From: Gordonia tangerina
GTDB taxonomy: Bacteria; Actinomycetota; Actinomycetes; Mycobacteriales; Mycobacteriaceae
Assembly: GCF_021556435.1 (NCBI RefSeq)
Contig: NZ_JAKGCU010000001.1
Coordinates: forward strand, 558,001 to 622,000
Direction of reading: 5' to 3'
Length of the DNA: 64,000 nucleotides
The notes below the pieces were generated by a model. That model was given only the letters and a program-made list of their open reading frames with translations, did not search any database and was not told where the DNA came from. Of the stretch, positions 1 through 64,000 are shown piece after piece. Position 1 is the stretch's first letter, and the number at the start of each line of letters is the position of its first letter. Made by a program: the position numbers and the translations under genes.

Positions 1-8
1 GCCGGCGG

Positions 9-27
9 CCCCCCCCCCCCCCCCCCC
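9..27. repeat. 19-nt homopolymer C tract
   Basis: An uninterrupted run of 19 C lies 53 bases before the start codon of the Liv permease gene. It could be a slippage-prone tract in that gene's upstream region, or an assembly artefact, because it sits at the window edge. Nothing else is visible in the first 80 bases. Confidence 0.8.
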
Positions 28-80
28 GTCTCTTTCCGTGTTCGCGCGCTTCGCCGGCGCACCGATCGATTGGTTCGGTA

Positions 81-2108
81 ATGGGGCAATTCCTGCAGTT
101 CGTCTTTCTCGGTCTCTCGACCGGTGCGGTGTACGCCGTTCTCGCATCGTCGCTGGTCGGCGTGTACGCCGCGACCGGTGTCATCAACTTCGCGCAGGGC
201 ACGCTCGGGCTGTGGGCGGTCTACACGGTCGCCGCACTGCGTAGCGACGGAGAGCTGGTTCTCCCCATCGGTCACATCCCGATCGGTAGCGCCGACGACC
301 CGGTCTCGATGGGCCCGGCGATCATCATCGGCGTGCTCTCGGCCGTTCTCTGGGCCATCGTCGCGCACTATCTCGTCTTTCGGCCGCTGCGGCATGCGCC
401 GGTGCTGGCGCAGGTGGTGGCGTCGGTCGGTCTGATGCTCTTCATCCAGGCGCTCGTACATCTCCGCTTCGACACCGAAGGTCTGCTGGCCCTGCGGATT
501 CTGCCCGACGACACGATCGAGTTCGCCGGCGCAGTCGTCAACGTCTCCGACCTGATCCTGGCCGGCATCGCGATCGTGATCGCCGCACTGTTCTGGGCAT
601 ACTTCAAGCTCACCCGGCTCGGTGTGGCGACCCGCGCCGGCGCCGAGGACGAACTCGCCGCGCGGCTCGTCGGATACTCACCTGATCGTCTCGCCGCTGT
701 CGTCTGGGTGATCACCGGCGCCGCAACGGGTCTGATCGCGGTCCTGGCTGCCTTCACGATCGGACTCAGCGTCACCAGCTACACCTTCTACGTGATCCCG
801 GCTCTCGCCGTCGCACTACTCGGTCGACTCACATCCTTCGGAATCGCCTGCGCAGGTGGACTTTTCCTCGGAGCTTTCCAGGCGGTCATCACGTGGTTGA
901 CCACCAAGGACTGGTGGCCCGAATGGGCGCAGGCGGGCTTGGGTGATGCCGTACCGTTCGTCCTCATCGTCATCGCGCTGTTCCTGATGGGTGGACGGAT
1001 TCCCTCCCGCGGTTCACTGGGCGAGGTGAAGATGCCTGCGGTCCGCATCCCACACATCCGTCCCATTCCGACGATCACCGTGCTGGCCGCGGTGACGGCC
1101 GCCATCTTCTTCACGGAGGGGACGTGGCGCTTCGGTGTCGTCACCTCGGTGATCTTGTCGCTGATCGCGTTGTCGCTGGTGTTGCTCACCGGCTATCTGG
1201 GTCAGATCTCGCTGGCGTCCATGGCTTTTGCCGGCGCCGCCGGGTTCGCGTTGTCGAAGCTGACGGTGAACTGGAATGTGCCCTTCCCGTTCAGCATCCT
1301 GTTCGCCGCGCTGATCGCCACCGGCTTGGGCATCCTGGTCGGCGTACCCGCATTGCGTATCCGTGGCGCCCAACTCGCCGTGGTCACCCTGGCCGCGGCG
1401 ATCGCGATCCAGGGTTTCGTGTTCAACAATCCGGGAATCACCGCCTACGAGGGCAATCTGATCACGGATCCGACGCTGTTCGGCATCGATCTCGGTGTGC
1501 GTGACGGCACAAACCTGGTGACCCTGCGGTTCTCGCTGATGGTTCTCGTGGTGGTCACCATCGCCACGCTGGCGGTGATGCGTCTGATGGCCGGGTCCAC
1601 CGGGCGTGCCTTCCTGGCGGTGCGATCCAACGAGCGAGCCGCGGCCGCGGTCGGGATCAACGTGGCATCGACCAAGTTGCTCGGCTTCGCGCTCTCGGCC
1701 TTCCTCGCCGGCGTCGGCGGCTGCCTGATTGGCTACAGCCGAGGCCAGCTGTCGGCGGGATCGTTCACCGTGATGGTCGGTCTGATCCTGCTCGCCATGA
1801 CCTATGTCGGCGGCATCACGTCGGTGTCCGGTGCATTCATCGCCGGCATCGTCGGACCGCTTGGTGTGGGCTACGTCTTCCTCAACCAGACGTTGGCCCT
1901 CGGTGAGTACTACGAGATCATCGCTGCGGCAGGCCTGTTGCTGGCGGCGATCCTCAATCCGGTCGGCATGGCCGGCGCGTTCACCGAGCTCGGCGACAAG
2001 TTGCGCCGGCGACATACGCACGCGGACACCCCGGCCGACGACAGCGGCGATGGTGCGGCCGCACCGCTCGTCACCCCTACGACCTCAAAGGCGGGCCTTC
2101 ATGCCTGA
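81..2108 (+). CDS. branched-chain amino acid ABC transporter permease, LivH-LivM fusion
   Basis: This 675-aa integral membrane protein fuses both permease subunits that are usually separate in Liv-type importers. The LivH-like half (about residues 1-300) opens with GLSTGAVYAVLASSLVGVYA and contains the GVINFAQG motif. The LivM-like half (about 330-645) contains LTGYLGQISLASMAFAGAAG and the coupling-loop region AVRSNERAAAAVGINV. The stop overlaps the start of the next gene by 8 nt, so the two ATPases are translationally linked. A substrate-binding protein would be expected upstream but lies outside the window. Substrate (leucine/isoleucine/valine, urea or short amides) cannot be told from the permease. 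Start ATG at 81 puts the first membrane helix at the N-terminus. Confidence 0.9.
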   Translation: MGQFLQFVFLGLSTGAVYAVLASSLVGVYAATGVINFAQGTLGLWAVYTVAALRSDGELVLPIGHIPIGSADDPVSMGPAIIIGVLSAVLWAIVAHYLVFRPLRHAPVLAQVVASVGLMLFIQALVHLRFDTEGLLALRILPDDTIEFAGAVVNVSDLILAGIAIVIAALFWAYFKLTRLGVATRAGAEDELAARLVGYSPDRLAAVVWVITGAATGLIAVLAAFTIGLSVTSYTFYVIPALAVALLGRLTSFGIACAGGLFLGAFQAVITWLTTKDWWPEWAQAGLGDAVPFVLIVIALFLMGGRIPSRGSLGEVKMPAVRIPHIRPIPTITVLAAVTAAIFFTEGTWRFGVVTSVILSLIALSLVLLTGYLGQISLASMAFAGAAGFALSKLTVNWNVPFPFSILFAALIATGLGILVGVPALRIRGAQLAVVTLAAAIAIQGFVFNNPGITAYEGNLITDPTLFGIDLGVRDGTNLVTLRFSLMVLVVVTIATLAVMRLMAGSTGRAFLAVRSNERAAAAVGINVASTKLLGFALSAFLAGVGGCLIGYSRGQLSAGSFTVMVGLILLAMTYVGGITSVSGAFIAGIVGPLGVGYVFLNQTLALGEYYEIIAAAGLLLAAILNPVGMAGAFTELGDKLRRRHTHADTPADDSGDGAAAPLVTPTTSKAGLHA

Positions 2109-3012
2109 CAGCGCGACAACCGTAGCCGCCCCCGACGCCGAGCCGTTGCTGCGCACCCGCGGGCTCTCGGTGCACTACGGCGGTGTCACCGCCAATGCCG
2201 ACATCGACCTCACCGTCGGAGCGGGGGAGATCGTCGGACTGATCGGCCCCAACGGTGCCGGCAAGACGACCTTCGTCGATGCGGTCACCGGCTTCGCGCG
2301 CTCCAGCGGTGAGGTGACCCTGTCCGGGCGGCGCATCGACCGTGCCGGGCCGCACCGTCGGCGCCGCGCGGGTATGGCGCGTACCTGGCAAGCCGGAGAG
2401 CTGTTCGCCGACTTGACCGTCGCCCAGAATCTGGCTGTCGCGGTGCAGCGGGTTGGACTACGCGCCATGGTCCTCGACGTGGTGAACGGTTCCCGACCGC
2501 CGGCCGGTGTCGTGGAGAAGGCGCTCGACGTCGTCGGCCTGACCGACGTCGCCGATCGCCGACCGGACGAACTGACGCTGGGGCAGCAGAAGCTGGTCGG
2601 TGTAGCCCGCGCGCTCGTCGGCGATACCGGGTTGGTCCTGCTCGACGAGCCGGCCGCCGGACTCGACACGCACGAGAGTCGTGAGTTCGGCGGCGAGTTG
2701 CGCCGGATCGCCGCGACGGGTGTGGGCATCCTGCTCATCGACCACGACATGTCGCTGGTTCTCGATGTCTGCGACCGGCTGTACGTCCTCGATTTCGGGC
2801 GCGTGATAGCGGCCGGGCCGCCGGCGGAGATCACGAACGACCCGGCCGTGGTTGCGGCCTACCTCGGTAGTGCTGAGGTACAGGCCGAGTCGGATTCGGG
2901 CGCCGACGATCCGGCACCCGACACATCGGCCGGCACCGTAATGACCCCGGTGGAATCGACCACTACGGACGAGACCACGAGAGAATCGACCACTACGGAG
3001 GAGACACGATGA
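2101..3012 (+). CDS. livG: branched-chain amino acid ABC transporter ATP-binding protein LivG-like
   Basis: The 303-aa cytoplasmic ATPase energises the adjacent permease. Walker A is GPNGAGKTT, the signature region is LTLGQQKLVGVARAL (the degenerate form usual in LivG) and Walker B is LVLLDEPAAGLD, followed by the H-loop LLIDHDMSLVL. The start is the ATG at 2101 inside the end of the permease gene. Its reading frame stays open further upstream, but that part lies wholly within the permease gene. The last about 60 residues form an acidic Thr/Ser/Glu tail beyond the normal LivG end and contain a short duplicated segment. The stop overlaps the livF start (ATGA). Confidence 0.9.
   Translation: MPDSATTVAAPDAEPLLRTRGLSVHYGGVTANADIDLTVGAGEIVGLIGPNGAGKTTFVDAVTGFARSSGEVTLSGRRIDRAGPHRRRRAGMARTWQAGELFADLTVAQNLAVAVQRVGLRAMVLDVVNGSRPPAGVVEKALDVVGLTDVADRRPDELTLGQQKLVGVARALVGDTGLVLLDEPAAGLDTHESREFGGELRRIAATGVGILLIDHDMSLVLDVCDRLYVLDFGRVIAAGPPAEITNDPAVVAAYLGSAEVQAESDSGADDPAPDTSAGTVMTPVESTTTDETTRESTTTEETR
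2953..2999 (+). repeat. short direct repeat inside livG C-terminal tail
   Basis: The 17-mer GAATCGACCACTACGGA occurs at 2953-2969 and 2983-2999, a 30-base (10-codon) period encoding the ESTTT-type tail of the LivG-like protein. It looks like a recent in-frame duplication in a disordered tail. Confidence 0.85.
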
Positions 3013-3779
3013 CAACGCCGACAGTCGCCGACGGCGCGGTCACGGACTCCGCCGCAGCCGCTCCAGTTCTGTCCCTGGATCGAGTCACCGTCGGTCACTA
3101 CGGCGTACCCGCGGTGCGTGAGCTGACCTTCGAGGTTCGGCCTGGTGAGATCCTTGCGTTGCTGGGGCCCAACGGCGCGGGAAAGACCACGACATTGCTG
3201 TCAGCGGTGGGCGCGCTCCCTCTGATGTCGGGTCAGATCACCGCATTGGGTGAACCGATCGATCATCGTGTCGAGCGCAATGCGCGCCGCGGGGTGACGC
3301 TGGTGCCCGACAACCGCGGCTTGTTCCACCGTCTGTCCGTCACCGACAATCTGCGGTTGGCGCGACGCAAGGGTGGGCCGCAGGTGGATGTGGTCTTTGA
3401 GTACTTTCCCAAGCTGAAGACGTTGCGCGGCCGACGGTGCGGCAACCTGTCCGGCGGTGAGCAGCAGATGCTGGCCCTGGCGAAGGCATTGTTGACGCGG
3501 CCGTCCGTGTTGCTCATCGATGAGCTGAGCCTCGGTCTGTCGCCGGTGGCCGTCCAGGATCTGTTGCCGCGGCTGCGCAGCATCGCCGACGAGCAGAGCA
3601 TGGCGGTGGTGTTGGTCGAACAGCACATCGACCTGGCGCTGGGCATCGCCGACTCGGCCATCGTGATGCACCACGGGCGGGTTGCGTTGGGGGGCTCGGC
3701 CGATGACCTGCGGGCCAGTCGGGATAAGGTCGAGGCCGCCTATTTCGGTCGGTTGGGTGGCACGGACACCCCCGGCTGA
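3009..3779 (+). CDS. livF: branched-chain amino acid ABC transporter ATP-binding protein LivF-like
   Basis: The 256-aa second ATPase of the Liv-type importer has Walker A GPNGAGKTT at about residues 54-62, the signature LSGGEQQMLALAKAL, Walker B SVLLIDELSLGLSP and the H-loop VVLVEQHIDLAL. LivF normally pairs with LivG as a heterodimer under the two permease halves. The gene starts at an ATG overlapping the livG stop by 4 nt. It is the last gene of the operon; a short inverted repeat straddles its stop codon. Confidence 0.9.
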   Translation: MTTPTVADGAVTDSAAAAPVLSLDRVTVGHYGVPAVRELTFEVRPGEILALLGPNGAGKTTTLLSAVGALPLMSGQITALGEPIDHRVERNARRGVTLVPDNRGLFHRLSVTDNLRLARRKGGPQVDVVFEYFPKLKTLRGRRCGNLSGGEQQMLALAKALLTRPSVLLIDELSLGLSPVAVQDLLPRLRSIADEQSMAVVLVEQHIDLALGIADSAIVMHHGRVALGGSADDLRASRDKVEAAYFGRLGGTDTPG

Positions 3780-3786
3780 GGGTGTC
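3765..3786 (+). terminator. weak hairpin at livF stop
   Basis: GACACCC at 3765-3771 pairs with GGGTGTC at 3780-3786 across an 8-nt loop that contains the stop codon. There is no following T run, so it is at best a weak terminator. Confidence 0.3.
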
Positions 3787-3849
3787 GGGGGCAATGGAGT
3801 CCACATCGGTCTGGCCACCCGGACCACGAGGTGATATCAGGAGCCCACA

Positions 3850-4572
3850 GTGAACAAGCCCGGGCGGACGGGCGCATCGCGTCGTCGTTCGCGACCGCGC
3901 AGCACCCGCAATCGACCCACCGATGACCAACTGTTGGACGCCGCCCGGGCGGTCATCTCCGAACACGGGGTCGAACGGTCGACGATGGACATGATCGCCG
4001 AACGCGGCGGCACCACCCGGGTGACGTTGTACGCACACTTCGGGTCGCGTGATGCACTGGTCGACCGGCTGATCGAACGGGAGTTGGGCAACTTCACCGA
4101 CTGGATGGCGGCTGCCTACGACGAAAGCGAAGACTGGTCGTACGGCGCCCGGGCGCGACACTCGGTGGAGGCGACCTTCGACTTCGCGCGGAGCAATCCG
4201 GAGGGGTTGCGGCTCCTCCTCGGGCACCGGCAGGAGGCCGAGGATCCCGGCCGTCGGCTCTACACGACGCTCGAACCGCGGGTCGCCGCTCGTTTGCGTC
4301 AGAACTACGCCGAACGCGGCGCCGAGATCGCGGCGAGCGCCGATACCCTGGCGTCGCTGCTGATCGGGATCAGTCTCGATGTCGCATATCGTGCGTTGAT
4401 CGTTGATCGCGCCGACATCGACGTCGCCTGCGAGATCGCGGTGTCGGCCACCCTCGGAGTGTTGCGCGCGGTCTCACCCGAGCAACTGCTCGCGTTGGAC
4501 GCCTCGCTTGCCGAAGGCGTCGTAGACCCGGACTCGGCGACCGGGTCGTCGCGCATCCACATAGAGAACTGA
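3850..4572 (+). CDS. TetR/AcrR family transcriptional regulator
   Basis: The 240-aa protein begins with an Arg-rich stretch, then a TetR DNA-binding domain (about residues 22-70: LLDAARAVISEHGVERSTMD, then GGTTRVTLYAHFGSRDALVD) and an all-alpha ligand domain. Start GTG at 3850 is preceded by CAGGAG at 3838-3843. It lies 70 nt after livF in the same direction and may control the transporter or respond to its substrate, but no operator is obvious. The ligand is unknown. Confidence 0.88.
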   Translation: MNKPGRTGASRRRSRPRSTRNRPTDDQLLDAARAVISEHGVERSTMDMIAERGGTTRVTLYAHFGSRDALVDRLIERELGNFTDWMAAAYDESEDWSYGARARHSVEATFDFARSNPEGLRLLLGHRQEAEDPGRRLYTTLEPRVAARLRQNYAERGAEIAASADTLASLLIGISLDVAYRALIVDRADIDVACEIAVSATLGVLRAVSPEQLLALDASLAEGVVDPDSATGSSRIHIEN

Positions 4573-4642
4573 CAACCACGGGGGTTGCTACTCACGTGGA
4601 TGTCAGCTCCCCATGTGGGTGTCGGCGGCCGATCGGATCGGA

Positions 4643-5536
4643 TCAGCCAAACGCGGCGGCCACCTCGGCGGCACGTCGGAGCTGATCCGGATCAGAACTC
4701 GTCGGGATCAGCTGGACCTCGTCGGTGCCGATGGCAGCGAACCTCCGTAGTGTCTCGACCAGCTCGTCCTCAGTGCCGGCCCACCCCGTGGTGGGGGCCA
4801 TGGCGTCGACGAACTCGGTCGGAATCCAGTTCATGTAGTGGCGGAGGTGTCGGTGGATCTGCTCTCGCGGACCGTCACCGGTGCCGAGTGCGAACCAGAA
4901 CGAGGTCGCCAGATGTGGACGGCGCCGCCCGGCGTCGGCCCACGCGCGACGCGCGACGTCGAACAGTTCGGCCTGTCGATCCAGGTTCAGATCCAGGGTC
5001 ACCCCGGCCACCCCATCGGCCCATCCGGCGGCGCTGCGAATGGTCTTGGGTCCGGTGGTGCCGACGTGCAGCTCGGGTCCGCCGGACTGCGGCGGCGTGG
5101 GACCGACGGGGAGCATCGAGTCGGTGATCTTCTCGCCCGCCCACACCCGGCGCATCGTGGTCACACGGTCGGTCAATCCGCGGATCGTCTGCGTGCCGGT
5201 GTCGGCGCCGACCGCGTGATAATCCTCATGCCGTCCGCCGATCCCGAGGCCGACGGTCAGCCGTCCGCCGCACAGCATGTCGCCGGTGGCCAAGGCCTTG
5301 GCCAACATCACCGGGTCATGGAGCTGCGGCACCACCACCGTCGTCACGAGCCGTACGCGCTCGGTCCAGGCGGCCAGCGCACCGAGCAGGGTCAGGGTGT
5401 CCGGGTTGTCGAAGGCGATGCGCTCTCCGAAGCACAACGATGAAAAGGACCCTCGGTCGATCTCGGTCGCCCACGTCCGCAGGACATCGGCGTCGAGCCC
5501 CGGTTCCATCACCGGCAAGGTCATTCCGATCTGCAC
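4643..5536 (-). CDS. LLM-class F420-type flavin-dependent oxidoreductase
   Basis: This 297-aa luciferase-like monooxygenase-fold protein probably uses F420 or FMN. Family marks are the opening QIGMTLPVMEPG, the strand SLCFGERIAFDNPDTLTLLG, the RVRLVTTVVVPQLHDPVMLAK segment and GRLTVGLGIGGRHEDY. The C-terminus has the usual GTDEVQLIP. Length is normal. It begins with GTG at 5536; the in-frame ATG four codons later is an alternative. The substrate cannot be predicted. It is followed on the same strand, after a 27-nt gap from the upstream gene stop at 5564, so the two may be co-transcribed. Confidence 0.85.
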   Translation of the reverse strand: MQIGMTLPVMEPGLDADVLRTWATEIDRGSFSSLCFGERIAFDNPDTLTLLGALAAWTERVRLVTTVVVPQLHDPVMLAKALATGDMLCGGRLTVGLGIGGRHEDYHAVGADTGTQTIRGLTDRVTTMRRVWAGEKITDSMLPVGPTPPQSGGPELHVGTTGPKTIRSAAGWADGVAGVTLDLNLDRQAELFDVARRAWADAGRRRPHLATSFWFALGTGDGPREQIHRHLRHYMNWIPTEFVDAMAPTTGWAGTEDELVETLRRFAAIGTDEVQLIPTSSDPDQLRRAAEVAAAFG

Positions 5537-5563
5537 GACACCGATTCTGACAAATCGTCGGGC

Positions 5564-7150
5564 TCAGTTGCCGGCGCTCGGGGCAAACGAATCCGGATCG
5601 GCGCGCGTCCAGTCGTCGATCCACGACTCGGGTGGGTCGTCGAGTAACTGACCGGGTGTCAACCACTCGTAGATCTCGGCGTAGGAACGTTGCTCGGTGG
5701 CCGAGACGCGTTTGCGGAGCAGATGCGGGCCGAGCTCGGCGGGGTCGCGCACCCCGAGAGAAGCCATCAACCGCATCGCTTCGTCGACGGTCGCCTGGTG
5801 ATATCGAAACGCGCGGTCACTCTTGTCGTCGACGTCGAGCGCGCGGGCGCGACGCCGATCCTGGGTGGCCACGCCCACCGGGCAGTGGTTGGTGTGGCAC
5901 CGCTGAGATTGGATGCAACCCACGGCCATCATCATCGGTCGTGCGGCATTGGTGTAGTCGGCTCCCTGGATGAGTCTTTTGACGATGTCGTTGCCGGTCG
6001 CGACCTTGCCGCTGGCACCGATCCGGATGATGTCGCGCAGCCCGGTCCCGACCAGCGCATTGTGTACCGTCATCAGTCCGTCGGTCAGCGGCAACCCGAC
6101 GTGGTCCTCGTACTCCAGCGGTGCCGCGGCGGTACCACCTTCGGCGCCGTCGACCACGATGAAATCCGGCGCGATCGACTCCGCGCGCATCGCCTTGCAG
6201 ATGGCCAGCACGTCGACTCGCGATCCCACGCACAGCTTGAAGCCGATCGGCTTTCCGCCGCTGAGCTCGCGCAGGCGGGCGATGAAGCCGACGAGTTCAC
6301 GAGGCGTGGAGAACTCCGAGTGACCGGCCGGGCTGACACATTTCTGTCCCTCGGGCACGCCGCGGTAGCGGGCGATCTCTGCGCTGACCTTCGCCGCCGG
6401 CAGCACGCCACCGATGCCGGGTTTGGCGCCTTGGCTGAGCTTGATCGAGATGGCTTTGATCTGTTCGGTGGCCGCCTTGTCCGCGAACTGGTCGGGATCG
6501 AAGTGTCCCTCGTCGGTGCGGGTGCCGAAGTAGCCGGAGCCGATCTCCCAGATGACGTCGGCACCACCGAGGTGATACGGCGTGAGGCCACCCTCGCCGG
6601 TGTCATGGGCGAACTCGCCTCTGCGTGCGCCGTTGTTCAAGGCGCGCAAAGCGTTACCTGATAGTGCGCCAAAGCTCATCGACGAGATGTTGAGCAGCGA
6701 CATGGCGTACGGTGCGGCGCAGTCCGGGCCGCCGACCGACACCCGGAATGGATGGGGCGGCGGCTCGACCGGCGCGGTGGAATGCACCAGGTATTCGTAA
6801 CCGGCCCTGTCGATGTCGCGTTCGGTGCCGTAGGACAGCTCAGCCGCGGTGCCCTTGGCGCGCTCGTAGATCAACGAGCGGACATCCCGATCGAACGGCC
6901 GACCATCGACGTTGCGCTCGATGAAGTACTGCTGCAACTCGGGCCGCACCGATTCGAGCAGGAATCGCAGATGGCCGACGACGGGGTAGTTGCGCAACAC
7001 CGAGTGGCGGCGCTGGACCAGATCGTAGACGCCGAGCGCGGCGAGCGCCCCCACAATCACCGTGGGAATGAGCCAGCCCCACCACACCGCCGACGCCGCG
7101 CCGCACCCGATGGCCGCCAGGACCAGAACCGCAACGCACAGGATTCGCAC
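5564..7150 (-). CDS. membrane-anchored FMN-binding glutamate synthase family protein
   Basis: About 528 aa. Two N-terminal hydrophobic segments (LCVAVLVLAAIGCGAASAVW and LIPTVIVGALAALGVYDLV) precede a GltB-type FMN/Fe-S barrel: NISSMSFGALSGNAL, GEGGLTPYHL, IKLSQGAKPGIGGVLP, DFIVVDGAEGGTAAAP, RIGASGKVATGND, and the cysteine cluster CIQSQRCHTNHCPVG that fits a 3Fe-4S site. No glutaminase domain is present, so it is not a complete glutamate synthase; family members have uncertain physiological roles. I chose GTG at 7150 because GGGAGG lies about 10 nt upstream; the frame remains open to 7348, but that extension has no homology-like features. Confidence 0.85.
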   Translation of the reverse strand: MRILCVAVLVLAAIGCGAASAVWWGWLIPTVIVGALAALGVYDLVQRRHSVLRNYPVVGHLRFLLESVRPELQQYFIERNVDGRPFDRDVRSLIYERAKGTAAELSYGTERDIDRAGYEYLVHSTAPVEPPPHPFRVSVGGPDCAAPYAMSLLNISSMSFGALSGNALRALNNGARRGEFAHDTGEGGLTPYHLGGADVIWEIGSGYFGTRTDEGHFDPDQFADKAATEQIKAISIKLSQGAKPGIGGVLPAAKVSAEIARYRGVPEGQKCVSPAGHSEFSTPRELVGFIARLRELSGGKPIGFKLCVGSRVDVLAICKAMRAESIAPDFIVVDGAEGGTAAAPLEYEDHVGLPLTDGLMTVHNALVGTGLRDIIRIGASGKVATGNDIVKRLIQGADYTNAARPMMMAVGCIQSQRCHTNHCPVGVATQDRRRARALDVDDKSDRAFRYHQATVDEAMRLMASLGVRDPAELGPHLLRKRVSATEQRSYAEIYEWLTPGQLLDDPPESWIDDWTRADPDSFAPSAGN

Positions 7151-7627
7151 CGCTCGCACACCTCCCGCCCGAGCATAGCCAGGATGCTCCGGCCGCAAAC
7201 CCGTTGCGTGCACCAGCCGTGACGACCGTGTGAGCTCCTCGGTGCGCTCGTGCTGCCTAGGTCGAAGGTGCGCGAACACAACGCGAGAGACGTCGGCGTC
7301 GGATCGGATGGTGTCGACGAATACCACCCGGATTCGTTTTCTGCACAAATGGTTTCACCCAATGACAACCCGATACCGTGTGTGCTGTCAGAAGAAAACG
7401 GTCGGACGGGGATGGGCTCGCGAAACCCGGAGGTGGGAAGCCCTTTTGGCGCCATCGTCAGGATGGGCGGGATGAGGGCCGCCTGAGCGCCACCTGAGAT
7501 CCGTGTTAGGTTCACTAGGCGTACGAAGCGATCAAATCGGAGAAGTTGGGCGTCGGTTCGGTGACCGGAGCGCGGGCTCTGGCCTGTACGGCGGGTGCGT
7601 CCCGGCTGTTACCGGAAGGCTGAGTTC
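7151..7627. other. divergent intergenic region
   Basis: This 477-base stretch separates the minus-strand glutamate-synthase-like gene from plus-strand ehuB and must hold both promoters. Short reading frames cross it, but none has a convincing start, composition or family motif. GGAAGG at 7614-7619 is the ehuB ribosome binding site. I see no strong palindrome or riboswitch. Confidence 0.5.
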
Positions 7628-8524
7628 ATGGCATTGTCTGCAATGAAGAAGACCCTGCATCGTCGATCCGTCCGGACCATGGCGGCTGCAGTCCTGGTGG
7701 GCGCGAGTCTCGCGGCGTGTTCATCGACCGATTCCGGCGGCGATTCCAGCCTGTTGGAACAGTTGCAGGACGAAGGGGTCGTCACGGTCGGCTTCGCCGG
7801 TGAGGCGCCGTATTCGTTCGAGGAGAACGGGCAGCTGACCGGCGCGACCGTCGCCCTGCACCGCGAGATCTTCGGCAACCTCGGCATCGAGACCGTCGAA
7901 GGCGTCAACGCCGACTTCGGTGCGCTCATCCCGGGTCTACAGGCCAACCGGTTCGACGTGGTCAGCGCCGGTATGTCGATCCTGCCCGAGCGTTGCGAGC
8001 AGGCCTCGTTCAGCGATCCCGAATTCAACTACACGACCGCTCTGATGGTGCCCACCGGCAATCCGATGAACCTCACCGACATGCAGTCGGTGGCCGAGAG
8101 CGGCGCCCGCCTGGCCACCATGACCGGCGCGATCGAGTCCGACTATGCGTCGAGCCTCGGCATCGACAGCATGCAGGTGGCCACCCCGCAGGACGGGATG
8201 GACGCGGTCACCTCGGGACGCGCCGACGTCTTCGCACTCACCGGCATCTCGCTGAACTGGATGAAGAATAACAACCCGGACGCCCCGGTCGATGTGACGC
8301 CGTCCTTCGTCGCCGTCATCGACGGAGTCCCGCAGGTCGGCGCGGGCGGCACGGTCTTCCGCACCGATGATCAGGACCTGCTCGACGCCTACAACTCCGA
8401 ACTCGAGAAGATCACCTCCGATCCGGAGAAGTACCTGTCCATCGTCGGTGAGTTCGGGTTCACCGAAGAGGAGCTGCCCGATCCAGAGCTGACCACCGAG
8501 GATCTGTGTGCCGGCAACATCTGA
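7628..8524 (+). CDS. ehuB: ectoine/hydroxyectoine ABC transporter substrate-binding lipoprotein EhuB
   Basis: The 298-aa solute-binding protein of a polar amino acid/ectoine importer. A lipoprotein signal ends in the lipobox LAAC (MAAAVLVGASLAACSSTDSG), so it is membrane-tethered outside the cell. The mature domain is a SBP_bac_3 fold: VTVGFAGEAPYSFEENGQLT, FGALIPGLQANRFDVVSAGM and the EhuB-typical ILPERCEQASFSDPEF, GGTVFRTDDQDLLDAYN. Start ATG 7628 follows GGAAGG by 8 nt. It heads the ehuBCDA set, 20 nt before ehuC. Specificity for ectoines is from family resemblance and gene order. Confidence 0.88.
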   Translation: MALSAMKKTLHRRSVRTMAAAVLVGASLAACSSTDSGGDSSLLEQLQDEGVVTVGFAGEAPYSFEENGQLTGATVALHREIFGNLGIETVEGVNADFGALIPGLQANRFDVVSAGMSILPERCEQASFSDPEFNYTTALMVPTGNPMNLTDMQSVAESGARLATMTGAIESDYASSLGIDSMQVATPQDGMDAVTSGRADVFALTGISLNWMKNNNPDAPVDVTPSFVAVIDGVPQVGAGGTVFRTDDQDLLDAYNSELEKITSDPEKYLSIVGEFGFTEEELPDPELTTEDLCAGNI

Positions 8525-8544
8525 GGGGCGACGAGTAACGACTC

Positions 8545-9276
8545 GTGGGTGACAACTTCGACGCCTTCCTGGATGCGTGGCCGCGCATCTGGGAAGGCAT
8601 ACTCACCACTGTCTACCTGACCCTCGGTGGGGCTGCGCTGGCGTTTGTGCTGGCGCTCGTTCTGGGGGTGGCGGCGGGGGCGCGTCAGATCGCGATCCGC
8701 GGGACCGCTCGGGTGATCGTGGAGTTCTTCCGCGGCACATCGCTTTTGGTGCAGCTGTTTTGGCTGTTCTACGTGCTGCCGTTGTTCGGTTACGAACTCG
8801 ACCCGATGTTCTGTGGCATCCTCGCGCTCGGTCTGAACTACGGCGCGTACGGCGCGGAAGTGGTGCGCGGGTCGCTGGCCGCGATTCCCGCTCCGCAGCG
8901 TGAAGCCGCTGTGGCGCTGAACTTCTCGGCCTGGCAGCGGTTGCATCGGGTCATCTTCCCGCAGGCCTGGGTGCAGATGATCCCGCCGATGAACAACCTG
9001 CTGATCCAATTACTCAAGGGCAGTGCCCTCGCGAGTTTCATTCTGCTGCAGGATCTGACGTATCAGATCGAACAGCTGCGCCGCGGCACCGGTGACACGC
9101 TGTTCTCCTTCGGTATCGGTCTGATCCTGTACTTCTGCATCGCCTACGTGCTGACGCTGTTCATGAATCTCCTCGAGATGCGTGCCAAGTCGCGCCTGGG
9201 CGTGGGCCCGACGCTGCGCGAGGTGCTCAGCCTGCGACCCGAGCGGGTCGACGAGAACGTGGGGGTGGGCCGATGA
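8545..9276 (+). CDS. ehuC: ectoine/hydroxyectoine ABC transporter permease EhuC
   Basis: The 243-aa His/Glu/Gln-type permease has about five membrane segments. The coupling motif region AVVRGSLAAIPAPQREAAVALN (EAA loop) and VIFPQAWVQMIPPMNNLLI are clear, as is the N-terminal ILTTVYLTLGGAALAFVLAL. The start is GTG at 8545, 20 nt after ehuB. It overlaps ehuD by 4 nt (ATGA). It should pair with EhuD to form the channel. Confidence 0.87.
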   Translation: MGDNFDAFLDAWPRIWEGILTTVYLTLGGAALAFVLALVLGVAAGARQIAIRGTARVIVEFFRGTSLLVQLFWLFYVLPLFGYELDPMFCGILALGLNYGAYGAEVVRGSLAAIPAPQREAAVALNFSAWQRLHRVIFPQAWVQMIPPMNNLLIQLLKGSALASFILLQDLTYQIEQLRRGTGDTLFSFGIGLILYFCIAYVLTLFMNLLEMRAKSRLGVGPTLREVLSLRPERVDENVGVGR

Positions 9277-9906
9277 ACGTCGACTGGAGTTGGCAGCGCG
9301 CCTGGGACTGCCTGCCGATCTTGTTGGAGGGCTTCAAGATCACCTTGCTCGCCACGGTGCTGGGCTTTGTGATCGCGGCGGTACTGGGGTTGGCTATCGC
9401 GGTACTCCGTCGAACCGGGCCCGCTGTGATCAGCGTCCCCATCCGGGCGGTCTGCGAGTTCATCAGGCTCACCCCGCTGGTGGTGCAGTTGCTGTTCGCC
9501 TACTATCTGCTGCCGCAGTTCAGTGCGCTGCAGATCGGCATCGTGGTGCTCGGCATCCACTATTCGACGTACATGGCCGAGGTGTATCGCGCCGGCATCG
9601 ACTCGGTGCCCAAGGGGCAATGGGAGGCGGCACACGCGCTGTCATTGCCCACCGCGCGAACCTGGCGTGCGGTCGTGTTGCCGCAGGCCATCCGCAACAC
9701 GACGCCCGCCCTGGGCAATTACGCGATCTCCATGTTCAAGGACACGCCGTTCCTGTTCGCGATCACCGTGGTCGAGATGGTCACCGCGGCGCAACAGTAC
9801 GGTGCCCGCACCTTTCAGTACCTGGAACCGATCACGATCGCCGGTGTCATCTTCCTGATTGCCAGCTATCCCACATCCATCCTGATCCGAAAGCTGGAGA
9901 AGTCCC

Positions 9907-9917
<11 letters not shown>
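9273..9917 (+). CDS. ehuD: ectoine/hydroxyectoine ABC transporter permease EhuD
   Basis: The 214-aa second permease has the same architecture as EhuC: LEGFKITLLATVLGFVIAAV at the N-terminus, the EAA loop VYRAGIDSVPKGQWEAAHAL, then VVLPQAIRNTTPALGNYAI. The segment AITVVEMVTAAQQYGARTFQ is characteristic of EhuD-type permeases. ATG at 9273 overlaps the ehuC stop; the stop overlaps ehuA by 11 nt. Confidence 0.87.
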
Positions 9918-10710
<793 letters not shown>

Positions 10711-10852
10711 GTGTCGCGGTGGTGTGCGGGTAGCAGCGCCCTCCGACCGGTTTGTGTCCGAGCAGACCCGTGATCTTGGTGAGTGCTACCAGATCATTGC
10801 CGAGATCTGGGACGTCCCCGCAGATCGTCTGGGCGACTGCGACCTCATGGTC

Positions 10853-12070
10853 TCACGAGGAGGCATTCGTCGGGGTGTGGTCCGCCGGTTCGGTGGTCCG
10901 CATCCGCTCAGGCCGGTGTAGTCGCGCATAGCTGCTGTGCCAGAGCCGTTCCAGGGGACCGCGATCGAATCGCCGGAGCCACAGCCGCGCGAGCACCATC
11001 AGCACTACGGTGATGCCGAGGAACAGCCCGATCGTCGCGGGCACGACCGTGGTCGGGTCGAGGCGTGCGGCCAGGCCGAGTCCCCACCCGTAGCAGATGG
11101 CGCCGGCCAGTGCGTTCTGGAAGACGTAGCAGCTCAACGCCGTCCGGCCGATCGGCGAGAGGGCGCGGCCGAGGATCCCGGGTGTCCGGCCGTCCGCGTA
11201 GAAAGCCGCGATCGCCGCGAGGATCCCGAGTGCGACGATCGGCGCGAGCAGGTAGCGGCCGACGATCAGGCCGGCGTCGCCGCCGGTGATGCCGACGACG
11301 AGGTCGAGCGGGAACGCGACGCCGAGTCCGACGATCATCAGCCGCCTCCGCAGCCGGCCGGCCGACGGTACGCGTGTCGTCGGCTCGAGGACGCCTGCCC
11401 GCAGGAGGGCGGCGCCGACGAGGAACAGCGCCACCGACATCGGCAGGATCAGGACGACCTCGGCACGGAACAGCGCGATGTGCGCGGCACGGAACACGAC
11501 GAGATCGAGGAACGAGCCGTCGGCGTACGGATTGGGTGACAGCGGTTGTGCTCGGTCGGTCGGTGGGGCGGTCGCGAGCGCGGCGACGATCAGCGTCAGC
11601 AGCAGCACATGGATGACTGCGGCAGTGATCAGCGCGACGTGTTGTCGTCGGATGGTCGTCGACAGGATGAACGCCACGATCAGGCCGGTGACCGCGTAAC
11701 CCATCAGGACGTCGAACTCGGTGAAGAGGAAGTAGTTGACCGTGCCGTCGACGAAGAGCAGTGCCGCGCGCCACGGATAGCCACCGGGCCATGATTCGCC
11801 ACGACGTTCCGCGGAACGCTGTTGGATGGCGAGTCCGATGCCGAACATGATCGTGAGCAGGCCGAGGAACTTGCCCTGTGCGAGCTGTTGCAGGACGTCC
11901 TGGACCACGGACCATGCCCCGGTCGCCTCGTGGGTGCCGTTGAGATAGCCGACCAGACCGTCGACATTCGTGAAGATCCAGATATTGGTGGCCAGCGTCC
12001 CGAGAATGGCGACGCCACGCAAGACGTCGAGGGCGGCGAAGCGTCGGGGCGCGGTGGGCAGGTCCGTCAC
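10853..12070 (-). CDS. DUF418 domain-containing membrane protein
   Basis: About 405 aa with roughly ten hydrophobic helices. The N-terminal RRFAALDVLRGVAILGTLATNI and the C-terminal DUF418 block (PIGRTALSCYVFQNALAGAI, GPLERLWH) are diagnostic of this family, whose members are thought to be small-molecule or acyl-group related membrane proteins but lack an assigned reaction. I chose GTG 12070, which has GAAGGA just upstream; the frame stays open to 12142. It is divergent from the TetR gene at 12181, a likely regulator-target pair. Confidence 0.82.
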   Translation of the reverse strand: MTDLPTAPRRFAALDVLRGVAILGTLATNIWIFTNVDGLVGYLNGTHEATGAWSVVQDVLQQLAQGKFLGLLTIMFGIGLAIQQRSAERRGESWPGGYPWRAALLFVDGTVNYFLFTEFDVLMGYAVTGLIVAFILSTTIRRQHVALITAAVIHVLLLTLIVAALATAPPTDRAQPLSPNPYADGSFLDLVVFRAAHIALFRAEVVLILPMSVALFLVGAALLRAGVLEPTTRVPSAGRLRRRLMIVGLGVAFPLDLVVGITGGDAGLIVGRYLLAPIVALGILAAIAAFYADGRTPGILGRALSPIGRTALSCYVFQNALAGAICYGWGLGLAARLDPTTVVPATIGLFLGITVVLMVLARLWLRRFDRGPLERLWHSSYARLHRPERMRTTEPADHTPTNASS

Positions 12071-12168
12071 AGTTCCTTCGTCGTCGTCGGGAGTCGTCCG
12101 GGCAAGGCGCAGACGATTGTGGCGGCACGACTGTGTTGGCAACGCGACCTAAGCTAGCACAGTTGGGC

Positions 12169-12174
12169 TACCAT
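12169..12174 (+). promoter_or_regulatory. probable -10 box (TACCAT) for a leaderless TetR transcript
   Basis: TACCAT matches TANNNT and is followed by exactly six bases before the GTG at 12181. No Shine-Dalgarno sequence precedes that GTG, so transcription and translation probably start at the same base. No clear -35 was found. Confidence 0.5.
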
Positions 12175-12180
12175 GCGGAA

Positions 12181-12765
12181 GTGCCCAAGCTGATCGACCA
12201 CGACGCCCGACGAACTGAGATCGCGGAGGCGCTCTGGCGGGTGGTGCTCCGCGAAGGGGTGTCGGGGGTGTCGATCCGGGACGTCGCCGCCGAGGCGGGG
12301 ATTTCCGCCGGGTCGTTGCGACATGTGTTCGCCGACAAGGAGGAGTTGCTCGCGTTCTCGATGCGGCTGATCTATCAGCGGGTCGGGGAGCGTGTCGTCG
12401 GGCACGGGTCTGTCCGCGATCCGCTGCGGCGCGCGGAGGCGATGCTGTCGGAGGTTCTACCGTTCGACGACGTCCGGCGGGTCGAGATGCACGTGAACCT
12501 GGCGCTGGTCACCGATGCGGTCGCACATCCGGGGCTGGCCGAGGCCGGACTCGAGGCGCACGACGGCCTGCGGGCGCTGTCTCGGCGGGTGCTGACCGAT
12601 CTGGGCGACCACGGGCTCGTCGACGCGCGGCACGATCTGGAGGCCGAGGCGATGAGACTGCACGCGCTTGTCGACGGGCTGGCGGTGCATCTGCTGTTGG
12701 GGCACAACGACGCGCCCGCCCGGGTACGCCGGCTGGTCCGGGATCACCTGGGGTCGTTGCGCTGA
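12181..12765 (+). CDS. TetR family transcriptional regulator
   Basis: The 194-aa protein starts with VPKLIDHDARRTEIAEALWR, a TetR helix-turn-helix (EGVSGVSIRDVAAEAGISAG, SLRHVFADKEELLAFSMRL) in about the first 60 residues, and then a TetR_C-type ligand domain. The assignment of GTG 12181 rests on the conserved family start and the TANNNT-N6-GTG spacing. It is transcribed away from the DUF418 gene and may repress it and itself. A repeat-rich spacer with 12-bp copies follows the gene. Confidence 0.85.
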   Translation: MPKLIDHDARRTEIAEALWRVVLREGVSGVSIRDVAAEAGISAGSLRHVFADKEELLAFSMRLIYQRVGERVVGHGSVRDPLRRAEAMLSEVLPFDDVRRVEMHVNLALVTDAVAHPGLAEAGLEAHDGLRALSRRVLTDLGDHGLVDARHDLEAEAMRLHALVDGLAVHLLLGHNDAPARVRRLVRDHLGSLR

Positions 12766-12768
12766 GGC

Positions 12769-12906
12769 GCGCTTTTCCGGAATGTGCCCGCCGAAGAATC
12801 CGCCGCGCCGGAAGACCGCCCCAGAAAAGCGCCCTGCGTAGCGGGGCAGCCGACGCATTGTTGACGGGTTCGCTACGGAGGGTGCTGTGTCGGGGCGCTT
12901 TTCCGG
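12769..12906. repeat. 12-bp repeats in the TetR/MFS convergent spacer
   Basis: GCGCTTTTCCGG occurs at 12769-12780 and again at 12895-12906; an inverted partial copy, GAAAAGCGC, lies at 12824-12832. The inverted copies can fold with either direct copy, so the spacer between the convergent TetR and MFS genes may act as alternative transcription-termination stems. No gene is supported in 12766-12964. Confidence 0.6.
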
Positions 12907-12964
12907 GGACGTGCACGGGCGGCCCGGACGGGCCGGTCCGGTGCCGACGCGCGCCGGACGATCG

Positions 12965-15598
12965 CTACGACACGACCGGCTTGTGTCCGGCGCCGAGCGC
13001 GATGTCGGCGGTGTTGCGTTGTCCGGCGGACACACTGACCGCGAGGGCCGTCGGCTCGTACATGTTGGCAACCACCGTGAACGCCGAGTCGGTGAGTCCC
13101 TCGATGCGGTAGCGGCCGTCGGTGTCGGTGGTCACCGACGCGACGATCGTCTGATCGGGTCCGATTGCCGATACCGTGGCGCCGACGAGCGGTGTGCCGT
13201 CGGGGGTGAGGACCGTACCCTGCACGCCACCGGTGGCGATCAGGACGATGTCGACCACGCCGGGTGCCGAGGCGTCGACGGTCACGAGTTGACTTGTCGG
13301 CTGGTAGCCGGGCGCCGAGGCCGTGACGGCGACAGTGTCCCCGTTCGACAGGCCGCCGATGACGAAGTCGCCGTCGGAGCCGGCGTGCGCCCGGGTGACC
13401 ACCGCGCCCGACCGGTCGGTGACCACCAGGGCCGCCGGTAGCGGACGGTCCCCGTCGCGGACCGTGCCGCGCAGAGTCGATCCCCCGGCGAGGACGAAGT
13501 CGCGACGGAAGGTCAGCTCACCGACGACGGACACCGTGAGCGCCCGCGGCGACCGGCCCGGTGCGGTCGCGATGACCGTATAGGTGCCGTCGGCGAGATC
13601 ACCCACCGCGTAGGACCCGTCCGGCCCGACCGTGGCCGTACCGACCTGGTGGCCCCGGACATCGGTCACCGTCACGGCGGCTTCGGCGGGCGCGACGCCG
13701 TCGGACCCGTTGATGTGTCCGGTGATTCGGGGGTCGCCGCTCGCCGCGGAACCTGCCGTCGACGGGCCAGGCTTGCGGTGTCGTGCCCCGGTCATGTGCG
13801 CTTCGTCGATCAGCTCCGCGGGTGTGCCTACGCCGGCATCGGCGGCGACGGCAGCCAGTTCGGCGCCCACCATCTCCGGTGTCGCCGACTTCGGCGATCC
13901 GGTGAACAGCGAGGCGATCGCACCGATCACACAGCAGATGAGAGCGAAGGTGAACGCGGCGGTGAGGCCATCGGAGAACGGATCACTGATCAGATGCGGG
14001 AAGAAGTCCAACCCGGTCAGGTGATCCACCGCCGACTGCGGCAGGCCCTGCAGCGCTTGACCGCCGACCTCACGGATGGGGTTGTAGCCGAGGAACGCCG
14101 CGAAAAGGATGCCCACGGTGGGCAGATGAGCAATCCCGTCGGCGGGCGCGTCGGGCATGCCGTTGGCAGTGAGTCCGCTGAACATCGCGTCGGGCAGATG
14201 CGCGCTGAGTCCGGCGATCATCAGCGAGAAGAACAACCCGATCGACAGCACCATCGCGGCGTTCTGGAATGTGGTCATCATCCCGGCGCCCGACCCGCGG
14301 GAGGTGATGGGCAAGCTGTTCATCACCTCGGCACGGTTGGGGGAGGCGAACAGCCCCATGCCGATTCCGTTGATGAGCATCACCAGAGCGAAGACCCAGT
14401 ACTGGAAGTCGACCGGCATCGCGATGAGTGCGGCGAAGGTACCGGCGGTGATGACCATGCCGGTGGTGGTGAACCATTTGGTACCCAGCCGATCGGACAG
14501 TGCACCCGATACCGGTGCGCTGAGCAGGAAGCCGATGGTCATCGGCACCATGTAGATACCTGCCCACAGCGGCGTGCGCGAGTAGTCGTATCCGTGCTGC
14601 GGCAGCCAGATGCCCTGCAGCCAGATGATGAGGATGAACTGAAGACCGCCGCGTCCGATGGAGGCCATCAGATTCGCTATGTTGCCGAAGGCGAAAGAAC
14701 GGTTGCGGAACAGGGATAGTTCGAACAGCGGGCTTGCGACCTTGGTCTCGATGAAGACGAAGATGCCCAGCACGACGGCACCACCGATGAGTCCGGTCAG
14801 GACCCACGGGTTGCCCCAGCCCATGTTGGAGGTGCCGTAGGGCTGGATGCCGTAGGTGATCGCGATGAGGATGGCGATGAGCCCGACGGCGAAGGTGATG
14901 TTGCCCCACCAGTCCATCTTGGCCTTGCGGCGTTCGCCGGTGTCGTGGAGTTTCAGGTACGCCCAGATGGTTCCGACCACGCCGAACGGCACCGAGACCA
15001 GGAAGATGTAGTGCCACTGGATCGGTGCCAGCACACCGCCGATCAGCAAGCCGAGGAACGACCCGGCGATGGCGGCAACGCCGTTGATGCCCATGGCTAG
15101 TCCGCGCTGATTGGCCGGGAAGGCGTCGGTGAGGATGGCCGACGAGTTCGCCATCAGGAAGGCGCCACCGACGCCTTGGATGATGCGCCAGAAGATCAGC
15201 CAGATGGCCGCTTCGCCACCGTCGAACCAGGTGATGGCCAAGAAGATCGACGAGACGGTGAAGATCGCGAACCCCATGTTGTACATCCGGGCGCGACCGA
15301 ACATGTCGCCGAGACGACCGAAGCTGACCACCAGCACAGCGGTCACCACGAGGAAGCCCATCATCATCCACAGCAGATAGCTGGTGTTCTGCGGTTCCAA
15401 CGGATTGAGGTGAATGCCCTTGAAGATGTCGGGTAGCGCGATCAGCACGATGGAGGAGTTGATGGTCGCGATCAGCATCCCCAACGTGGTGTTGGACAGG
15501 GCAATCCATTTGTAGTTGGGGCCGAGTTCGGCAAGGGAGCGCTGTCGGGAGCCGCGGGCGGTGGTGCCCGGGGCGACGGCGGTGCTGGTGTCGGACAT
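12965..15598 (-). CDS. MFS (DHA2-type) transporter with three C-terminal carboxypeptidase-regulatory-like domains
   Basis: 877 aa. Residues about 35-590 form a 14-TM major facilitator exporter: TTLGMLIATINSSIVLIALP with the DHA2 start, FGRLGDMFGRARMYNMGF (motif A), FWRIIQGVGGAFLMANSSAI and AMGINGVAAIAGSFLG. From about residue 622 there are three tandem 80-85-aa beta-sandwich repeats with the hallmark DG-(S/R/D)-(Y/F)-x-(V/I)-x(2)-L and G-Y/R-x-P patterns (GPDGSYAVGDLADGTYTVIA, GSDGDFVIGGLSNGD, DTDGRYRIEGLTDSAFTVVA). This fusion is unusual. Start ATG 15598 has AAAGG upstream. It is the last gene of the MarR operon, 36 nt after the YceI gene; with 14 TMs the tail should be cytoplasmic. Confidence 0.88.
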   Translation of the reverse strand: MSDTSTAVAPGTTARGSRQRSLAELGPNYKWIALSNTTLGMLIATINSSIVLIALPDIFKGIHLNPLEPQNTSYLLWMMMGFLVVTAVLVVSFGRLGDMFGRARMYNMGFAIFTVSSIFLAITWFDGGEAAIWLIFWRIIQGVGGAFLMANSSAILTDAFPANQRGLAMGINGVAAIAGSFLGLLIGGVLAPIQWHYIFLVSVPFGVVGTIWAYLKLHDTGERRKAKMDWWGNITFAVGLIAILIAITYGIQPYGTSNMGWGNPWVLTGLIGGAVVLGIFVFIETKVASPLFELSLFRNRSFAFGNIANLMASIGRGGLQFILIIWLQGIWLPQHGYDYSRTPLWAGIYMVPMTIGFLLSAPVSGALSDRLGTKWFTTTGMVITAGTFAALIAMPVDFQYWVFALVMLINGIGMGLFASPNRAEVMNSLPITSRGSGAGMMTTFQNAAMVLSIGLFFSLMIAGLSAHLPDAMFSGLTANGMPDAPADGIAHLPTVGILFAAFLGYNPIREVGGQALQGLPQSAVDHLTGLDFFPHLISDPFSDGLTAAFTFALICCVIGAIASLFTGSPKSATPEMVGAELAAVAADAGVGTPAELIDEAHMTGARHRKPGPSTAGSAASGDPRITGHINGSDGVAPAEAAVTVTDVRGHQVGTATVGPDGSYAVGDLADGTYTVIATAPGRSPRALTVSVVGELTFRRDFVLAGGSTLRGTVRDGDRPLPAALVVTDRSGAVVTRAHAGSDGDFVIGGLSNGDTVAVTASAPGYQPTSQLVTVDASAPGVVDIVLIATGGVQGTVLTPDGTPLVGATVSAIGPDQTIVASVTTDTDGRYRIEGLTDSAFTVVANMYEPTALAVSVSAGQRNTADIALGAGHKPVVS

Positions 15599-15634
15599 GA
15601 TGCCTTTCAGATCAATCAGGAACAATGTGGTTGC

Positions 15635-16441
15635 TCAGGGGGTACGGATGGCCTGGATCTCCAGATCGACCGATGCGGTGCCGCCGATCTGCGCCACCCC
15701 ACTGATCAGTTTGTCGTCGAAGCTGATGCCGAAATCGTTGCGCTGCAACGTCCCCGTCGCGCGGAATGCGGCCCGCCGACCGCCCCAGGGGTCGTCGACC
15801 TCGCCGAGGTAGGACAGGTTGAGGTCGACCGGAACCGAGGTCCCGCGCAGGGTCAGATGCCCGGCCAGGCGCCAGGTGTCGTCGCTGCCCGGGCACACCC
15901 GCGTCGCCCGGAACTCGGCGAGCGGATACTGCTCGACATCGAAGAACGCCGCGGAGCGCAGGTGTCCGTCGCGGGTCTGGTTGTCGGTGTCGATGCTGGC
16001 CGTGCTGATCTGGGCGCTCACCGACGACGCCTCGACGTCCTCGGGCACCTCGATGCGGCCTGAGAAGTCGGTGAATCGGCCTTTGATGGTGGCGATTCCG
16101 AAGTGCCGGACGCTGATCTCGACGGTGGAGTGGCCGGGATCGATCTCCCATGATCCGGCCGCCGGCACCGGCGCTCCGCCGGAGCGGGTCACCGCGATCG
16201 TGCCGAGGCTCACCTGTCCAGCGCCGTTGACCACCGCCGTGCGGGCGGTGGGCGCGAAGCCGTCGGCGGTGATGACCACCGTGTAGGTGCCTGCGTCGAG
16301 GGCGTCGGTGGTGATGGCGCCGCCGTCGTCGCCGCGCAGGACGGCCTGCTGCTCGCCGGTGGCGGACATGACGGTCATCACCGCGGCCGGCAGCGGATGG
16401 CCGCTCGACGTCGCCACGCGCGCGGTGATGGTGCCACTCAT
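15635..16441 (-). CDS. YceI family protein with N-terminal carboxypeptidase-regulatory-like domain
   Basis: 268 aa. Residues 1-85 form one beta-sandwich repeat (GTITARVATSSGHPLPAAVM, DAGTYTVVITADGFAPTART). Residues about 93-268 are a YceI lipocalin-like barrel: GSWEIDPGHSTVEISVRHFG, TIKGRFTDFSGRIEVPED, SIDTDNQTRDGHLRSAAFFD, LTLRGTSVPVDLNLSY and FGISFDDKLISGVAQIGGT. YceI proteins bind polyisoprenoid or other amphiphilic chains. No signal peptide is visible, unlike many YceI proteins, so it is probably cytoplasmic. ATG 16441 overlaps the upstream gene's stop by 4 nt. Confidence 0.88.
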   Translation of the reverse strand: MSGTITARVATSSGHPLPAAVMTVMSATGEQQAVLRGDDGGAITTDALDAGTYTVVITADGFAPTARTAVVNGAGQVSLGTIAVTRSGGAPVPAAGSWEIDPGHSTVEISVRHFGIATIKGRFTDFSGRIEVPEDVEASSVSAQISTASIDTDNQTRDGHLRSAAFFDVEQYPLAEFRATRVCPGSDDTWRLAGHLTLRGTSVPVDLNLSYLGEVDDPWGGRRAAFRATGTLQRNDFGISFDDKLISGVAQIGGTASVDLEIQAIRTP

Positions 16442-17265
16442 GCCTGCCCCCGTGCGCCCAGGACGAATTCGTGGGTGACCACGCGCCCGGGCTCGATGTC
16501 GATGGTGATGGCCTCCGGCGCATAGCCGTTGGCGATGACGGTGTAGTCGCCGGGTGCGAGGTTCGCGAAGAGATAGCGGCCGGCGGCGTCGGTCAACATA
16601 CTCGCCGCCATCTGCCCGGCATTGTCGAGTAGACCGACCTGGCTGTGCGGCACCGGTTGTCCTTCGGTCACGCCGTCTCCGTCGGTGATCACCCCGGCCA
16701 GCTCCGCTGCGGTCCGCAGCACGATGTCGGCCACGGCGACTCCGGTTCCGCCGACGGTGACCGTCTCGGCGACCGGGTCGCAGCCGGCCGCGGTCACGAT
16801 GACGGTGTACGTGCCGACCGGCAGTCCGGAGACTTCCCACCCTCCGGTGGCATCGGTGACCGCGGTGGTGGTGACGTGACCTGCCCGGTCGGCCACGGCT
16901 ACCGTCGCGTGTGCCACCGGCTCTCCGGTCGCCGACGTCGTGACCGTTCCGCCGAGTGCGGCCATGGAGGCGAGCGCCACCTCGATGTCGATCGGCGTGG
17001 CTCCCACGGTCACGGTCACCGCGGCAGGTTCATGGCCGGCCGCGGAGACGACGACCACGTAGTGGCCGCCGGCGGACACATCGACGACGAAGGTCCCGTC
17101 GCTGCGGGCCATCGAACGCGCGGCCTGCCGCCCACTCGGATCGACGACGGTGATCGTGGCGTCGCCGACGGTCGCTCCCCCGGAACGGATCTCGCCACGT
17201 ATCACGCCACCGGATGCTCGGGAGGTGCCATCGCCCTCACGATGGCCGTTGGTGCCGGGCTGCAT
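16438..17265 (-). CDS. carboxypeptidase-regulatory-like triple-repeat protein
   Basis: 275 aa made almost entirely of three tandem beta-sandwich repeats of the CarboxypepD_reg type (about residues 20-100, 101-187 and 188-270), for example RSDGTFVVDVSAGGHYVVVV, GGWEVSGLPVGTYTVIVTAA and AAGRYLFANLAPGDYTVIAN. There is no catalytic domain, signal peptide or membrane segment. It shares repeats with the two downstream proteins, suggesting a common assembly or ligand. Start ATG 17265 follows GAAGGG, overlapping the MarR stop by one base. Function unknown. Confidence 0.85.
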   Translation of the reverse strand: MQPGTNGHREGDGTSRASGGVIRGEIRSGGATVGDATITVVDPSGRQAARSMARSDGTFVVDVSAGGHYVVVVSAAGHEPAAVTVTVGATPIDIEVALASMAALGGTVTTSATGEPVAHATVAVADRAGHVTTTAVTDATGGWEVSGLPVGTYTVIVTAAGCDPVAETVTVGGTGVAVADIVLRTAAELAGVITDGDGVTEGQPVPHSQVGLLDNAGQMAASMLTDAAGRYLFANLAPGDYTVIANGYAPEAITIDIEPGRVVTHEFVLGARGQA

Positions 17266-17741
17266 CAGGTTCCCTTCTGCTGAGTCGGGGTCAGGGCGCA
17301 CACGGTGTCGGCGAGCAGCCGCATCGACCGTTCGACACACCGGCGATCCGGATCGGTGAGTGCATCGAGCGCGGACTCGAACAGCGCCGAGTTCCGTGAC
17401 GAGGCACCAGCGAGATGCGCACTGCCGGCGTCGCTCAGCGCGAGCAGACTCACCCGGCCGTCGTGGGCGTCGGTGGTGCGGACCACCATCCCGAGGTGCT
17501 CGAGCGAGGCCGCCACCCGCGACATGGTCGGTGCCGCGACTCGCTCGCGGTCGGCGAGTTCGGTCGCCCGGATGGGTGCATGCTGCGCAATCGTCCACAG
17601 CGCCGACATCTGGCTCGGCGACAACAGGTTGTCTCCGGTCGTCGACCGGACGGCACGCCCGATCCGGATCAGGTCGCGGTGGATGGCCGCGGCGCCGCGC
17701 AGCGCCATCGTGTCGGCGGGATCGTCGACGATGTGACTCAT
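17265..17741 (-). CDS. MarR family transcriptional regulator
   Basis: The 158-aa winged-helix regulator contains LSPSQMSALWTIAQHAPIRA, ELADRERVAAPTMSRVAASL (recognition helix) and the wing VVRTTDAHDGRVSLLALSDA. It heads the four-gene operon with the beta-sandwich, YceI and MFS genes. ATG 17741 follows GGAGGG by about 6 nt. Two matched palindromes lie 18-53 nt upstream of the start, consistent with autoregulation. By analogy with other MarR-MFS operons it probably releases DNA on binding a phenolic or lipophilic ligand; that is inference. Confidence 0.9.
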   Translation of the reverse strand: MSHIVDDPADTMALRGAAAIHRDLIRIGRAVRSTTGDNLLSPSQMSALWTIAQHAPIRATELADRERVAAPTMSRVAASLEHLGMVVRTTDAHDGRVSLLALSDAGSAHLAGASSRNSALFESALDALTDPDRRCVERSMRLLADTVCALTPTQQKGT

Positions 17742-17759
17742 CCCTGCCCTCCAAAAAAC

Positions 17760-17794
17760 TTAGTAACACTAAATTAATTACTTAGCCACCCTAA
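17760..17794. promoter_or_regulatory. twin MarR-type operators (TTAG-N5-CTAA)
   Basis: TTAGTAACACTAA (17760-17772) and TTAGCCACCCTAA (17782-17794) share the arms TTAG/CTAA, and their centres are 22 bp apart, two helical turns. They sit in a locally AT-rich stretch directly upstream of the MarR gene that probably also holds its promoter. Their form and position fit MarR dimer sites. Confidence 0.7.
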
Positions 17795-18055
17795 ATGGAT
17801 CTGGTGGGCACAGTCGATTCGGATGGGTGTGAGTTGGGCGACATCGGAGCTGAAAATTGGGACAAAGCAGCATATTTCGGACAACCCACGTTGGCGGAGG
17901 CGGTGTTTTCGTGGTCGTCGGCGTCGCCGGAGCGCACGGGATCCGTCGACGGGTGTATCGATGTTCGCGTTGCCGCGTCGGCGATGTCGTAGCATCTCGG
18001 ACACGTCGAACACGGTGCGACACATGGTCTGGGGAGCGAAGGGAAGGGTGGCGCC
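17795..18055. other. spacer upstream of ppk2
   Basis: No gene, strong promoter or palindrome is recognised beyond the MarR operators at the left edge. The ppk2 promoter must lie here. Confidence 0.4.
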
Positions 18056-18949
18056 ATGGGGAAGAAGTCGAAGAAGAAGCGCGACGGGGGCCGCGCCGGG
18101 CACGACACCTCAACCGGTGGCTCGGGCCAGTCGGCGCCGATCGACAACAAGCCTGGCGAGACCAAACCGGTCGAGGGCAAACCGATGAAGAACAAGGAGT
18201 ATCGGGAACAGCTCAAGCAGGTGCACGCGGAGCTCGTGGCGATGCAGGAGTGGGTGCGCTCGACCGGCGCCAAGATCTGCATCGTCTTCGAGGGCCGCGA
18301 CACCGCCGGCAAGGGCGGCGTCATCAAGGCCCTGACCGAGCGGGTCAGTCCCCGGATCTTCCGGGTGGTCGCGTTGCCGACACCCACAGAACGCGAGAAG
18401 TCCCAGATGTTCCTTCAGCGGTACGTACCCCACCTTCCCGCGGCGGGCGAGGTCGTCATCTTCGACCGCAGTTGGTACAACCGTGCGGGCGTCGAGCGGG
18501 TGATGGGTTTCTGCACCGAAGAGCAGTCGAAACAGTTCTTGTCCGATGCTCCCGAGTTCGAGCGGGCCATGGTGCGGTCGGGAATCCTGCTGATCAAGTA
18601 CTGGTTAGAGGTCAGCGACGACCAGCAGACCCTACGGCTGCAGAGCCGCATCGACGACCCCCGTAAGTATTGGAAACTCTCCCCGATGGACCTGAAGTCC
18701 TACACCCGATGGGACGAGTACACCCGTGCCCGCGACGACATGTTCCGCTACACCGACACTGGCTGGGCGCCCTGGTATGTGGCCAACACCGACGACAAGA
18801 AGCGCGGTCGGCTCAACATCCTCACCCATCTCCTCGGGCTGGTGCCCTACACTCCGCTCGAAGCGCCCGACGTGGAGCTTCCGAAACGAACAGTGGGTGC
18901 CTACGAGGGGCCGTCCCTCCCGGTGACCAGGGTGCCGTCGGCGTTCTGA
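18056..18949 (+). CDS. ppk2: polyphosphate kinase 2
   Basis: The 297-aa PPK2 transfers phosphate between polyphosphate and nucleoside di- or monophosphates. Walker A GRDTAGKGG is at about residues 80-88, Walker B VVIFDRSWYNRAG has its Asp near 137, and the lid region contains RIDDPRKYWKLSPMDLKSY. The C-terminus WYVANTDDKKRGRLNILTHL is typical. A 45-residue Lys/Gly-rich N-terminal extension (MGKKSKKKRDGG) precedes the catalytic core and may bind polyphosphate. It is a single-domain protein; whether it favours GDP, ADP or AMP cannot be read with certainty. Confidence 0.93.
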   Translation: MGKKSKKKRDGGRAGHDTSTGGSGQSAPIDNKPGETKPVEGKPMKNKEYREQLKQVHAELVAMQEWVRSTGAKICIVFEGRDTAGKGGVIKALTERVSPRIFRVVALPTPTEREKSQMFLQRYVPHLPAAGEVVIFDRSWYNRAGVERVMGFCTEEQSKQFLSDAPEFERAMVRSGILLIKYWLEVSDDQQTLRLQSRIDDPRKYWKLSPMDLKSYTRWDEYTRARDDMFRYTDTGWAPWYVANTDDKKRGRLNILTHLLGLVPYTPLEAPDVELPKRTVGAYEGPSLPVTRVPSAF

Positions 18950-19068
18950 GCGCCACCAGCCGGGGCCCGATCACGGGACGGCCGAAACGCGAGCACCATT
19001 CGAATGCAGATCGATGAACAGTCCATGAACAGTGTCCGGTTTGTCGGGCCGCGTCTGATGGTGACCCC

Positions 19069-19074
19069 TAGCCT
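19069..19074 (+). promoter_or_regulatory. probable -10 box (TAGCCT), leaderless transcript
   Basis: TAGCCT is followed by exactly six bases and then the GTG at 19081; there is no ribosome-binding sequence, so the transcript is probably leaderless. Confidence 0.5.
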
Positions 19075-19080
19075 TGTCCT

Positions 19081-19326
19081 GTGGAGGACGCAGACGAACG
19101 ACGGCAGATCGGCGAAGTGCAGGAACGATTGATCGCCGCCTACTCGGATCGTCCGAGTCAAACGGTGGCGGCCGCGGTCGAGGCCGCGTATCGACATTTC
19201 GACGGCATCCGCGTGCGGGACTTCGTTCCGCTGCTCGTCGAGCGTAGGGCGAACGCGTCGCTCAACGGCAACGGCTCCGCCCCGATGGCGGACTCGCACC
19301 TCGCGCCGCCGCATCACGAAGACTGA
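19081..19326 (+). CDS. small three-helix-bundle-type protein
   Basis: 81 aa. The core (RLIAAYSDRPSQTVAAAVEA, AYRHFDGIRVRDFVPLLVER) resembles the actinobacterial small helical proteins annotated as three-helix bundle dimerization domains, with the conserved RDFVP-L-VER motif. A disordered Gly/His tail follows. No signal or membrane segment. The role is unknown. Start GTG 19081 is supported by the -10 spacing. Confidence 0.7.
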   Translation: MEDADERRQIGEVQERLIAAYSDRPSQTVAAAVEAAYRHFDGIRVRDFVPLLVERRANASLNGNGSAPMADSHLAPPHHED

Positions 19327-19365
19327 CACTCGCCGACATCGCGATCGGCTCAGGAAATCGTCGGC

Positions 19366-19572
19366 TCAGCCGTGGGCGGCGTTCAGCCCGAACCGCTGCT
19401 GTAGGCGCTGGATGTAGCCGCGTACCTCGAACAACTCGGCCCGTTTGGCCGCGGAGGCGGCACTGCTGGGTACGCTCTCCATCTCGTCGACGAGAGCGTC
19501 GGCTGCGCGTTCCAGTTCGTTGACCAACTGGCGCGCCTGGGCACGTGCCGCAGGGTCGAGGTCGTCGAGCAT
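19366..19572 (-). CDS. small hypothetical protein
   Basis: 68 aa, predicted mostly helical: LDDLDPAARAQARQLVNELE, AADALVDEMESVPSSAASAA, ELFEVRGYIQRLQQRFGLN. I do not recognise the family. ATG 19572 is seven bases after TACGCT on the minus strand (AGCGTA at 19580-19585), the leaderless pattern seen elsewhere here; GTG 19578 is an alternative. Amphipathic helix pattern and normal codon usage support it as a real gene. Confidence 0.5.
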   Translation of the reverse strand: MLDDLDPAARAQARQLVNELERAADALVDEMESVPSSAASAAKRAELFEVRGYIQRLQQRFGLNAAHG

Positions 19573-19665
19573 GCGCACGAGCGTAAGTCACCTGAACGAC
19601 CTGCGCCAACTCTGACTGGGTCGACGGTCCGGTTGTACTCCCACTCATCGCAGGCGTCACGCGGC

Positions 19666-22449
19666 TCAGGGCGCAAGCGCAGGCCGGAGTTCCGCCCGCC
19701 CGGATATGCCGAGCTTGCGGTAGGTGTGGGTCAGGTGCAATTCCACCGTTCGGCGCGTGAGGAACAGTTGTTCGGCGATCTCCCGGTTCCCGATGTCGGT
19801 GGCGGCCAACTGGGCGACGCGGCGTTCCTGCGGTGTGAGCGCCTGCAGTCCGGTCACCTGAGGTCGACGCGGTCGCGCACCGGTGGCCCGCAGTGCGCTC
19901 ATCGCCCGCGACACGAGTCGCCACGAACCGCATCGATGTGCCGCGTCCATTCCGGTACGCAACAGGTCGCGGCGCTCGGCGACGTCGCCGGATTCGGGCG
20001 CGGCGCCGAGCTCGACCAGCGACTCGGCGAAAACCAGCGCGGCCTGCGACGGACGAAGAATCTCGACAGCCTCCCGCAGGTCCGCCACCGCTGCTGCCCC
20101 CGATCGGAGCTGTGCTCGCGCGAGCAACGCCTGGCCGACGGCTCGGGGTGCGCCGTAACGCCGGGCCTCGGTCAACTCCGCCTCGAGCAGATCCCGGCAG
20201 CGTGTGTCGAATGTGCCCTGCAGCGACCGGACGGTCGCGGTCATCGAGCGCCACGGCGACGCGACCGGATTGAGATAGGCAGACCGATGGCCGCGCTCGC
20301 TCACCTCGGCGAGGTCTGCCAACGCACGCTCGTGGTTGCCGAGTGCGGCGAACAGCCGGGCCCTCGACAGCAGCAACGTGTCGATCGTGCCGATGTCCGG
20401 AAGCTCACCGTTCAGTCCGTAGTGCTCGAGCATCGACATGGCGCCGGCGCAGTGCTCCCGCTCCACCGCGACCTCGATCTGCCATCCCACCGTCATCGCG
20501 AAGCACATCGGATCGACATTGGCCAACTCGTCGAGGACTCGGTGTGCGTCGGTCTCGGCTTGATCTATCGCGCCGCGGTAGACGGAGTTGCCCGCGCGCA
20601 ACGCCGTCGCGTAGGCGACGCCGACCAGCGACCCGCTGCCGACTGCGGCTGTGATCCCGGCGGTGGCGAACTCGTCGACCTCCTGATACTCGCCGGTCCA
20701 GGCCAGGGCGCTGCCGGCGTAGATGAAGACCGGGGAGGCCGACCCGACCTCCGAGATCAGGGCTGTTCCACCGATCGCGCGCCGGGCGAGGTCGGCGACC
20801 TCCCGGTGACCGGCTGCCGCGCGCACCGCGGCATCCCACGCGACATGTGCCAGCACCGCACGCTGGGCAGGGGTGGTGGCACCGCACACCACGGGCCGCA
20901 GTTCTGCTGGGCGGCCGCGGTTGCGACGAGAGATCGCCTCGGCGTTGAGCGCTGCGGCCTCCAACCGCAACCATGATGTGTAGTCGCAGGTCTGGTCCAC
21001 GGTGGCCAGCGCCGCGCGGCAGACCTCGCCGGCCTGCTCGAGTAACGCGGCATGAAAGAGTGCGGTCGCATACGCCTCGACGATCTCGATCGCGGGTGCG
21101 TCGGTGAGGTCTCGCGAGAGTTCCCACGCCCGGTGCAGGTGATCGAGCGCCTTCGGGTCCTTCGCCTCGTCGTACAGTCTGCCGAGCTGATGGCGGATCG
21201 TGATCTCGGCGCTTGTGTCCAACGATTCGCCAAGTGCGAGTTCGAGATAGGCGACCGCTCGCGTACTGCCGCCCTGCCCGCAGGTGACGGTGGCCGCAGC
21301 CGTCAAGGTGGGAACCACCCACGGGCGGTCGAACGGCGCGAGCTGTGCCGCCTGCAGCAGGTGTTCGGCCGAACGGACCGGGTGACGTGCCGAGTTCAGC
21401 TGTGCGGCACGAAGTGCGAGGTCGAGTCGATGACCGGGTGGTACGGTCCCGGCCACCGCGTCGCGCAGCAACGGGTGACGAAAATGTCGCGGGTCGGTGG
21501 GGTCGAGCAGTTCGGAGCCGATGAGTTCGTCGATGGCAGAGGTGGCTTCGGCCGTCGACACCCGCGCCAACTCGACGATGTCGCCGAGCACAGCGGATTC
21601 ACCCAATGTCGCCGCCGCGACCGCGATCGACCGCGCTGCGCGGCCCACGGTGGCGAGCCGGCGATCGGTCGATTCGACGATGGTCGCCGGCACCTCGTCG
21701 AGGCGAGCGCCCCGCGCCGCGAGATGGCGGGCGAACTCGCAGACGTAGAACGGGTTGCCGCCGGTGCGTTCGGTCAGCGCGGGTAGTACCGCGTCGAGGG
21801 CGTGATCGTCGAGGCCGCTGAGGGTCGCGAGGAGGTCACGGGTTGCGTCCGGACTGAGTGGTTGCGGTTCGAGGCGTCGGTGCGCCGCGCCCGTCAGCTC
21901 GTCGAGTTCGGGCGGGGCGGGGGTCGCGCTGCGCGCGGCCACGACCACGGCGATCGGATGACCCGCGAGTCGGTCGGCCAGGTACCGGAGGAAACGCAAT
22001 GACTGGGGATCGGCGAGCTGTGCGTCGTCGACGATGAGTAGCAGCGGTCGCTGTTCGCTGAGGCTGATGGTCAGCCAATGCAGGCCGTGGAGTAGTTGGA
22101 ACTCGTGCAGATCGGTTCGCTCGCCCTCGAAGAAGAGAGGCAGACTCAGTGCACTGGCACCCCGGAACACCGCGGGATCGGTGTCGAAGACCGCCTGATC
22201 GAGCAAACCGACCATGGCGGCGAAGGGCTGGCCGGCCTCGCTGGCGCGACCCCGATAACGGCACGTCCGGAACTGTTCGTTCCGCTGCGCCAACGCCTCG
22301 AGCAGGGAGGTCTTTCCGATGCCGGCAGGCCCACGGACCACGACTGCCTCGCCGTCGCCGTCTGCGGCTCGCGCGAGCACATCGGTCAGGATGCGCAACT
22401 CGTCGTCACGCTCCATCAGGACCGGACTGCCGACACCCGCGGACCGCAT
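19666..22449 (-). CDS. large AAA-type LuxR family (LAL) transcriptional regulator
   Basis: About 927 aa. An N-terminal AAA-16-type ATPase has Walker A GPAGIGKTS at about residues 40-48 and Walker B LLLIVDDAQLADPQSLRFL. A long helical, TPR-like middle follows. A C-terminal LuxR/GerE HTH closes it (LTPQERRVAQLAATDIGNRE, IAEQLFLTRRTVELHLTHTY). LAL regulators usually sense a small molecule and activate nearby catabolic or secondary-metabolite genes. ATG 22449 (MRSAGVGSPVLMERDDEL) is preferred, since the frame extension to 22524 is low-complexity; ATG 22416 is also possible. It diverges from the DUF4333 gene. Confidence 0.87.
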   Translation of the reverse strand: MRSAGVGSPVLMERDDELRILTDVLARAADGDGEAVVVRGPAGIGKTSLLEALAQRNEQFRTCRYRGRASEAGQPFAAMVGLLDQAVFDTDPAVFRGASALSLPLFFEGERTDLHEFQLLHGLHWLTISLSEQRPLLLIVDDAQLADPQSLRFLRYLADRLAGHPIAVVVAARSATPAPPELDELTGAAHRRLEPQPLSPDATRDLLATLSGLDDHALDAVLPALTERTGGNPFYVCEFARHLAARGARLDEVPATIVESTDRRLATVGRAARSIAVAAATLGESAVLGDIVELARVSTAEATSAIDELIGSELLDPTDPRHFRHPLLRDAVAGTVPPGHRLDLALRAAQLNSARHPVRSAEHLLQAAQLAPFDRPWVVPTLTAAATVTCGQGGSTRAVAYLELALGESLDTSAEITIRHQLGRLYDEAKDPKALDHLHRAWELSRDLTDAPAIEIVEAYATALFHAALLEQAGEVCRAALATVDQTCDYTSWLRLEAAALNAEAISRRNRGRPAELRPVVCGATTPAQRAVLAHVAWDAAVRAAAGHREVADLARRAIGGTALISEVGSASPVFIYAGSALAWTGEYQEVDEFATAGITAAVGSGSLVGVAYATALRAGNSVYRGAIDQAETDAHRVLDELANVDPMCFAMTVGWQIEVAVEREHCAGAMSMLEHYGLNGELPDIGTIDTLLLSRARLFAALGNHERALADLAEVSERGHRSAYLNPVASPWRSMTATVRSLQGTFDTRCRDLLEAELTEARRYGAPRAVGQALLARAQLRSGAAAVADLREAVEILRPSQAALVFAESLVELGAAPESGDVAERRDLLRTGMDAAHRCGSWRLVSRAMSALRATGARPRRPQVTGLQALTPQERRVAQLAATDIGNREIAEQLFLTRRTVELHLTHTYRKLGISGRAELRPALAP

Positions 22450-22613
22450 GACACCAGATCCTATGTCGGATATGTCCCGTTGGCCTACGGACCGGCCGCC
22501 GAAACCCTTCGGTGCCGAGACCACTCGACGGGTGCGCGTTCATGACAGCCTTGAGATCGCCCCTTCCACGACCTGGCCCGCCCGCCGCGGCCGTCCTCGC
22601 GACAGGAGTAGCA

Positions 22614-23183
22614 GTGACCAGCAAACACCAATCCCTGAGCCGGTTTGCCATCCTTGCGGTGGCGATTGTTCTCGCCGGGTGCTCGGTGTCGGTCAGCACC
22701 GGTGACTCGCAAGGTCTCAGCGCCGATCAACTCGAGACCGAACTCGGTGACGAGGCCGCCGCCCAGACGGGCGACGCGCTCGACGCCATCGACTGCACCA
22801 ATGGTCTCGACGCGGAGGTCGACGACGCCACCAACTGCTCGGTGACCGAGAAGGGGGTGGTCGCGATTTGGGATGTGAAGGTCACGAATGTGGACGACGA
22901 CAACGACTCCATCGACTTCAGCTGGCAGGTACAGGACGGATCTCAGCGGCTGTTGGCGTCCTCGATCGTCGATTCGATCGGCGCGGACTTCGGTCGGCAG
23001 ACCGGCTACACGTTGACCGCCGTCCAGTGTCCTCAGCAGGAGATCTCCGCTCAACCGGGCACCACCGTGACCTGCGACGCCTCGACGGCGGAAGGGGAGA
23101 CCGGCCCGCTACGCCTGACGATGGACGGGGCCGAGGGGATGGTCGTCAACTTCTCGTGGGATCTGCCGACCGGCGCGTCGTGA
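22614..23183 (+). CDS. DUF4333 domain-containing lipoprotein
   Basis: 189 aa. Start GTG 22614 follows AGGAG by 5 nt and gives a lipoprotein signal with lipobox VLAGC (RFAILAVAIVLAGCSVSVST). The mature part contains two DUF4333-like modules: VDDATNCSVTEKGVVAIWDV and TGYTLTAVQCPQQEISAQPG, TVTCDASTAEGETGPLRLTM, each with a Cys pair that probably forms a disulfide. Such small lipoproteins are abundant in the Mycobacteriales and have no assigned reaction. Confidence 0.82.
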   Translation: MTSKHQSLSRFAILAVAIVLAGCSVSVSTGDSQGLSADQLETELGDEAAAQTGDALDAIDCTNGLDAEVDDATNCSVTEKGVVAIWDVKVTNVDDDNDSIDFSWQVQDGSQRLLASSIVDSIGADFGRQTGYTLTAVQCPQQEISAQPGTTVTCDASTAEGETGPLRLTMDGAEGMVVNFSWDLPTGAS

Positions 23184-23390
23184 GCGGTTGGCGAGCGGGC
23201 CGGCTCCGGGTGCATCAGAACGGAAGCCGACGCGATTGCGGCAATCGGGGCAAATGTAACGAAGCGATTGCATCGGTGGCCATCGTCGAATCGGGGGACG
23301 ATGCTGGGGTTCTAGTCGACGGTTCACACGACATCCGACACGCGCGATCCCGACCCGACATCGAGCCGTCGAGGATGGAGACGGCGACCT

Positions 23391-25145
23391 GTGGACACAC
23401 TCGCTCGAAAGCTCGGTCTCAAGACGAACCCGCAGATCTTCTTCTGGTCGGCAGGGCTCACCATCTTACTGCTGGTGCTGTTCCTGATCTTCCAGGATTG
23501 GGTGGGTGACGCATTCGGGTCCGGCCGTGAATGGATTGTCACCAACCTCGGTTGGTTCTTCATCCTCGGGGTGACGGTATGGCTGGTCTTCCTGATCTGG
23601 GTGGCCATCAGTCGCTATGGGCGGCTCCGCCTCGGCGACGACGATGACAAACCGGCGTATTCCAACCTGTCGTGGTTCGCCATGCTCTTCGCCGGTGGTA
23701 TCGGCACGGTGTTGATGTTCTGGGGTGTGGCAGAACCGATCTCACATTTCTCCAATCCGCCGTTCGAGGGGGTGCAACCCTACAGCGCGGAGGCCGCCGA
23801 AGATGCCATGAGCATCTCGCTCTATCACCTGAGCCTGCACACGTGGGCCATCTTCACCCTGCCCGGCTTGGCATTTGGCTACTTCATCTATCGCTACAAG
23901 CTGCCGATGCGTGTCTCGTCGGTGTTCTATCCGGTCCTCAAGGAGCGCATTCACGGGCGTATCGGTAAGACCATCGACGTCGTCGCGGTGCTGGGAACAG
24001 TTTTCGGGCTTGCGGTTTCGTTGGGTCTGGGCACCTCGCAGATCAACGCCGGTCTCAGCGAACTCATCGGTCTGCCGGACTCGGTGTGGGCCAAGGTCAT
24101 CATCATCACCACGCTGACGATCGTCGCGACCTCATCGATCGTGGTGGGCTTGGAGAAAGGCGTCAAACGGCTCTCCAACATCAACATCCTGGTGGCGGTC
24201 GGCCTGATGATCTTCGTGCTCATCTTCTCCGACACCGTGTTCCTGCTCCGGCAGCTGATCGAGAGTCTGGGCACATATGCTTCCGACGTCGTGCCCCTTG
24301 CCTTCTGGAACGACGCCATGGCCGAGTTCACCAAGGACGGCGGTTGGGGCTGGCAGGGCGGCTGGACGGTGTTCTACTGGGCGTGGACGGTGACCTGGGC
24401 GCCGTTCATGGGGGTGTTTCTGGCCCGCATCTCCCGCGGCCGCACCATCCGCCAGTTCGTGATCGGTGTGCTGGTCGCGCCGTCGCTGTTCACCCTGGTC
24501 TGGTTCGTGATCTTCGGCTGGTCGGCCATGGAGATCGACGGTATCGGCGGTGACGGCGGCCCGATCTCCGAGGCCGTCGCCGAGAGTGTGCCGTTGGCGA
24601 TGTTCGAGTTCTTCGACAACTTCCCGCTGACCACGTTGATCTCGGGTATTGCCGTCGTGGTGGTGGCGTTGTTCTTTGCCACGTCGTCGGATTCGGCATC
24701 CCTGGTGGTGGACATGTTGTGTTCAGGCGATGCCGAAGCCGGCCCGATCCGTCAGCGCGCCTTCTGGGGACTCACCGAGGGCGCGGTGGCCGCAACGCTC
24801 ATCGTCGTCGGCGGCGAGGCCGGACTCAGTGCGCTGCAGGAAGTGATCACGGTGGTCGGCCTACCCATCTTCATCCTGGTGACATTGATGATCCCGACGC
24901 TGTTTATCGGTCTGCGCCACGAGAAACACAAGGTCACGCCGATGACCCATCAGCACTTCGTGCAGATGTACTCCGATCAACTCAACGGCAACGGGAACGG
25001 GTCGGACACCGGAGAGGCATCCGGCGGGGGAGACGAGTCGGTGAGCGCGCCGAAGTCCGGTGCGGCGCCTAGCGCCTCGACAACGCCGCCATCGGAAACC
25101 GCGACACCCACCGCGAATCCGGAAACACGTTCTGACACCAGCTGA
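23391..25145 (+). CDS. BCCT family betaine/carnitine/choline-type transporter
   Basis: 584 aa, 12-TM secondary transporter. The BCCT signature appears in TM8 (WTVFYWAWTVTWAPFMGVFL, ARISRGRTIRQFVIG), with GTVLMFWGVAEPISHFSNPP in TM3 and TSSDSASLVVDMLCSGDAE after TM10. The long hydrophilic C-terminal tail (about residues 520-584, Gly/Ser/Pro/Thr-rich) may carry osmosensing, as in BetP, but is not basic. Start GTG 23391. A perfect hairpin follows the stop at 25168-25203. Together with ehuBCDA it suggests compatible-solute uptake. Confidence 0.9.
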   Translation: MDTLARKLGLKTNPQIFFWSAGLTILLLVLFLIFQDWVGDAFGSGREWIVTNLGWFFILGVTVWLVFLIWVAISRYGRLRLGDDDDKPAYSNLSWFAMLFAGGIGTVLMFWGVAEPISHFSNPPFEGVQPYSAEAAEDAMSISLYHLSLHTWAIFTLPGLAFGYFIYRYKLPMRVSSVFYPVLKERIHGRIGKTIDVVAVLGTVFGLAVSLGLGTSQINAGLSELIGLPDSVWAKVIIITTLTIVATSSIVVGLEKGVKRLSNINILVAVGLMIFVLIFSDTVFLLRQLIESLGTYASDVVPLAFWNDAMAEFTKDGGWGWQGGWTVFYWAWTVTWAPFMGVFLARISRGRTIRQFVIGVLVAPSLFTLVWFVIFGWSAMEIDGIGGDGGPISEAVAESVPLAMFEFFDNFPLTTLISGIAVVVVALFFATSSDSASLVVDMLCSGDAEAGPIRQRAFWGLTEGAVAATLIVVGGEAGLSALQEVITVVGLPIFILVTLMIPTLFIGLRHEKHKVTPMTHQHFVQMYSDQLNGNGNGSDTGEASGGGDESVSAPKSGAAPSASTTPPSETATPTANPETRSDTS

Positions 25146-25167
25146 TACGCACACTGCGGTGCCCCGC

Positions 25168-25203
25168 GCCGAGTGATCGATCGGAGGGGATCGATCACTC
25201 GGC
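25168..25203. terminator. perfect 15-bp hairpin between convergent genes
   Basis: GCCGAGTGATCGATC (25168-25182) is the exact reverse complement of 25189-25203, with a 6-nt GGAGGG loop. It sits between the BCCT stop (25145) and the convergent hydrolase stop (25195), overlapping the latter's last codons. Neither side has a long T run, so it would be a bidirectional terminator of the GC-stem type usual in actinobacteria. Confidence 0.8.
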
Positions 25204-25914
25204 GTGATCGGCTGCGGTGGCGCGTTGAATCAGCCCTGCCAATGCTTTCGGGTCGATGAAGGCCGACATGTGCGACCAGTCAGGATGCAGATCGAACTCG
25301 GCACCGTGGATGCGTCGGGCGAGATCGGCCATGACCTCGGGCGTGGACACGCCGTCCTTACCCGCGGCCACCACGGTGACCGGCATGGCCAGGGAGCTCG
25401 TCCGCGACCATCGGTCATAGGTGGCGATTGCGGCCAGAGCGGCAGCCCAATCCTCGGTGTCGGCCTGGGAGAGTTGTTCTCGGGCAGCACACACCGCATC
25501 AGAGTCGGCAATCAGTTCGGCGGCGGTGAACCAGCGTGCCAGCGACCCGACAACCGATGGTCCCGACCCCGCGCGGACCTGCGCGGCCACCGGTCCGAAC
25601 GCCGGGAACGGGGTGTCGCGGGTGCACAGCACGGTCAGCGTCCGAACCCGATCGGGGTGCGCCAGCGCGAGGTCGATCGCGATCTGCCCACCGAACGAGT
25701 GCCCGACAAGATCGAGATCACCCTCGAGGTCGGCAGCCACCTGTTCGGCCAGGATCGATTGCGCATCACGGGAGTTCGGCACATGCGTGCAATCGGGCGT
25801 GATCACTGTCCGCCCACTCAGATGTGTGACGGTGTCCGCCCAGATCTCCGGTGTCAGCGGCGCACCGTGCAACAGCACGAGAGTGCGATCGGAGTTCTGG
25901 ACGTGGTGCGCCAT
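25195..25914 (-). CDS. alpha/beta hydrolase
   Basis: 239 aa alpha/beta-hydrolase fold. TLVLLHGAPLTPEIW supplies the oxyanion region, LDLVGHSFGGQIAIDLAL the nucleophile elbow (Ser in GHSFGG), and VVAAGKDGVSTPEVM with PDWSHMSAFI the acid/His pair. Substrate unknown. ATG 25914 lies exactly six bases after TAGTCT on the minus strand (AGACTA at 25921-25926) with no ribosome binding site, so translation is probably leaderless. It converges on the BCCT gene. Confidence 0.85.
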   Translation of the reverse strand: MAHHVQNSDRTLVLLHGAPLTPEIWADTVTHLSGRTVITPDCTHVPNSRDAQSILAEQVAADLEGDLDLVGHSFGGQIAIDLALAHPDRVRTLTVLCTRDTPFPAFGPVAAQVRAGSGPSVVGSLARWFTAAELIADSDAVCAAREQLSQADTEDWAAALAAIATYDRWSRTSSLAMPVTVVAAGKDGVSTPEVMADLARRIHGAEFDLHPDWSHMSAFIDPKALAGLIQRATAADHAE

Positions 25915-25920
25915 TGCCGG

Positions 25921-25926
25921 AGACTA
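25921..25926 (-). promoter_or_regulatory. probable -10 box (TAGTCT) of the hydrolase gene
   Basis: Read on the minus strand, TAGTCT is separated from the ATG at 25914 by six bases, matching the leaderless pattern seen upstream of several other genes in this window. Confidence 0.5.
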
Positions 25927-26185
25927 CCGCGCCGCGGTCGCACACGTCACCGGTGTGCCACCGACGCGGAACACCAGGTCGGCAGTGTCATTTCGGCACT
26001 TGTCCGTCGATGGCATTTCCGCACTGCCGTCGGACACGATATTCGATTGCACGAGTACGACCAAAAGTATTGCCGCAGGCCATCTTCGCGCAGTCGCAAC
26101 TCAACGGGCGTGGAGAATGAGAATGGCGAAAAAGGTGACGAGAATGGATTGTTGGAGGACGTTCGGGCTGATACCTTCGGTCGCC

Positions 26186-26614
26186 ATGGCAAAGAAAATT
26201 CTCTGTTCTGTAGTGGGTTTGTCGGCGGCCCTCGGAGTCGGTGTCGCCGCGGCGGGCAACGCGGCCGCTGCGCTTCCCGAATTCGGGGTGACGTCGGCGG
26301 GGGAGACCGCCAATTCGGTGACCGTGCAGGTCGCCCGAGGTGACGATGGCGCCGGCACATACCTGTGCCTCGCCGTGGCGCAGCCCGACGGACTCCCGGA
26401 CGGTGTCAACGTGTCCATTCCGAGCAACCCGGTACCTGTTGCACCCAACCGAGCGACGGACCTGACGATCACCAACCTGCAGGCCGACACCGACTACACC
26501 GTCACCGTGACCTGCACCAGCATCGCCGACCTGGACATCGGCAGTGCCTCGGTGCGCGTGCAGACCACCTCGGGTGCGGGAGGTGGAATCGGGAGCGGAA
26601 GCCTCGACTTCTGA
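26186..26614 (+). CDS. small secreted fibronectin-type-III-like protein
   Basis: 142 aa. ATG 26186 gives a classic signal peptide (MAKKILCSVVGLSAALGVGV, then AAAGNAAA) and a mature domain of about 110 residues with an Fn3-like beta pattern: SAGETANSVTVQVARGDDGA, NRATDLTITNLQADTDYTVT. A conserved Cys pair (YLCLAV, VTCTS) suits an extracellular location. In-frame ATGs at 26117 and 26123 would give an N-terminal extension; the absence of a strong Shine-Dalgarno leaves the exact start open. Function unknown, perhaps surface adhesion. Confidence 0.65.
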   Translation: MAKKILCSVVGLSAALGVGVAAAGNAAAALPEFGVTSAGETANSVTVQVARGDDGAGTYLCLAVAQPDGLPDGVNVSIPSNPVPVAPNRATDLTITNLQADTDYTVTVTCTSIADLDIGSASVRVQTTSGAGGGIGSGSLDF

Positions 26615-26702
26615 GTTGCGCTCACCGCGCGGTGGTCGGGTACAGCGGCTGCGGGCGAGTTGCCGCGAGGTCGCGGAGCACCGGCACCGATGGGCCACCG
26701 GT

Positions 26703-26785
26703 CGGTGTATCTGTCTGCGGTGCCAGCGGTGGGCGGCGACGATAATTGACGCTGGTGGCTGCTGAGGCTGCAGACAGATACACCG
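26703..26785. repeat. 83-bp element with perfect 16-bp terminal inverted repeats
   Basis: The 16-mer at 26703-26718 (CGGTGTATCTGTCTGC) is the exact reverse complement of 26770-26785. The 51-base interior contains a further imperfect complementary stretch, so the unit may fold as one long interrupted hairpin. It lies between two convergent genes and could be a terminator or a MITE/REP-like unit. No transposase is nearby. Confidence 0.65.
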
Positions 26786-26820
26786 GACGGGCGTCGCTCT
26801 CGGACGGACGGCGCAACGGC

Positions 26821-27429
26821 TCAGGCGGGTTCGACCGCACGCAGGCAGTATCCGATCGCCTCCGGCTCGGAGAACACCCACGCGGTCTGATCGGCGGCGC
26901 AGGTGATCGAGTCGTCCGAACGGGTGACGGCCTTGGCGATGACGGTGTCGGTGGCCGCGGGGGCCGCGCAGTCCGACTCCCGGTAGTCGACGAGTTGTCC
27001 GCCCGGCAACGGGATCTGATAGCACCGGCTGTCGACGAAGTTGGGAGTCATGCAGAGCTTCTGCGGATCTCCGTCGAAGGACAGGCTTGCGCTGTTGTCC
27101 CCGGCGCAGTCGGCGTCGGCGGCGACCGTCTCGGCGGCGTAAAAGGTGAGTCCGTCGGCGTCGCAGGCGATGGTGGTGGCCCGGACGTTCCCCTGGTCAT
27201 CGGCTTCGTCGTCGATCTGCAGGCAGTCACCGATCGTGATGTCGGAGGTGGATTCCACCGCTGAGTCGTCGGTACCGATCGAGACGCTGCACGCCGTCAT
27301 CGCGGCGAGTCCGACCGTGGCCAGCAGGAGTGCGCAGTGTCGAGCAAGTGGCCACCGCGCGCTGGGGTGTGGGGGTTCGTCGGTGATGTAGGTGATGGGC
27401 GTTTGCGGGGTGGACGCGTGGGTGGACAT
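26821..27429 (-). CDS. putative lipoprotein, septum-formation/DUF4333-like
   Basis: 202 aa. The N-terminus carries about 35 hydrophilic residues, then a hydrophobic stretch ending in the lipobox-like sequence LLATVGLAAMTAC, followed by SVSIGTD. The mature part is Cys-rich (GDCLQI, TIACDAD, DADCAG, KLCMTP, SRCYQI, SDCAAP, ITCAAD, YCLRAV), suggesting several disulfides. The IGDCLQ-type opening resembles septum-formation-family lipoproteins, but the match is not firm. ATG 27429 follows AAAGG. The long pre-lipobox extension is odd and may indicate an uncleaved membrane anchor. Confidence 0.68.
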   Translation of the reverse strand: MSTHASTPQTPITYITDEPPHPSARWPLARHCALLLATVGLAAMTACSVSIGTDDSAVESTSDITIGDCLQIDDEADDQGNVRATTIACDADGLTFYAAETVAADADCAGDNSASLSFDGDPQKLCMTPNFVDSRCYQIPLPGGQLVDYRESDCAAPAATDTVIAKAVTRSDDSITCAADQTAWVFSEPEAIGYCLRAVEPA

Positions 27430-27538
27430 CGGAAAGCCTTTCGGTAGCTGAGTTGCCGTCAGCTTGTCGATCGGCTCTTGCGGGGCGCTTGGAGTCGACT
27501 TGGTCGTGGACGCCGGGCTGGTCTGATTCCCGGCCGGG

Positions 27539-28683
27539 CTACCGCGGCACCACCGGTGGTGGCACGTATGTGTTGTTCGCCGCGGCTGATCCGGGCGCGA
27601 CGCCATAGAGGCGCAGCATCACATTGAAGGGACGGAAGCCGACTGGCAACCAGTTCGCCTCTGGCACTCCGGGAGGCCGCACCCGCGCGATGTGAATGGA
27701 GATGGAACCGTCGCGGTCGCGAACCAGGCCCGGTGTGTAGCCGGCGACGACATACTTGTTGATCGGATTGGGGATCATCTCGATGGAATTCGGCGTGTAG
27801 GCCGTCAACAACCATAAGCGGGAGGCCTCGGGGATCACCGATGCCGGAAAGGTGAGGACGTAGCCGCCGGGCCTGGCTGCCGTCGAGCAGTACGCCGGCT
27901 TGGTCGCGGAACGCGTGGTAATAGGCGGCGGTGGCGATTCCGTTGCCGAACTGGATGAGCTCGGTGAGCGACGCGCGGTCGAGGACATTGTCGCCCCAGT
28001 TGCCGAGGTTGGTGAAATGGATCCAATTGTTGCGGTACCGGTTTCCGAGGTAGTTGTTGATCAGCGCGGATGAGATCGGTGCCGACGGCGAAGGTCCGAT
28101 CGAAAGCGGTTGCCAGGGTGCGCTGTCGGGCGACAAAAGAAGGCACCCGCGCCGCATTGTCGGCCGCACGTTGGGTTTGACGCAAGAACTCGACTGGTGC
28201 GGTTTGGATCAGCGTGTCGGCGAGGGTCTTGACGGGAAGGGCGAACTCGGCCACCGGGCGGATGCGGTGGGGCGAGTCGTAGACGTTTCCGTAGGCATCG
28301 AGTAATAGGCCCGAATAGCTGACCGGTGTGTTGGGTACGGTCACCATCACCGGCCCGACCGAGGTGTCGACAGGCGAACTGGCATACAGGGTGTCGTCAT
28401 TGATGTCCACGACGCCCTGATAGAGCGGCGAGATGGTGTCGGTCCGATGAGTCCGTTGTGCGGGGCGACGTCGAACTGGGTTTGCGCGAACCACAACGGA
28501 TAGAACGTCTCCACCTACCGCTTCGTCAGCGCGGACACCGTGTCGGCATGAGCCGGCACAGAAATCAGCGCGGCGGCCGCGACACAAGACGACGGCGACC
28601 GCCATTGTCACCCGAAACGATACTCGCGCAGCAGATCTCGTGAACCGAGCAGGACTGGTGAACCGGGCAGGGCTGGTGGACAT
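27539..28683 (-). pseudogene. DUF1254/DUF1214 family protein, multiply disrupted
   Basis: Pieces of one DUF1254-DUF1214 protein are spread over three frames. The start (ATG 28683, after GGAGG) encodes a signal peptide that shifts frame near 28590. The next piece, continuing to ETFYPLWFAQTQFDVAPHNG, has an in-frame TAG at 28515-28517. A second shift near 28443 returns to the first frame for the DUF1254 core (LYQGVVDINDDTLYASSPVD, GLLLDAYGNVYDSP). A third near 28070 leads to INNYLGNRYRNNWIHFTNLG. A fourth near 27880 leads to the DUF1214 end (PNPINKYVVAGYTPGLVRD, VGFRPFNVMLRLYGVAP). One stop and about four indels in 1.1 kb, while flanking genes are intact, indicate real decay rather than sequencing error. 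Confidence 0.85.
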
Positions 28684-28870
28684 GGCGGCGGCCTCCGCAC
28701 CTCGCGTTCGACGAAGTGTCCGCACGGAAATCGCGGCCGGGCCCGAGCCGACCTGCGCGATTTTGCTGCGAGCCGGGTGTTGCCGGTACCGAAATGTCGG
28801 AATCGGTTCTCTGCGTGGATGGTGACGGGCGCGTGCTCGCCGCGCGGTCAGAGCCGCACGGCGGGCGTAC

Positions 28871-29293
28871 TCAGCGGTGGGTCGGAGTGTCGTCGGGTCC
28901 GGGCTCCACGGGAACCTCGGGCGATGCTCCGTTGCGAGTGCCTCGGTCGTTCTTGACGTCGGGGTCGAGCTTGTCGGCGCGCGCGAACTCGCGCTCGACC
29001 TCGGTACGGGATTTAGCGGCGTGGCCCTGGTGGGTCTGGGCCTCTTCGTTGAGTTGTTTGGCCTCGGCGGCCTTCGCGTCGGCTTCGGCCTGGGCCTTGC
29101 GAGCGCGGGCGTCGGCTTCCTCGGCGATCGCCTCGCGGTGGCGGACCTCGGACACCTGCGAAGTGGCGTTCTCGCGGATCTCGTGTGCTTTGCTGCGGCG
29201 CCGCACGGTGCGCTGACGCAAGAAAAGGGCGATGACTGCAAGTACGACGATCACGATGACGACGGCCAGAATGATCCAGACTGCGGTGTCCAT
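28871..29293 (-). CDS. single-pass membrane protein with coiled-coil tail
   Basis: 140 aa. One N-terminal transmembrane helix (AVWIILAVVIVIVVLAVIAL) is followed by a basic stretch (RQRTVRRRSK) and a long Ala/Glu/Lys/Gln-rich region (about residues 40-105) with the look of a coiled coil, then a Pro/Asp-rich end. The positive charges after the helix suggest the tail is cytoplasmic. ATG 29293 follows GGAG. It diverges from the P-type ATPase gene. Family not recognised beyond small anchored coiled-coil proteins of actinobacteria. Confidence 0.7.
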   Translation of the reverse strand: MDTAVWIILAVVIVIVVLAVIALFLRQRTVRRRSKAHEIRENATSQVSEVRHREAIAEEADARARKAQAEADAKAAEAKQLNEEAQTHQGHAAKSRTEVEREFARADKLDPDVKNDRGTRNGASPEVPVEPGPDDTPTHR

Positions 29294-29511
29294 GATGTTT
29301 CTCCTCACTCGAGTGCACCGGGAGATACCCAGACGGGGTCGATCTCAATCGCGAACCGCGAGGTGGTTTGCGATTTTGTGCGCTCGAGATCGGTGAAATC
29401 CGGCATCGCGCCCGATCGTCCGGCATGATTGTCTGGTGTTTCGCCGAGAAGGCGGGGCGGTCCTCGCCTGGTCGTGAGGCCGCCCACGGGCTCTCTGAGA
29501 GGACCACTTCC

Positions 29512-32241
29512 ATGGCTTCCACTGGTGTCGCAGCGCCTTTGACCGATGCCTACCTCCGCGACACGACCGGCGTGGCCGCCGCGCTCGACGTCGACGCCCG
29601 CGTCGGGCTGACGTCCGCGGAGGCCGCAGGTCGGTTGGCACGTTTCGGCCCCAACGAGGTGACTCCCGAGCCGCCGCCGACACTCTGGGCGGTCTCCCGT
29701 GGTCAGCTGGCGAATCCGATGAACATCATGCTGCTCATCGTTGCCGTCGCCAGCTTCGCGATCGGCCAGTTCGCCACGGGCATCGTGGTAGGGCTGCTGG
29801 TTGTGTTCAACGTGGTGATGGGCACCAAACAGGAGATGAAAGCCCAGGCCAGCGTCGACGCGCTCGCCCAGTTGCAGGTTCCGGTGGCGCGGGTGCGCCG
29901 TGACGGACAGGTGGCCGAGGTGCCGGCCGCCGAGCTGGTACCCGGCGACATCGTGCTGGTGGAGGCGGGCGACCTCGTTCCGGCGGACGGACGACTCCTC
30001 AACTCCGCGACTTTGGAGGTTCAGGAGGCCGCGCTGACCGGTGAAAGTGCGCCGGTGCCCAAGGACTCGGCGCCGATCGCGGGCACGGAGGTCGCGCTGG
30101 GTGACCGCACCAACATGGCATTCCAGAACACCCAGGTCACCCGTGGGTCGGCGCAGTTCGTGGTGACCGCGACCGGAGCCGGCACGCAGATGGGCCGCAT
30201 CGCCGACATGGTCACCGCAACCAAACGGTCCAAGTCGCCGCTGCAGCGCGAACTCGACGGGATGACCAAGGTCTTCGGTTTCCTCGCCTGGGGTGCCGTC
30301 GCGGTCATCGGCATCATCGGACTTCTGCGCGGACAGAACGGCGAAACGCTTGCGTTACTGTGTATCTCCACCGCGATCGCGTCCATCCCCACCGGTCTGC
30401 CGACCTTCGTGCAGACGATGTTGTCCTCGGGTGCACAACATCTCGCCGACGAGAAGGCGGTGGTCAAGTCGCTCGCCGACGTCGAGACCCTCGGCGGCAC
30501 CACCGTCATCAACTCCGATAAGACCGGCACGCTGACGATGAACGCGATGACCGTCACGGCGCTGTATGCGGGGGACCAATGGTTCCGCGTGGAGGGTTCC
30601 GGCTACGCCAAGACCGGCGCAATCCTCGGCGCGGCAGGCGATCTGCCCGACTTCACGCCACTCGCGTTGGGGTTGTGTCTGTGTTCGGACGCCACAGTCG
30701 CCGACGACGAATCGATCATCGGCGATCCGACCGAGGCGGCGTTGGTCGTGTTGGCCGCGAAGATCGGGGTGGACGCCGAGGTCACACGCCGAGCCATCCC
30801 GCGCGTCACCGAGGTCCCATTCGACTCGGACTACAAGTTCATGGCGACATTCCACGACCGTCCCGACACAGTCCACGGCACCGTGGTGGACCAGCCCCAT
30901 CTCGTGGTGGTCAAGGGAGGGCCGGACGTGGTGCTCGATCGGTGCTCCCACGCGCTGCGGCACGGCGATATCGTGCCCGTCGACCAGATGCGCCAGAACA
31001 TCCTCGACGCCAACCGGGAGCTGTCCGAGAAGGGATTGCGCGTGCTCGCGTTCGCCGCGAAAGGGCTCGACGACACCGCAATGGCAGCCGCCACTGCTGA
31101 CCCGATGGCCGCCGTCGGTGATCTCGTGCTGATCGGGCTCGTCGGCATCATCGACCCGCTGCGCGCCGAGGCGACCGCGGCTGTGCACACCGCGCTCGGG
31201 GCGGGGATCGATGTCCGGATGATCACCGGCGACCACACCATCACCGCTCGGGCCATCGCCGACCAACTCGGTCTGGGACCCGGCGTCATCACCGGCACCG
31301 ATCTGCAACATCTCGGCGACGACGAAGTCCGGGCGCAACTGCCCGACCTGCATGTGTTCGGCCGGGTCGCGCCCGAGGACAAACTGCGGTTGGCCCGGCT
31401 CATGCAGGAGGACGGTGACGTGGTCGCGATGACGGGCGATGCCGTCAACGATGCGGCGGCTCTCAAACAGTCCGACATCGGCGTGGCCATGGGCAGCGGC
31501 TCGGAGGTGACCAAACAGGCCGCCAAGATCGTGCTCACCGACGATAACTTCGCCACCCTGGTGCGCGCGGTCGAACTCGGCCGCGACATCTATCGACGCA
31601 TCTCCTCCTACATCCGGTTGCAGCTCACCGTGTTGTCGGCGGTGCTGCAGATGATGGTGTTGGCGACGATCCTCAACATCAACGGCGGCGTTGCACTGTT
31701 GCCGATGCAGCTGTTGTTCTGCAAGTTCTTCGTCATCGTGACGGTGGTGGTCGGGTTCATCGTCGACGCCTCCGATCCCGGCGTCATGCAGCGGCCGCCA
31801 CGCGCCCCGGGAACACGGATCGTCAACGGCCCACAGATCGCTCGCTGGGTGATCAGTGGCTTCCTGATCGCGGGTAGTGCGCTCGCAGTTCTGCAGTGGG
31901 GGCCGGACGAGCCGTCCGCCGATCGCGGTTCGGTGGCGATGACGATGGCGTTCGCCGTGGTTGCCTTCAGCGGCGTCAACCTCGGCGTGGTGATGCGCCG
32001 GGAACGTGAGGCGCCGTGGTCGTCGCCGGTGTTCCCGTACTTCGGGTGGCTGATCGGCGGCTGGTCGCTGGCGTGGGCCGCCGTGGAACTCGGTATGCTC
32101 CAACGTCTGCTGGACACCGTGTCGCTTTCGGGTGGACAGTGGCTCGTCGTCCTCGGTCTGTCGCTGGTCGCGCCGGCCTTTGTCGGGATCGACAAGGCCA
32201 TCCAGTTGCGGCGCATGGCATCTGTCTCCGGTGGCTACTGA
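29512..32241 (+). CDS. cation-translocating P-type ATPase, atypical ion-binding motifs
   Basis: 909 aa, P2-like architecture. TGES (residues 176-179) belongs to the actuator domain; SDKTGTLT (Asp336 is phosphorylated) to the P domain; GDAVNDAAALKQSDIGVAMG lies near 643. An N-terminal cation-ATPase domain is present (LTSAEAAGRLARFGPNEVTP). In TM4 the canonical PEGLP is replaced by PTGLP (293-297). In TM6, where Ca2+/Na+ pumps carry an N-x3-D motif, this protein has LFCKFFVIVTVVVGFIVD (about 734-751). ATG 29512 follows GAGAGGA. The transported ion is therefore not predictable. Confidence 0.88.
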   Translation: MASTGVAAPLTDAYLRDTTGVAAALDVDARVGLTSAEAAGRLARFGPNEVTPEPPPTLWAVSRGQLANPMNIMLLIVAVASFAIGQFATGIVVGLLVVFNVVMGTKQEMKAQASVDALAQLQVPVARVRRDGQVAEVPAAELVPGDIVLVEAGDLVPADGRLLNSATLEVQEAALTGESAPVPKDSAPIAGTEVALGDRTNMAFQNTQVTRGSAQFVVTATGAGTQMGRIADMVTATKRSKSPLQRELDGMTKVFGFLAWGAVAVIGIIGLLRGQNGETLALLCISTAIASIPTGLPTFVQTMLSSGAQHLADEKAVVKSLADVETLGGTTVINSDKTGTLTMNAMTVTALYAGDQWFRVEGSGYAKTGAILGAAGDLPDFTPLALGLCLCSDATVADDESIIGDPTEAALVVLAAKIGVDAEVTRRAIPRVTEVPFDSDYKFMATFHDRPDTVHGTVVDQPHLVVVKGGPDVVLDRCSHALRHGDIVPVDQMRQNILDANRELSEKGLRVLAFAAKGLDDTAMAAATADPMAAVGDLVLIGLVGIIDPLRAEATAAVHTALGAGIDVRMITGDHTITARAIADQLGLGPGVITGTDLQHLGDDEVRAQLPDLHVFGRVAPEDKLRLARLMQEDGDVVAMTGDAVNDAAALKQSDIGVAMGSGSEVTKQAAKIVLTDDNFATLVRAVELGRDIYRRISSYIRLQLTVLSAVLQMMVLATILNINGGVALLPMQLLFCKFFVIVTVVVGFIVDASDPGVMQRPPRAPGTRIVNGPQIARWVISGFLIAGSALAVLQWGPDEPSADRGSVAMTMAFAVVAFSGVNLGVVMRREREAPWSSPVFPYFGWLIGGWSLAWAAVELGMLQRLLDTVSLSGGQWLVVLGLSLVAPAFVGIDKAIQLRRMASVSGGY

Positions 32242-32262
32242 GGCCCGTCACCACCTGTTCCC

Positions 32263-32340
32263 CCTGGAACGAGCTTCACCTCCGGATTCCTGGGGAGCGA
32301 GCTTGCGAGCGTCACCGTTTGTTCCCTGAGGAGCGAGCTT
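32263..32340. repeat. GAGCGAGCTT-type interspersed repeat copies
   Basis: CCTGGGGAGCGAGCTT (32289-32304) and CCTGAGGAGCGAGCTT (32325-32340) differ by one base, and a third imperfect copy with CCTGGAACGAGCTT lies at 32263-32276. They fill the spacer between the P-type ATPase and the DUF1023 gene and resemble the short interspersed repeats common in Gordonia-like genomes. Confidence 0.6.
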
Positions 32341-32415
32341 CACGAAGGGCACGAACAACTCCAACCGTCGCCGGCCACCGTGACACACTGGTCGCAGGAC
32401 GTGAGGGGTCCATCG

Positions 32416-33639
32416 ATGACGACGGCGACGAACCAGGAACGGGCCGGGAGTGTCCGGTCCGCGCTGGACAAGGTGCGTCCCGGCGCGTCGCCTCCGGACC
32501 TACTCGGGATGACGGCAACCGAACGCGCCCGCTGGTGGGCTGGGCTCACACCCACCGAGCAGGTCTCAGTCGGGCTCGCTTTTCCCGAGATCATCGGTGT
32601 CGGACAGGGTTTGCCCGCATCGGTGCGCGACAGGGCCAACCGCCTGCTGCTCGACCGCGACCTCGCCCAGGCGCAGGCTGTGGTCACGCTCGAGGATCGC
32701 AGCGACGATGCCCGGAGAACACTGCGCAACGCACAATCGGTGCGCGCAGGCCTCGTGAAGGCGCAACAGACGGCACCTGGCGCCGCGGTCACGCTCTATG
32801 CCTATGACCCGCACGCTTTCGGCGAGGACGGCAAGGCCGTCGTCGCCGTCGGTGATCTGGACTCCGCACGCAACGTCGCATGGTTGGTCCCGGGCGCCGG
32901 CACCGAGATCTCCACGACCCCGGGCAACGTGCAGAACGCGGCCGACCTGTACAAGCAGGCCGGCGGGGAGCTCGGTGATGTCGCCGTGGTGACCTGGATC
33001 GGCTACGACGCACCCAGCGGTGCCGATCTCGGTGCGATCGTGGGGACCGGTTCGGCCCGCGATGGCGGTCGGATGCTCGCCGATGACATCGGCGGGTTCA
33101 TCGCCGCTCGAGAACAATTGGGGGTCGGAGATGACGACCACCTCAACCTCGGACTCATCGGCCACAGCTATGGATCGACGACGGTCGGCTGGGCCGGCGA
33201 CAACGGGCGCCTGTCAGGTGCCCTCGACACGGTCACGATGCTGGGGTCGCCGGGTGCCGGTGGCGTCGCGACGGCCGATGAGTTCGGGATCGGGGCGCGC
33301 AACGTCTTCGTGGGTGCGGCATCCGACGACGCCATCGGACACCTGGGCGGGGCCACGTCGACCACCGGCATCGGCGGATTGGGTATCGATCCCGCCACAA
33401 CCGCTTTCGGGGCGCAACGTTTCCGTGCCGAGGGCGGCGACCTCGCGCCGGTTGTCGGCAACCACAGCAGCTACTTCCAGATCGGTTCGGAATCGTTGGA
33501 GAACCTGGGACGGATCGTGTCGGGCCGAGGTGGTGACATCACGCGCGAGAACCGACGCAGCGTGGCAGATGTCGTGGCCGGTCAGCTGTCCGGCGGGCGT
33601 CGCGATCCGGCCGTCGACTCCCGAAAGGCAGGACGGTGA
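32416..33639 (+). CDS. DUF1023-type alpha/beta hydrolase
   Basis: 407 aa. The N-terminal 130 residues are helical. The C-terminal alpha/beta-hydrolase domain contains VAWLVPGAGTEISTTPGNVQ, DVAVVTWIGYDAPSGADLGA and the nucleophile elbow LGLIGHSYGSTTVGWAG (Ser in GHSYGS), all typical of DUF1023 proteins. NVFVGAASDDAIGHLGG and VVGNHSSYFQIGSESLENLG supply the probable acid and histidine. ATG 32416 is preferred with GAGGGG upstream; GTG 32380 would add 12 residues. It overlaps the next gene by 4 nt, so the two proteins are co-translated. Substrate unknown. Confidence 0.83.
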   Translation: MTTATNQERAGSVRSALDKVRPGASPPDLLGMTATERARWWAGLTPTEQVSVGLAFPEIIGVGQGLPASVRDRANRLLLDRDLAQAQAVVTLEDRSDDARRTLRNAQSVRAGLVKAQQTAPGAAVTLYAYDPHAFGEDGKAVVAVGDLDSARNVAWLVPGAGTEISTTPGNVQNAADLYKQAGGELGDVAVVTWIGYDAPSGADLGAIVGTGSARDGGRMLADDIGGFIAAREQLGVGDDDHLNLGLIGHSYGSTTVGWAGDNGRLSGALDTVTMLGSPGAGGVATADEFGIGARNVFVGAASDDAIGHLGGATSTTGIGGLGIDPATTAFGAQRFRAEGGDLAPVVGNHSSYFQIGSESLENLGRIVSGRGGDITRENRRSVADVVAGQLSGGRRDPAVDSRKAGR

Positions 33640-34160
33640 GAGCGAGTTCCTCAGCACCATTACCAGATCGGACATCAGCCGTCGACGATGAACGGCCACT
33701 GACCGCTGCGCAGAGCGCGGTGGTGCGCCGACGTGCCAGGGAGGTCACGCAGGCAATCATCGACCTGCTGGTCGACGCCGAACACGTCATCCTCGACGAT
33801 CGGGCATCCACCGAGGAGTGGGCCGGCTGCTGCGCAGTCGCCGATTCGCTCACCTACGGCACGCATTACAACGGTGTGCTGTACTCCGCACACATCGTCT
33901 TTGCATCGGACGTCGGCATCGACGTCGGGCGCCTGCACGAGGTTCTCGCTCCGGTGGGTATCGGGTGGCATGACGATGACCCCGGCATCGGCGCGGTGGG
34001 GATCTTCCGGGTCGCTGTCGACACCACGCGGCTGCACATCCGGCTGACCACTCCGTGCTACTTCATCCGGGAACTCGGCGTTGCCGACGGCGGCACCTTG
34101 CCCGCTGTCGAGATCACCACGGTCACCGGGTTTCTCACCCGCTCCTGGGTTCGCCGCTAG
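33636..34160 (+). CDS. hypothetical protein translationally coupled to DUF1023 hydrolase
   Basis: 174 aa; no family recognised. An N-terminal helix (AVVRRRAREVTQAIIDLLVD) is followed by an alternating hydrophobic pattern: LTYGTHYNGVLYSAHIVFAS, VGIFRVAVDTTRLHIRLTTP, CYFIRELGVADGG. No signal peptide or membrane segment starts at GTG 33636, which lies in the overlap with the hydrolase stop (GTGA). The tight coupling suggests a partner, inhibitor or chaperone of the hydrolase. Confidence 0.7.
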   Translation: MRASSSAPLPDRTSAVDDERPLTAAQSAVVRRRAREVTQAIIDLLVDAEHVILDDRASTEEWAGCCAVADSLTYGTHYNGVLYSAHIVFASDVGIDVGRLHEVLAPVGIGWHDDDPGIGAVGIFRVAVDTTRLHIRLTTPCYFIRELGVADGGTLPAVEITTVTGFLTRSWVRR

Positions 34161-34263
34161 CGATCTGCGCCGATCCCCCGGGCGAGTAGTCGGCCGATGA
34201 ATCACGGCCGCGGGTTTTGTCTGTTCTTGTGGCACGCGATCGAGATCGAAGAGAGGAGAACAC

Positions 34264-35085
34264 ATGCGCAAGCTCGTCGTGACTCAGAACATCACCCTCG
34301 ACGGTTCCATCGAGATGCTGACCACCTGGTTCGACCCGACCGAGGACGCCCCTGACCTCATCGAGGAATCGCACCGACAAGACGCCGCGGCGGAGGCCCT
34401 TCTGGTGGGACGACAAACCTTCGAAGATTTCCGTGGATACTGGCCACACCAACACGACGATCCGACTGGCATCTCCGACTATCTGAATGCGGTGCACAAG
34501 TACGTCGTCTCGTCGACGATGGCCGACCCCGCCTGGCAGAACTCGACTGTGCTGGCGGCCGAAGACGTGGCGCGGCAGGTGAACGACCTCAAGCACCGGG
34601 ACGGCAAGGACATTGTGGTCACCGGCAGCATCTCACTGACACACGAGCTGATCTCGGCGCGGCTCGTCGACGAGTTCCGGCTCTTCGTTTATCTCACGGT
34701 GCAGGGACGCGGACGCCGCCTGTTCCCGCAAGGCGCTGAGCCGCCGCAGTGGTCTCGGTCAGCTGGATCCTGGCGGGTGCTGTGGCCATCCCGTGATCTG
34801 TCCGGCGTTGTGTCTCGACTTCACACCATCGGCGTCGTAGGCCGTTTCCTCGAGGCTGCGGCGGGGCATGCTCGTGACATGGCGATCAGCAAAGACGACA
34901 AGGTCGAATGGAACACGTCGCAGGGCACGACGGAAGGACACGCCCGCGAGAAGCGGGTCTCGGAGTTCACTTTCGAGGGGCAAAAGTTCAATGCCAGCAA
35001 GGAGGAGCCGTACTGGATCGTGGAGTCGTCGAAGACCGGCGCCAAGGCTGCACACAAGGAATCGTCCTTGACGAAGAAACAGTGA
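34264..35085 (+). CDS. dihydrofolate-reductase/RibD-like protein running into a DUF2945 domain
   Basis: The 273-aa ORF begins as a RibD_C/DHFR-fold reductase: MRKLVVTQNITLDGSIEM, ALLVGRQTFEDFRGYWPHQH, KDIVVTGSISLTHELISARL and VDEFRLFVYLTVQGRGRRLF. After GAEPPQ (about residue 162), where the last beta strands should follow, the sequence WSRSAGSWRVLWPSRDL has no family character; the other plus frame reads VVSVSWILAGAVAIP and then a stop, closer to a DHFR-type end. A frameshift near 34740-34760 probably extended the ORF into the downstream DUF2945 gene. ATG 34264 follows GAGAGGAGA. Either a recent fusion or a damaged reductase. Confidence 0.65.
   Translation: MRKLVVTQNITLDGSIEMLTTWFDPTEDAPDLIEESHRQDAAAEALLVGRQTFEDFRGYWPHQHDDPTGISDYLNAVHKYVVSSTMADPAWQNSTVLAAEDVARQVNDLKHRDGKDIVVTGSISLTHELISARLVDEFRLFVYLTVQGRGRRLFPQGAEPPQWSRSAGSWRVLWPSRDLSGVVSRLHTIGVVGRFLEAAAGHARDMAISKDDKVEWNTSQGTTEGHAREKRVSEFTFEGQKFNASKEEPYWIVESSKTGAKAAHKESSLTKKQ
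34879..35085 (+). CDS. DUF2945 (HVA1/TUDOR-like) small protein, possible independent start
   Basis: 68 aa from ATG 34879: ISKDDKVEWNTSQGTTEGHA, REKRVSEFTFEGQKFNASKE and PYWIVESSKTGAKAAHKES match the complete small DUF2945 domain, which normally occurs as a stand-alone protein of about 65-70 aa. It is in frame with the reductase ORF above. No strong ribosome binding site is seen before this ATG. Role unknown; family members are often stress-associated. Confidence 0.6.
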   Translation: MAISKDDKVEWNTSQGTTEGHAREKRVSEFTFEGQKFNASKEEPYWIVESSKTGAKAAHKESSLTKKQ

Positions 35086-35117
35086 TGCTCAGAAGCGGGT
35101 CACGGTGTCTCGGCCGA

Positions 35118-35891
35118 TCATGAGTCCGTCCACACCGGATCACGCTTGCCGAGGAACGCAGACATCCCTTCCTGGGCGTCGCAGGTCAGTGCGTTCGTCG
35201 CCATCGTCTCCTGCATGAGCGCATACGCGTCTGCTTCGCTCTCATCGATCTGCTGGTAGAAGGCCTTCTTGCCGATAGCAACCGTCATCGCGCTCGACGC
35301 CGCCACCTTCTGCGCCAGGTCCATGACTGTCGAGCCCAGCGCGTCGTCGTCGACGACGTCGTTGACCAGGCCCCAGTCGGCGGCCGTGGTCGCGTCGATT
35401 GCGTCGCCGGTGAGCAGCATCTTCATGGCGCGTTTGCGCCCGACGGCCCGGCTGAGGGCGACCATCGGGGTGGAGCAGAACAGGCCGATCTTGACGCCCG
35501 GCGTGCTGAACATGGCCGAGCGTGCGGCGACGGCGAGATCACACGTCGCGACCAACTGACAACCGGCGGCGAAGGCAAAGCCGGCGACCTCGGCGATGAC
35601 TGGTTGCCGAACGGCGTGCACCGCCGAGATCATCTCGGTGCACGCGGAGAACACCGCGCGTTCGTCGTCGAGAGTCCGGTCGACCAGTTCGGACAGGTCG
35701 TGGCCGGCGGAGAAGGCCGGACCGAGTGCCCGGATCACGATCACCCGGACCTCGGACGTGAGGCCGAACTCGTGCAGCGCGGCCGTAATCGCCGTCATCG
35801 TCTCGGTCGACAACGGATTGCGGCGACGTGCATCGGTGAGGGTGATCACCCCGATGCTGTCGTCGCGGGTGATGTCGATTCCGTGTGACAT
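35118..35891 (-). CDS. enoyl-CoA hydratase/isomerase family protein
   Basis: 257-aa crotonase-fold protein. Oxyanion-hole segments are ALGPAFSAGHDLSELVD and VAGFAFAAGCQLVATCDLAV; the substrate-pocket region is TPGVKIGLFCSTPMVALSRA. SAGHDL and GLFCSTP resemble the ECHDC3-like subgroup. A glutamate equivalent to the second catalytic Glu of hydratases is not evident at GLFCST, so it may not be a classic beta-oxidation hydratase. ATG 35891 follows AAGGAGG by 5 nt, a strong start. Confidence 0.87.
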   Translation of the reverse strand: MSHGIDITRDDSIGVITLTDARRRNPLSTETMTAITAALHEFGLTSEVRVIVIRALGPAFSAGHDLSELVDRTLDDERAVFSACTEMISAVHAVRQPVIAEVAGFAFAAGCQLVATCDLAVAARSAMFSTPGVKIGLFCSTPMVALSRAVGRKRAMKMLLTGDAIDATTAADWGLVNDVVDDDALGSTVMDLAQKVAASSAMTVAIGKKAFYQQIDESEADAYALMQETMATNALTCDAQEGMSAFLGKRDPVWTDS

Positions 35892-36059
35892 GACGGCCTC
35901 CTTGCCCGAGTCCCCCCGGACGGTTGTAGCACGCACGCCCCGCCCGGACAGGCCGACTGCCACACGTGTTCTTCCCCGGGTTTCGTTTCGCTCGCCGCCG
36001 AGTAACAGGCGGGAAGGAAACGATGCCCGGGGAAGAATGTCAGCTTTCGGCGATCGGGG

Positions 36060-36914
36060 TCACGGAAGCTTGGGTAGCGCGTCTGTGATGCCCTTGATGG
36101 CTCCGTTGAACTGCTTGTTGGCGTCGTCGAGCGTCTTGTCAATCGTCGTGCGTACCGTCTGCTCGACGTCCCGCTGGGTCCTGTGCCACTGTGCTGTCGT
36201 CGGCATGCCGAGGTTGTTGTTCCCGAGGGTTTTTGCTCCGTCGCCCTTGCGCAGGCCGAGTTTTTCGTCGTGAATCATCATCGCAGTACCGACGCCGCCC
36301 AGTGCCGCACCGACACCCGCAGCCGTCCAACTGACCGCGAGGGTCGCCGCCGCTCCGGCCACGAATCCGACCGGAACTCCGATCACTCCGCCGATGACAC
36401 CGCCGGGAATCGCGCCGATCCCGCCGGCCAGGCCGCCTATGCCGGCACCGATCGCGGCGCCGATCACGCCTCCCGCTGCCGCGCCGCCGATGAGCGCCAC
36501 GGTCTCGAAGGCCAACAGGGGCACCAAGATGACATAGCCCGCGACCTGCGCGCCGGTCTGCGCATCGCTGCCGATTCGCTGCCAGTCGGCGGGGGTGAAG
36601 GCCCACGGGTTGACGTTGGGTGCCCTGGTCGGAATCGCGGATGCCGGCAGCACGATCACCTCATCGGCGACATCGGTCGGAGTGGTTGCCGCCGGCTTCC
36701 CGGTGAGCCGATCCGACTGCGTCGACGGGATCACCTTCATCACCTGTTCGGCCGCACCAGTCGTCAGCTGCGCCGGCGCAGTGGTCACCGGCTGCACCGC
36801 CGGCGCAGCTGCGGCGGCAGGCCCGGCGAGCTGGCCGAACTGGACTGCTGCGGACACGGTGACCGCACCGGTGATCATCTTGAGCGACGTCGTGCGCACA
36901 CGCGACAATTGCAT
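36060..36914 (-). CDS. secreted glycine-zipper-rich hypothetical protein
   Basis: 284 aa. The start ATG 36914 (AAGGGGA upstream) gives a Sec signal peptide (SLKMITGAVTVSAAVQFGQL, then AGPAAAAA). The mature N-terminus is Thr/Ala/Pro-rich. Residues about 145-230 form a very hydrophobic glycine-zipper stretch (GGAAAGGVIGAAIGAGIGGL, AGGIGAIPGGVIGGVIGVPV, GAALGGVGTAMM). The C-terminus is amphipathic helical (DVEQTVRTTIDKTLDDANKQ). No family assigned. The zipper suggests membrane insertion or oligomer formation outside the cytoplasm. Confidence 0.7.
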   Translation of the reverse strand: MQLSRVRTTSLKMITGAVTVSAAVQFGQLAGPAAAAAPAVQPVTTAPAQLTTGAAEQVMKVIPSTQSDRLTGKPAATTPTDVADEVIVLPASAIPTRAPNVNPWAFTPADWQRIGSDAQTGAQVAGYVILVPLLAFETVALIGGAAAGGVIGAAIGAGIGGLAGGIGAIPGGVIGGVIGVPVGFVAGAAATLAVSWTAAGVGAALGGVGTAMMIHDEKLGLRKGDGAKTLGNNNLGMPTTAQWHRTQRDVEQTVRTTIDKTLDDANKQFNGAIKGITDALPKLP

Positions 36915-37523
36915 GAGAGTTCCCCTTTGATTCCCCGACGGCATGATCGGCACGATCAGCCGGACGGGCCGACCGTAGCGGATGTGGAGGTCGGACTCTG
37001 CCAAGGGGGTGGTCGGGAGTTGTCTCGATCAGGAGTGTCAGCGGCCATCCGGGTCGGACCGGAAGCAACGACATTGCGGCGCATAATCTATTGGGGGACA
37101 GATGGTTTCGAGGTGGCTTTTGGTGGGTGCAGCCGAATTGTGCCGATGTACCGTCCGTGGTGCGGCCCCGCGCAGCCGATCACGAAAGGTCGGAAGTTCA
37201 TTCGCGTGAACGAACGAACCTCCGATCCCCCGCACGCCGGAGTCGGCGTGGGGGAGACGGCGGCACCTTCGAGACCGGACCGCCATTTTGGTCCGTTGCC
37301 GGCGCTGCCGTACGGGAACCCGACGTTGCTTGGCCATGGTCGAAGTCATAGCCAAAACTTCCGCTCACCAGAACGCCGACGCCGTCAGGTTCACGAATCA
37401 CGCCAGGCCCTTCGCGACGTGTCCAAGCCCGAACGCGCCGCTTTTCCCGCCTCTTGCCGCGGACAGCGTCTGTGGTTGGCATCTGCGCTCACAGTGAGTA
37501 TTGAGCACGATCTGACTCAAACG
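36915..37523. other. 609-base stretch without a supported gene
   Basis: Between the glycine-zipper gene and the tRNA there are only shadow-like open frames with Arg-rich composition and no start signals. I see no tandem repeat, palindrome or RNA motif that I can name. It may contain the promoter of the gene at 36914 and a small RNA that sequence reading alone does not reveal. Confidence 0.4.
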
Positions 37524-37597
37524 TGGAGCCGATGACGGGAATCGAACCCGCGTATTCAGCTTGGGAAGCTGATGTTCTGCCATTGAACTACATCGGC
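37524..37597 (-). tRNA. tRNA-Gly(CCC)
   Basis: On the minus strand the acceptor stem GCCGATG (37597-37591) pairs with CATCGGC (37534-37528), followed by discriminator T and an encoded CCA (37526-37524). The anticodon stem TCAGC/GCTGA encloses the 7-nt loop TTCCCAA, giving anticodon CCC. The T arm holds GGTTCGATTCC. Glycine identity fits the CCC anticodon and the U discriminator. Confidence 0.95.
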
Positions 37598-37774
37598 GTG
37601 CGAGCCGAGACTCGCGAACGACAGCCTAGCAAACGGTCGGACATGCGGTGATGCCGACGCCCCGGTGGATGGTGTGACGGGTCGTTCGGTGGCGGTGACT
37701 GCCGTTCGGCAGACGTGGGGTGCAGGTGGGTTCCATACTCGACGGACCGCACATGCCCGACGAAGGAGTCACGC

Positions 37775-38563
37775 GTGGACTACCGCGACAAGACCGTCCT
37801 GATCGCCGGCGCCAGTGGAGGTATCGGCGCCGCTTTCGCGACGGGTCTCGCTGCCCGCGGAGCCAATGTCATCTTGGTCGCGCGCAATGAGGCCAAGCTC
37901 AAGGAACTCGCCACCGACCTGCACGACAGTCATGGCATACGTGCCGAGTACCTGGCGGCGGATCTGTCGGAGCCGTGCGCGTCCGATGACGTCGTCGAGG
38001 AACTCGATCGTAGGGGACTCGCCGTCGACATCCTGGTCAACAACGCTGGGTTCGGGATGCACGCCGATTTCGCGGACTCCGATCCGGCGCGGATTCGTGA
38101 CGCGGTCGCACTCAATGTCGGGGTGTTGACCGACCTCTGCGCCGTCTACATGTCGCGGATGACACAACTGGGCGCAGGAGCGATCATCAACGTGGCGAGT
38201 GTCGCTGCTTTCCAACCGGTTCCGCACTTGGCCGTATACGCGGCCACCAAGGCCTACGTGCTGTCTCTCAGTGAGGCGCTGTGGTGGGAGGGGAAGCAGA
38301 ACGGGGTCAAGGTGCTCGCCGTGTGTCCGGGGGCCACCGACACCGGGTTCTTCGAAGCTGCCGGCGCCAACGCCGATTCCGTCGGACCGCGACGGTCGAC
38401 GAGCCAGGTCGTCAACACGGCGCTTCGGGCTCTCGATGCGGGCAAGCCCAGCCTCGTGGACGGGCTGTACAACCTGGTCGTCGTTGCAGTCAGCCAACTC
38501 GTCCCGCGGCGGCTTGCACTGGCCGTCGCCGAACTGGCCGTCCGGCCCAGCGCACAGGGCTGA
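37775..38563 (+). CDS. short-chain dehydrogenase/reductase (SDR), copy 1
   Basis: 262-aa classical SDR. The nucleotide-binding motif is GASGGIGAAFA near the N-terminus, LVNNAGFGMHAD follows, the active-site segment has Ser in INVASVAAF and YAATKAYVLSLSEAL supplies Tyr-x3-Lys. PGATDTGFF is the post-catalytic loop. GTG 37775 follows GAAGGA. It is a clear paralogue of the SDR at 39296, equal in length and near-identical in motif order, with a TetR gene between. Substrate unknown; family members are mostly annotated as reductases of ketones or lipids. Confidence 0.88.
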   Translation: MDYRDKTVLIAGASGGIGAAFATGLAARGANVILVARNEAKLKELATDLHDSHGIRAEYLAADLSEPCASDDVVEELDRRGLAVDILVNNAGFGMHADFADSDPARIRDAVALNVGVLTDLCAVYMSRMTQLGAGAIINVASVAAFQPVPHLAVYAATKAYVLSLSEALWWEGKQNGVKVLAVCPGATDTGFFEAAGANADSVGPRRSTSQVVNTALRALDAGKPSLVDGLYNLVVVAVSQLVPRRLALAVAELAVRPSAQG

Positions 38564-38594
38564 GCAGGCGTCCGTCACTCCAGCACGGGCAAAG

Positions 38595-38632
38595 AACCTA
38601 CCGGGAGGTTTGTAAAAACCAACCGACAGGTT
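38595..38632. promoter_or_regulatory. twin 16-bp operators AACC-N8-GGTT over a TetR promoter
   Basis: AACCTACCGGGAGGTT (38595-38610) and AACCAACCGACAGGTT (38617-38632) are two related palindrome-like sites with a 22-bp offset. Between and after them lie TTGTAA (38610-38615) and TACTCT (38633-38638), a -35/-10 pair with a 17-bp spacer. The sites overlap the whole core promoter, so the TetR protein encoded just downstream probably represses its own gene and the SDR that follows. Confidence 0.72.
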
Positions 38633-38646
38633 TACTCTTGGCAGGT

Positions 38647-39279
38647 GTGAGCTCTCCACAACCTTCCACGGCCAAAGGCGCCGCAACGCGAGCCCGCCTG
38701 CTCGAGGTCGCGGCCATCGGATTCGCTGAAAAGGGCTATTCGGCAACTAAATTCAGTGAGCTCATCAAAACATCGGGACTCACCAAAGGTGCGTTCTACT
38801 TCTACTTCCCGTCCAAGGCGGCGTTGGCCTCGGCTGTCATCGCCGACCAAGAGCAACGATGGGTCGACCAGGTGGAGAAGCGGGTCCTGGCCCACCAGAC
38901 ACCGACCGAGCAGCTGGCCGACCTGCTCCCGGCGATGCTCGACCTGCTCAAGCACGAACCCGGTGCCTGGAGCGTCGTCCGGCTGGCCGGCGAACTCGGT
39001 GCCGACGGCGCGCTCGACGGGAACGTGGCCCAGCCGACCGATGCGTGGGTGGAGTTGCTCGCCGGCATCATCCGAGCCGGCCAGAAGACGCGAGAATTCC
39101 GTGCCGAACTCGACGCGGGCGGGGTGGCGACTGTCCTCGTGGGTGCCTTCCACGGCATCAAGAGTCTCGCCGACGCCGGCACACCCGCGGACCGCGGCCC
39201 CCAATTGGAGCGTCACGCCGAGATTCTCGCCGACCTCGCGTTCGCCGGGCTCGGCATCCTCAACCTTCCGGCAGCCTGA
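38647..39279 (+). CDS. TetR family transcriptional regulator of the SDR cassette
   Basis: 210 aa. The TetR HTH is TRARLLEVAAIGFAEKGYSA, TKFSELIKTSGLTKGAFYFY, FPSKAALASAVI (about residues 13-60), then a helical ligand domain. GTG 38647 lies 8 nt after the -10 box TACTCT, so the leader is about 0-2 nt. The gene is followed at 16 nt by the second SDR, which has its own AGGAG. Twin operators upstream fit autoregulation. Ligand unknown. Confidence 0.88.
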   Translation: MSSPQPSTAKGAATRARLLEVAAIGFAEKGYSATKFSELIKTSGLTKGAFYFYFPSKAALASAVIADQEQRWVDQVEKRVLAHQTPTEQLADLLPAMLDLLKHEPGAWSVVRLAGELGADGALDGNVAQPTDAWVELLAGIIRAGQKTREFRAELDAGGVATVLVGAFHGIKSLADAGTPADRGPQLERHAEILADLAFAGLGILNLPAA

Positions 39280-39295
39280 CCGACAGGAGCGAACC

Positions 39296-40084
39296 GTGGA
39301 CCACCGCGACACAACCGCACTCATCACCGGCGCCAGCGGCGGCATTGGCGCCGAGTTCGCCCGCACGCTGGCGGCCAGGGGTTCTCATCTGATCCTCGTT
39401 GCCCGCACAGAGGCCAAGCTCGCCGCACTGGCCGATGAACTGGCCGGCCGGCACGGCATTCGCGCCGAGGTCATCGCCTGCGACCTGTCGGTACCGGGGG
39501 CTGCGCACACCCTGATCACCGAGATCGACAAGCGAGAACTGACCGTCGACATGGTGATCAACAACGCGGGTTTCGGCACCCACGGTGATCTCGTCGACGC
39601 CGACCCAGGGCGGATCAGTGGCGAGGTGTCCCTCAACGTCGCTACCCTGACCGATCTCACCACGGTCTTCTTTCAGCGGATGGCGCAGCGTGGCGCCGGA
39701 ACCATCGTCAATGTGGCCAGTACCGCAGGGTTTCAACCGATCCCACACATGGCGGTCTACGGCGCCACGAAAGCGTATGTGTTGTCGCTGAGCGAGGCTC
39801 TCTGGTGGGAGGGTCGGCAGCACGGTGTGAAGGTTCTCGCTCTGTGTCCGGGCGCCACCGATACCGAGTTCTTCGACGTGGCTGGTTCCGACGACGCGGC
39901 TGTCGGTGCGCGGCGCTCGACACGCCAGGTCGTCGACACCGCCTTGCGTGCTTTGGACGCCGGTAAACCGAGCGTGGTCGATGGCATGCAGAACCGAATC
40001 ATGGCCGTCTCGAACCGGTTTGCGCCTCGGCGCGTGGTGCTGGCGATCACCGAGCGGGCCGTGCGGCCTCGCCGCCGGGCCTGA
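39296..40084 (+). CDS. short-chain dehydrogenase/reductase (SDR), copy 2
   Basis: 262 aa, the same length as the SDR at 37775 and similar along its whole length: GASGGIGAEFA, VINNAGFGTHGD, YGATKAYVLSLSEALWWEG, PGATDTEFFDVAGSD and a matching C-terminal RRSTRQVVDTALRALDAGKP. GTG 39296 has AGGAG at 39285-39289. Co-transcribed with the TetR gene. A tandem duplication with a regulator inserted or retained between copies is the simplest origin. Confidence 0.88.
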   Translation: MDHRDTTALITGASGGIGAEFARTLAARGSHLILVARTEAKLAALADELAGRHGIRAEVIACDLSVPGAAHTLITEIDKRELTVDMVINNAGFGTHGDLVDADPGRISGEVSLNVATLTDLTTVFFQRMAQRGAGTIVNVASTAGFQPIPHMAVYGATKAYVLSLSEALWWEGRQHGVKVLALCPGATDTEFFDVAGSDDAAVGARRSTRQVVDTALRALDAGKPSVVDGMQNRIMAVSNRFAPRRVVLAITERAVRPRRRA

Positions 40085-40093
40085 CGGCGTCCA

Positions 40094-41563
40094 TTACCAC
40101 CGCGCAGCCGACACCGACCCTCGCTTCGTTGTCGCTCCCGCTCCAGCCGGACGCTTGTCCTCGGCCAGGCACATCGACCGCAATACGTTGTGGTACACCA
40201 CAAGTCCATACAGGTTGGGTGCGCCGACGAGGCCGGTGGACTTCGGGATCATGTCCGCAGTGATGCCGGCGTCGGGAAGCAGGTCGTTGAGCAGGGCGGC
40301 GGCCGGATCGACCCCGGCTTCCGACCAGGCCAACTCGACCATGTGTGCGGTCAATGCGTACGCGTAGTAAGCCGCGGTCAACGTCTTCGTCACCGAAAGA
40401 TCGGCGATCGGGGCCGTCGCCGCGAAGTCGGCACCCTGATTGCGGTTGTGGCTCAACCCGATCACCACGTCGAGTGGTGCGCCACCGACGTACGGGATCA
40501 ACACGCCGATCTGTGAGATCGCGTACTCGGCGGTGTTGTAGTCGGCGGGATCGGCCGGGATGAGATTCTGATGGACCCGGGTGTTCCGCATCCACTGCGC
40601 CACACCGTCACCCATCGCAGCGATCCGGCGATCGGTTGCCGAATCAGTGGTGATCGACTGGAGATAATTCGAGGTACGCTCGACGATCCGCGACAGCGGC
40701 AGCGTGCCGATCGACGGGCAGTTCTCCGGGTCGGCGAGGTCCACCTGACCGGCGATGTCGCGCAGCAGGCCGGGCACGGCCCGGGTGAAGCGTAGATCCT
40801 TCACCGACTTGCCGGCATTCTCCTTCTCCGAATGCGTCACCGACACGATGCACGCCTCGACCAGACGTGCACTCACGGCCTGGTACACCTGTGTCGCGGC
40901 AAACACCCCCAGCAGGATCGGCAACGTGATCAACGTGCCGACCGAGATCGGCCCGGCGATCGTCGCGATCGACGGTATGGTCCGGCGTGCAATGGTGAGC
41001 GGAACCATCACCGTGACGTACAGGTACAGCCACACCGTCTCGACCGCCTGCGCGACGGTCAGGTTCTCCGCCGGAATCGCCTCGGTGGCCTCGCCGTTGC
41101 GCACGTTGAGCAACTGCGTGACGATCCACTGCGAGATCGGGTCCCGGTAGGTCATGATCGGGTCCTCGTCGTCGGCGCCGAGGTCGTAGGGGTGATTGGA
41201 GACCGCGAGTTTCGAGATTCGCAGCCCCTGCATATCGCGATGGGCGCGCGCCTTGATCGACGGTGCACGCTGCTGGATATCGGCAGGCATCGTCGGTAGC
41301 AACGAATCGAAGATCGCGTCGTAGACGGCGCCGAAGGTCGCGAACCGTGACCCGACGCATTCCTCTGGCTCGGCCGTCGTCCTCGATGGGACTGCAGCCG
41401 ACGGTACGGTCGGCGCCGCCGAGGCCAGTGCGCCGACGCCCCGCTCGGTGCCGAACGACATCGCCACCGCGGTCACCACTACTACGGCGATCCCCACCAC
41501 CAGCGCCCGCCGTCCGGCGTGACCACTCACATCCGACAAAGCCGACCCCCCACGCTTGCGCAT
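40094..41563 (-). CDS. hypothetical membrane-anchored protein
   Basis: 489 aa; family not recognised. An N-terminal transmembrane anchor or uncleaved signal (ALVVGIAVVVVTAVAMSF) is followed by a Pro/Thr linker and a large domain with a central hydrophobic region (about residues 165-235: VWLYLYVTVMVPLTIARR, ISVGTLITLPILLGVFAATQ). Three Cys-containing spots (EECVGS, EACIVS, ENCPSI) could form extracellular disulfides. ATG 41563 has AAGGGG close upstream. It diverges from dcd. Confidence 0.65.
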   Translation of the reverse strand: MRKRGGSALSDVSGHAGRRALVVGIAVVVVTAVAMSFGTERGVGALASAAPTVPSAAVPSRTTAEPEECVGSRFATFGAVYDAIFDSLLPTMPADIQQRAPSIKARAHRDMQGLRISKLAVSNHPYDLGADDEDPIMTYRDPISQWIVTQLLNVRNGEATEAIPAENLTVAQAVETVWLYLYVTVMVPLTIARRTIPSIATIAGPISVGTLITLPILLGVFAATQVYQAVSARLVEACIVSVTHSEKENAGKSVKDLRFTRAVPGLLRDIAGQVDLADPENCPSIGTLPLSRIVERTSNYLQSITTDSATDRRIAAMGDGVAQWMRNTRVHQNLIPADPADYNTAEYAISQIGVLIPYVGGAPLDVVIGLSHNRNQGADFAATAPIADLSVTKTLTAAYYAYALTAHMVELAWSEAGVDPAAALLNDLLPDAGITADMIPKSTGLVGAPNLYGLVVYHNVLRSMCLAEDKRPAGAGATTKRGSVSAARW

Positions 41564-41763
41564 GTGCCCCTTTTTCCCACACGCGACGCCGGGTTCGCCC
41601 CGGACCCACCTACGGTCGTTGTCTCGCGCATGTCACGCAGCGATCACGCGAGCATCACGCGGCTCACTGTAGAAGACGATTCGACCCGTTGACCATGCTT
41701 CGGAACGATTCGCATTCGGTTCGACAGCCGGCGGCCATCCGTCGTTCACCGGCCCGCGTCGGA

Positions 41764-41769
41764 TAACCT
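41764..41769 (+). promoter_or_regulatory. probable -10 box (TAACCT) of dcd
   Basis: TAACCT is separated from the dcd GTG at 41776 by exactly six bases and no Shine-Dalgarno is present, which indicates a leaderless dcd mRNA. Confidence 0.55.
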
Positions 41770-41775
41770 CACAAC

Positions 41776-42351
41776 GTGCTCCTCTCCGACCGCGACATCC
41801 GTGCCGAGATCGCCGACGGACGGTTGGCGCTCGAGCCGTTCGATCCCGCGCTGGTCCAACCGTCCAGCGTGGATGTGCGACTCGATCGGCTCTTCCGTGT
41901 CTTCAACAACACGAAGTACACCCACATCGACCCGGCGCAGCGGCAGGATGAACTGACGTCTCTCGTCGAACCCGCGGAGGGCGAACCGTTCGTCCTGCAC
42001 CCGGGCGAGTTCGTGCTCGGTTCAACCCTCGAGGTCTGCACCTTGCCCGACGACCTCGCCGGACGTCTGGAAGGTAAGTCCTCACTGGGGCGCCTCGGAT
42101 TACTGACGCATTCGACGGCCGGTTTCATCGACCCTGGGTTCTCCGGCCACATCACCCTGGAGTTGTCGAACGTCGCCAACCTCCCGATCACCTTGTGGCC
42201 GGGAATGAAGATCGGCCAGCTCTGCCTGATCCGGCTGTCGAGCCCGGCCGAACATCCCTACGGCAGCTCGTCGGTCGGTTCGAAGTATCAGGGCCAACGC
42301 GGCCCGACGCCGTCGCGTGCATATCTGAACTTCACCCAGCCCGCCGACTGA
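41776..42351 (+). CDS. dcd: dCTP deaminase, probably bifunctional (dUMP-forming)
   Basis: 191 aa. Converts dCTP to dUTP, and in the bifunctional mycobacterial-type enzymes on to dUMP, supplying thymidylate synthesis. [20 protein letters not shown] opens the protein; [36 protein letters not shown] and [20 protein letters not shown] are the trimer and active-site blocks. [19 protein letters not shown] closes it as in the bifunctional class. GTG start 41776. It precedes the UDP-glucose dehydrogenase gene by 119 nt, the order found in Mycobacterium. Confidence 0.95.
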
Positions 42352-42470
42352 GGACACCGCGCCCGATTCGGGCCGCGTTCACCGTCGACGACCTGGTGTT
42401 CACCTGATCGATCGGGGCGGGTCACGTCACCGTAGCGTCGACGACGGATACCCCGCGTACCCACAGAACC

Positions 42471-43880
42471 ATGAAGTTGACGGTGATCGGGTGTGGCTAC
42501 CTCGGGGCCACCCACGCGGCCTGCATGGCCGAGCTGGGACATGACGTACTGGGTGTGGATGTCGACGCCGACAAGGTGGCGCGGCTCCAGAACGGCGAGG
42601 TCCCGTTCTTCGAGCCCGGACTGTCCGATGTGTTGCGTCGCAATCTGGCCGCCGGACGGCTGCGCTTCACCACCGATCACCGCGAGGCAGCCGACTTCGC
42701 CTCGGTGCATTTCCTCGGCGTCGGCACCCCGCAGCAGCGTCGCGGGTACGGGGTCGACCTGTCGCACGTCGAGGCGGCGGTCGACGCCCTGACGCCGCTG
42801 GTCCGCGGCGACCACCTCATCATCGGCAAGTCGACGGTGCCGGTGGGGACCGCGGCAGCACTCGCACAGCGGATCGCGGTGCTCGCCGCACCTGACACAC
42901 ACGTCGAACTCGTGTGGAGCCCGGAGTTCCTCCGGGAGGGTTTCGCCGTCGAGGACACCCTTGAACCCGACCGACTGGTGCTGGGCGCCGATCCCGACCG
43001 CGACGACACCCGCGCGGCGCGAGTGCTCGCTGAGATCTACCGAGACATGCTGCAATCCGGCGTACCGTTCGTTCGAACCGACTGGGCCACCGCAGAGTTG
43101 GTCAAGGTATCGGCGAATGCCTTCCTGGCCACCAAGATCTCGTTCATCAACGCGGTCAGCGAGATCTGCGAGAACGTGGGCGCCGATGTCTCCACCCTGG
43201 CCGATGCGATCGGCTACGACAACCGCATCGGTCGTCGATTCCTCAATGCCGGACTGGGATTCGGCGGCGGTTGCCTGCCCAAGGACATCCGCGGGTTCCT
43301 GGCCCGCGCCGATGAAGTGGGCGCCGGGCGCGCGCTGCGGTTCCTGCGGGAGGTCGACGCCATCAACACCCGTCGCCGCGGCGCGCTGGTCGACCTGGTC
43401 GCCGACGCGGTCGGCGGCGACGTGTTGGGCACCAACATCGCGATCCTGGGGGCCGCGTTCAAACCGGAGAGCGACGACGTGCGGGACTCGCCCGCACTCA
43501 ACGTCGCCGGTCAGTTGGCGCTGCGCGGCGCCACCGTGACGGTTTTCGACCCCAAGGCGACGGGAAACTCGCGTCGTCTGTATCCGACGCTGGGCTATGC
43601 CGACAGCGCGGTGGAAGCCTGTGAGGCCGCCGACGCCGTCGTCGTGGCGACCGAGTGGGCGGAGTTCGTGCACATGGTGCCCGAGGAACTGTCCGACGTC
43701 GTGCGCGCTCGGGTCATCGTCGACGGTCGGCGTTGCCTGGACGCCGGCGCCTGGCGGTCGGCGGGGTGGCGGTTGCATGCGCTCGGCGGCCCCATGCGGC
43801 CTGCGGTCTCTTACTTTCCCGCAGACCTGGCATCCGGCGGCGATCCGATGGCTCCGGAGATCGCCCGACCGCACGTGTGA
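42471..43880 (+). CDS. UDP-glucose 6-dehydrogenase
   Basis: 469 aa. Oxidises UDP-glucose twice with NAD+ to UDP-glucuronate for cell-surface glycans. Rossmann motif GCGYLGATHAACMAELGHDV; STVPVGT; SPEFLREGFAVEDTLEPDRL; catalytic Cys268 in GFGGGCLPKDIRGF; second Rossmann half NIAILGAAFKPESDDVRDSP. Full length. Start ATG 42471. It is followed 99 nt later by the first of two paralogous single-TM proteins. Equivalent to the gene called udgA in Mycobacterium by order and family. Confidence 0.93.
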   Translation: MKLTVIGCGYLGATHAACMAELGHDVLGVDVDADKVARLQNGEVPFFEPGLSDVLRRNLAAGRLRFTTDHREAADFASVHFLGVGTPQQRRGYGVDLSHVEAAVDALTPLVRGDHLIIGKSTVPVGTAAALAQRIAVLAAPDTHVELVWSPEFLREGFAVEDTLEPDRLVLGADPDRDDTRAARVLAEIYRDMLQSGVPFVRTDWATAELVKVSANAFLATKISFINAVSEICENVGADVSTLADAIGYDNRIGRRFLNAGLGFGGGCLPKDIRGFLARADEVGAGRALRFLREVDAINTRRRGALVDLVADAVGGDVLGTNIAILGAAFKPESDDVRDSPALNVAGQLALRGATVTVFDPKATGNSRRLYPTLGYADSAVEACEAADAVVVATEWAEFVHMVPEELSDVVRARVIVDGRRCLDAGAWRSAGWRLHALGGPMRPAVSYFPADLASGGDPMAPEIARPHV

Positions 43881-43891
43881 GGCGGTCATGT

Positions 43892-43897
43892 TAGTGT
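43892..43897 (+). promoter_or_regulatory. candidate -10 (TAGTGT) of the first tail-motif protein
   Basis: TTAGTGTCG here matches TTACTGTCG at 45695-45703 upstream of the paralogue; in both cases a similar GA-CGCG string follows. The shared block suggests duplicated promoters. The -35 is not clear. Confidence 0.4.
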
Positions 43898-43979
43898 CGT
43901 GACCGCGTGCCATGGAGCGACGTTGTCGCCGAGGCGCGCACCCGGGGGAAGTGTTCACGGACGCAGGGCATCGGATCGG

Positions 43980-45629
43980 ATGACAGACGACTCGACGGAT
44001 GACGATCGGTCGGTCGACGCGACCACCGACTTCGACGCACGTCCGATCGACCGGTCGGTTCTCGCTGACGTCTCGGCCCAGCAGAACGCGCTCGCCATCC
44101 CGCCAGAGCTGCCGTTCGTCGTGATCGACGTGCGGCCCGGCGGTCTACGAGTGGGGCTGGCCGACCCGCGACTGGAAGCGGTGATCGGGGAGCGCACCGC
44201 CGCCGGTATCCGTCCAGACGTGCTCGATCAGCTCCTCGCCGATCATCTCGTGAGCACCGGTCGTGTTGCCGAGCCGACCGGTGACGAGTGGACCGCGGAG
44301 TTACTCACGCTTGCCGCACGAGCCCGCGCTCGGCTGGCCACCGCGGATGCGACCTTCATCATGGGCCGTGAGCACGTGCGGTTCTTTCGTGTCGCCCAAC
44401 GTGACCTGGACGAGGCGACGGCATCCCTGGCCGACGAGGTCGTCCGACTCTGCGACGAGGTGGCCACGACCACCACCGAATCTGTGCGGTCGGTGGTGCT
44501 CGCGCCAGGACATCAGACATGGCCGGGTCTGCTCACGGCGCTCGCCGCTCGCACACCGTGGCCCGTCCTGGCGATCGGGACGGCGGTCGACGCGGGCCCG
44601 CGTAGCCGCCATGACGCGCACGATGAGGTCGGTGAATCGGTCGTCGAGCGGCCGGCCGGTCCGATGCCGAGCGAGGCGATCAGGGCGCAGCTCATCGACT
44701 CGGTGGCAACCGAATTCCCGCACAGTGACGGTGGTTCGGAGGCCGTCGACGCGGAACTCCTCGGCGCCGACACCGTTTCCCCCGAATCCGTTACCCCCGA
44801 ACCGATTCCCGCAGAATCCGTTGCCCCCGAAACGATTCCCGCAGAATCCGTTGCCCCCGAAACGATTCCCGCAGAATCCGTTGCCGCGGAATCCGTTGCC
44901 GCAGAACCTGCTGACGCCGAGCCGGTCGCGCAACCCACTCAATCGGGGGACTTCCCCGTCGCGTGGATCGACGATGTGCTGACACCGATCACCGAGCCGA
45001 TTGCAGTGGTGACCGCCACTCACGATCGCCACGGTCATCGGCCGGACGATGTCGCGGCGCGTGCCGGTCAGCCACCTTCGCCCCACGGCGAACCCGAGCG
45101 GAGCACAGCCGGCGACCCATATCTGCTCGATGCCCCCGCGACGCTCGACGACCCGGCACCGCGCACGGTCACCGACGTTCCGTCCCCGCCCCCGGGTGGT
45201 TACGACCCGCGCGACTGGTCTCTCGAACCCGCCGCTGCGGTGCCGTCGGTGCCCGCCGGAAAGTCGCGGCCGCGCATGCCGACAAGGCTGCTGGTGGGCG
45301 TCGGCGCTGCGGGAGTGGTAGCGGCGATCGCGGTGACTGTCGCATTCGCGGCCAGCGGTGACGGCGACCCGGCCGAGCGGCCGACCGCATCGTCGGCTGC
45401 CAGCCACACCACTGACGCCCCCACGCCGACCTATGCGGACCCGGCCGATGTGGTGGACGCGGGGGTGGCGGCGGCACGTTACACGCCGCCCCCGCCACCA
45501 CCGCCGTCCACCACCACCAGCGAGCCGACCCAACAGCAGCAGAATCAGCCGCGTCCACGCCCGCGTCCGCGTCAGCGCGTGATCCCCAACCCGATTCCCG
45601 GGTTGCCGCCGATCATCTTGCCCGGCTGA
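43980..45629 (+). CDS. single-TM protein with proline-rich tail ending IPNPIPGLPPI, copy 1
   Basis: 549 aa; family not recognised. Residues about 1-210 look globular and cytoplasmic (ELPFVVIDVRPGGLRVGLAD, EHVRFFRVAQRDLDEATASL, VRSVVLAPGHQTWPGLLTAL). An acidic linker contains three 10-residue repeats (ESVAPETIPA type). A single helix near 442-460 (LLVGVGAAGVVAAIAVTVAF) leads to an extracellular Thr/Pro tail ending RVIPNPIPGLPPIILPG. The arrangement N-cytoplasmic, one TM, Pro-rich outside is repeated in the next gene. ATG 43980 aligns with the paralogue's start through a shared CGCAGGGCATC upstream. Confidence 0.72.
   Translation: MTDDSTDDDRSVDATTDFDARPIDRSVLADVSAQQNALAIPPELPFVVIDVRPGGLRVGLADPRLEAVIGERTAAGIRPDVLDQLLADHLVSTGRVAEPTGDEWTAELLTLAARARARLATADATFIMGREHVRFFRVAQRDLDEATASLADEVVRLCDEVATTTTESVRSVVLAPGHQTWPGLLTALAARTPWPVLAIGTAVDAGPRSRHDAHDEVGESVVERPAGPMPSEAIRAQLIDSVATEFPHSDGGSEAVDAELLGADTVSPESVTPEPIPAESVAPETIPAESVAPETIPAESVAAESVAAEPADAEPVAQPTQSGDFPVAWIDDVLTPITEPIAVVTATHDRHGHRPDDVAARAGQPPSPHGEPERSTAGDPYLLDAPATLDDPAPRTVTDVPSPPPGGYDPRDWSLEPAAAVPSVPAGKSRPRMPTRLLVGVGAAGVVAAIAVTVAFAASGDGDPAERPTASSAASHTTDAPTPTYADPADVVDAGVAAARYTPPPPPPPSTTTSEPTQQQQNQPRPRPRPRQRVIPNPIPGLPPIILPG
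44784..44903 (+). repeat. 30-bp in-frame tandem repeat
   Basis: Three 30-base units start at 44784, 44814 and 44844, all beginning GAATCCGTT; two 15-base half units follow at 44874 and 44889. Units two and three are identical. They encode (A)ESVAPETIP decapeptides in the linker of the first tail-motif protein and are likely to vary in number between strains. Confidence 0.9.
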
Positions 45630-45695
45630 CGGGCACCGTCCCGGCAAGGCTGTGCCGGCGATGCGGCTGTAACTGTGTCCTGCGATGATGCGTGT

Positions 45696-45701
45696 TACTG
45701 T
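45696..45701 (+). promoter_or_regulatory. candidate -10 (TACTGT) of the second tail-motif protein
   Basis: Lies in a block TTACTGTCGGGAACGCG similar to the block at 43891 before the paralogue, suggesting a duplicated promoter region. The ATG is 132 nt downstream, so a leader would exist. Confidence 0.4.
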
Positions 45702-45833
45702 CGGGAACGCGGCACGCTGGGACGATCCGTCGTGCCGAGGTCGGTTGATCGATGATCGCCATGTCATTTGGAGAACCGGCAACCAGCCGGCGTGCGGTCC
45801 GGAACTGCTCGAAACCGCAGGGCATCAGGTCCC

Positions 45834-46826
45834 ATGACTCATTCTGTGACAACCGTCGGTCGCGGCGCCACCGCCACGACCAGATCTCCGGTGCGCCGAC
45901 TCAGTGCCGGCTTTCTGCGTGAGGTCGCGGAGAGTCAACGGGCGCGGGACATCGACCCGTCGCCGCTGTTTCTGCTGGTGAACATCACCGAGAACGGTGC
46001 GCACGTATCGACGATCGACCCGGAGACCGCGGCGGTGGTCGCTGATCGCCGCGACCGCATGCGCCGACCTGCCCAACGCGATGTCGCCGCAATGTGTCAC
46101 ACGGCGGAACTGACCGCGCCGGGACACGTCGGCTCGGTAGTGCTCTCGACCGGTCACGACTCATCTCCCGATCTCGTCGCGACGATCGAAGCGCAGACCG
46201 AGCTACCGGTCCTGGTAGTGGAGCCGCGCTCGCCGCATGCCGGTGGCGGCGCGATGCCGACACCGGCGCCCACGGCGCAGACGCCGCCCGATCCGGCCAC
46301 GGATCCGACGTCGGATCGGCCTGCCGAGAAGCGACAGTGGCTCGCCAAACCTCGGGTCGCCCTCGGTATCGTCGCGGTCTGCGCCATCATCGGCGTCGGC
46401 ACCGCACTGGTCTTCGCTGCGGTGATCGCAGTGTTCGCCGGCGACGACGTCGACAACCCCGACGGATTGTCCGCATTCGTCGGCGACGAACAGACGTCGG
46501 CCCCGGCCGACCCTGCCGGCGGTGGCGACGACGATTCGGGGCCGAAGCAGCCCGATCCGGTGAATCCCGGTCAGGTGGAGCCGACGCAACTCGACGCGGC
46601 GCGGCGACCGGCCGCGCAGTACGTCCCACCCCCACCGCCAGAGCCCACGTGGTCGGCCACCGATCCGGCGCCGGGTGGTCCGCCGCAGCGGCGTACTCCG
46701 GGCGAACCGGCGCCACCGCCTCCGCCGGCCCCCGCTCCGGCGCCGATCCCGGCACCGCCTCCACCCCAGCAGCGGACCATTCCCAATCCGATTCCTGGGC
46801 TTCCGCCGATCGTCGTGCCGTTCTGA
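45834..46826 (+). CDS. single-TM protein with proline-rich tail ending IPNPIPGLPPI, copy 2
   Basis: 330 aa. Residues about 1-125 form a cytoplasmic part (SAGFLREVAESQRARDIDPS, PLFLLVNITENGAHVSTIDP, GHVGSVVLSTGHDSSPDLVA) related in layout to copy 1; its VVLSTGHDSSPDLVATIEAQ parallels copy 1's VVLAPGHQTWPGLLTALAAR. One helix at about 170-200 (VALGIVAVCAIIGVGTALVF) precedes a Pro/Ala/Gln tail ending RTIPNPIPGLPPIVVPF. Upstream CGCAGGGCATC also matches copy 1. ATG 45834 is chosen from that alignment; the longer frame back to 45768 is unsupported. Confidence 0.72.
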   Translation: MTHSVTTVGRGATATTRSPVRRLSAGFLREVAESQRARDIDPSPLFLLVNITENGAHVSTIDPETAAVVADRRDRMRRPAQRDVAAMCHTAELTAPGHVGSVVLSTGHDSSPDLVATIEAQTELPVLVVEPRSPHAGGGAMPTPAPTAQTPPDPATDPTSDRPAEKRQWLAKPRVALGIVAVCAIIGVGTALVFAAVIAVFAGDDVDNPDGLSAFVGDEQTSAPADPAGGGDDDSGPKQPDPVNPGQVEPTQLDAARRPAAQYVPPPPPEPTWSATDPAPGGPPQRRTPGEPAPPPPPAPAPAPIPAPPPPQQRTIPNPIPGLPPIVVPF

Positions 46827-46851
46827 CGAGGCGGAGGTCGCGGGCCCCGGT

Positions 46852-47631
46852 CTATTGTGCGGGCGGAATGTCCGCGGGGCCCGTGGCCGACGCGCGCGCC
46901 CGGTTGAGGTAGTCGTTGAGCTGGCGAGCCAGGTCGCGATCGAGAGCACGGTCGAGCGCGTTGTGCGCCGACACCGAACCGGCTCGCCTCAGCTCCCCCA
47001 AAAGTTGTGCTGCCCAGTCAGATTCGGCTGCGGTGCGAGGTATCCACCCATCCTCGTGACCCTCGGTCACGGCGCGTCGGCCAGCCGAGATGACGATCTC
47101 CGCGACGGCCGACATCTCGTGGTCGAGCCGACCGTGTACATCAAGGATGCCGCTCAACGGCAGACCGAGCTTCACCAGACGTCCGTAGGCGGACACGGTC
47201 TCCTGGTCGAGGATCGTGTACCGCTCCGGTGGGTCGCCGGGTCCGTCGGCCTCGATCAGCCCGTAGGCGGCCAGCCGCTCGTAGTGTGCGGGGTTCCCCG
47301 AGTTGAGCAGGTCGCGCAGATCGTCGGCGGAGATCGTCGTCGAGGTCGCCGTCGACCACGGCTCGGAGACGAGCTCTTCGACACCGAGTACCTCGGCCAG
47401 ATTCTCGCCACGCTGCAAACCCGACAGGAACTCGCCGATGTGGCGGATCGTGAAGCCTCGTTTGAGAAGGTCGTTGATCACTTTGAGGCGCGCCAGATGT
47501 GCGTCGGTGTAGATCGCGATCCGGCCGCGGCGCAACGGCCGGGGCAGGAGACCGCGGTCCTGGTAGCCGCGGACGTTGCGGGTCGTGGTGCCGGCGGCGC
47601 GTGCGAGATCGTCGATCCGGTATTCGGTCAC
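46852..47631 (-). CDS. MerR family transcriptional regulator
   Basis: 259 aa. The N-terminal MerR HTH starts YRIDDLARAAGTTTRNVRGY, QDRGLLPRPLRRGRIAIYTD and contains RLKVINDLLKRGFTIRHIGE. The remaining 190 residues form a larger effector domain without the clustered Cys of metal sensors, so an organic inducer is more likely. GTG 47631 follows GGGAGA by 9 nt. It lies 35 nt after the TetR gene stop on the same strand, so the two regulators may be one transcript. Confidence 0.87.
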   Translation of the reverse strand: MTEYRIDDLARAAGTTTRNVRGYQDRGLLPRPLRRGRIAIYTDAHLARLKVINDLLKRGFTIRHIGEFLSGLQRGENLAEVLGVEELVSEPWSTATSTTISADDLRDLLNSGNPAHYERLAAYGLIEADGPGDPPERYTILDQETVSAYGRLVKLGLPLSGILDVHGRLDHEMSAVAEIVISAGRRAVTEGHEDGWIPRTAAESDWAAQLLGELRRAGSVSAHNALDRALDRDLARQLNDYLNRARASATGPADIPPAQ

Positions 47632-47666
47632 CGCGACATTCTCCCAGATCGGGTGCCGATCTCGGG

Positions 47667-48242
47667 TCAGGGTGCGAGACCCCGGGCGATCAACAGCAGG
47701 ACGTCCTCGTAGTTTGCGGCGGCGTCGACGAACGGCGGATGCGCCGACGTCAGTTCCAGGCTCACCGCCCCGTGAACGCAGGCCCATGTCTGCGCGGCCA
47801 GCGCCACGGGGTCGCCGTCGCGGATGACGCCTGCTGCCTGGCCGTATCGCACGATGTCGACGAGGACCCCGAAGGCGGCCGCCGCCACCTCGTCGTCGGC
47901 GTGGCACTCGGTGGAGAACATCAGCTCGTAGAGACGGGGGTGGGCCACCGCGAACTCCCGATACCTGTGCCCGCTGGCCAGAAGTCGCGCCGAAGCATCG
48001 GCGTCGACCGCCGCGATATGCGTGCTGAAGTCCCGGAAACCGTCGGTGACGACCGCGTCGAGGAGGCCGTCCTTGCCGTCGAAATGGTTGTAGACGCCCA
48101 TCGGCGCCACGCCGGCTTCGGTCGCCACCGCCCGCACGGTCAAGGCCGACGGACCCTCCCGCTCGAGCAATGTGCGCGCCGCGGACAGCAGGTTGGCGCG
48201 AACCTCCGTCGCGCGGGTGCGCGGATTCTTGGTCGGCGACAT
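47667..48242 (-). CDS. TetR/AcrR family regulator of the divergent exporter
   Basis: 191 aa. HTH: VRANLLSAARTLLEREGPSA, LTVRAVATEAGVAPMGVYNH, FDGKDGLLDAVV. The C-terminal domain is of the TetR_C_33-like type (YELMFSTECHADDEVAAAAF). ATG 48242 is seven bases after TAGGGT on the minus strand (ACCCTA at 48250-48255), so it may be leaderless. The palindrome at 48258-48291 overlaps this promoter and that of the divergent MFS gene, the standard repressor-exporter arrangement. Confidence 0.88.
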   Translation of the reverse strand: MSPTKNPRTRATEVRANLLSAARTLLEREGPSALTVRAVATEAGVAPMGVYNHFDGKDGLLDAVVTDGFRDFSTHIAAVDADASARLLASGHRYREFAVAHPRLYELMFSTECHADDEVAAAAFGVLVDIVRYGQAAGVIRDGDPVALAAQTWACVHGAVSLELTSAHPPFVDAAANYEDVLLLIARGLAP

Positions 48243-48257
48243 GTTGACAACCCTACT

Positions 48258-48313
48258 AGCACGGCGTTCTACTTGAATAGAACAACGTGCTACAACACTA
48301 TGACAACGTTCTA
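48258..48313. promoter_or_regulatory. TetR operator region with three GTTCTA/TAGAAC half-sites
   Basis: AGCACGGCGTTCTA (48258-48271) and TAGAACAACGTGCT (48278-48291) are inverted repeats matching at 12 of 14 positions around a 6-nt centre. A further GTTCTA half-site is at 48308-48313. A plus-strand promoter TTGAAT (48273-48278), 17 bp, CACTAT (48296-48301) is embedded, so a repressor bound here would block the MFS gene. Confidence 0.68.
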
Positions 48314-48340
48314 AATGTCCGCTTCTTCGGAGGAAAGACC

Positions 48341-49900
48341 ATGCGTACTCGTTGGTGGGCCCTGGCGGCCCTCTGCTTTGCCGAGCTGTTGGTGATGGTC
48401 GACAACACGATCGTCAACGTCGCGCTGCCCACCATGGCGCGCGATCTCGATGCCGGGATTTCCGGGCTGCAGTGGATCGTCGACGCCTACACCCTGGTGT
48501 TCGCCGGGTTGCTGCTCACCGGCGGCTACCTCGGTGACCGCTTCGGACATCGGCGGATGCTGCTGAGCGGCATCGCCGGTTTCGCCGCGGTCTCCGCCCT
48601 CGCCGCGTCCTCTCAGACCCTCGGGCAGCTCATCGCGGCACGCGCCGGACTCGGCCTGTTCGCCGCGCTGGTGTTTCCCGCCACCCTCGCCATCATCGTC
48701 TCGATCTTCGTCGGGTCACGCGAACGTGCTGCGGCGGTGGGTATCTGGGCCGCGACCTCGGGTATCGCGGTGGCGATCGGTCCGGTGCTGGGTGGCTGGC
48801 TGCTCGAGCACTACACCTGGGCTTCGGTGTTCTGGGTGAATCTGCCGCTCGCCGCACTCGCCGTGATCGCCATCGTCGCGGTGGTCCCGGGCACCCGGCC
48901 CGCGCGCGTCTCCCGGTTCGATCTGCCCGGACTCGCCTTGTCGGTGGTGGGCCTGGGCCTGCTGACCTATTCGGTGATCGAGGGGCCGCACTTCGGGTGG
49001 ACCGACCCGCGGACGATCGGCGGTCTGGTGGTCGCAGTGGTGGCGCTGGGCCTGTTCGCGTGGCGTGAGCTCACCGTGGACCATCCGATTCTCAACGTGC
49101 GGCTGTTCGCCAACCGCCACTTCGCCACCGCCGCAGCGATGATCAGCGTCGCCTTCTTCGCACTGTTCGGCTTCATCTTCCTGATCACCCAGTTCTTCCA
49201 GGCGGTCAAGGGCTACGGTCCGCTCGAGGCCGGCCTGCGCACGGTGCCGTTCGCAGTGGTGATGGCCGTGTTCTCACCGGTGGCGATGGCGCTGTCGCAT
49301 CGGTTCGGGCCGCGACTGGTGGCGGTGGCCGGGGCGCTGCTGATGTCCGGCGGCTTCGCCCTGGTCGAGGTGTCGTCGCGAACCTCGGGGTATTGGGAAT
49401 TGATCATCTGGTCGATGTCGCTGATGGCGATGGGCCTCGCGTTCATCTCCGGGCCGTGCACACAGGTGATCATGGACGCGCTCGACCCCGAGCAGGCCGG
49501 CGCGGGGTCGGCGGTCAACGACACCACCCGCGAGATCGGCGGCACCCTGGGCGTTGCGGTGTTGGGATCGGTGCTCACCTCGGTCTACACCACGGGGGTG
49601 GCGGATCGACTGTCTGCGTTGGGTTTGCCGCAGACCGTGTCGGGCCTCGCCGAGGACTCGGTGATGGCCGGCGTGGAGGTGGCGCGACAGGCGCCCGCGA
49701 CGGTGGCCGACCCGATCCGGATCGCGGTGCAGGAGGTGTTCGTCGACGGACTCCACGGCGCGGTGTGGGTGGCCGTCGCCATCACTTCGGCCGCTGCGCT
49801 CGCTGCGTTGATTCTGCTGCGGGGCGCACCGCGCGGCCACCGCGCCCAGCCCGACACCGAAGCGTCACAGCTCGAGCGTGAGGTCCCCGCGACCGCGTGA
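48341..49900 (+). CDS. MFS transporter, DHA2 (EmrB/QacA) drug exporter family
   Basis: 519 aa, 14 TMs. LLVMVDNTIVNVALPTMARD has the charged TM1 residue (Asp in VDNTIV) of multidrug antiporters; LQWIVDAYTLVFAGLLLTGG, LGDRFGHRRMLLSGIAGF (motif A) and GIWAATSGIAVAIGPVLGGW (motif C) follow. ATG 48341 has GGAGG 8 nt upstream. Divergent from a TetR repressor with shared operator DNA. Its last 36 nt overlap the end of the convergent reductase gene. Substrates are likely hydrophobic cations or biocides, by family only. Confidence 0.9.
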   Translation: MRTRWWALAALCFAELLVMVDNTIVNVALPTMARDLDAGISGLQWIVDAYTLVFAGLLLTGGYLGDRFGHRRMLLSGIAGFAAVSALAASSQTLGQLIAARAGLGLFAALVFPATLAIIVSIFVGSRERAAAVGIWAATSGIAVAIGPVLGGWLLEHYTWASVFWVNLPLAALAVIAIVAVVPGTRPARVSRFDLPGLALSVVGLGLLTYSVIEGPHFGWTDPRTIGGLVVAVVALGLFAWRELTVDHPILNVRLFANRHFATAAAMISVAFFALFGFIFLITQFFQAVKGYGPLEAGLRTVPFAVVMAVFSPVAMALSHRFGPRLVAVAGALLMSGGFALVEVSSRTSGYWELIIWSMSLMAMGLAFISGPCTQVIMDALDPEQAGAGSAVNDTTREIGGTLGVAVLGSVLTSVYTTGVADRLSALGLPQTVSGLAEDSVMAGVEVARQAPATVADPIRIAVQEVFVDGLHGAVWVAVAITSAAALAALILLRGAPRGHRAQPDTEASQLEREVPATA

Positions 49901-51001
49901 CACGCAGGTGAGGAATGCGCCGCCGGCTCGTTCGGGTTCGGTGAGGATGTTGTCGCGGTGATCGGGCTCGCCGGAAAACACTCTCACCTTGCACGTGCCA
50001 CAGAAGCCCTGCTGACACGAGTACGGCACCAATCCGACCTCACGCCGCAAGGCCGCCAGCGCAGTCTCGTCGGCGCTCACCGCGACCTGCCGGCCGGTCG
50101 AGGCGATGGTGACCGTGAACGGCTCGCCGTCCTCGACCGGGGGCGGACTGAACCGTTCGTAATGCAGTTCGATGTCCGGTCGGTCGGCGAGATGGGCGCG
50201 TAGGGACTCCAACATGGGCACCGGTCCGCAGCAGTACACCGCGAGTCCGGACGGGGCGCGGCCGGTGTGCGGGTCGAGCGGTCCCAACAGGTCGTCCATC
50301 GAGGGTAGTCCGTGTTCATCGTCGGTGCGGATCACCACCCGATCGCCGTAGCGGGCCACCTCGTCGACGAACGGGATCGACGCGCGACTGCGCCCGGTGT
50401 AGACCATCGACCAGTCGAGTTCGAAGCGCTCGGCCGCGGCGAGCATCGGCAGGATCGGGGTGATGCCGATGCCGGCGGCGATGAAGCGAACCGTGCGTGC
50501 CGGCGATCCGTGCCCGGGGATCGACAACGGGAAAGCGTTGCGTGGTCCCTTGACCGACACATCGGTGCCCACGGTCACGGTGTCGTGGACCTCGATCGAT
50601 CCGCCACCGCCGTTGGGGATGCGCCGCACCGCGATCCGGTAGTGGAGGCGGTCGGCGGGGTCGCCGCACAGTGAGTATTCGCGCATACGTCCCGAGGCCA
50701 GCAGCAGGTCGAGGTGCGCGCCGGGATGCCACTGCGGGAGCGGACCGCCATCCGGGGCGCCGAAGGTCAGGGCCACCACATTCTCGTCCTCGGCCACCAC
50801 GGTGCGGTCGATGACCCGCAGAGTCCGTACGCCGTCGTCGGTGGGCGGCTCGTGCAGCGGTGCCAGTGGACGCCAGAACGGCCACCACATCTTCGCAATC
50901 ATGGTGCCGGCCAACAGCAACGGATCGTGCCGCCAACGGCCATAAAGATGCGGTGGGGGAGAAGTCATCTCGGTGCTGTGCGGGTGCGCGCGCTGATTCA
51001 C
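49865..51001 (-). CDS. PDR/FNR-type flavin reductase with C-terminal 2Fe-2S domain
   Basis: 378 aa. The flavin-binding barrel includes WHPGAHLDLLLASGRMREYS, LCGDP; the NAD(P)H domain GIGITPILPMLAAAERFEL and VYCCGPVPMLESL; the C-terminal plant-type ferredoxin domain has Cys-x4-Cys-x2-Cys in YSCQQGFCGTCKVRVFSG plus a fourth Cys in FLTCVSRG. It passes electrons from NAD(P)H to an oxygenase or other redox partner. GTG 51001 follows AAGG and lies 4 nt after the stop of the PF10118 gene, implying the two proteins work together. Confidence 0.9.
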   Translation of the reverse strand: MNQRAHPHSTEMTSPPPHLYGRWRHDPLLLAGTMIAKMWWPFWRPLAPLHEPPTDDGVRTLRVIDRTVVAEDENVVALTFGAPDGGPLPQWHPGAHLDLLLASGRMREYSLCGDPADRLHYRIAVRRIPNGGGGSIEVHDTVTVGTDVSVKGPRNAFPLSIPGHGSPARTVRFIAAGIGITPILPMLAAAERFELDWSMVYTGRSRASIPFVDEVARYGDRVVIRTDDEHGLPSMDDLLGPLDPHTGRAPSGLAVYCCGPVPMLESLRAHLADRPDIELHYERFSPPPVEDGEPFTVTIASTGRQVAVSADETALAALRREVGLVPYSCQQGFCGTCKVRVFSGEPDHRDNILTEPERAGGAFLTCVSRGRGDLTLEL

Positions 51002-51005
51002 CGGA

Positions 51006-51899
51006 TCACCTTGCGTTGCGCGCTGCCGGTGATGCCGCGAGGTAGGCCACCGCCTGCGCGGTGCTGCCGATCTCGTTGGGATGGAAACCGGGGCGGAAGT
51101 AGCTGAAGGTGGCCCACACGATCTTGCGCATCTTCGGCAGCACACCGGCACGCACCCCGCGGTAGTAATGGTACTGGCGCTGAAAGAAGTTGTAGTGCAC
51201 CGTGCAATCCTGCTTCATGATGAATCCGAACCCTCGATGGATCAGCACGAGCAGGATGGGTAGCACCACCAGCATCGCGCGGCCGCGGCGGAGATAACTG
51301 TCACCGAAATGGACCGCCACATCGTGGGCCACCGCACGGTGCTCCACTTCTTCGGCGCCATGCCAGGTGAACAGGTCGGTCATTGCGGGGTCGGCACCTG
51401 TCTCGACCCAGGTGTTGTTGAGGGCGAAATCCCCGAGGATGGCGGTGTAGTGCTCGAGCGCCGCGATCAGCCAGAGGCGTTCGATCAGGTGCTTGCGCCG
51501 GGCAACTGGTGTTCCGGAGTCCATGGGACCCAACACTTTGCGGAAGATCCATTCCATCTGCCGCTGATATGGCCGGGGGTCGATGCCGTGGATGTCCAGG
51601 AATTCCCACAGCACATGGTCGTGGGCTTCGGCGTGCATGGCCTCCTGGCCGATGAATCCGCGCATCGACGCCGCGAGCTCGTCGTCGGCGACCAGGGGCA
51701 GCGCCTCGTTGTAGGTCTGCACGAACCATCGTTCGCCCTCCGGCAGCATCAGATTGAGCACGCTGATGAAGTTCGATGCGACCGGGTGGCCGGGTATCCA
51801 GTGCAGCGGGGTCTCGGTCCAGTCGAAGGTCACGTTGCGGGCATGCAACTCGACCGGCCCGGGATCGGAGCTGTCGACATCGAGCGGTTGGCCGATCAT
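51006..51899 (-). CDS. PF10118-type metal-dependent hydrolase-like protein
   Basis: 297 aa, annotated in this family as metal-dependent hydrolase. Helical, with acidic/His clusters GQEAMHAEAHDHVLWEF and TWHGAEEVEHRAVAHDVAVH, whose Glu-x2-His pattern resembles a ferritin-like di-iron site. A hydrophobic helix (MLVVLPILLVLIHRGFGFIM) in the C-terminal half suggests membrane association. ATG 51899. It sits between an EphD-like fusion (4 nt upstream) and a 2Fe-2S reductase, so an oxygenase-type role with that reductase is a reasonable alternative to hydrolysis. Confidence 0.82.
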   Translation of the reverse strand: MIGQPLDVDSSDPGPVELHARNVTFDWTETPLHWIPGHPVASNFISVLNLMLPEGERWFVQTYNEALPLVADDELAASMRGFIGQEAMHAEAHDHVLWEFLDIHGIDPRPYQRQMEWIFRKVLGPMDSGTPVARRKHLIERLWLIAALEHYTAILGDFALNNTWVETGADPAMTDLFTWHGAEEVEHRAVAHDVAVHFGDSYLRRGRAMLVVLPILLVLIHRGFGFIMKQDCTVHYNFFQRQYHYYRGVRAGVLPKMRKIVWATFSYFRPGFHPNEIGSTAQAVAYLAASPAARNAR

Positions 51900-51903
51900 G
51901 GGG

Positions 51904-53691
51904 CTACCCCGTCACTTTCCGGCGCGCGGCGATCCGCGACAGCCACGGCGCGAATCGATAGATGCAATAACCGATCGCGGCTTCCGGGGTGACCGGCACG
52001 ACGGCCTTGTTGTGCACGATCGCGTCGACGATGACGCGGGCGACGCGGTCGGGTGTGAATCCCCGGCGACGGTACAGGCCGTCGAGGCGTCGCCGTTCGG
52101 CGTCCTCATCATCGGCCTGCAGGCCCGCGATCGGGGTGGCGCCGACGATGTTGGTGTCCACGATGCCGGGGCAGATCGCCGACACCCCGATCCGATGCTC
52201 GCCGAGCTCGGCGCGCAACGATTCCGAGAACAGCAGCACACCCGCCTTGGAAGCGGCATACAACCCCAGGGAGCGCTGCGGGGTGAAGGCCGCCGCCGAC
52301 GCCACGTTGACGATGTGCCCGCCGATCCCGCGTTCCACCATCTGCCGGCCGAACGCCCTGCTGCCGGAGATGACCCCGCGCAGATTCACGTCGAGTAGTC
52401 GGTCGACCTGATCATCGGTGGCGGCCAACGCGCCTCCGGCCAGTCCGATCCCGGCATTGTTGACGACGAGGTCAGGAGTGCCGTGTCGATCACGCACCCG
52501 CGTGGCGAACTCGGTCACCGCCTCGACATCGGCGACGTCGACCTCGTAGGCCGCGGCCTGCGCGCCCAGTGCCTTGCTCTGCCGGGACGTCTCGTCGGCC
52601 CTGGTGAGATCGATGTCGGCGACGACCAACTCACACCCTTGCTCGGCCAGGGCGAATGCGGTCTCGCGCCCGATGCCGCTGCCGGCTCCGGTGATCACGG
52701 CCAGCTTCCCCGACAACGCCTGCGGCGCACCGAACACACGGGTGCGGTCCATTCGGGCGGCGATGTCGGGCGTCGACCGCGCGGCCTGCGTTGCGATGAA
52801 GTCGGATGCGCTGCGCACCAGATGGTCTGGGTTGGTGTAGGGCAGCCAGTGACCGGTTGGGGTAGAGCGGCGCCACAAGCGCTGCGCGTACTGGTAGGTG
52901 TCATCGAAGATCGCCGGTCGCAAGGCGATGTCGCGTTCGTTGACCAATTCGAGAGTCGGGACCAACGTCGGTCGGGCCCGCGGATCGATCAGCTTGGCGC
53001 GAATGTTGGCGCGGTACAGTCGAAGCCCTGAGATCATGTCCTGGCGCAGGGTGTCGCCGACGATCACCTGGTCACGCTCAGTGCCCTCCACCCGGTGCAG
53101 GAACTCGCGCCACACCGCCGCAGAACCGGCGACTCCGAAGAATAGCCGCGGCAGCACCGGCAGCTGGAAGAACACGGTGTATGCCGACGAACCCATCTGC
53201 GCCGCAGCGTGTCTGAGGTTGCGTGGCGTCGGGCGGCGCAGCTTCGCCCGGGCCCACGTGCCGAGCTGATCGAGGTTGGGTCCCGATACCGAGACGAAGG
53301 ACGCGATCCGGTTCTCCGCGCCAGGCCGGGTGACCGCCTCCCACGCCTGCACCGACCCCCAGTCGTGGCCGATCACATGTACCGGCCGGTCGGGGCTCAC
53401 GGCGTTGGCGACCGCGAACAGGTCGTCGGCGAGCCCTTCGAGCCGGTAGGCGGCATCGCCGTCGGGACGGTCGCTCTCGCCGAAGCCGCGGCAGTCGTAG
53501 GCCACGACGTGGAAGGCGTCGGCCAACGCCGGTGCGACATGTGTCCACAGATGGTGGGTGTCGGGCCAGCCATGTACGAGCAGCACCGTCGGCCGGTGCC
53601 CGTCGTCGTCGGTGGTGGCCGACCCTGCCACCTCGAAGACGGCCAATGACACGCCGTCGTTGTTGACTCGCTGTATACGCCAATCGACCAT
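51904..53691 (-). CDS. ephD: EphD-like alpha/beta hydrolase - SDR fusion
   Basis: 595 aa. The N-terminal half is an epoxide-hydrolase-like alpha/beta hydrolase: LLVHGWPDTHHLWTHVAPAL, GRGFGE-type YDCRGFGESDRPDG and the nucleophile Asp in VIGHDWGSVQAWEAV. The C-terminal half is a classical SDR: AVITGAGSGIGRETAFALAE, LVVNNAGIGLAGG, Tyr-x3-Lys in LYAASKAGVLLFSESL. Same architecture and length as mycobacterial EphD, implicated in mycolic-acid modification. ATG 53691. First gene of a three-gene set with 4-nt gaps. Confidence 0.9.
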   Translation of the reverse strand: MVDWRIQRVNNDGVSLAVFEVAGSATTDDDGHRPTVLLVHGWPDTHHLWTHVAPALADAFHVVAYDCRGFGESDRPDGDAAYRLEGLADDLFAVANAVSPDRPVHVIGHDWGSVQAWEAVTRPGAENRIASFVSVSGPNLDQLGTWARAKLRRPTPRNLRHAAAQMGSSAYTVFFQLPVLPRLFFGVAGSAAVWREFLHRVEGTERDQVIVGDTLRQDMISGLRLYRANIRAKLIDPRARPTLVPTLELVNERDIALRPAIFDDTYQYAQRLWRRSTPTGHWLPYTNPDHLVRSASDFIATQAARSTPDIAARMDRTRVFGAPQALSGKLAVITGAGSGIGRETAFALAEQGCELVVADIDLTRADETSRQSKALGAQAAAYEVDVADVEAVTEFATRVRDRHGTPDLVVNNAGIGLAGGALAATDDQVDRLLDVNLRGVISGSRAFGRQMVERGIGGHIVNVASAAAFTPQRSLGLYAASKAGVLLFSESLRAELGEHRIGVSAICPGIVDTNIVGATPIAGLQADDEDAERRRLDGLYRRRGFTPDRVARVIVDAIVHNKAVVPVTPEAAIGYCIYRFAPWLSRIAARRKVTG

Positions 53692-53805
53692 GCGACTCCC
53701 CTTCGAGACGATCGAATGGTGCTAGACGTTACCAAGCGTCACAGCAATACGTCCAGAGTTGTCTGTGACAAGGAGTCACAGTGAAGGGGCGTCGGGTGAG
53801 GACTG

Positions 53806-53938
53806 GTCTCGATACACCACCTCGCCTAGCGGCTCGGCGGTTACTCGACCAGCGGTTTGGTAGTTACTGCGTGGATCGAGTAGCCGCGAACGAAGTGAGT
53901 GGCGTATCGAGATCGACCAGCGGTTTGGCGGTCACTGT
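53806..53938. repeat. interspersed repeat with direct and inverted parts
   Basis: Copy A (53846-53870) and copy B (53914-53938) share TCGACCAGCGGTTTGG with three differences over 25 bases. CTCGATAC (53809-53816) is the reverse complement of GTATCGAG (53904-53911). Copy B includes the last codons and stop of the aminotransferase gene. The unit resembles the short palindromic intergenic repeats of Gordonia/Rhodococcus genomes. No gene is supported in 53692-53931. Confidence 0.65.
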
Positions 53939-55185
53939 CGGTACGACGACAGGAAATTGCCGATCCGATCGATCGCCTCGTCGAGGTCACGCGCCCACGG
54001 CAGAGTGACGATCCGGAAGTGGTTGTGGTCGGTGAGGTTGAAGCCGGTGCCCTGCACCACCAGGATCTTCTCCTGTAGCAGCAGGTCCTGGACGAACAGC
54101 TCGTCGTTGTGGATCTCGTGCACGTTGGGGTCGAGTTTCGGGAAGGCATAGAGCGCGCCCATCGGTTTCACGCAGCTGACACCGGGGATGTTGTTGAGCT
54201 TCTCCCAGGTCACGTTGCGTTGCTCGAACAGGCGTCCGCCCGGTGCGACGAGTGCGTCGATGCTCTGGTAGCCGCCGAGGGCCACCTGGATGGCGTGCTG
54301 GCCGGGGACATTGGAGCACAGGCGAGTCGACGCGAGGATGCCGAGCCCTTCGATGAAGCCGCGCGCATGGTCCTTGGGGCCGGTCAGTACCAGCCAGCCG
54401 GCGCGGTATCCGCACACCCGGTAGGCCTTGGACAATCCGTTGAAGGTCAGGCACAACAGATCCGGCGCCAGCGAGGCGACGTTGATGTGCTCGGCGTCGT
54501 CGTAGAGGATCTTGTCGTAGATCTCGTCGGCCATGATCAGCAGCGAGTGCTGCCGGGCGAGTTCGACGAGTTGCTCGAGTACCTCGCGGGAGTAGACCGC
54601 GCCGGTCGGGTTGTTCGGGTTGATGATCACGATCGCCTTGGTGCGATCGGTGATCTTGGAAGCGATGTCGGCGACGTCGGGGTTCCAGCCGTTGTCCTCG
54701 TCGCAGCGGTAGTGCACCGGCCGACCACCCGACAGTGACGTCATCGCCGTCCACAGCGGATAGTCCGGCGCCGGGATCAACACCTCGTCGCCGTCGTTGA
54801 GCAAGGCCTGCATCGTCATGGTGATGAGCTCGGACACCCCGTTGCCGAGGATGACGTCGTCGACGTCGAAGTAGGGGAACTCGGGGAGGAGCTCGTAGCG
54901 GGTGACCACGGCGCGCCGCGCCGACAGCACCCCCGCGGACTCCGAATAGCCCTGGGAGTAGGGCAGCGCATGGATCATGTCGCGCATGATCACGTCGGGG
55001 GCCTCGAACCCGAACAGCGCCGGATTGCCGATGTTGAGCTTGAGAATCCGGTGTCCCTCGGACTCGAGCCGCGCCGCGTTCGCGTGAACCGGACCTCTGA
55101 TCTCGTAGCACACGTTCTGCAGCTTCTGTGACTGCTCGAGCGGCTTGAGGTTCTGGTTCAGGTGGGATACATGCGGTCTACTCAC
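53932..55185 (-). CDS. pyridoxal-phosphate aminotransferase, AlaA/AspC-like
   Basis: 417 aa from GTG 55185. Class I/II aminotransferase: NVCYEIRGPVHANAARLESE, LNIGNPALFGFEAPDV, IPAPDYPLWTAMTSLSGG, IVIINPNNPTGAVYSREVLE, LIMADEIYDKILYDD and the Schiff-base Lys in TFNGLSKAYRVCGYRAGWL. Probably an alanine/pyruvate or aspartate aminotransferase, corresponding by neighbourhood to mycobacterial aspC beside etfD. CACAAT lies 7 nt before the GTG on the minus strand, fitting a leaderless start; GTG 55239 is an alternative. The stop lies inside an interspersed repeat. Confidence 0.9.
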   Translation of the reverse strand: MSRPHVSHLNQNLKPLEQSQKLQNVCYEIRGPVHANAARLESEGHRILKLNIGNPALFGFEAPDVIMRDMIHALPYSQGYSESAGVLSARRAVVTRYELLPEFPYFDVDDVILGNGVSELITMTMQALLNDGDEVLIPAPDYPLWTAMTSLSGGRPVHYRCDEDNGWNPDVADIASKITDRTKAIVIINPNNPTGAVYSREVLEQLVELARQHSLLIMADEIYDKILYDDAEHINVASLAPDLLCLTFNGLSKAYRVCGYRAGWLVLTGPKDHARGFIEGLGILASTRLCSNVPGQHAIQVALGGYQSIDALVAPGGRLFEQRNVTWEKLNNIPGVSCVKPMGALYAFPKLDPNVHEIHNDELFVQDLLLQEKILVVQGTGFNLTDHNHFRIVTLPWARDLDEAIDRIGNFLSSYRQ

Positions 55186-55282
55186 GAGTTCAATTGTGAC
55201 AGTCCAGCGCAAACGGGTTTTCCGCGACACCGTGACCACGACGACGCGGCGAGCTCACGGTGTCACAACAGATACCCCGAAG

Positions 55283-55323
55283 CGCCAACACCACCTTGGT
55301 TCGGTTCCAAGGTGGTGTTGGCG
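55283..55323 (-). terminator. perfect 17-bp hairpin after etfD
   Basis: CGCCAACACCACCTTGG (55283-55299) is the exact reverse complement of 55307-55323, with a 7-nt loop (TTCGGTT). It lies 23 nt beyond the etfD stop and before the aminotransferase start on the same strand, so it should end etfD transcription. No T run follows. Confidence 0.8.
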
Positions 55324-55345
55324 AATAAGGGTGGCGACCCGATGA

Positions 55346-58300
55346 CTAGGAGTGGCCGGGCCGCTTCTTGCCCGCGGCGATGCCGAATCCCTTGGCCTTG
55401 GATGCGCCGGTCTCGGCGATCGTCTTGTCCGACGACCCGTTCGGCGACGGGGCCGATTCCTCGGCAGGCGAATCGGCTTCGGTGTCGGCTGGGGTTTCGG
55501 CCGTCTCCGGTTCCGCCGGGGGTGCGGGTTGGGTCGGCTCCGGTTCGCTCGCGGGCTCCGGTGTCGCAGGCTCTGCTGTCTCGGGAGACGGTGCGGCTGC
55601 GGCCGGTGCCGCCTTGCCGATGCCGCCGGGACGCTTCTTGCCCGCCGCCATGCCGAAGCCCTTGGCCTTGCCGGGCTTCGCTTCCGTGGCAGCAGCTGCG
55701 GAGGTCGTCGCGGATGCATCCTCGGCTGCTGCGGCCCCGCCATCGGCAGGAGACTCGGCGGTCTCCGCCGGAGCGGACGCCTCAGCCGGTGCCGCGGTCC
55801 CCGCCGGTGCCGCCGACGCGTCCGGCGCGGCGGCCTTGCCGACGCCACCGGGACGCTTCTTGCCGGCGGCCATGCCGAAGCCCTTGGCCTTCCCCGCCTT
55901 TGCCTCAGTGGCTGCGCCGCCGGAGGTCGCGGCGGTCTCGGTGTCGGCCGTGGCTGCTGCCTCGGGCGCCGATTCCGCTTCGGCCACCTTGTTCTCCGCC
56001 GGCGCGGTCACCCCCGCGGCCGGGGCCGCGGCGTTCGACGCCGCACCCGGGCGCTTGGCCTTGCCCATGCCGAAGCCCTTGGCGGCCGGCTTCTTCTCCA
56101 CCGGCGGGTTGTCGGCGGAGGTGGCCGCCGCGGTGGATTCGACTGCCGCCGACGACTCGGCCTCGGCGGGCGCGGGTGCCGCGGACCCGGCGTCGGCCTT
56201 GGCCGTACCGGGCTTCTTGGCTTTGGCGCCCATGCCGAAGCCCTTGGCAGCGGGCTTCTTCTCGGCAGGCTTGCTCTCGGCGGGCTTGCTTTCGGCTGGT
56301 GCGGAATCGGCAGGCTTGGCCTCGGCCGGCGCCGTGGCCTTCGCCGACGCCCCCGGCTTCTTGCCGCCCTTCATGCCCAGGCCGACCTTCGGTTTCGGCT
56401 TGGCCTCGGTGGCCGTCGCGGTTGCCCCCGCCGCCGTCGCAGCCGCAGCCGGCTCCGGTTCGGATTCCTGCGCTGCTGCGGGCTCGGGTTCGGTGGTCGG
56501 CGCCGATGCGGGACCGAGGTACCGTCCGCCACGCTTGACCTCGGGGGCGCCGCGCTTGACCGACTCCAGCAGCAGCTGGGCCACGTCGACGACCTCGATC
56601 TTGCCTTCTTGCTCGGTATTCGCCGTGCGGGCGGTCACGCCGTCGGTGAGCATCACGCGGCAGAACGGGCAGCCGGTGGCAACCTTCTGCGGCGCATCCC
56701 CGTTCGGCGTGCCGAGAGTATCGAGCGCCTCGTCGACCCGGTCGATGTTGATGCGCTTGCCGATCTGCTCTTCCATCCACATGCGGGCGCCACCGGCACC
56801 GCAGCACATGGACCGTTCGCCGTGCCGCGGCATCTCGGTGAGGTTCGAGCCGGATGCGGCCATCAGCTCACGCGGGGCGTCGTAGACCTTGTTGTGGCGG
56901 CCCAGGTAGCAGGGGTCGTGGTAGGTGACGCCCTCGCCGAGCGGGGCGACCGGCACCAGGCGCTTCTCCCGGACCAGTTTGTTGAGCAGCTGCGTGTGGT
57001 GTACGACCTCGTACTTCGCGCCGAGCTGCGGGTACTCGTTGCCCAGCGCGTTGAAGCAGTGCGCACAGGTGACGACGATCTTCTTGCGCTGCTGCGGCGC
57101 GGTGGCGAACACCTCGCCGAGCATCTCGATGTTCTGCTGGGCGAGCATCTGGAACAGGAACTCGTTGCCCGCGCGGCGTGCGGAGTCGCCGGTACAGGTC
57201 TCGCCCTCGCCGAGCACCAGGAAGTTGACGGCCGCGACGTCGAGCAGCTCGGCGACGGCCTTGGTGGTCTTCTTCGCGCGATCCTCGTATGCGCCGGCGC
57301 AACCGACCCAGAACAGGTACTCGAAGCCTTCGAAGGTTTCCACGTCCTGGCCGAAGACCGGGATCTCGATGTCCATCTCGGAGATCCAGTTGGTGCGCGC
57401 CGAGGCGTTCTGGCCCCACGGGTTGCCCTTGTTCTCCAGGTTCTTGAACATGCCGGCGAGCTCGGTCGGGAAGTCCGACTCGATCAGCACCTGATAGCGA
57501 CGCATGTCCAGGATGTGGTCGACGTGTTCGATGTCGACCGGGCACTGCTCCACGCAGGCACCGCAGGTGGTGCAGCTCCACAGGGTCTCGGTGTCGATGA
57601 CGGCACCGAGGGCGGCCGGATCGAACTCGCCGTCGGCGGCCTCGATGCCGTTGCCGCCGCCCAGCGCGCCGTGCGATTCGCCGACCAGCTTGCGCGCTGC
57701 CTCGGCGCGGGCTTCCTCGGGAATCGCGTTGAGCTTGGCTTCATCGACGTTGCCGTCGGCGTCGACCAGTCCCACCTCGTCGCCGGCCATGTCCTGCTTG
57801 CCGCCCGCGAGCAGGTAGGGCGCCTTGGCGTAGCCGTGGTCGCGCAGCGACATGATCAGCAGCTTCGGCGACAGCGGCTTACCGGTGTTCCATGCCGGGC
57901 ACTGACTCTGGCATCGGCCACACTCGGTGCAGGTGGTGAAGTCCAGCCAGCCCTTCCAGGAGAAGTCCTCGATCTTGCCGGCACCGAACGCGTCGACGTC
58001 GGGGTCGGCGGTCTCCATGTCGAGGACCTTGCCCTGGCTCATCATCGGCTTGAGCGCGCCCAGAGCGACGCCCCCGTCGGCCTCACGCTTGAAGTAGATG
58101 TTGACGAACGCCGCGAACCGGTGCCAGGCCACACCCCAGTTGATGTTGCGCCCGACCACGGCCAGCCAGATCATCGCCGAGAGCAGTTTGATCACGGCCA
58201 TCGCCGAGACGGTCCACTCGGGCGCGCCTTCGAACGGCATCGCCAGGTAGTGCAGCGTCGGTGACGCCCAGATCGGGGCGTGCTCGATGCCCGAGGCGAT

Positions 58301-58831
58301 CTTGAAGAACTTCACCCCGAGCATGCCCAGGCCCTCGATGATGACGACCGCTTCGACGAAATAGGCGGCACCGAAATTCGAGCCCGAGAACCGCGACAGG
58401 CGCTCCGGGACACGGGGGTGGTTGAGCTGGCGCACGATCACCAGTGCGACACCGCCGATGACAGTGGCCCAGCCCAGGACCTCCTCGGCCAGCACGTAGG
58501 GGCCCCAGGTGCCCAGCCACGGCCAGTGGAAGTGCGGATCGAAGGCCTGCCCGTAGGCCTCGAAGACGAAGATGAAGCCGAGTAGGAAGCCCACCATCAC
58601 CAGCCAGTGCGCCCAACCGACGGTTCGGAACTTCGCCATCCTGGTGTGCGCAGCGAACTCGACGACGACCGTCTTGATACGCGGCAGGATCGGGAAGATT
58701 CGCGCTGAGTCGATCTTCTGGCCGTGGCTGATGGTGCGGACCATCTTCCCGACGCCCTGGAAGAAGATCGCCCAGCAGACGAGACTGACGAGGGTCGTGA
58801 TGGTACCGATGGCGATCGTCGTGGAAGTCAC
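55346..58831 (-). CDS. etfD: EtfD-type membrane Fe-S oxidoreductase with extended repeat tail
   Basis: 1161 aa. Family members reoxidise the electron-transfer flavoprotein of fatty-acid oxidation and feed the quinone pool. N-terminal membrane helices span about 1-245 (LVCWAIFFQGVGKMVRTISH, WLVMVGFLLGFIFVFEAYG). Two 4Fe-4S motifs follow: CTECGRCQSQC (301-311) and CTTCGACVEQC (420-430). Two CCG-type heterodisulfide-reductase modules contain VTYHDPCYLGRHNKVYD, SMCCGAGGARMW and TGCPFCRVMLTDG. After about residue 825, a 330-residue Ala/Glu/Pro/Lys tail contains six KGFGMAAGKKRPG-like repeats. The mycobacterial homologue (Rv0338c) is about 880 aa, so the tail is extra. GTG start 58831. Confidence 0.9.
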   Translation of the reverse strand: MTSTTIAIGTITTLVSLVCWAIFFQGVGKMVRTISHGQKIDSARIFPILPRIKTVVVEFAAHTRMAKFRTVGWAHWLVMVGFLLGFIFVFEAYGQAFDPHFHWPWLGTWGPYVLAEEVLGWATVIGGVALVIVRQLNHPRVPERLSRFSGSNFGAAYFVEAVVIIEGLGMLGVKFFKIASGIEHAPIWASPTLHYLAMPFEGAPEWTVSAMAVIKLLSAMIWLAVVGRNINWGVAWHRFAAFVNIYFKREADGGVALGALKPMMSQGKVLDMETADPDVDAFGAGKIEDFSWKGWLDFTTCTECGRCQSQCPAWNTGKPLSPKLLIMSLRDHGYAKAPYLLAGGKQDMAGDEVGLVDADGNVDEAKLNAIPEEARAEAARKLVGESHGALGGGNGIEAADGEFDPAALGAVIDTETLWSCTTCGACVEQCPVDIEHVDHILDMRRYQVLIESDFPTELAGMFKNLENKGNPWGQNASARTNWISEMDIEIPVFGQDVETFEGFEYLFWVGCAGAYEDRAKKTTKAVAELLDVAAVNFLVLGEGETCTGDSARRAGNEFLFQMLAQQNIEMLGEVFATAPQQRKKIVVTCAHCFNALGNEYPQLGAKYEVVHHTQLLNKLVREKRLVPVAPLGEGVTYHDPCYLGRHNKVYDAPRELMAASGSNLTEMPRHGERSMCCGAGGARMWMEEQIGKRINIDRVDEALDTLGTPNGDAPQKVATGCPFCRVMLTDGVTARTANTEQEGKIEVVDVAQLLLESVKRGAPEVKRGGRYLGPASAPTTEPEPAAAQESEPEPAAAATAAGATATATEAKPKPKVGLGMKGGKKPGASAKATAPAEAKPADSAPAESKPAESKPAEKKPAAKGFGMGAKAKKPGTAKADAGSAAPAPAEAESSAAVESTAAATSADNPPVEKKPAAKGFGMGKAKRPGAASNAAAPAAGVTAPAENKVAEAESAPEAAATADTETAATSGGAATEAKAGKAKGFGMAAGKKRPGGVGKAAAPDASAAPAGTAAPAEASAPAETAESPADGGAAAAEDASATTSAAAATEAKPGKAKGFGMAAGKKRPGGIGKAAPAAAAPSPETAEPATPEPASEPEPTQPAPPAEPETAETPADTEADSPAEESAPSPNGSSDKTIAETGASKAKGFGIAAGKKRPGHS
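55355..56390 (-). repeat. six KGFGM...KKRPG motif repeats in the EtfD tail
   Basis: Copies lie near 55355-55398 (KGFGIAAGKKRPG), 55625-55668, 55847-55890 (both KGFGMAAGKKRPGG), 56047-56083 (KGFGMGKAKRPG), 56209-56250 (KGFGMGAKAKKPG) and 56350-56390 (VGLGMKGGKKPG). Spacers are Ala/Glu/Thr/Pro-rich and vary in length. DNA identity is highest among the copies closest to the C-terminus. Confidence 0.85.
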
Positions 58832-58998
58832 GGGCGCGTCCCGGCCTTTCTTTGGGTCGGCATCGGCCCATCTGCGCAGGGCTTTGGCGCACGCGGGCCG
58901 ACGTGTACTACAGGTAACCGTAGTTCCTGGCGGTGGATCGGCGCTGCCAAGGCTGACCTAACTAACGCTCGGTGTCCACCGCCGTGGTCCACTGGATA

Positions 58999-59027
58999 AT
59001 ACTCGCGAGTAACTTACTGTCGAGTCA
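58999..59027. promoter_or_regulatory. two adjacent TACT-CGAGT palindromes upstream of etfD
   Basis: ATACTCGCGAGTAA (58999-59012) contains the perfect 12-bp palindrome TACTCGCGAGTA. TTACTGTCGAGTCA (59014-59027) is an imperfect second copy 15 bp away. They lie in the 271-base gap between etfD (start 58831) and the wax-ester synthase end (59103) and look like a TetR-type operator for etfD. No gene is supported in the gap. Confidence 0.55.
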
Positions 59028-59102
59028 GGTCGCGGTAGGTGGCGCTTCTTGTGGCAAGCGTCACCGGAGGGGAGCGGCGATGCGGGTCTCATGGGGTGGA
59101 TC

Positions 59103-60512
59103 TCATGGGACCGACCTCAGCGGGCGAACCCCGGCGACCTTCTCCAGATCGTCGAGCGCGGTGTCGAGGTGGGTGAGGATGCGCTGCAGGCTCGGCAGTT
59201 CCTTGCGAGCGCCGATCAATCCGAAATTCACTTGATCGGCGGTGGTGGTGAGGGTGATGTTGAGCGCTTGCCCGTGCATCGCGATCGACACCGGATAGCA
59301 GCCGTCGAGGGCCGCACCATTCCAGTACATCGGCCGCGACGGACCGGGCACATTGCTGATCAGCACATTGAACTGCGGCGGTGTGGATCGAACGAATCCC
59401 GGGATGGGCGCCAGCGCCAGCGGAGCGAATGTCGCCGCACCGAACGCCAGTGCCTGCAGCGGTGAGAGCCCGCGAATCACCTGTTTGGCCTTGCGGGTGG
59501 AGGCGATCACGGCGGCGAGGCGGCGCTCCGGGTCGGGCTGATCGGTCGCGAGATTCGCCATGATGGCGGTGACCGCGTTGCCCTCGGAGCTCTTGTCGGT
59601 GCGCGTCGAGACCGGCATCGCCGCGATCAGCGGGTCATCCGGAAGCGCGTCCTGGTCGATCAGGTAGGCGCGCAACGCGCCGGCGCACATTGTGACGACG
59701 ACGTCATTGAGGGTGATGTCGAGCGCCTGACCGACCGCATCGAGGCGCTGCCGCGGCCACTGTTGGGCGGCGAATCGGCGAGCACTGCCGATCGGGACGT
59801 CGAGGATCGTCTTGGGTGCGGGCACGAACGGCGGCGCGAAGGCGTCGTCGGTGATCCCCGCCCATGCGATCTTCGCTGCGGCCGGACCGGCGCCCACGAT
59901 CTGCCCCGTCAGGTTCAGCGCCTGACCGAGCGGGGCGGTGAGCCGCGAGCGCACGGAAGCGCCGGTGGTCTCGCGGGGCGGTCGGCGGCGCAGCAGTGCG
60001 GTGTCCCACCACGCGGTCCCGGTGCGGTCGTTGGGATCCGGCGACAGCGAGTTCTCCAACAGTCGCAGTGCGGAGATCCCGTCGACCAGTGAGTGATGGA
60101 TCTTGGTGTAGATCGCCACCCGGCCATCGTCGAGGCCTTCGATGATGTGCAGTTCCCACATCGGCCGGGTGCGGTCGAGCAGCGCGCTGTGGTTGAGCGA
60201 CACATAGCGCAGTAGTTCGCGGATCCGGCCCGGACGGGGTAGGACCGCGCGTCGGACGTGATAGTCGACGTCGATCTCGTCGTCGTACGACCAGGCCAGC
60301 GTCCCGAGCAGCGCGGCCGGTGACGCCGGGCGTTTGCGAAACAGTGGCCGAATGTCCGCGCATGAGTGAAACGTCTCGACGATTTCCTCGGCGAGCTCGG
60401 TCGCCGACTGCCCCTCGCGCGGGATGAACAATTGCAGTCCACCCGCATGCATCGGCTGTTCCCGGGTCTCGGCGATGAGGAACATCGATTCGGTGACCGG
60501 CATGTAGGGCAT
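59103..60512 (-). CDS. wax ester synthase/diacylglycerol acyltransferase (WS/DGAT)
   Basis: 469 aa. Transfers acyl-CoA to fatty alcohol or diacylglycerol for storage lipids. The catalytic HHxxxDG motif is HHSLVDG in AIYTKIHHSLVDGISALRLL; other family marks are PMWELHIIEGLDDGRVA, LNDVVVTMCAGALRAYLID and the C-terminal QFNVLISNVPGPSRPMYWNG. ATG 60512; ATG 60503 is an alternative. Single gene on the minus strand, divergent from the DUF218 gene. Substrate preference cannot be read. Confidence 0.93.
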   Translation of the reverse strand: MPYMPVTESMFLIAETREQPMHAGGLQLFIPREGQSATELAEEIVETFHSCADIRPLFRKRPASPAALLGTLAWSYDDEIDVDYHVRRAVLPRPGRIRELLRYVSLNHSALLDRTRPMWELHIIEGLDDGRVAIYTKIHHSLVDGISALRLLENSLSPDPNDRTGTAWWDTALLRRRPPRETTGASVRSRLTAPLGQALNLTGQIVGAGPAAAKIAWAGITDDAFAPPFVPAPKTILDVPIGSARRFAAQQWPRQRLDAVGQALDITLNDVVVTMCAGALRAYLIDQDALPDDPLIAAMPVSTRTDKSSEGNAVTAIMANLATDQPDPERRLAAVIASTRKAKQVIRGLSPLQALAFGAATFAPLALAPIPGFVRSTPPQFNVLISNVPGPSRPMYWNGAALDGCYPVSIAMHGQALNITLTTTADQVNFGLIGARKELPSLQRILTHLDTALDDLEKVAGVRPLRSVP

Positions 60513-60656
60513 CGTTAGGACCTCCCGGGATCATCGAGCAGGGTGCTCCGCGACAATGCGTTGTTCCAGTATCGGCCCGGGTCCACGCCGCGCGGGCGTT
60601 TTCGGCCACTTGAGTTGGTGGGGTTCGTGTCACGGGGATCGGTGGCTGCGCTCGGG

Positions 60657-60662
60657 TATCGT
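60657..60662 (+). promoter_or_regulatory. probable -10 box (TATCGT) of the DUF218 gene
   Basis: TATCGT lies 8 nt before the ATG at 60671 with no ribosome binding site between, consistent with a very short or absent leader. Confidence 0.45.
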
Positions 60663-60670
60663 GATCCCCG

Positions 60671-61288
60671 ATGCAGTCGGCGGCGCGGTGGGTGGTGCTT
60701 ATCGGGTTGGTGGCGGTGGAACTGATCGTCACCAGTGCGGGGACCTGGATCTATTTCGCTTCCGCCGGAAGGGTTCTCGAGATCGACGACGTGCCGGCCG
60801 GGTCCACTGCCCTCGTTCTGGGGTCGCTCGTCGAGGACGGTACACCCGGTTCCTACGTCCAGGGCCGCCTCGACACCGCTGTCGAACTCTACGAATCGGG
60901 CCGGGTCAGCCGCATCATCAACTCGGGTAACGGCACTGCCGCGGCCGGCGACGAACCAGCGGTGATGCGCCGCGACCTCAAGTCACGCGGTGTCCCGGCC
61001 GACGTCATCGTCGACGACCCGCTGGGTATGGACACCGATGCCAGCTGCCGCCGCGTCCACGACGACTTCGGCCTGCGCGCCGTGGTGATCGTCACCCAGG
61101 ACTTCCACCTCACCCGCGCCATCGCACTGTGCCGGGCGCATGGGGTCGACGCGACCGGAGTCACGGCTCGGTGTGAGTGCGCCACCTGGACTGTCGTCCG
61201 CAACCATTTGCGCGAACTGCTGCTGGCGAGACCCCGTGCGTTGCTGGGATTGCCGGTTCGCGGCTCTCTGTTCTCGGCGGCTCGGTAG
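60671..61288 (+). CDS. DUF218/SanA-like (YdcF family) membrane-anchored protein
   Basis: 205 aa. An N-terminal transmembrane helix (WVVLIGLVAVELIVTSAGTW) is followed by a DUF218 domain: STALVLGSLVEDGTPGSYVQ, GRLDTAVELYESGRVSRIIN, SGNGTAAAGDEPAVMRRDLK, MDTDASCRRVHDDFGLRAVV, VIVTQDFHLTRAIALCRAHG. SanA-like proteins affect envelope permeability and vancomycin tolerance in enterobacteria. The domain should face outside. Convergent with the acyltransferase gene 54 nt away. Confidence 0.87.
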   Translation: MQSAARWVVLIGLVAVELIVTSAGTWIYFASAGRVLEIDDVPAGSTALVLGSLVEDGTPGSYVQGRLDTAVELYESGRVSRIINSGNGTAAAGDEPAVMRRDLKSRGVPADVIVDDPLGMDTDASCRRVHDDFGLRAVVIVTQDFHLTRAIALCRAHGVDATGVTARCECATWTVVRNHLRELLLARPRALLGLPVRGSLFSAAR

Positions 61289-61342
61289 GCCGCAATCCGT
61301 CGACGCCTGGCAGTCAGATGAGGCCCACCGGCCCGGCCGGCG

Positions 61343-62599
61343 TCACGCCGCGGTGCGTCGCAGGCGCAGTCGGGGGCGACCGGTGAGATACACCGAACCG
61401 GGCAGGCGACGCAGTAGCTCCATCAACAGCAGCGAACCGGCGATGGTGAGCACGTAGGTGCCGATCGTGCCCCACGGCTGACCGAGGGTGGCCAGAATCC
61501 ACGGCTGATCGCCGGACTGCGGTTTCAGTACGAAATACAACACCAGCACATGTGCCAGGAACACCCCGAACGACCGGTTGGAGGCGAAGGCGACGACGCG
61601 GGCGAACCGAGGCGTGAACTCGCGCCACGTCTTTCCCCAGTGTGCGGCCGCCGCGTAGAGGCAGGTGATGGCCACGATCAGAAAAGGCAACAGCCACGGG
61701 AAGAACGCGGAGTCGTGGTCGTGCACGGGCTGCCCGCCGAACCAGACGCCGCCGAGGTAGATGCCCACGGCGAGCGTGCCGGTCGCGACCAGCGCACCGA
61801 ACAGCCACCACCCCTTGCCCTGCAGCCACCGGCCGATGGCGTCGCGGTGCACCGCGGCCACCGCGCCGTAGAGGATGAAGAACTGATACGGCACGAAGGT
61901 CGCGTAGTGATGCCACCAGTACTCGGCGACCGTCGGCGGGGGCGTCCACCAGGTGATCGTTATGGTGATGGCGACCTGCACGGCCAGGCTGGCGCCCAGC
62001 AACAGCGCGTGGCGGCCGGCGGTACGCCGCACCAGCCACAGGATGAGCGGAAAGAGTAGGTACACCTGCAGCATTACGAACAGGAAGTACATCTGGAAGC
62101 CCGACAGCCCCCAGGCCGCGAGCTCGGCGAACTCGCGGAGACCGCCGATCGGGTCGGCGGCCAGCTCGCCGATTCGGCCGCGCGCCCACACCTGCTGCAC
62201 CAACCAGTAGATGGCCGACCAGATGAGGTACGGGAAGATCACCAACTTGATGCGGCGCCGCCAGAACGTCGTGGTTTGGAAGTCGGCCTTGTCGTAGTTC
62301 TGATACATCAACACGAAACCGGTGAGGGCGAAGAACGTGTTGCGGGTGAAGTGCAGCAGCAACGAGGTGGTGTTGACCGGCAGGTTGTTGAATTCGTCGG
62401 TGGTCTGGGTCAGGCAATGCACAAAGATGACCAGCGAGAATGTGGTCGCGCGGATGAGATCGAGATGGTGGAGGTAGGCACGTTTGCCGACCCGGTGGAT
62501 TGTCGCGGCGGCCCTTGCCGCGCTGGTGTCAGTGGGAGCGGACTCACCGCCGGTGGACGTGGAGTCCCCGTCGTCGTGCCGTGGTGTGTAGGTCGTCAT
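61343..62599 (-). CDS. acyltransferase 3 family membrane protein
   Basis: 418 aa with about ten TMs. An acidic hydrophilic N-terminus of about 40 residues precedes YLHHLDLIRATTFSLVIFVH (the HxxLDxIR-type opening of acyltransferase 3), TRNTFFALTGFVLMYQNYDK and FWRRRIKLVIFPYLIWSAIY. It should move acyl groups onto extracytoplasmic glycans or lipids. ATG 62599; no good ribosome binding site seen. Lies 149 nt from the next acyltransferase on the same strand. Confidence 0.86.
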   Translation of the reverse strand: MTTYTPRHDDGDSTSTGGESAPTDTSAARAAATIHRVGKRAYLHHLDLIRATTFSLVIFVHCLTQTTDEFNNLPVNTTSLLLHFTRNTFFALTGFVLMYQNYDKADFQTTTFWRRRIKLVIFPYLIWSAIYWLVQQVWARGRIGELAADPIGGLREFAELAAWGLSGFQMYFLFVMLQVYLLFPLILWLVRRTAGRHALLLGASLAVQVAITITITWWTPPPTVAEYWWHHYATFVPYQFFILYGAVAAVHRDAIGRWLQGKGWWLFGALVATGTLAVGIYLGGVWFGGQPVHDHDSAFFPWLLPFLIVAITCLYAAAAHWGKTWREFTPRFARVVAFASNRSFGVFLAHVLVLYFVLKPQSGDQPWILATLGQPWGTIGTYVLTIAGSLLLMELLRRLPGSVYLTGRPRLRLRRTAA

Positions 62600-62748
62600 G
62601 CGTGTGCCAGGGCCCCAAAACCGTTCGATGGCCGATCCGCCGTGGCGCGGATCGCGTCGCTCAAGTTAGCAACCCGACCTGGGTGCAGGCTGAGGCGTCG
62701 TCGCCGGCCATCCCGCGGGCTGCATCCCATTGTCGGTGGTGTCGCGTG

Positions 62749-64000
62749 TCACCACCACTGCAGCGCCGGGCCGAGGTCGGCGTCGAGCGCGGGGACGAGA
62801 CTGCGCACGAATGTCGCCGACAGGTGGTGATAGTCATGCCAGAGCAGGATGTTGCCGACCACCGCCGGACAGTAGGTGGGGTCGCACATGGCGTCGGTGT
62901 AGTCGAGGAAACTCATGTTCGGGTAGTCGGCCGCGATCGCCTGGGCCGGGTCGGTGGGGGCGAGCGCCACTTCGCGCGCAACCCCGCACACCTCGGGTTT
63001 CTTGCCTTCGGCCAGACATTCCGGTGGTGTCAGCTTGCCGTGCGCCCATGGGTTGTCGCGCACGGCGACTACCCGCTGACCGCGGTCGCGGAACTCGGCG
63101 AAGATGTCCTTGTAGTCCTGCGGGACGAAGTCGCCGCGAGCCCCCTTGCCCTCCACCGGGCGGGTCGAGTTGGTGAACACCACGTCCGGTTTGTCGACGG
63201 CAAGGCGGTCCATCACGCGCCGCGACCAGTCGTTGCACTGGTAGTACTTCTGGCCGAACCAGATGAAGACGTGGCTGGTGGTGAGCGCGCAACCTACCTT
63301 GAGGTAGGTCGTCACCTTGAAGCCGCGTTGTTTGCCGACGGCGTCGAGCGCGGTGATCCAGTACTCGGCGTGTGAACCGCCGACGAGGGCGACGGTTCGG
63401 GTCGCGTTGGGGTCGCCGTAGACGCCGACCTTGATCGACGGGTCCTTCCATCCGGAAATCACCGAGTCGTAGGAGGTGATCGGCCAGTCTTTGTCGACGA
63501 CCTCGGGGCTGGGCTGCGGATCGACCTTCGGCACCGCCGCGCCGTCGAGGAAGGCCCGGGCACCCGGGTAGAGCCGCGGGTCGAGGTTCTCGGTGTTGAC
63601 CGTCGCGTTGGCCGCGTCGCGCTGCCAGACGACGGCGGTGGTGCCGGCGATCACGGTGGCGATGACGATCAGCGCGACCAGGCCGCGTCGGACGCCTCGG
63701 GAAATGCCGCTGGTGCGACCGGCCCGCAGCGGCGCTTCGATGAAACGGGTGGTGGCCCACGCCAGCACCACCGATACCGCGAGGATGCCGGTTCCCTCGA
63801 GCCAGTTCACGTCGTCCTGGTAACGCCAGCTCAAGTAGAAGATCAGCAGCGGCCAATGCCACAGGTAGAGGGCGTAGGCGATGGAGCCGAGCCACACCAG
63901 ACGGGGGTGGGCCAGGCCGCGGCTGACCGCCCCCGGCGCCGAGGTCGCATCCGGCAACGTGGTCGCCGAACCGGTCCAGATCAGCAGCAGGGTGGCGCCC
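62749..64000 (-). CDS. acyltransferase 3 - SGNH fusion (OafA/YrhL-like), 5' end outside window
   Basis: Partial: 416 codons plus stop are visible and the frame continues through the right edge (LLLIWTGSATT precedes the first in-window start codon). The visible part has the last acyltransferase TMs (RLVWLGSIAYALYLWHWPLL), a further helix (LVALIVIATVIAGTTAVVW) and an extracytoplasmic SGNH-like domain: TVALVGGSHAEYWITALDAV, VVAVRDNPW and ILLWHDYHHLSATFVRSLVP. The block I motif reads GGSHA, whereas GDSHA is usual. The DxxH block (DYHH) is present. It probably O-acylates cell-wall polysaccharide or lipid. Confidence 0.87.
   Translation of the reverse strand, partial: GATLLLIWTGSATTLPDATSAPGAVSRGLAHPRLVWLGSIAYALYLWHWPLLIFYLSWRYQDDVNWLEGTGILAVSVVLAWATTRFIEAPLRAGRTSGISRGVRRGLVALIVIATVIAGTTAVVWQRDAANATVNTENLDPRLYPGARAFLDGAAVPKVDPQPSPEVVDKDWPITSYDSVISGWKDPSIKVGVYGDPNATRTVALVGGSHAEYWITALDAVGKQRGFKVTTYLKVGCALTTSHVFIWFGQKYYQCNDWSRRVMDRLAVDKPDVVFTNSTRPVEGKGARGDFVPQDYKDIFAEFRDRGQRVVAVRDNPWAHGKLTPPECLAEGKKPEVCGVAREVALAPTDPAQAIAADYPNMSFLDYTDAMCDPTYCPAVVGNILLWHDYHHLSATFVRSLVPALDADLGPALQWW

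Follow-up and report, generated by a model that had tools for sequence, protein, structure and literature searches.

What is the purpose of a small domain that recurs in three consecutive proteins of a single operon? In Gordonia tangerina, the minus strand of the window (the whole 64,000-nt stretch of DNA analysed here) carries an operon, 17741-12965, that runs from marR through a gene for a protein of three carboxypeptidase-regulatory-like domains (CarboxypepD_reg, PF13620; CPD hereafter) and a gene for a CPD-YceI fusion to a gene for an MFS exporter. An earlier note on this DNA had described a MarR operon with three, one and three repeats, and an ORF and Pfam check confirmed this layout: marR and the CPD3 gene overlap by 1 nt (TGATG), the CPD3 and CPD-YceI genes overlap by 4 nt (ATGA), and a 36-nt gap precedes the MFS gene. 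The features are as follows.

17776-17795 and 17754-17773, minus strand: twin palindromic sites upstream of marR, candidate MarR operators
17741-17265, minus strand: marR, MarR-family regulator, 158 aa (Pfam MarR, 3.7e-13)
17265-16438, minus strand: standalone CPD3 protein, 275 aa, three PF13620 stretches (1.8e-37)
16978-17202, 16717-16956 and 16459-16698, minus strand: repeats 1, 2 and 3 of the CPD3 protein (PF13620 profile search)
16441-15635, minus strand: CPD-YceI fusion, 268 aa (PF13620, 3.2e-8; YceI, 5.2e-42)
16432-16205 and 16150-15650, minus strand: CPD and YceI domains of the fusion (Pfam)
15598-12965, minus strand: DHA2-like MFS exporter with a C-terminal triple-CPD tail, 877 aa (MFS_1, 8.4e-39; three PF13620 stretches, 1.4e-34)
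13904-15598, minus strand: predicted membrane core of the exporter, residues 1-565, 14 TM (AlphaFold2 model, moderate confidence)
13727-13903, minus strand: predicted flexible linker from the last TM to the tail, residues 566-624 (pLDDT blocks of 27-40 over 571-620)
12995-13726, minus strand: exporter tail of three CPD repeats, 13726-13490, 13477-13241 and 13225-12995 (PF13620; model)

All seven CPD matches of the operon exceed the domain cut-off in the genome profile search, and they are seven of the eight PF13620 matches in the 5.29-Mb genome (E 0.001), so that chance clustering was ruled out. The eighth match is a DUF1416 protein on another contig, whose domain is CPD-like as in the operon but which has no tailed exporter next to it. 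Many other Gordonia genomes, whether or not they have the system, also gave single short PF13620 matches, a large share of them in frames of 103-108 aa; the DUF1416 identity was checked for the G. tangerina protein only.

The other domains are equally recognizable. The MarR winged-helix domain scores 49.6 bits against a Pfam cut-off of 24.6, and the YceI domain scores 144.2 bits against 23.7 over positions 1-150 of a 150-position profile. The YceI part matches Thermus thermophilus TT1927b (1WUB, 4.6e-34), has many invariant positions among 22 aligned fusions and is a full YceI domain, as in TT1927b, Escherichia coli YceI and BcnA/BcnB. According to the available text of the reports, the YceI lipocalin BcnA binds antibiotics (PMC5350466), is secreted and is encoded after a cytochrome b561 gene (PMC9113575); the window protein differs in that it has no signal peptide that we could see, carries a CPD and is encoded beside an exporter. 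The 14-TM core and length of this exporter are those of DHA2 proteins such as QacA, EmrB and EfpA. Its best solved chains are EfpA and the 'Antiseptic resistance protein' 7Y58, which we take to be QacA. None of the solved DHA2 chains matched the CPD-tail region, where the sole matching chain was NOMO2. The exporter contains an MFS_1 domain but scores 167.3 bits against the 230.2-bit cut-off of NCBIfam TIGR00711, which a Streptomyces type-A exporter (L153) passes with 234.1 bits; by sequence it is thus like DHA2 proteins, yet outside TIGR00711.

A conserved module with a variable gene order

The operon belongs to a MarR/MFS(CPD3)/CPD-YceI module that is widespread in actinobacteria, and represents the form taken in Gordonia. 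The usual order elsewhere is MarR, MFS(CPD3), CPD1-YceI, the exporter in the middle being of type A. The window departs from it: CPD3 lies between MarR and CPD-YceI, and the exporter, of type B, comes last. In 110 of 119 loci, as in the window, CPD-YceI has another CPD gene next to it, while nine loci lack an adjacent same-strand upstream CPD gene; these 119 include contig-edge loci and leave out 15 loci of a second CPD-YceI subfamily (L079-L093). One of the 110 (L053) has a tail split over short ORFs and is probably disturbed. The named loci are the 80 best among 555 relatives. In the second subfamily, the neighbours were variable in the four of 15 loci examined.

Co-occurrence extends beyond adjacency. 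At the level of the order, CPD-YceI was found in 8/8 genomes with a tailed type-B exporter versus 9/71 other type-B genomes, with three candidates scored per genome and with G267, in which the type-B match stops at residue 721, counted as untailed. In the phylum sample, this CPD-YceI type was present in 11 of the 14 genomes that matched a CPD triplet versus 0 of the 382 that did not (six candidates scored per genome; threshold of E 1e-63, chosen after the gap to the second subfamily was seen). The three exceptions are G060, G432 and G654, the last of which has only a match resembling the second subfamily. These figures replace a test with another query, in which 10 of 11 CPD-YceI genomes were tailed (own genome included) and two tailed genomes were without CPD-YceI. 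Five genomes of one genus lack a tailed exporter next to CPD-YceI, and all five encode one elsewhere. The search for unlinked partners gave no tailed match in four of 12 genomes (G000, G285, G247 and G066); however, G000 and G285 possess tailed exporters of other types that the query missed, and therefore the misses in G247 and G066 are not proof of absence. These searches for CPD, YceI and MFS across actinobacteria, the check that the earlier note had proposed, revealed a real conserved set, and a single-genome oddity was ruled out. What is conserved is the set of genes and not their order, which varies from genus to genus; the window shows the order of Gordonia.

Within Gordonia, CPD-YceI occurs in 14 of 59 genomes. 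The same 14 hold 8-14 PF13620 domains and the other 45 hold 0-2 (Fisher p 7.5e-14, a value that overstates the independent events, as the genomes are related). Among the 34 genomes with a type-B exporter, CPD-YceI is found in 12/12 with a tailed copy versus 1/22 with tail-less copies only (15 candidates scored per genome). L217, a close relative and by inference G. mangrovi, has the exporter core without MarR, CPD3, CPD-YceI or the tail. Its exporter is nested among tailed exporters in a five-member clade with 100% support (tree without the contig-edge fragment L212), and the alternative tree was rejected (AU p 0.0003). On this phylogeny, the absence of the tail and the soluble CPD genes is a secondary loss. 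The TetR and DUF418 genes beside the tail are also missing, and so the loss of the tail might be collateral. The linked system that the earlier note had envisaged is strengthened by these results, since tail and partner genes are found together and disappeared in one and the same lineage. As judged from the sequences, the paired loss suggests that molecules may reach a pump by a route not yet described.

The best matches of the window MarR are Gordonia MarRs of the same operon (115-220 bits), followed by MarRs encoded next to type-B MFS genes without a tail (87-102 bits). The palindrome pattern gave two matches versus none in 100 shuffles, although the pattern was derived from the same sites and the comparison is hence not independent. 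The first site is recognizable by eye in nine of ten Gordonia marR upstream regions and both sites in six, one region ending before the second site. Both are kept before the bare exporter of L217, with 2 and 3 mismatches; no operator-like sites were found in L218.

Ordered repeats and their probable location

The CPD repeats behave as ordered units. All 27 Gordonia triplet repeats score best against a class of the same position, and repeats 1, 2 and 3 of the standalone CPD3 protein match tail repeats 1, 2 and 3 by position. The CPD3 protein thus looks like a detached exporter tail. It had been proposed as a separate member of a scaffold; the repeats are real, but their positions make the protein resemble a detached tail instead. 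Of 133 tailed MFS ORFs, 129 have exactly three repeats in the tail. The tails occur in four MFS clades, which are not established separate gains since clades A and C group at a support of 0.70; two of the four are extra lone exporters in the same Gordonia genomes. A CPD4-YceI ORF of S. macrolidinus (L105), whose units score as A1-A2-A3-Y1, was rejected as a natural fusion because a hairpin in this draft contig seems to disturb the beginning of unit 1, and it thus counts as weak support.

No signal peptide was seen in the window CPD proteins by start-site list and hydropathy, alternative starts included. Among 17 standalone and 119 first-subfamily fusion ORFs, just three (L054, L061 and L075) have a strongly hydrophobic stretch ahead of the first CPD, and in these the ORF as listed is either a truncated MFS or a long frame that overlaps. 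The AlphaFold2 helix list gives the exporter 14 TM after two kinked helices are joined, with pLDDT <50 in parts of TM5-6; the tail is modelled as strands at residues 625-863 (pLDDT blocks of 79-95). Hydropathy alone gives 15 hydrophobic segments in type-B exporters, that of the window included. The ambiguity stems from the loop between TM13 and TM14, where an extra hydrophobic stretch (residues 486-504 or so) appears in the model as short helices. In two other tailed clades, the representatives have 14 hydropathy segments and positive-inside loops. Based on the apparent lack of signal peptides and the even TM count of the model, the seven repeats are most likely cytoplasmic. The earlier note had claimed three proteins without signal peptides, a 14-TM MFS and repeats inside the cell, and these claims agree with the hydropathy check and the model, the 15-segment count notwithstanding.

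A proposed shared tag for export and its alternatives

We consider it about an even chance (0.5) that the CPD repeats serve as a common cytoplasmic tag through which a YceI lipocalin is coupled to exporters, the operon being the Gordonia version of a conserved export system. This reading draws on adjacency, co-occurrence, loss in the same lineage, position-wise repeat homology, the four tailed MFS clades and the undetected export signal. MarR would repress the operon from the twin candidate operators until an amphiphilic inducer arrives. Judging from the YceI family, CPD-YceI would be a cytoplasmic lipocalin holding a lipophilic molecule in its barrel. Its single repeat would dock on the triple-CPD tail, which hangs by the flexible linker, and the ligand would be passed to the exporter and extruded. 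The standalone CPD3, a tail derivative by sequence, may be kept as a soluble adaptor or buffer, and one CPD-YceI may serve several tailed exporters per cell. More tentatively, and with the odds somewhat against it, the lipocalin and its cargo might plug via CPD into the triplet tails of several MFS subfamilies, one carrier for interchangeable tagged pumps, which would be an undescribed class of export machinery.

It is also conceivable, but rather unlikely, that the tail acts in the cytoplasm as a sensing or gating domain of the exporter, and that CPD-YceI and CPD3 bind the same small molecule in the same response without docking. The long linker and the existence of a soluble CPD3 suit such an independent domain, as does the DUF1416 protein, a CPD-like domain without any exporter. 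However, sensing by itself does not predict that tails are missing where soluble partners are missing, nor the same ordered triplet on several MFS clades. We regard as less probable still a multidrug-efflux operon, in which YceI captures lipophilic antibiotics like BcnA, the exporter expels them and the CPDs are stabilizing modules spread by recombination. The MarR gene, the relatedness to QacA/B, EfpA and EmrB and the published antibiotic binding of BcnA (PMC5350466) are in accord with it, but the near-fixed repeat numbers (three and one), the position-specific repeat identity and the all-or-none Gordonia pattern favour a specific role for the repeats. In Streptomyces coelicolor, SCO4121 is reported to be an MFS pump that is regulated by a MarR protein and has a multidrug phenotype (Nag and Mehra 2021); its place as a characterized member of the module was unsupported, though not disproved, and another report describes sco4120 as a predicted regulatory protein and not as YceI (PMC6767563). 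Many PF13620 relatives sit outside the cell and hydropathy alone counts 15 segments, but an extracellular tail and extracellular soluble CPD proteins, binding polymers of the cell wall in the manner of many CPD-like domains, are highly improbable given the unseen signal peptides in the proteins with usable starts, the 14 segments and positive-inside loops of the two other clades and the 14-TM model.

MFS exporters are usually thought to draw substrates from the membrane or cytosol without a carrier protein. In the EmrAB-TolC tripartite efflux system, a DHA2 exporter works with a periplasmic adaptor; the operon likewise joins accessory proteins to such an exporter, but here they appear to be cytoplasmic. 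In the accessible open-licence literature, we found no description of the combination of CPD, YceI and MFS. The presence or absence of the system across Gordonia and its natural loss in L217 provide ready comparison strains. If the tag reading is true, the CPD tail would be a marker for which of the many DHA2-like pumps cooperate, and a cytoplasmic system of carrier and tag in Gordonia, Streptomyces, Actinomadura and their relatives would alter the search for the substrates of some pumps.

The operon and its relatives

In the most economical reading of this operon, the CarboxypepD_reg (PF13620) repeats, here called CPD repeats, would serve as a cytoplasmic tag shared by a YceI lipocalin and its exporters. 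The genes concerned are the following:

17741-17265, minus strand, marR
17265-16438, minus strand, CPD3, a three-repeat CarboxypepD_reg protein of 275 aa
16441-15635, minus strand, CPD-YceI fusion of 268 aa
15598-12965, minus strand, MFS exporter of 877 aa with three C-terminal CPD repeats (a tailed exporter)

The gene junctions were recomputed and agree with the earlier note (overlaps of 1 nt and 4 nt, and a 36-nt gap). A whole-genome profile search gave eight PF13620 matches, of which 7/8 lie in the operon; the sole one outside is a DUF1416 protein on another contig (L095:5297-6100). Close named relatives belong to Gordonia, most likely the genus of the window too, and the genomes called Gordonia below are those of the window's genus. 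Genes for a DUF418 membrane protein (10853-12142) and a TetR regulator (12133-12765) are located downstream, and a polyphosphate kinase 2 gene (18056-18949) is divergent from marR, with matching DNA adjoining the locus in L217, L204 and L209.

CPD-YceI loci were sampled from 298 genomes of the window's order and, in a species-level collection, as the best 80 of 555 relatives. These 80 named loci are mostly from Streptomyces and also from Actinomadura, Kutzneria, Saccharopolyspora, Gordonia and others; together with 39 from the order, the window among them, 119 loci were counted. The co-occurrence of CarboxypepD_reg, YceI and MFS, for which the earlier note had proposed a search, was borne out: a tailed MFS stands directly upstream of CPD-YceI in 95/119 loci, and the commonest order is MarR, MFS(CPD3), CPD1-YceI. 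Some CPD gene adjoins CPD-YceI in 110/119. Among the nine others, L077 and L099 have a tailed MFS nearby on the opposite strand, the CPD triplet of L105 is fused to CPD-YceI, and L140 gave no further match. The genomes of four more, L063, L066, L069 and L070, and of their genus-mate L061 carry a tailed exporter elsewhere (5/5), as does that of the ninth, L059. Four of the 12 genomes searched had no tailed match (G000, G285, G247 and G066), but the query missed tailed exporters of other types in G000 and G285. A hairpin-like stretch separates the L105 protein of S. macrolidinus (L105:6059-7816, CPD4-YceI) from a neighbouring tail-less exporter; the gene may be disturbed, or the fusion genuine.

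Gene order is distinct in the 14 Gordonia genomes with CPD-YceI. It is MarR, CPD3, CPD-YceI, MFS(CPD3) in 10/14; one more differs only in that no MarR was detected, one has the operon split across two contigs, and in two a third MFS type precedes CPD3 and CPD-YceI. A second CPD-YceI subfamily (L079-L093, e.g. L087:7006-7878), about 31-37% identical to the window's protein, often has a short basic N-terminal stretch and occurs partly in genomes that also hold the first; no tailed MFS was found in its 15 fetched loci.

Co-occurrence and natural loss of the tail

Two alternatives to a shared tag are that the tail senses, with no docking, and that this is a plain efflux operon in which the CPD repeats are neutral. 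CPD-YceI is present in 14/59 Gordonia genomes, and exactly these have 8-14 PF13620 matches, against 0-2 in the other 45 (Fisher p 7.5e-14, a value that, like the other co-occurrence values, overstates independence since the species are related). Type-B exporters, the MFS core type of the window, occur in 34/59 and are tailed in 12 (one seen partly, at a contig edge). CPD-YceI accompanies them in 12/12 genomes with a tailed type B and in 1/22 with tail-less type-B copies only; in this one, G731, its neighbour is a tailed MFS of a different type. Four Gordonia genomes have, besides the tailed copy in the operon, a tail-less one at another site. In the order sample, CPD-YceI is found in 8/8 tailed type-B genomes versus 9/71 other type-B genomes, and in the phylum sample this CPD-YceI type is found in 11/14 genomes with a CPD-triplet match (exceptions G060, G432 and G654) versus 0/382 others. 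Six operon-bearing Gordonia genomes encode additional tailed exporters at other sites, one of them split over two ORFs; these (L223-L231) belong to other MFS clades and have no adjacent CPD partners.

At L217, the type-B locus of the close relative G701, the DNA matches the window on both flanks of the operon. Still present are the exporter core, with DNA 87% identical, and the twin operator-like sites. The locus lacks MarR, CPD3, CPD-YceI and the exporter tail, the exporter stopping at 607 aa, and has neither TetR nor DUF418. Searches of the whole G701 genome gave one PF13620 match, and none for CPD-YceI at E 1e-45. When 19 Gordonia type-B genes were aligned by codon and placed in a tree, L217 and the window shared a clade of five with 100% support, and a tree uniting the tailed type-B genes to the exclusion of L217 was rejected (AU p 0.0003). 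Since L217 nests with tailed genes, its tail was lost rather than never gained; as judged from these sequences, the soluble CPD proteins disappeared in the same lineage.

Origin of the triplets

Position-specific repeat profiles were built from non-Gordonia loci (the training-sequence check was not leave-one-out). For all triplet repeats of five Gordonia loci (27/27), the best score came from a class that matched them in position. With its own class set aside, the window CPD3 scored best against tails of type-A exporters, by a clear margin in repeats 1 and 2 and a slight one in repeat 3. It occupies the position held by a type-A exporter in other genomes. CPD3 is therefore probably a detached type-A tail. 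Repeat 2 of the standalone triplet leans to type B in two other Gordonia loci. The window MarR, outside its own operon family, is closest to MarRs beside tail-less type-B exporters.

Triple CPD tails appear in four clades of a FastTree tree of 108 MFS cores, whose deep nodes are poorly supported and in which clades A and C group at 0.70. Streptomyces-like genomes have a second tailed exporter (L237, L241-L244) preceded by an ORF of 169-185 aa, possibly a regulator.

Cellular location and proposed role

The absence of signal peptides from the soluble CPD proteins, claimed in the earlier note, was upheld: given the start sites one would not fit, and none showed up in a hydropathy check. In the exporter model (alignment of 42 sequences, mean pLDDT 74.2, pTM 0.58, with pLDDT under 50 for parts of TM5-6) 14 membrane helices, counted manually from the helix list, are followed by about 50 disordered residues and by three beta-sandwich domains in pLDDT blocks of 79-95. 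The picture from crude hydropathy is less clear-cut, with 15 segments in the window's exporter subfamily, 13 in two type-A exporters, and 14 with positive-inside loops in three exporters from two other tailed clades. Known DHA2 proteins have their N-terminus inside; with this and the even helix count, the tail is predicted to be cytoplasmic. A location of the CPD parts outside the cell is the third alternative, to be set against this prediction and the missing signal peptides.

No description of the CPD/YceI/MFS combination was found in the open-licence literature, judged mostly on titles and abstract openings. Reported ligands are octaprenyl compounds or ubiquinone for YceI relatives and antibiotics for BcnA (PMC5350466, PMC9113575). 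Other actinobacteria have a YceI gene placed together with genes for sulfonamide monooxygenase, and its authors suggested that it acts in uptake (PMC6868719). If the repeats are a shared cytoplasmic tag, the YceI lipocalin would dock on the exporter tails via its own CPD repeat and, once docked, may hand on a lipophilic ligand.
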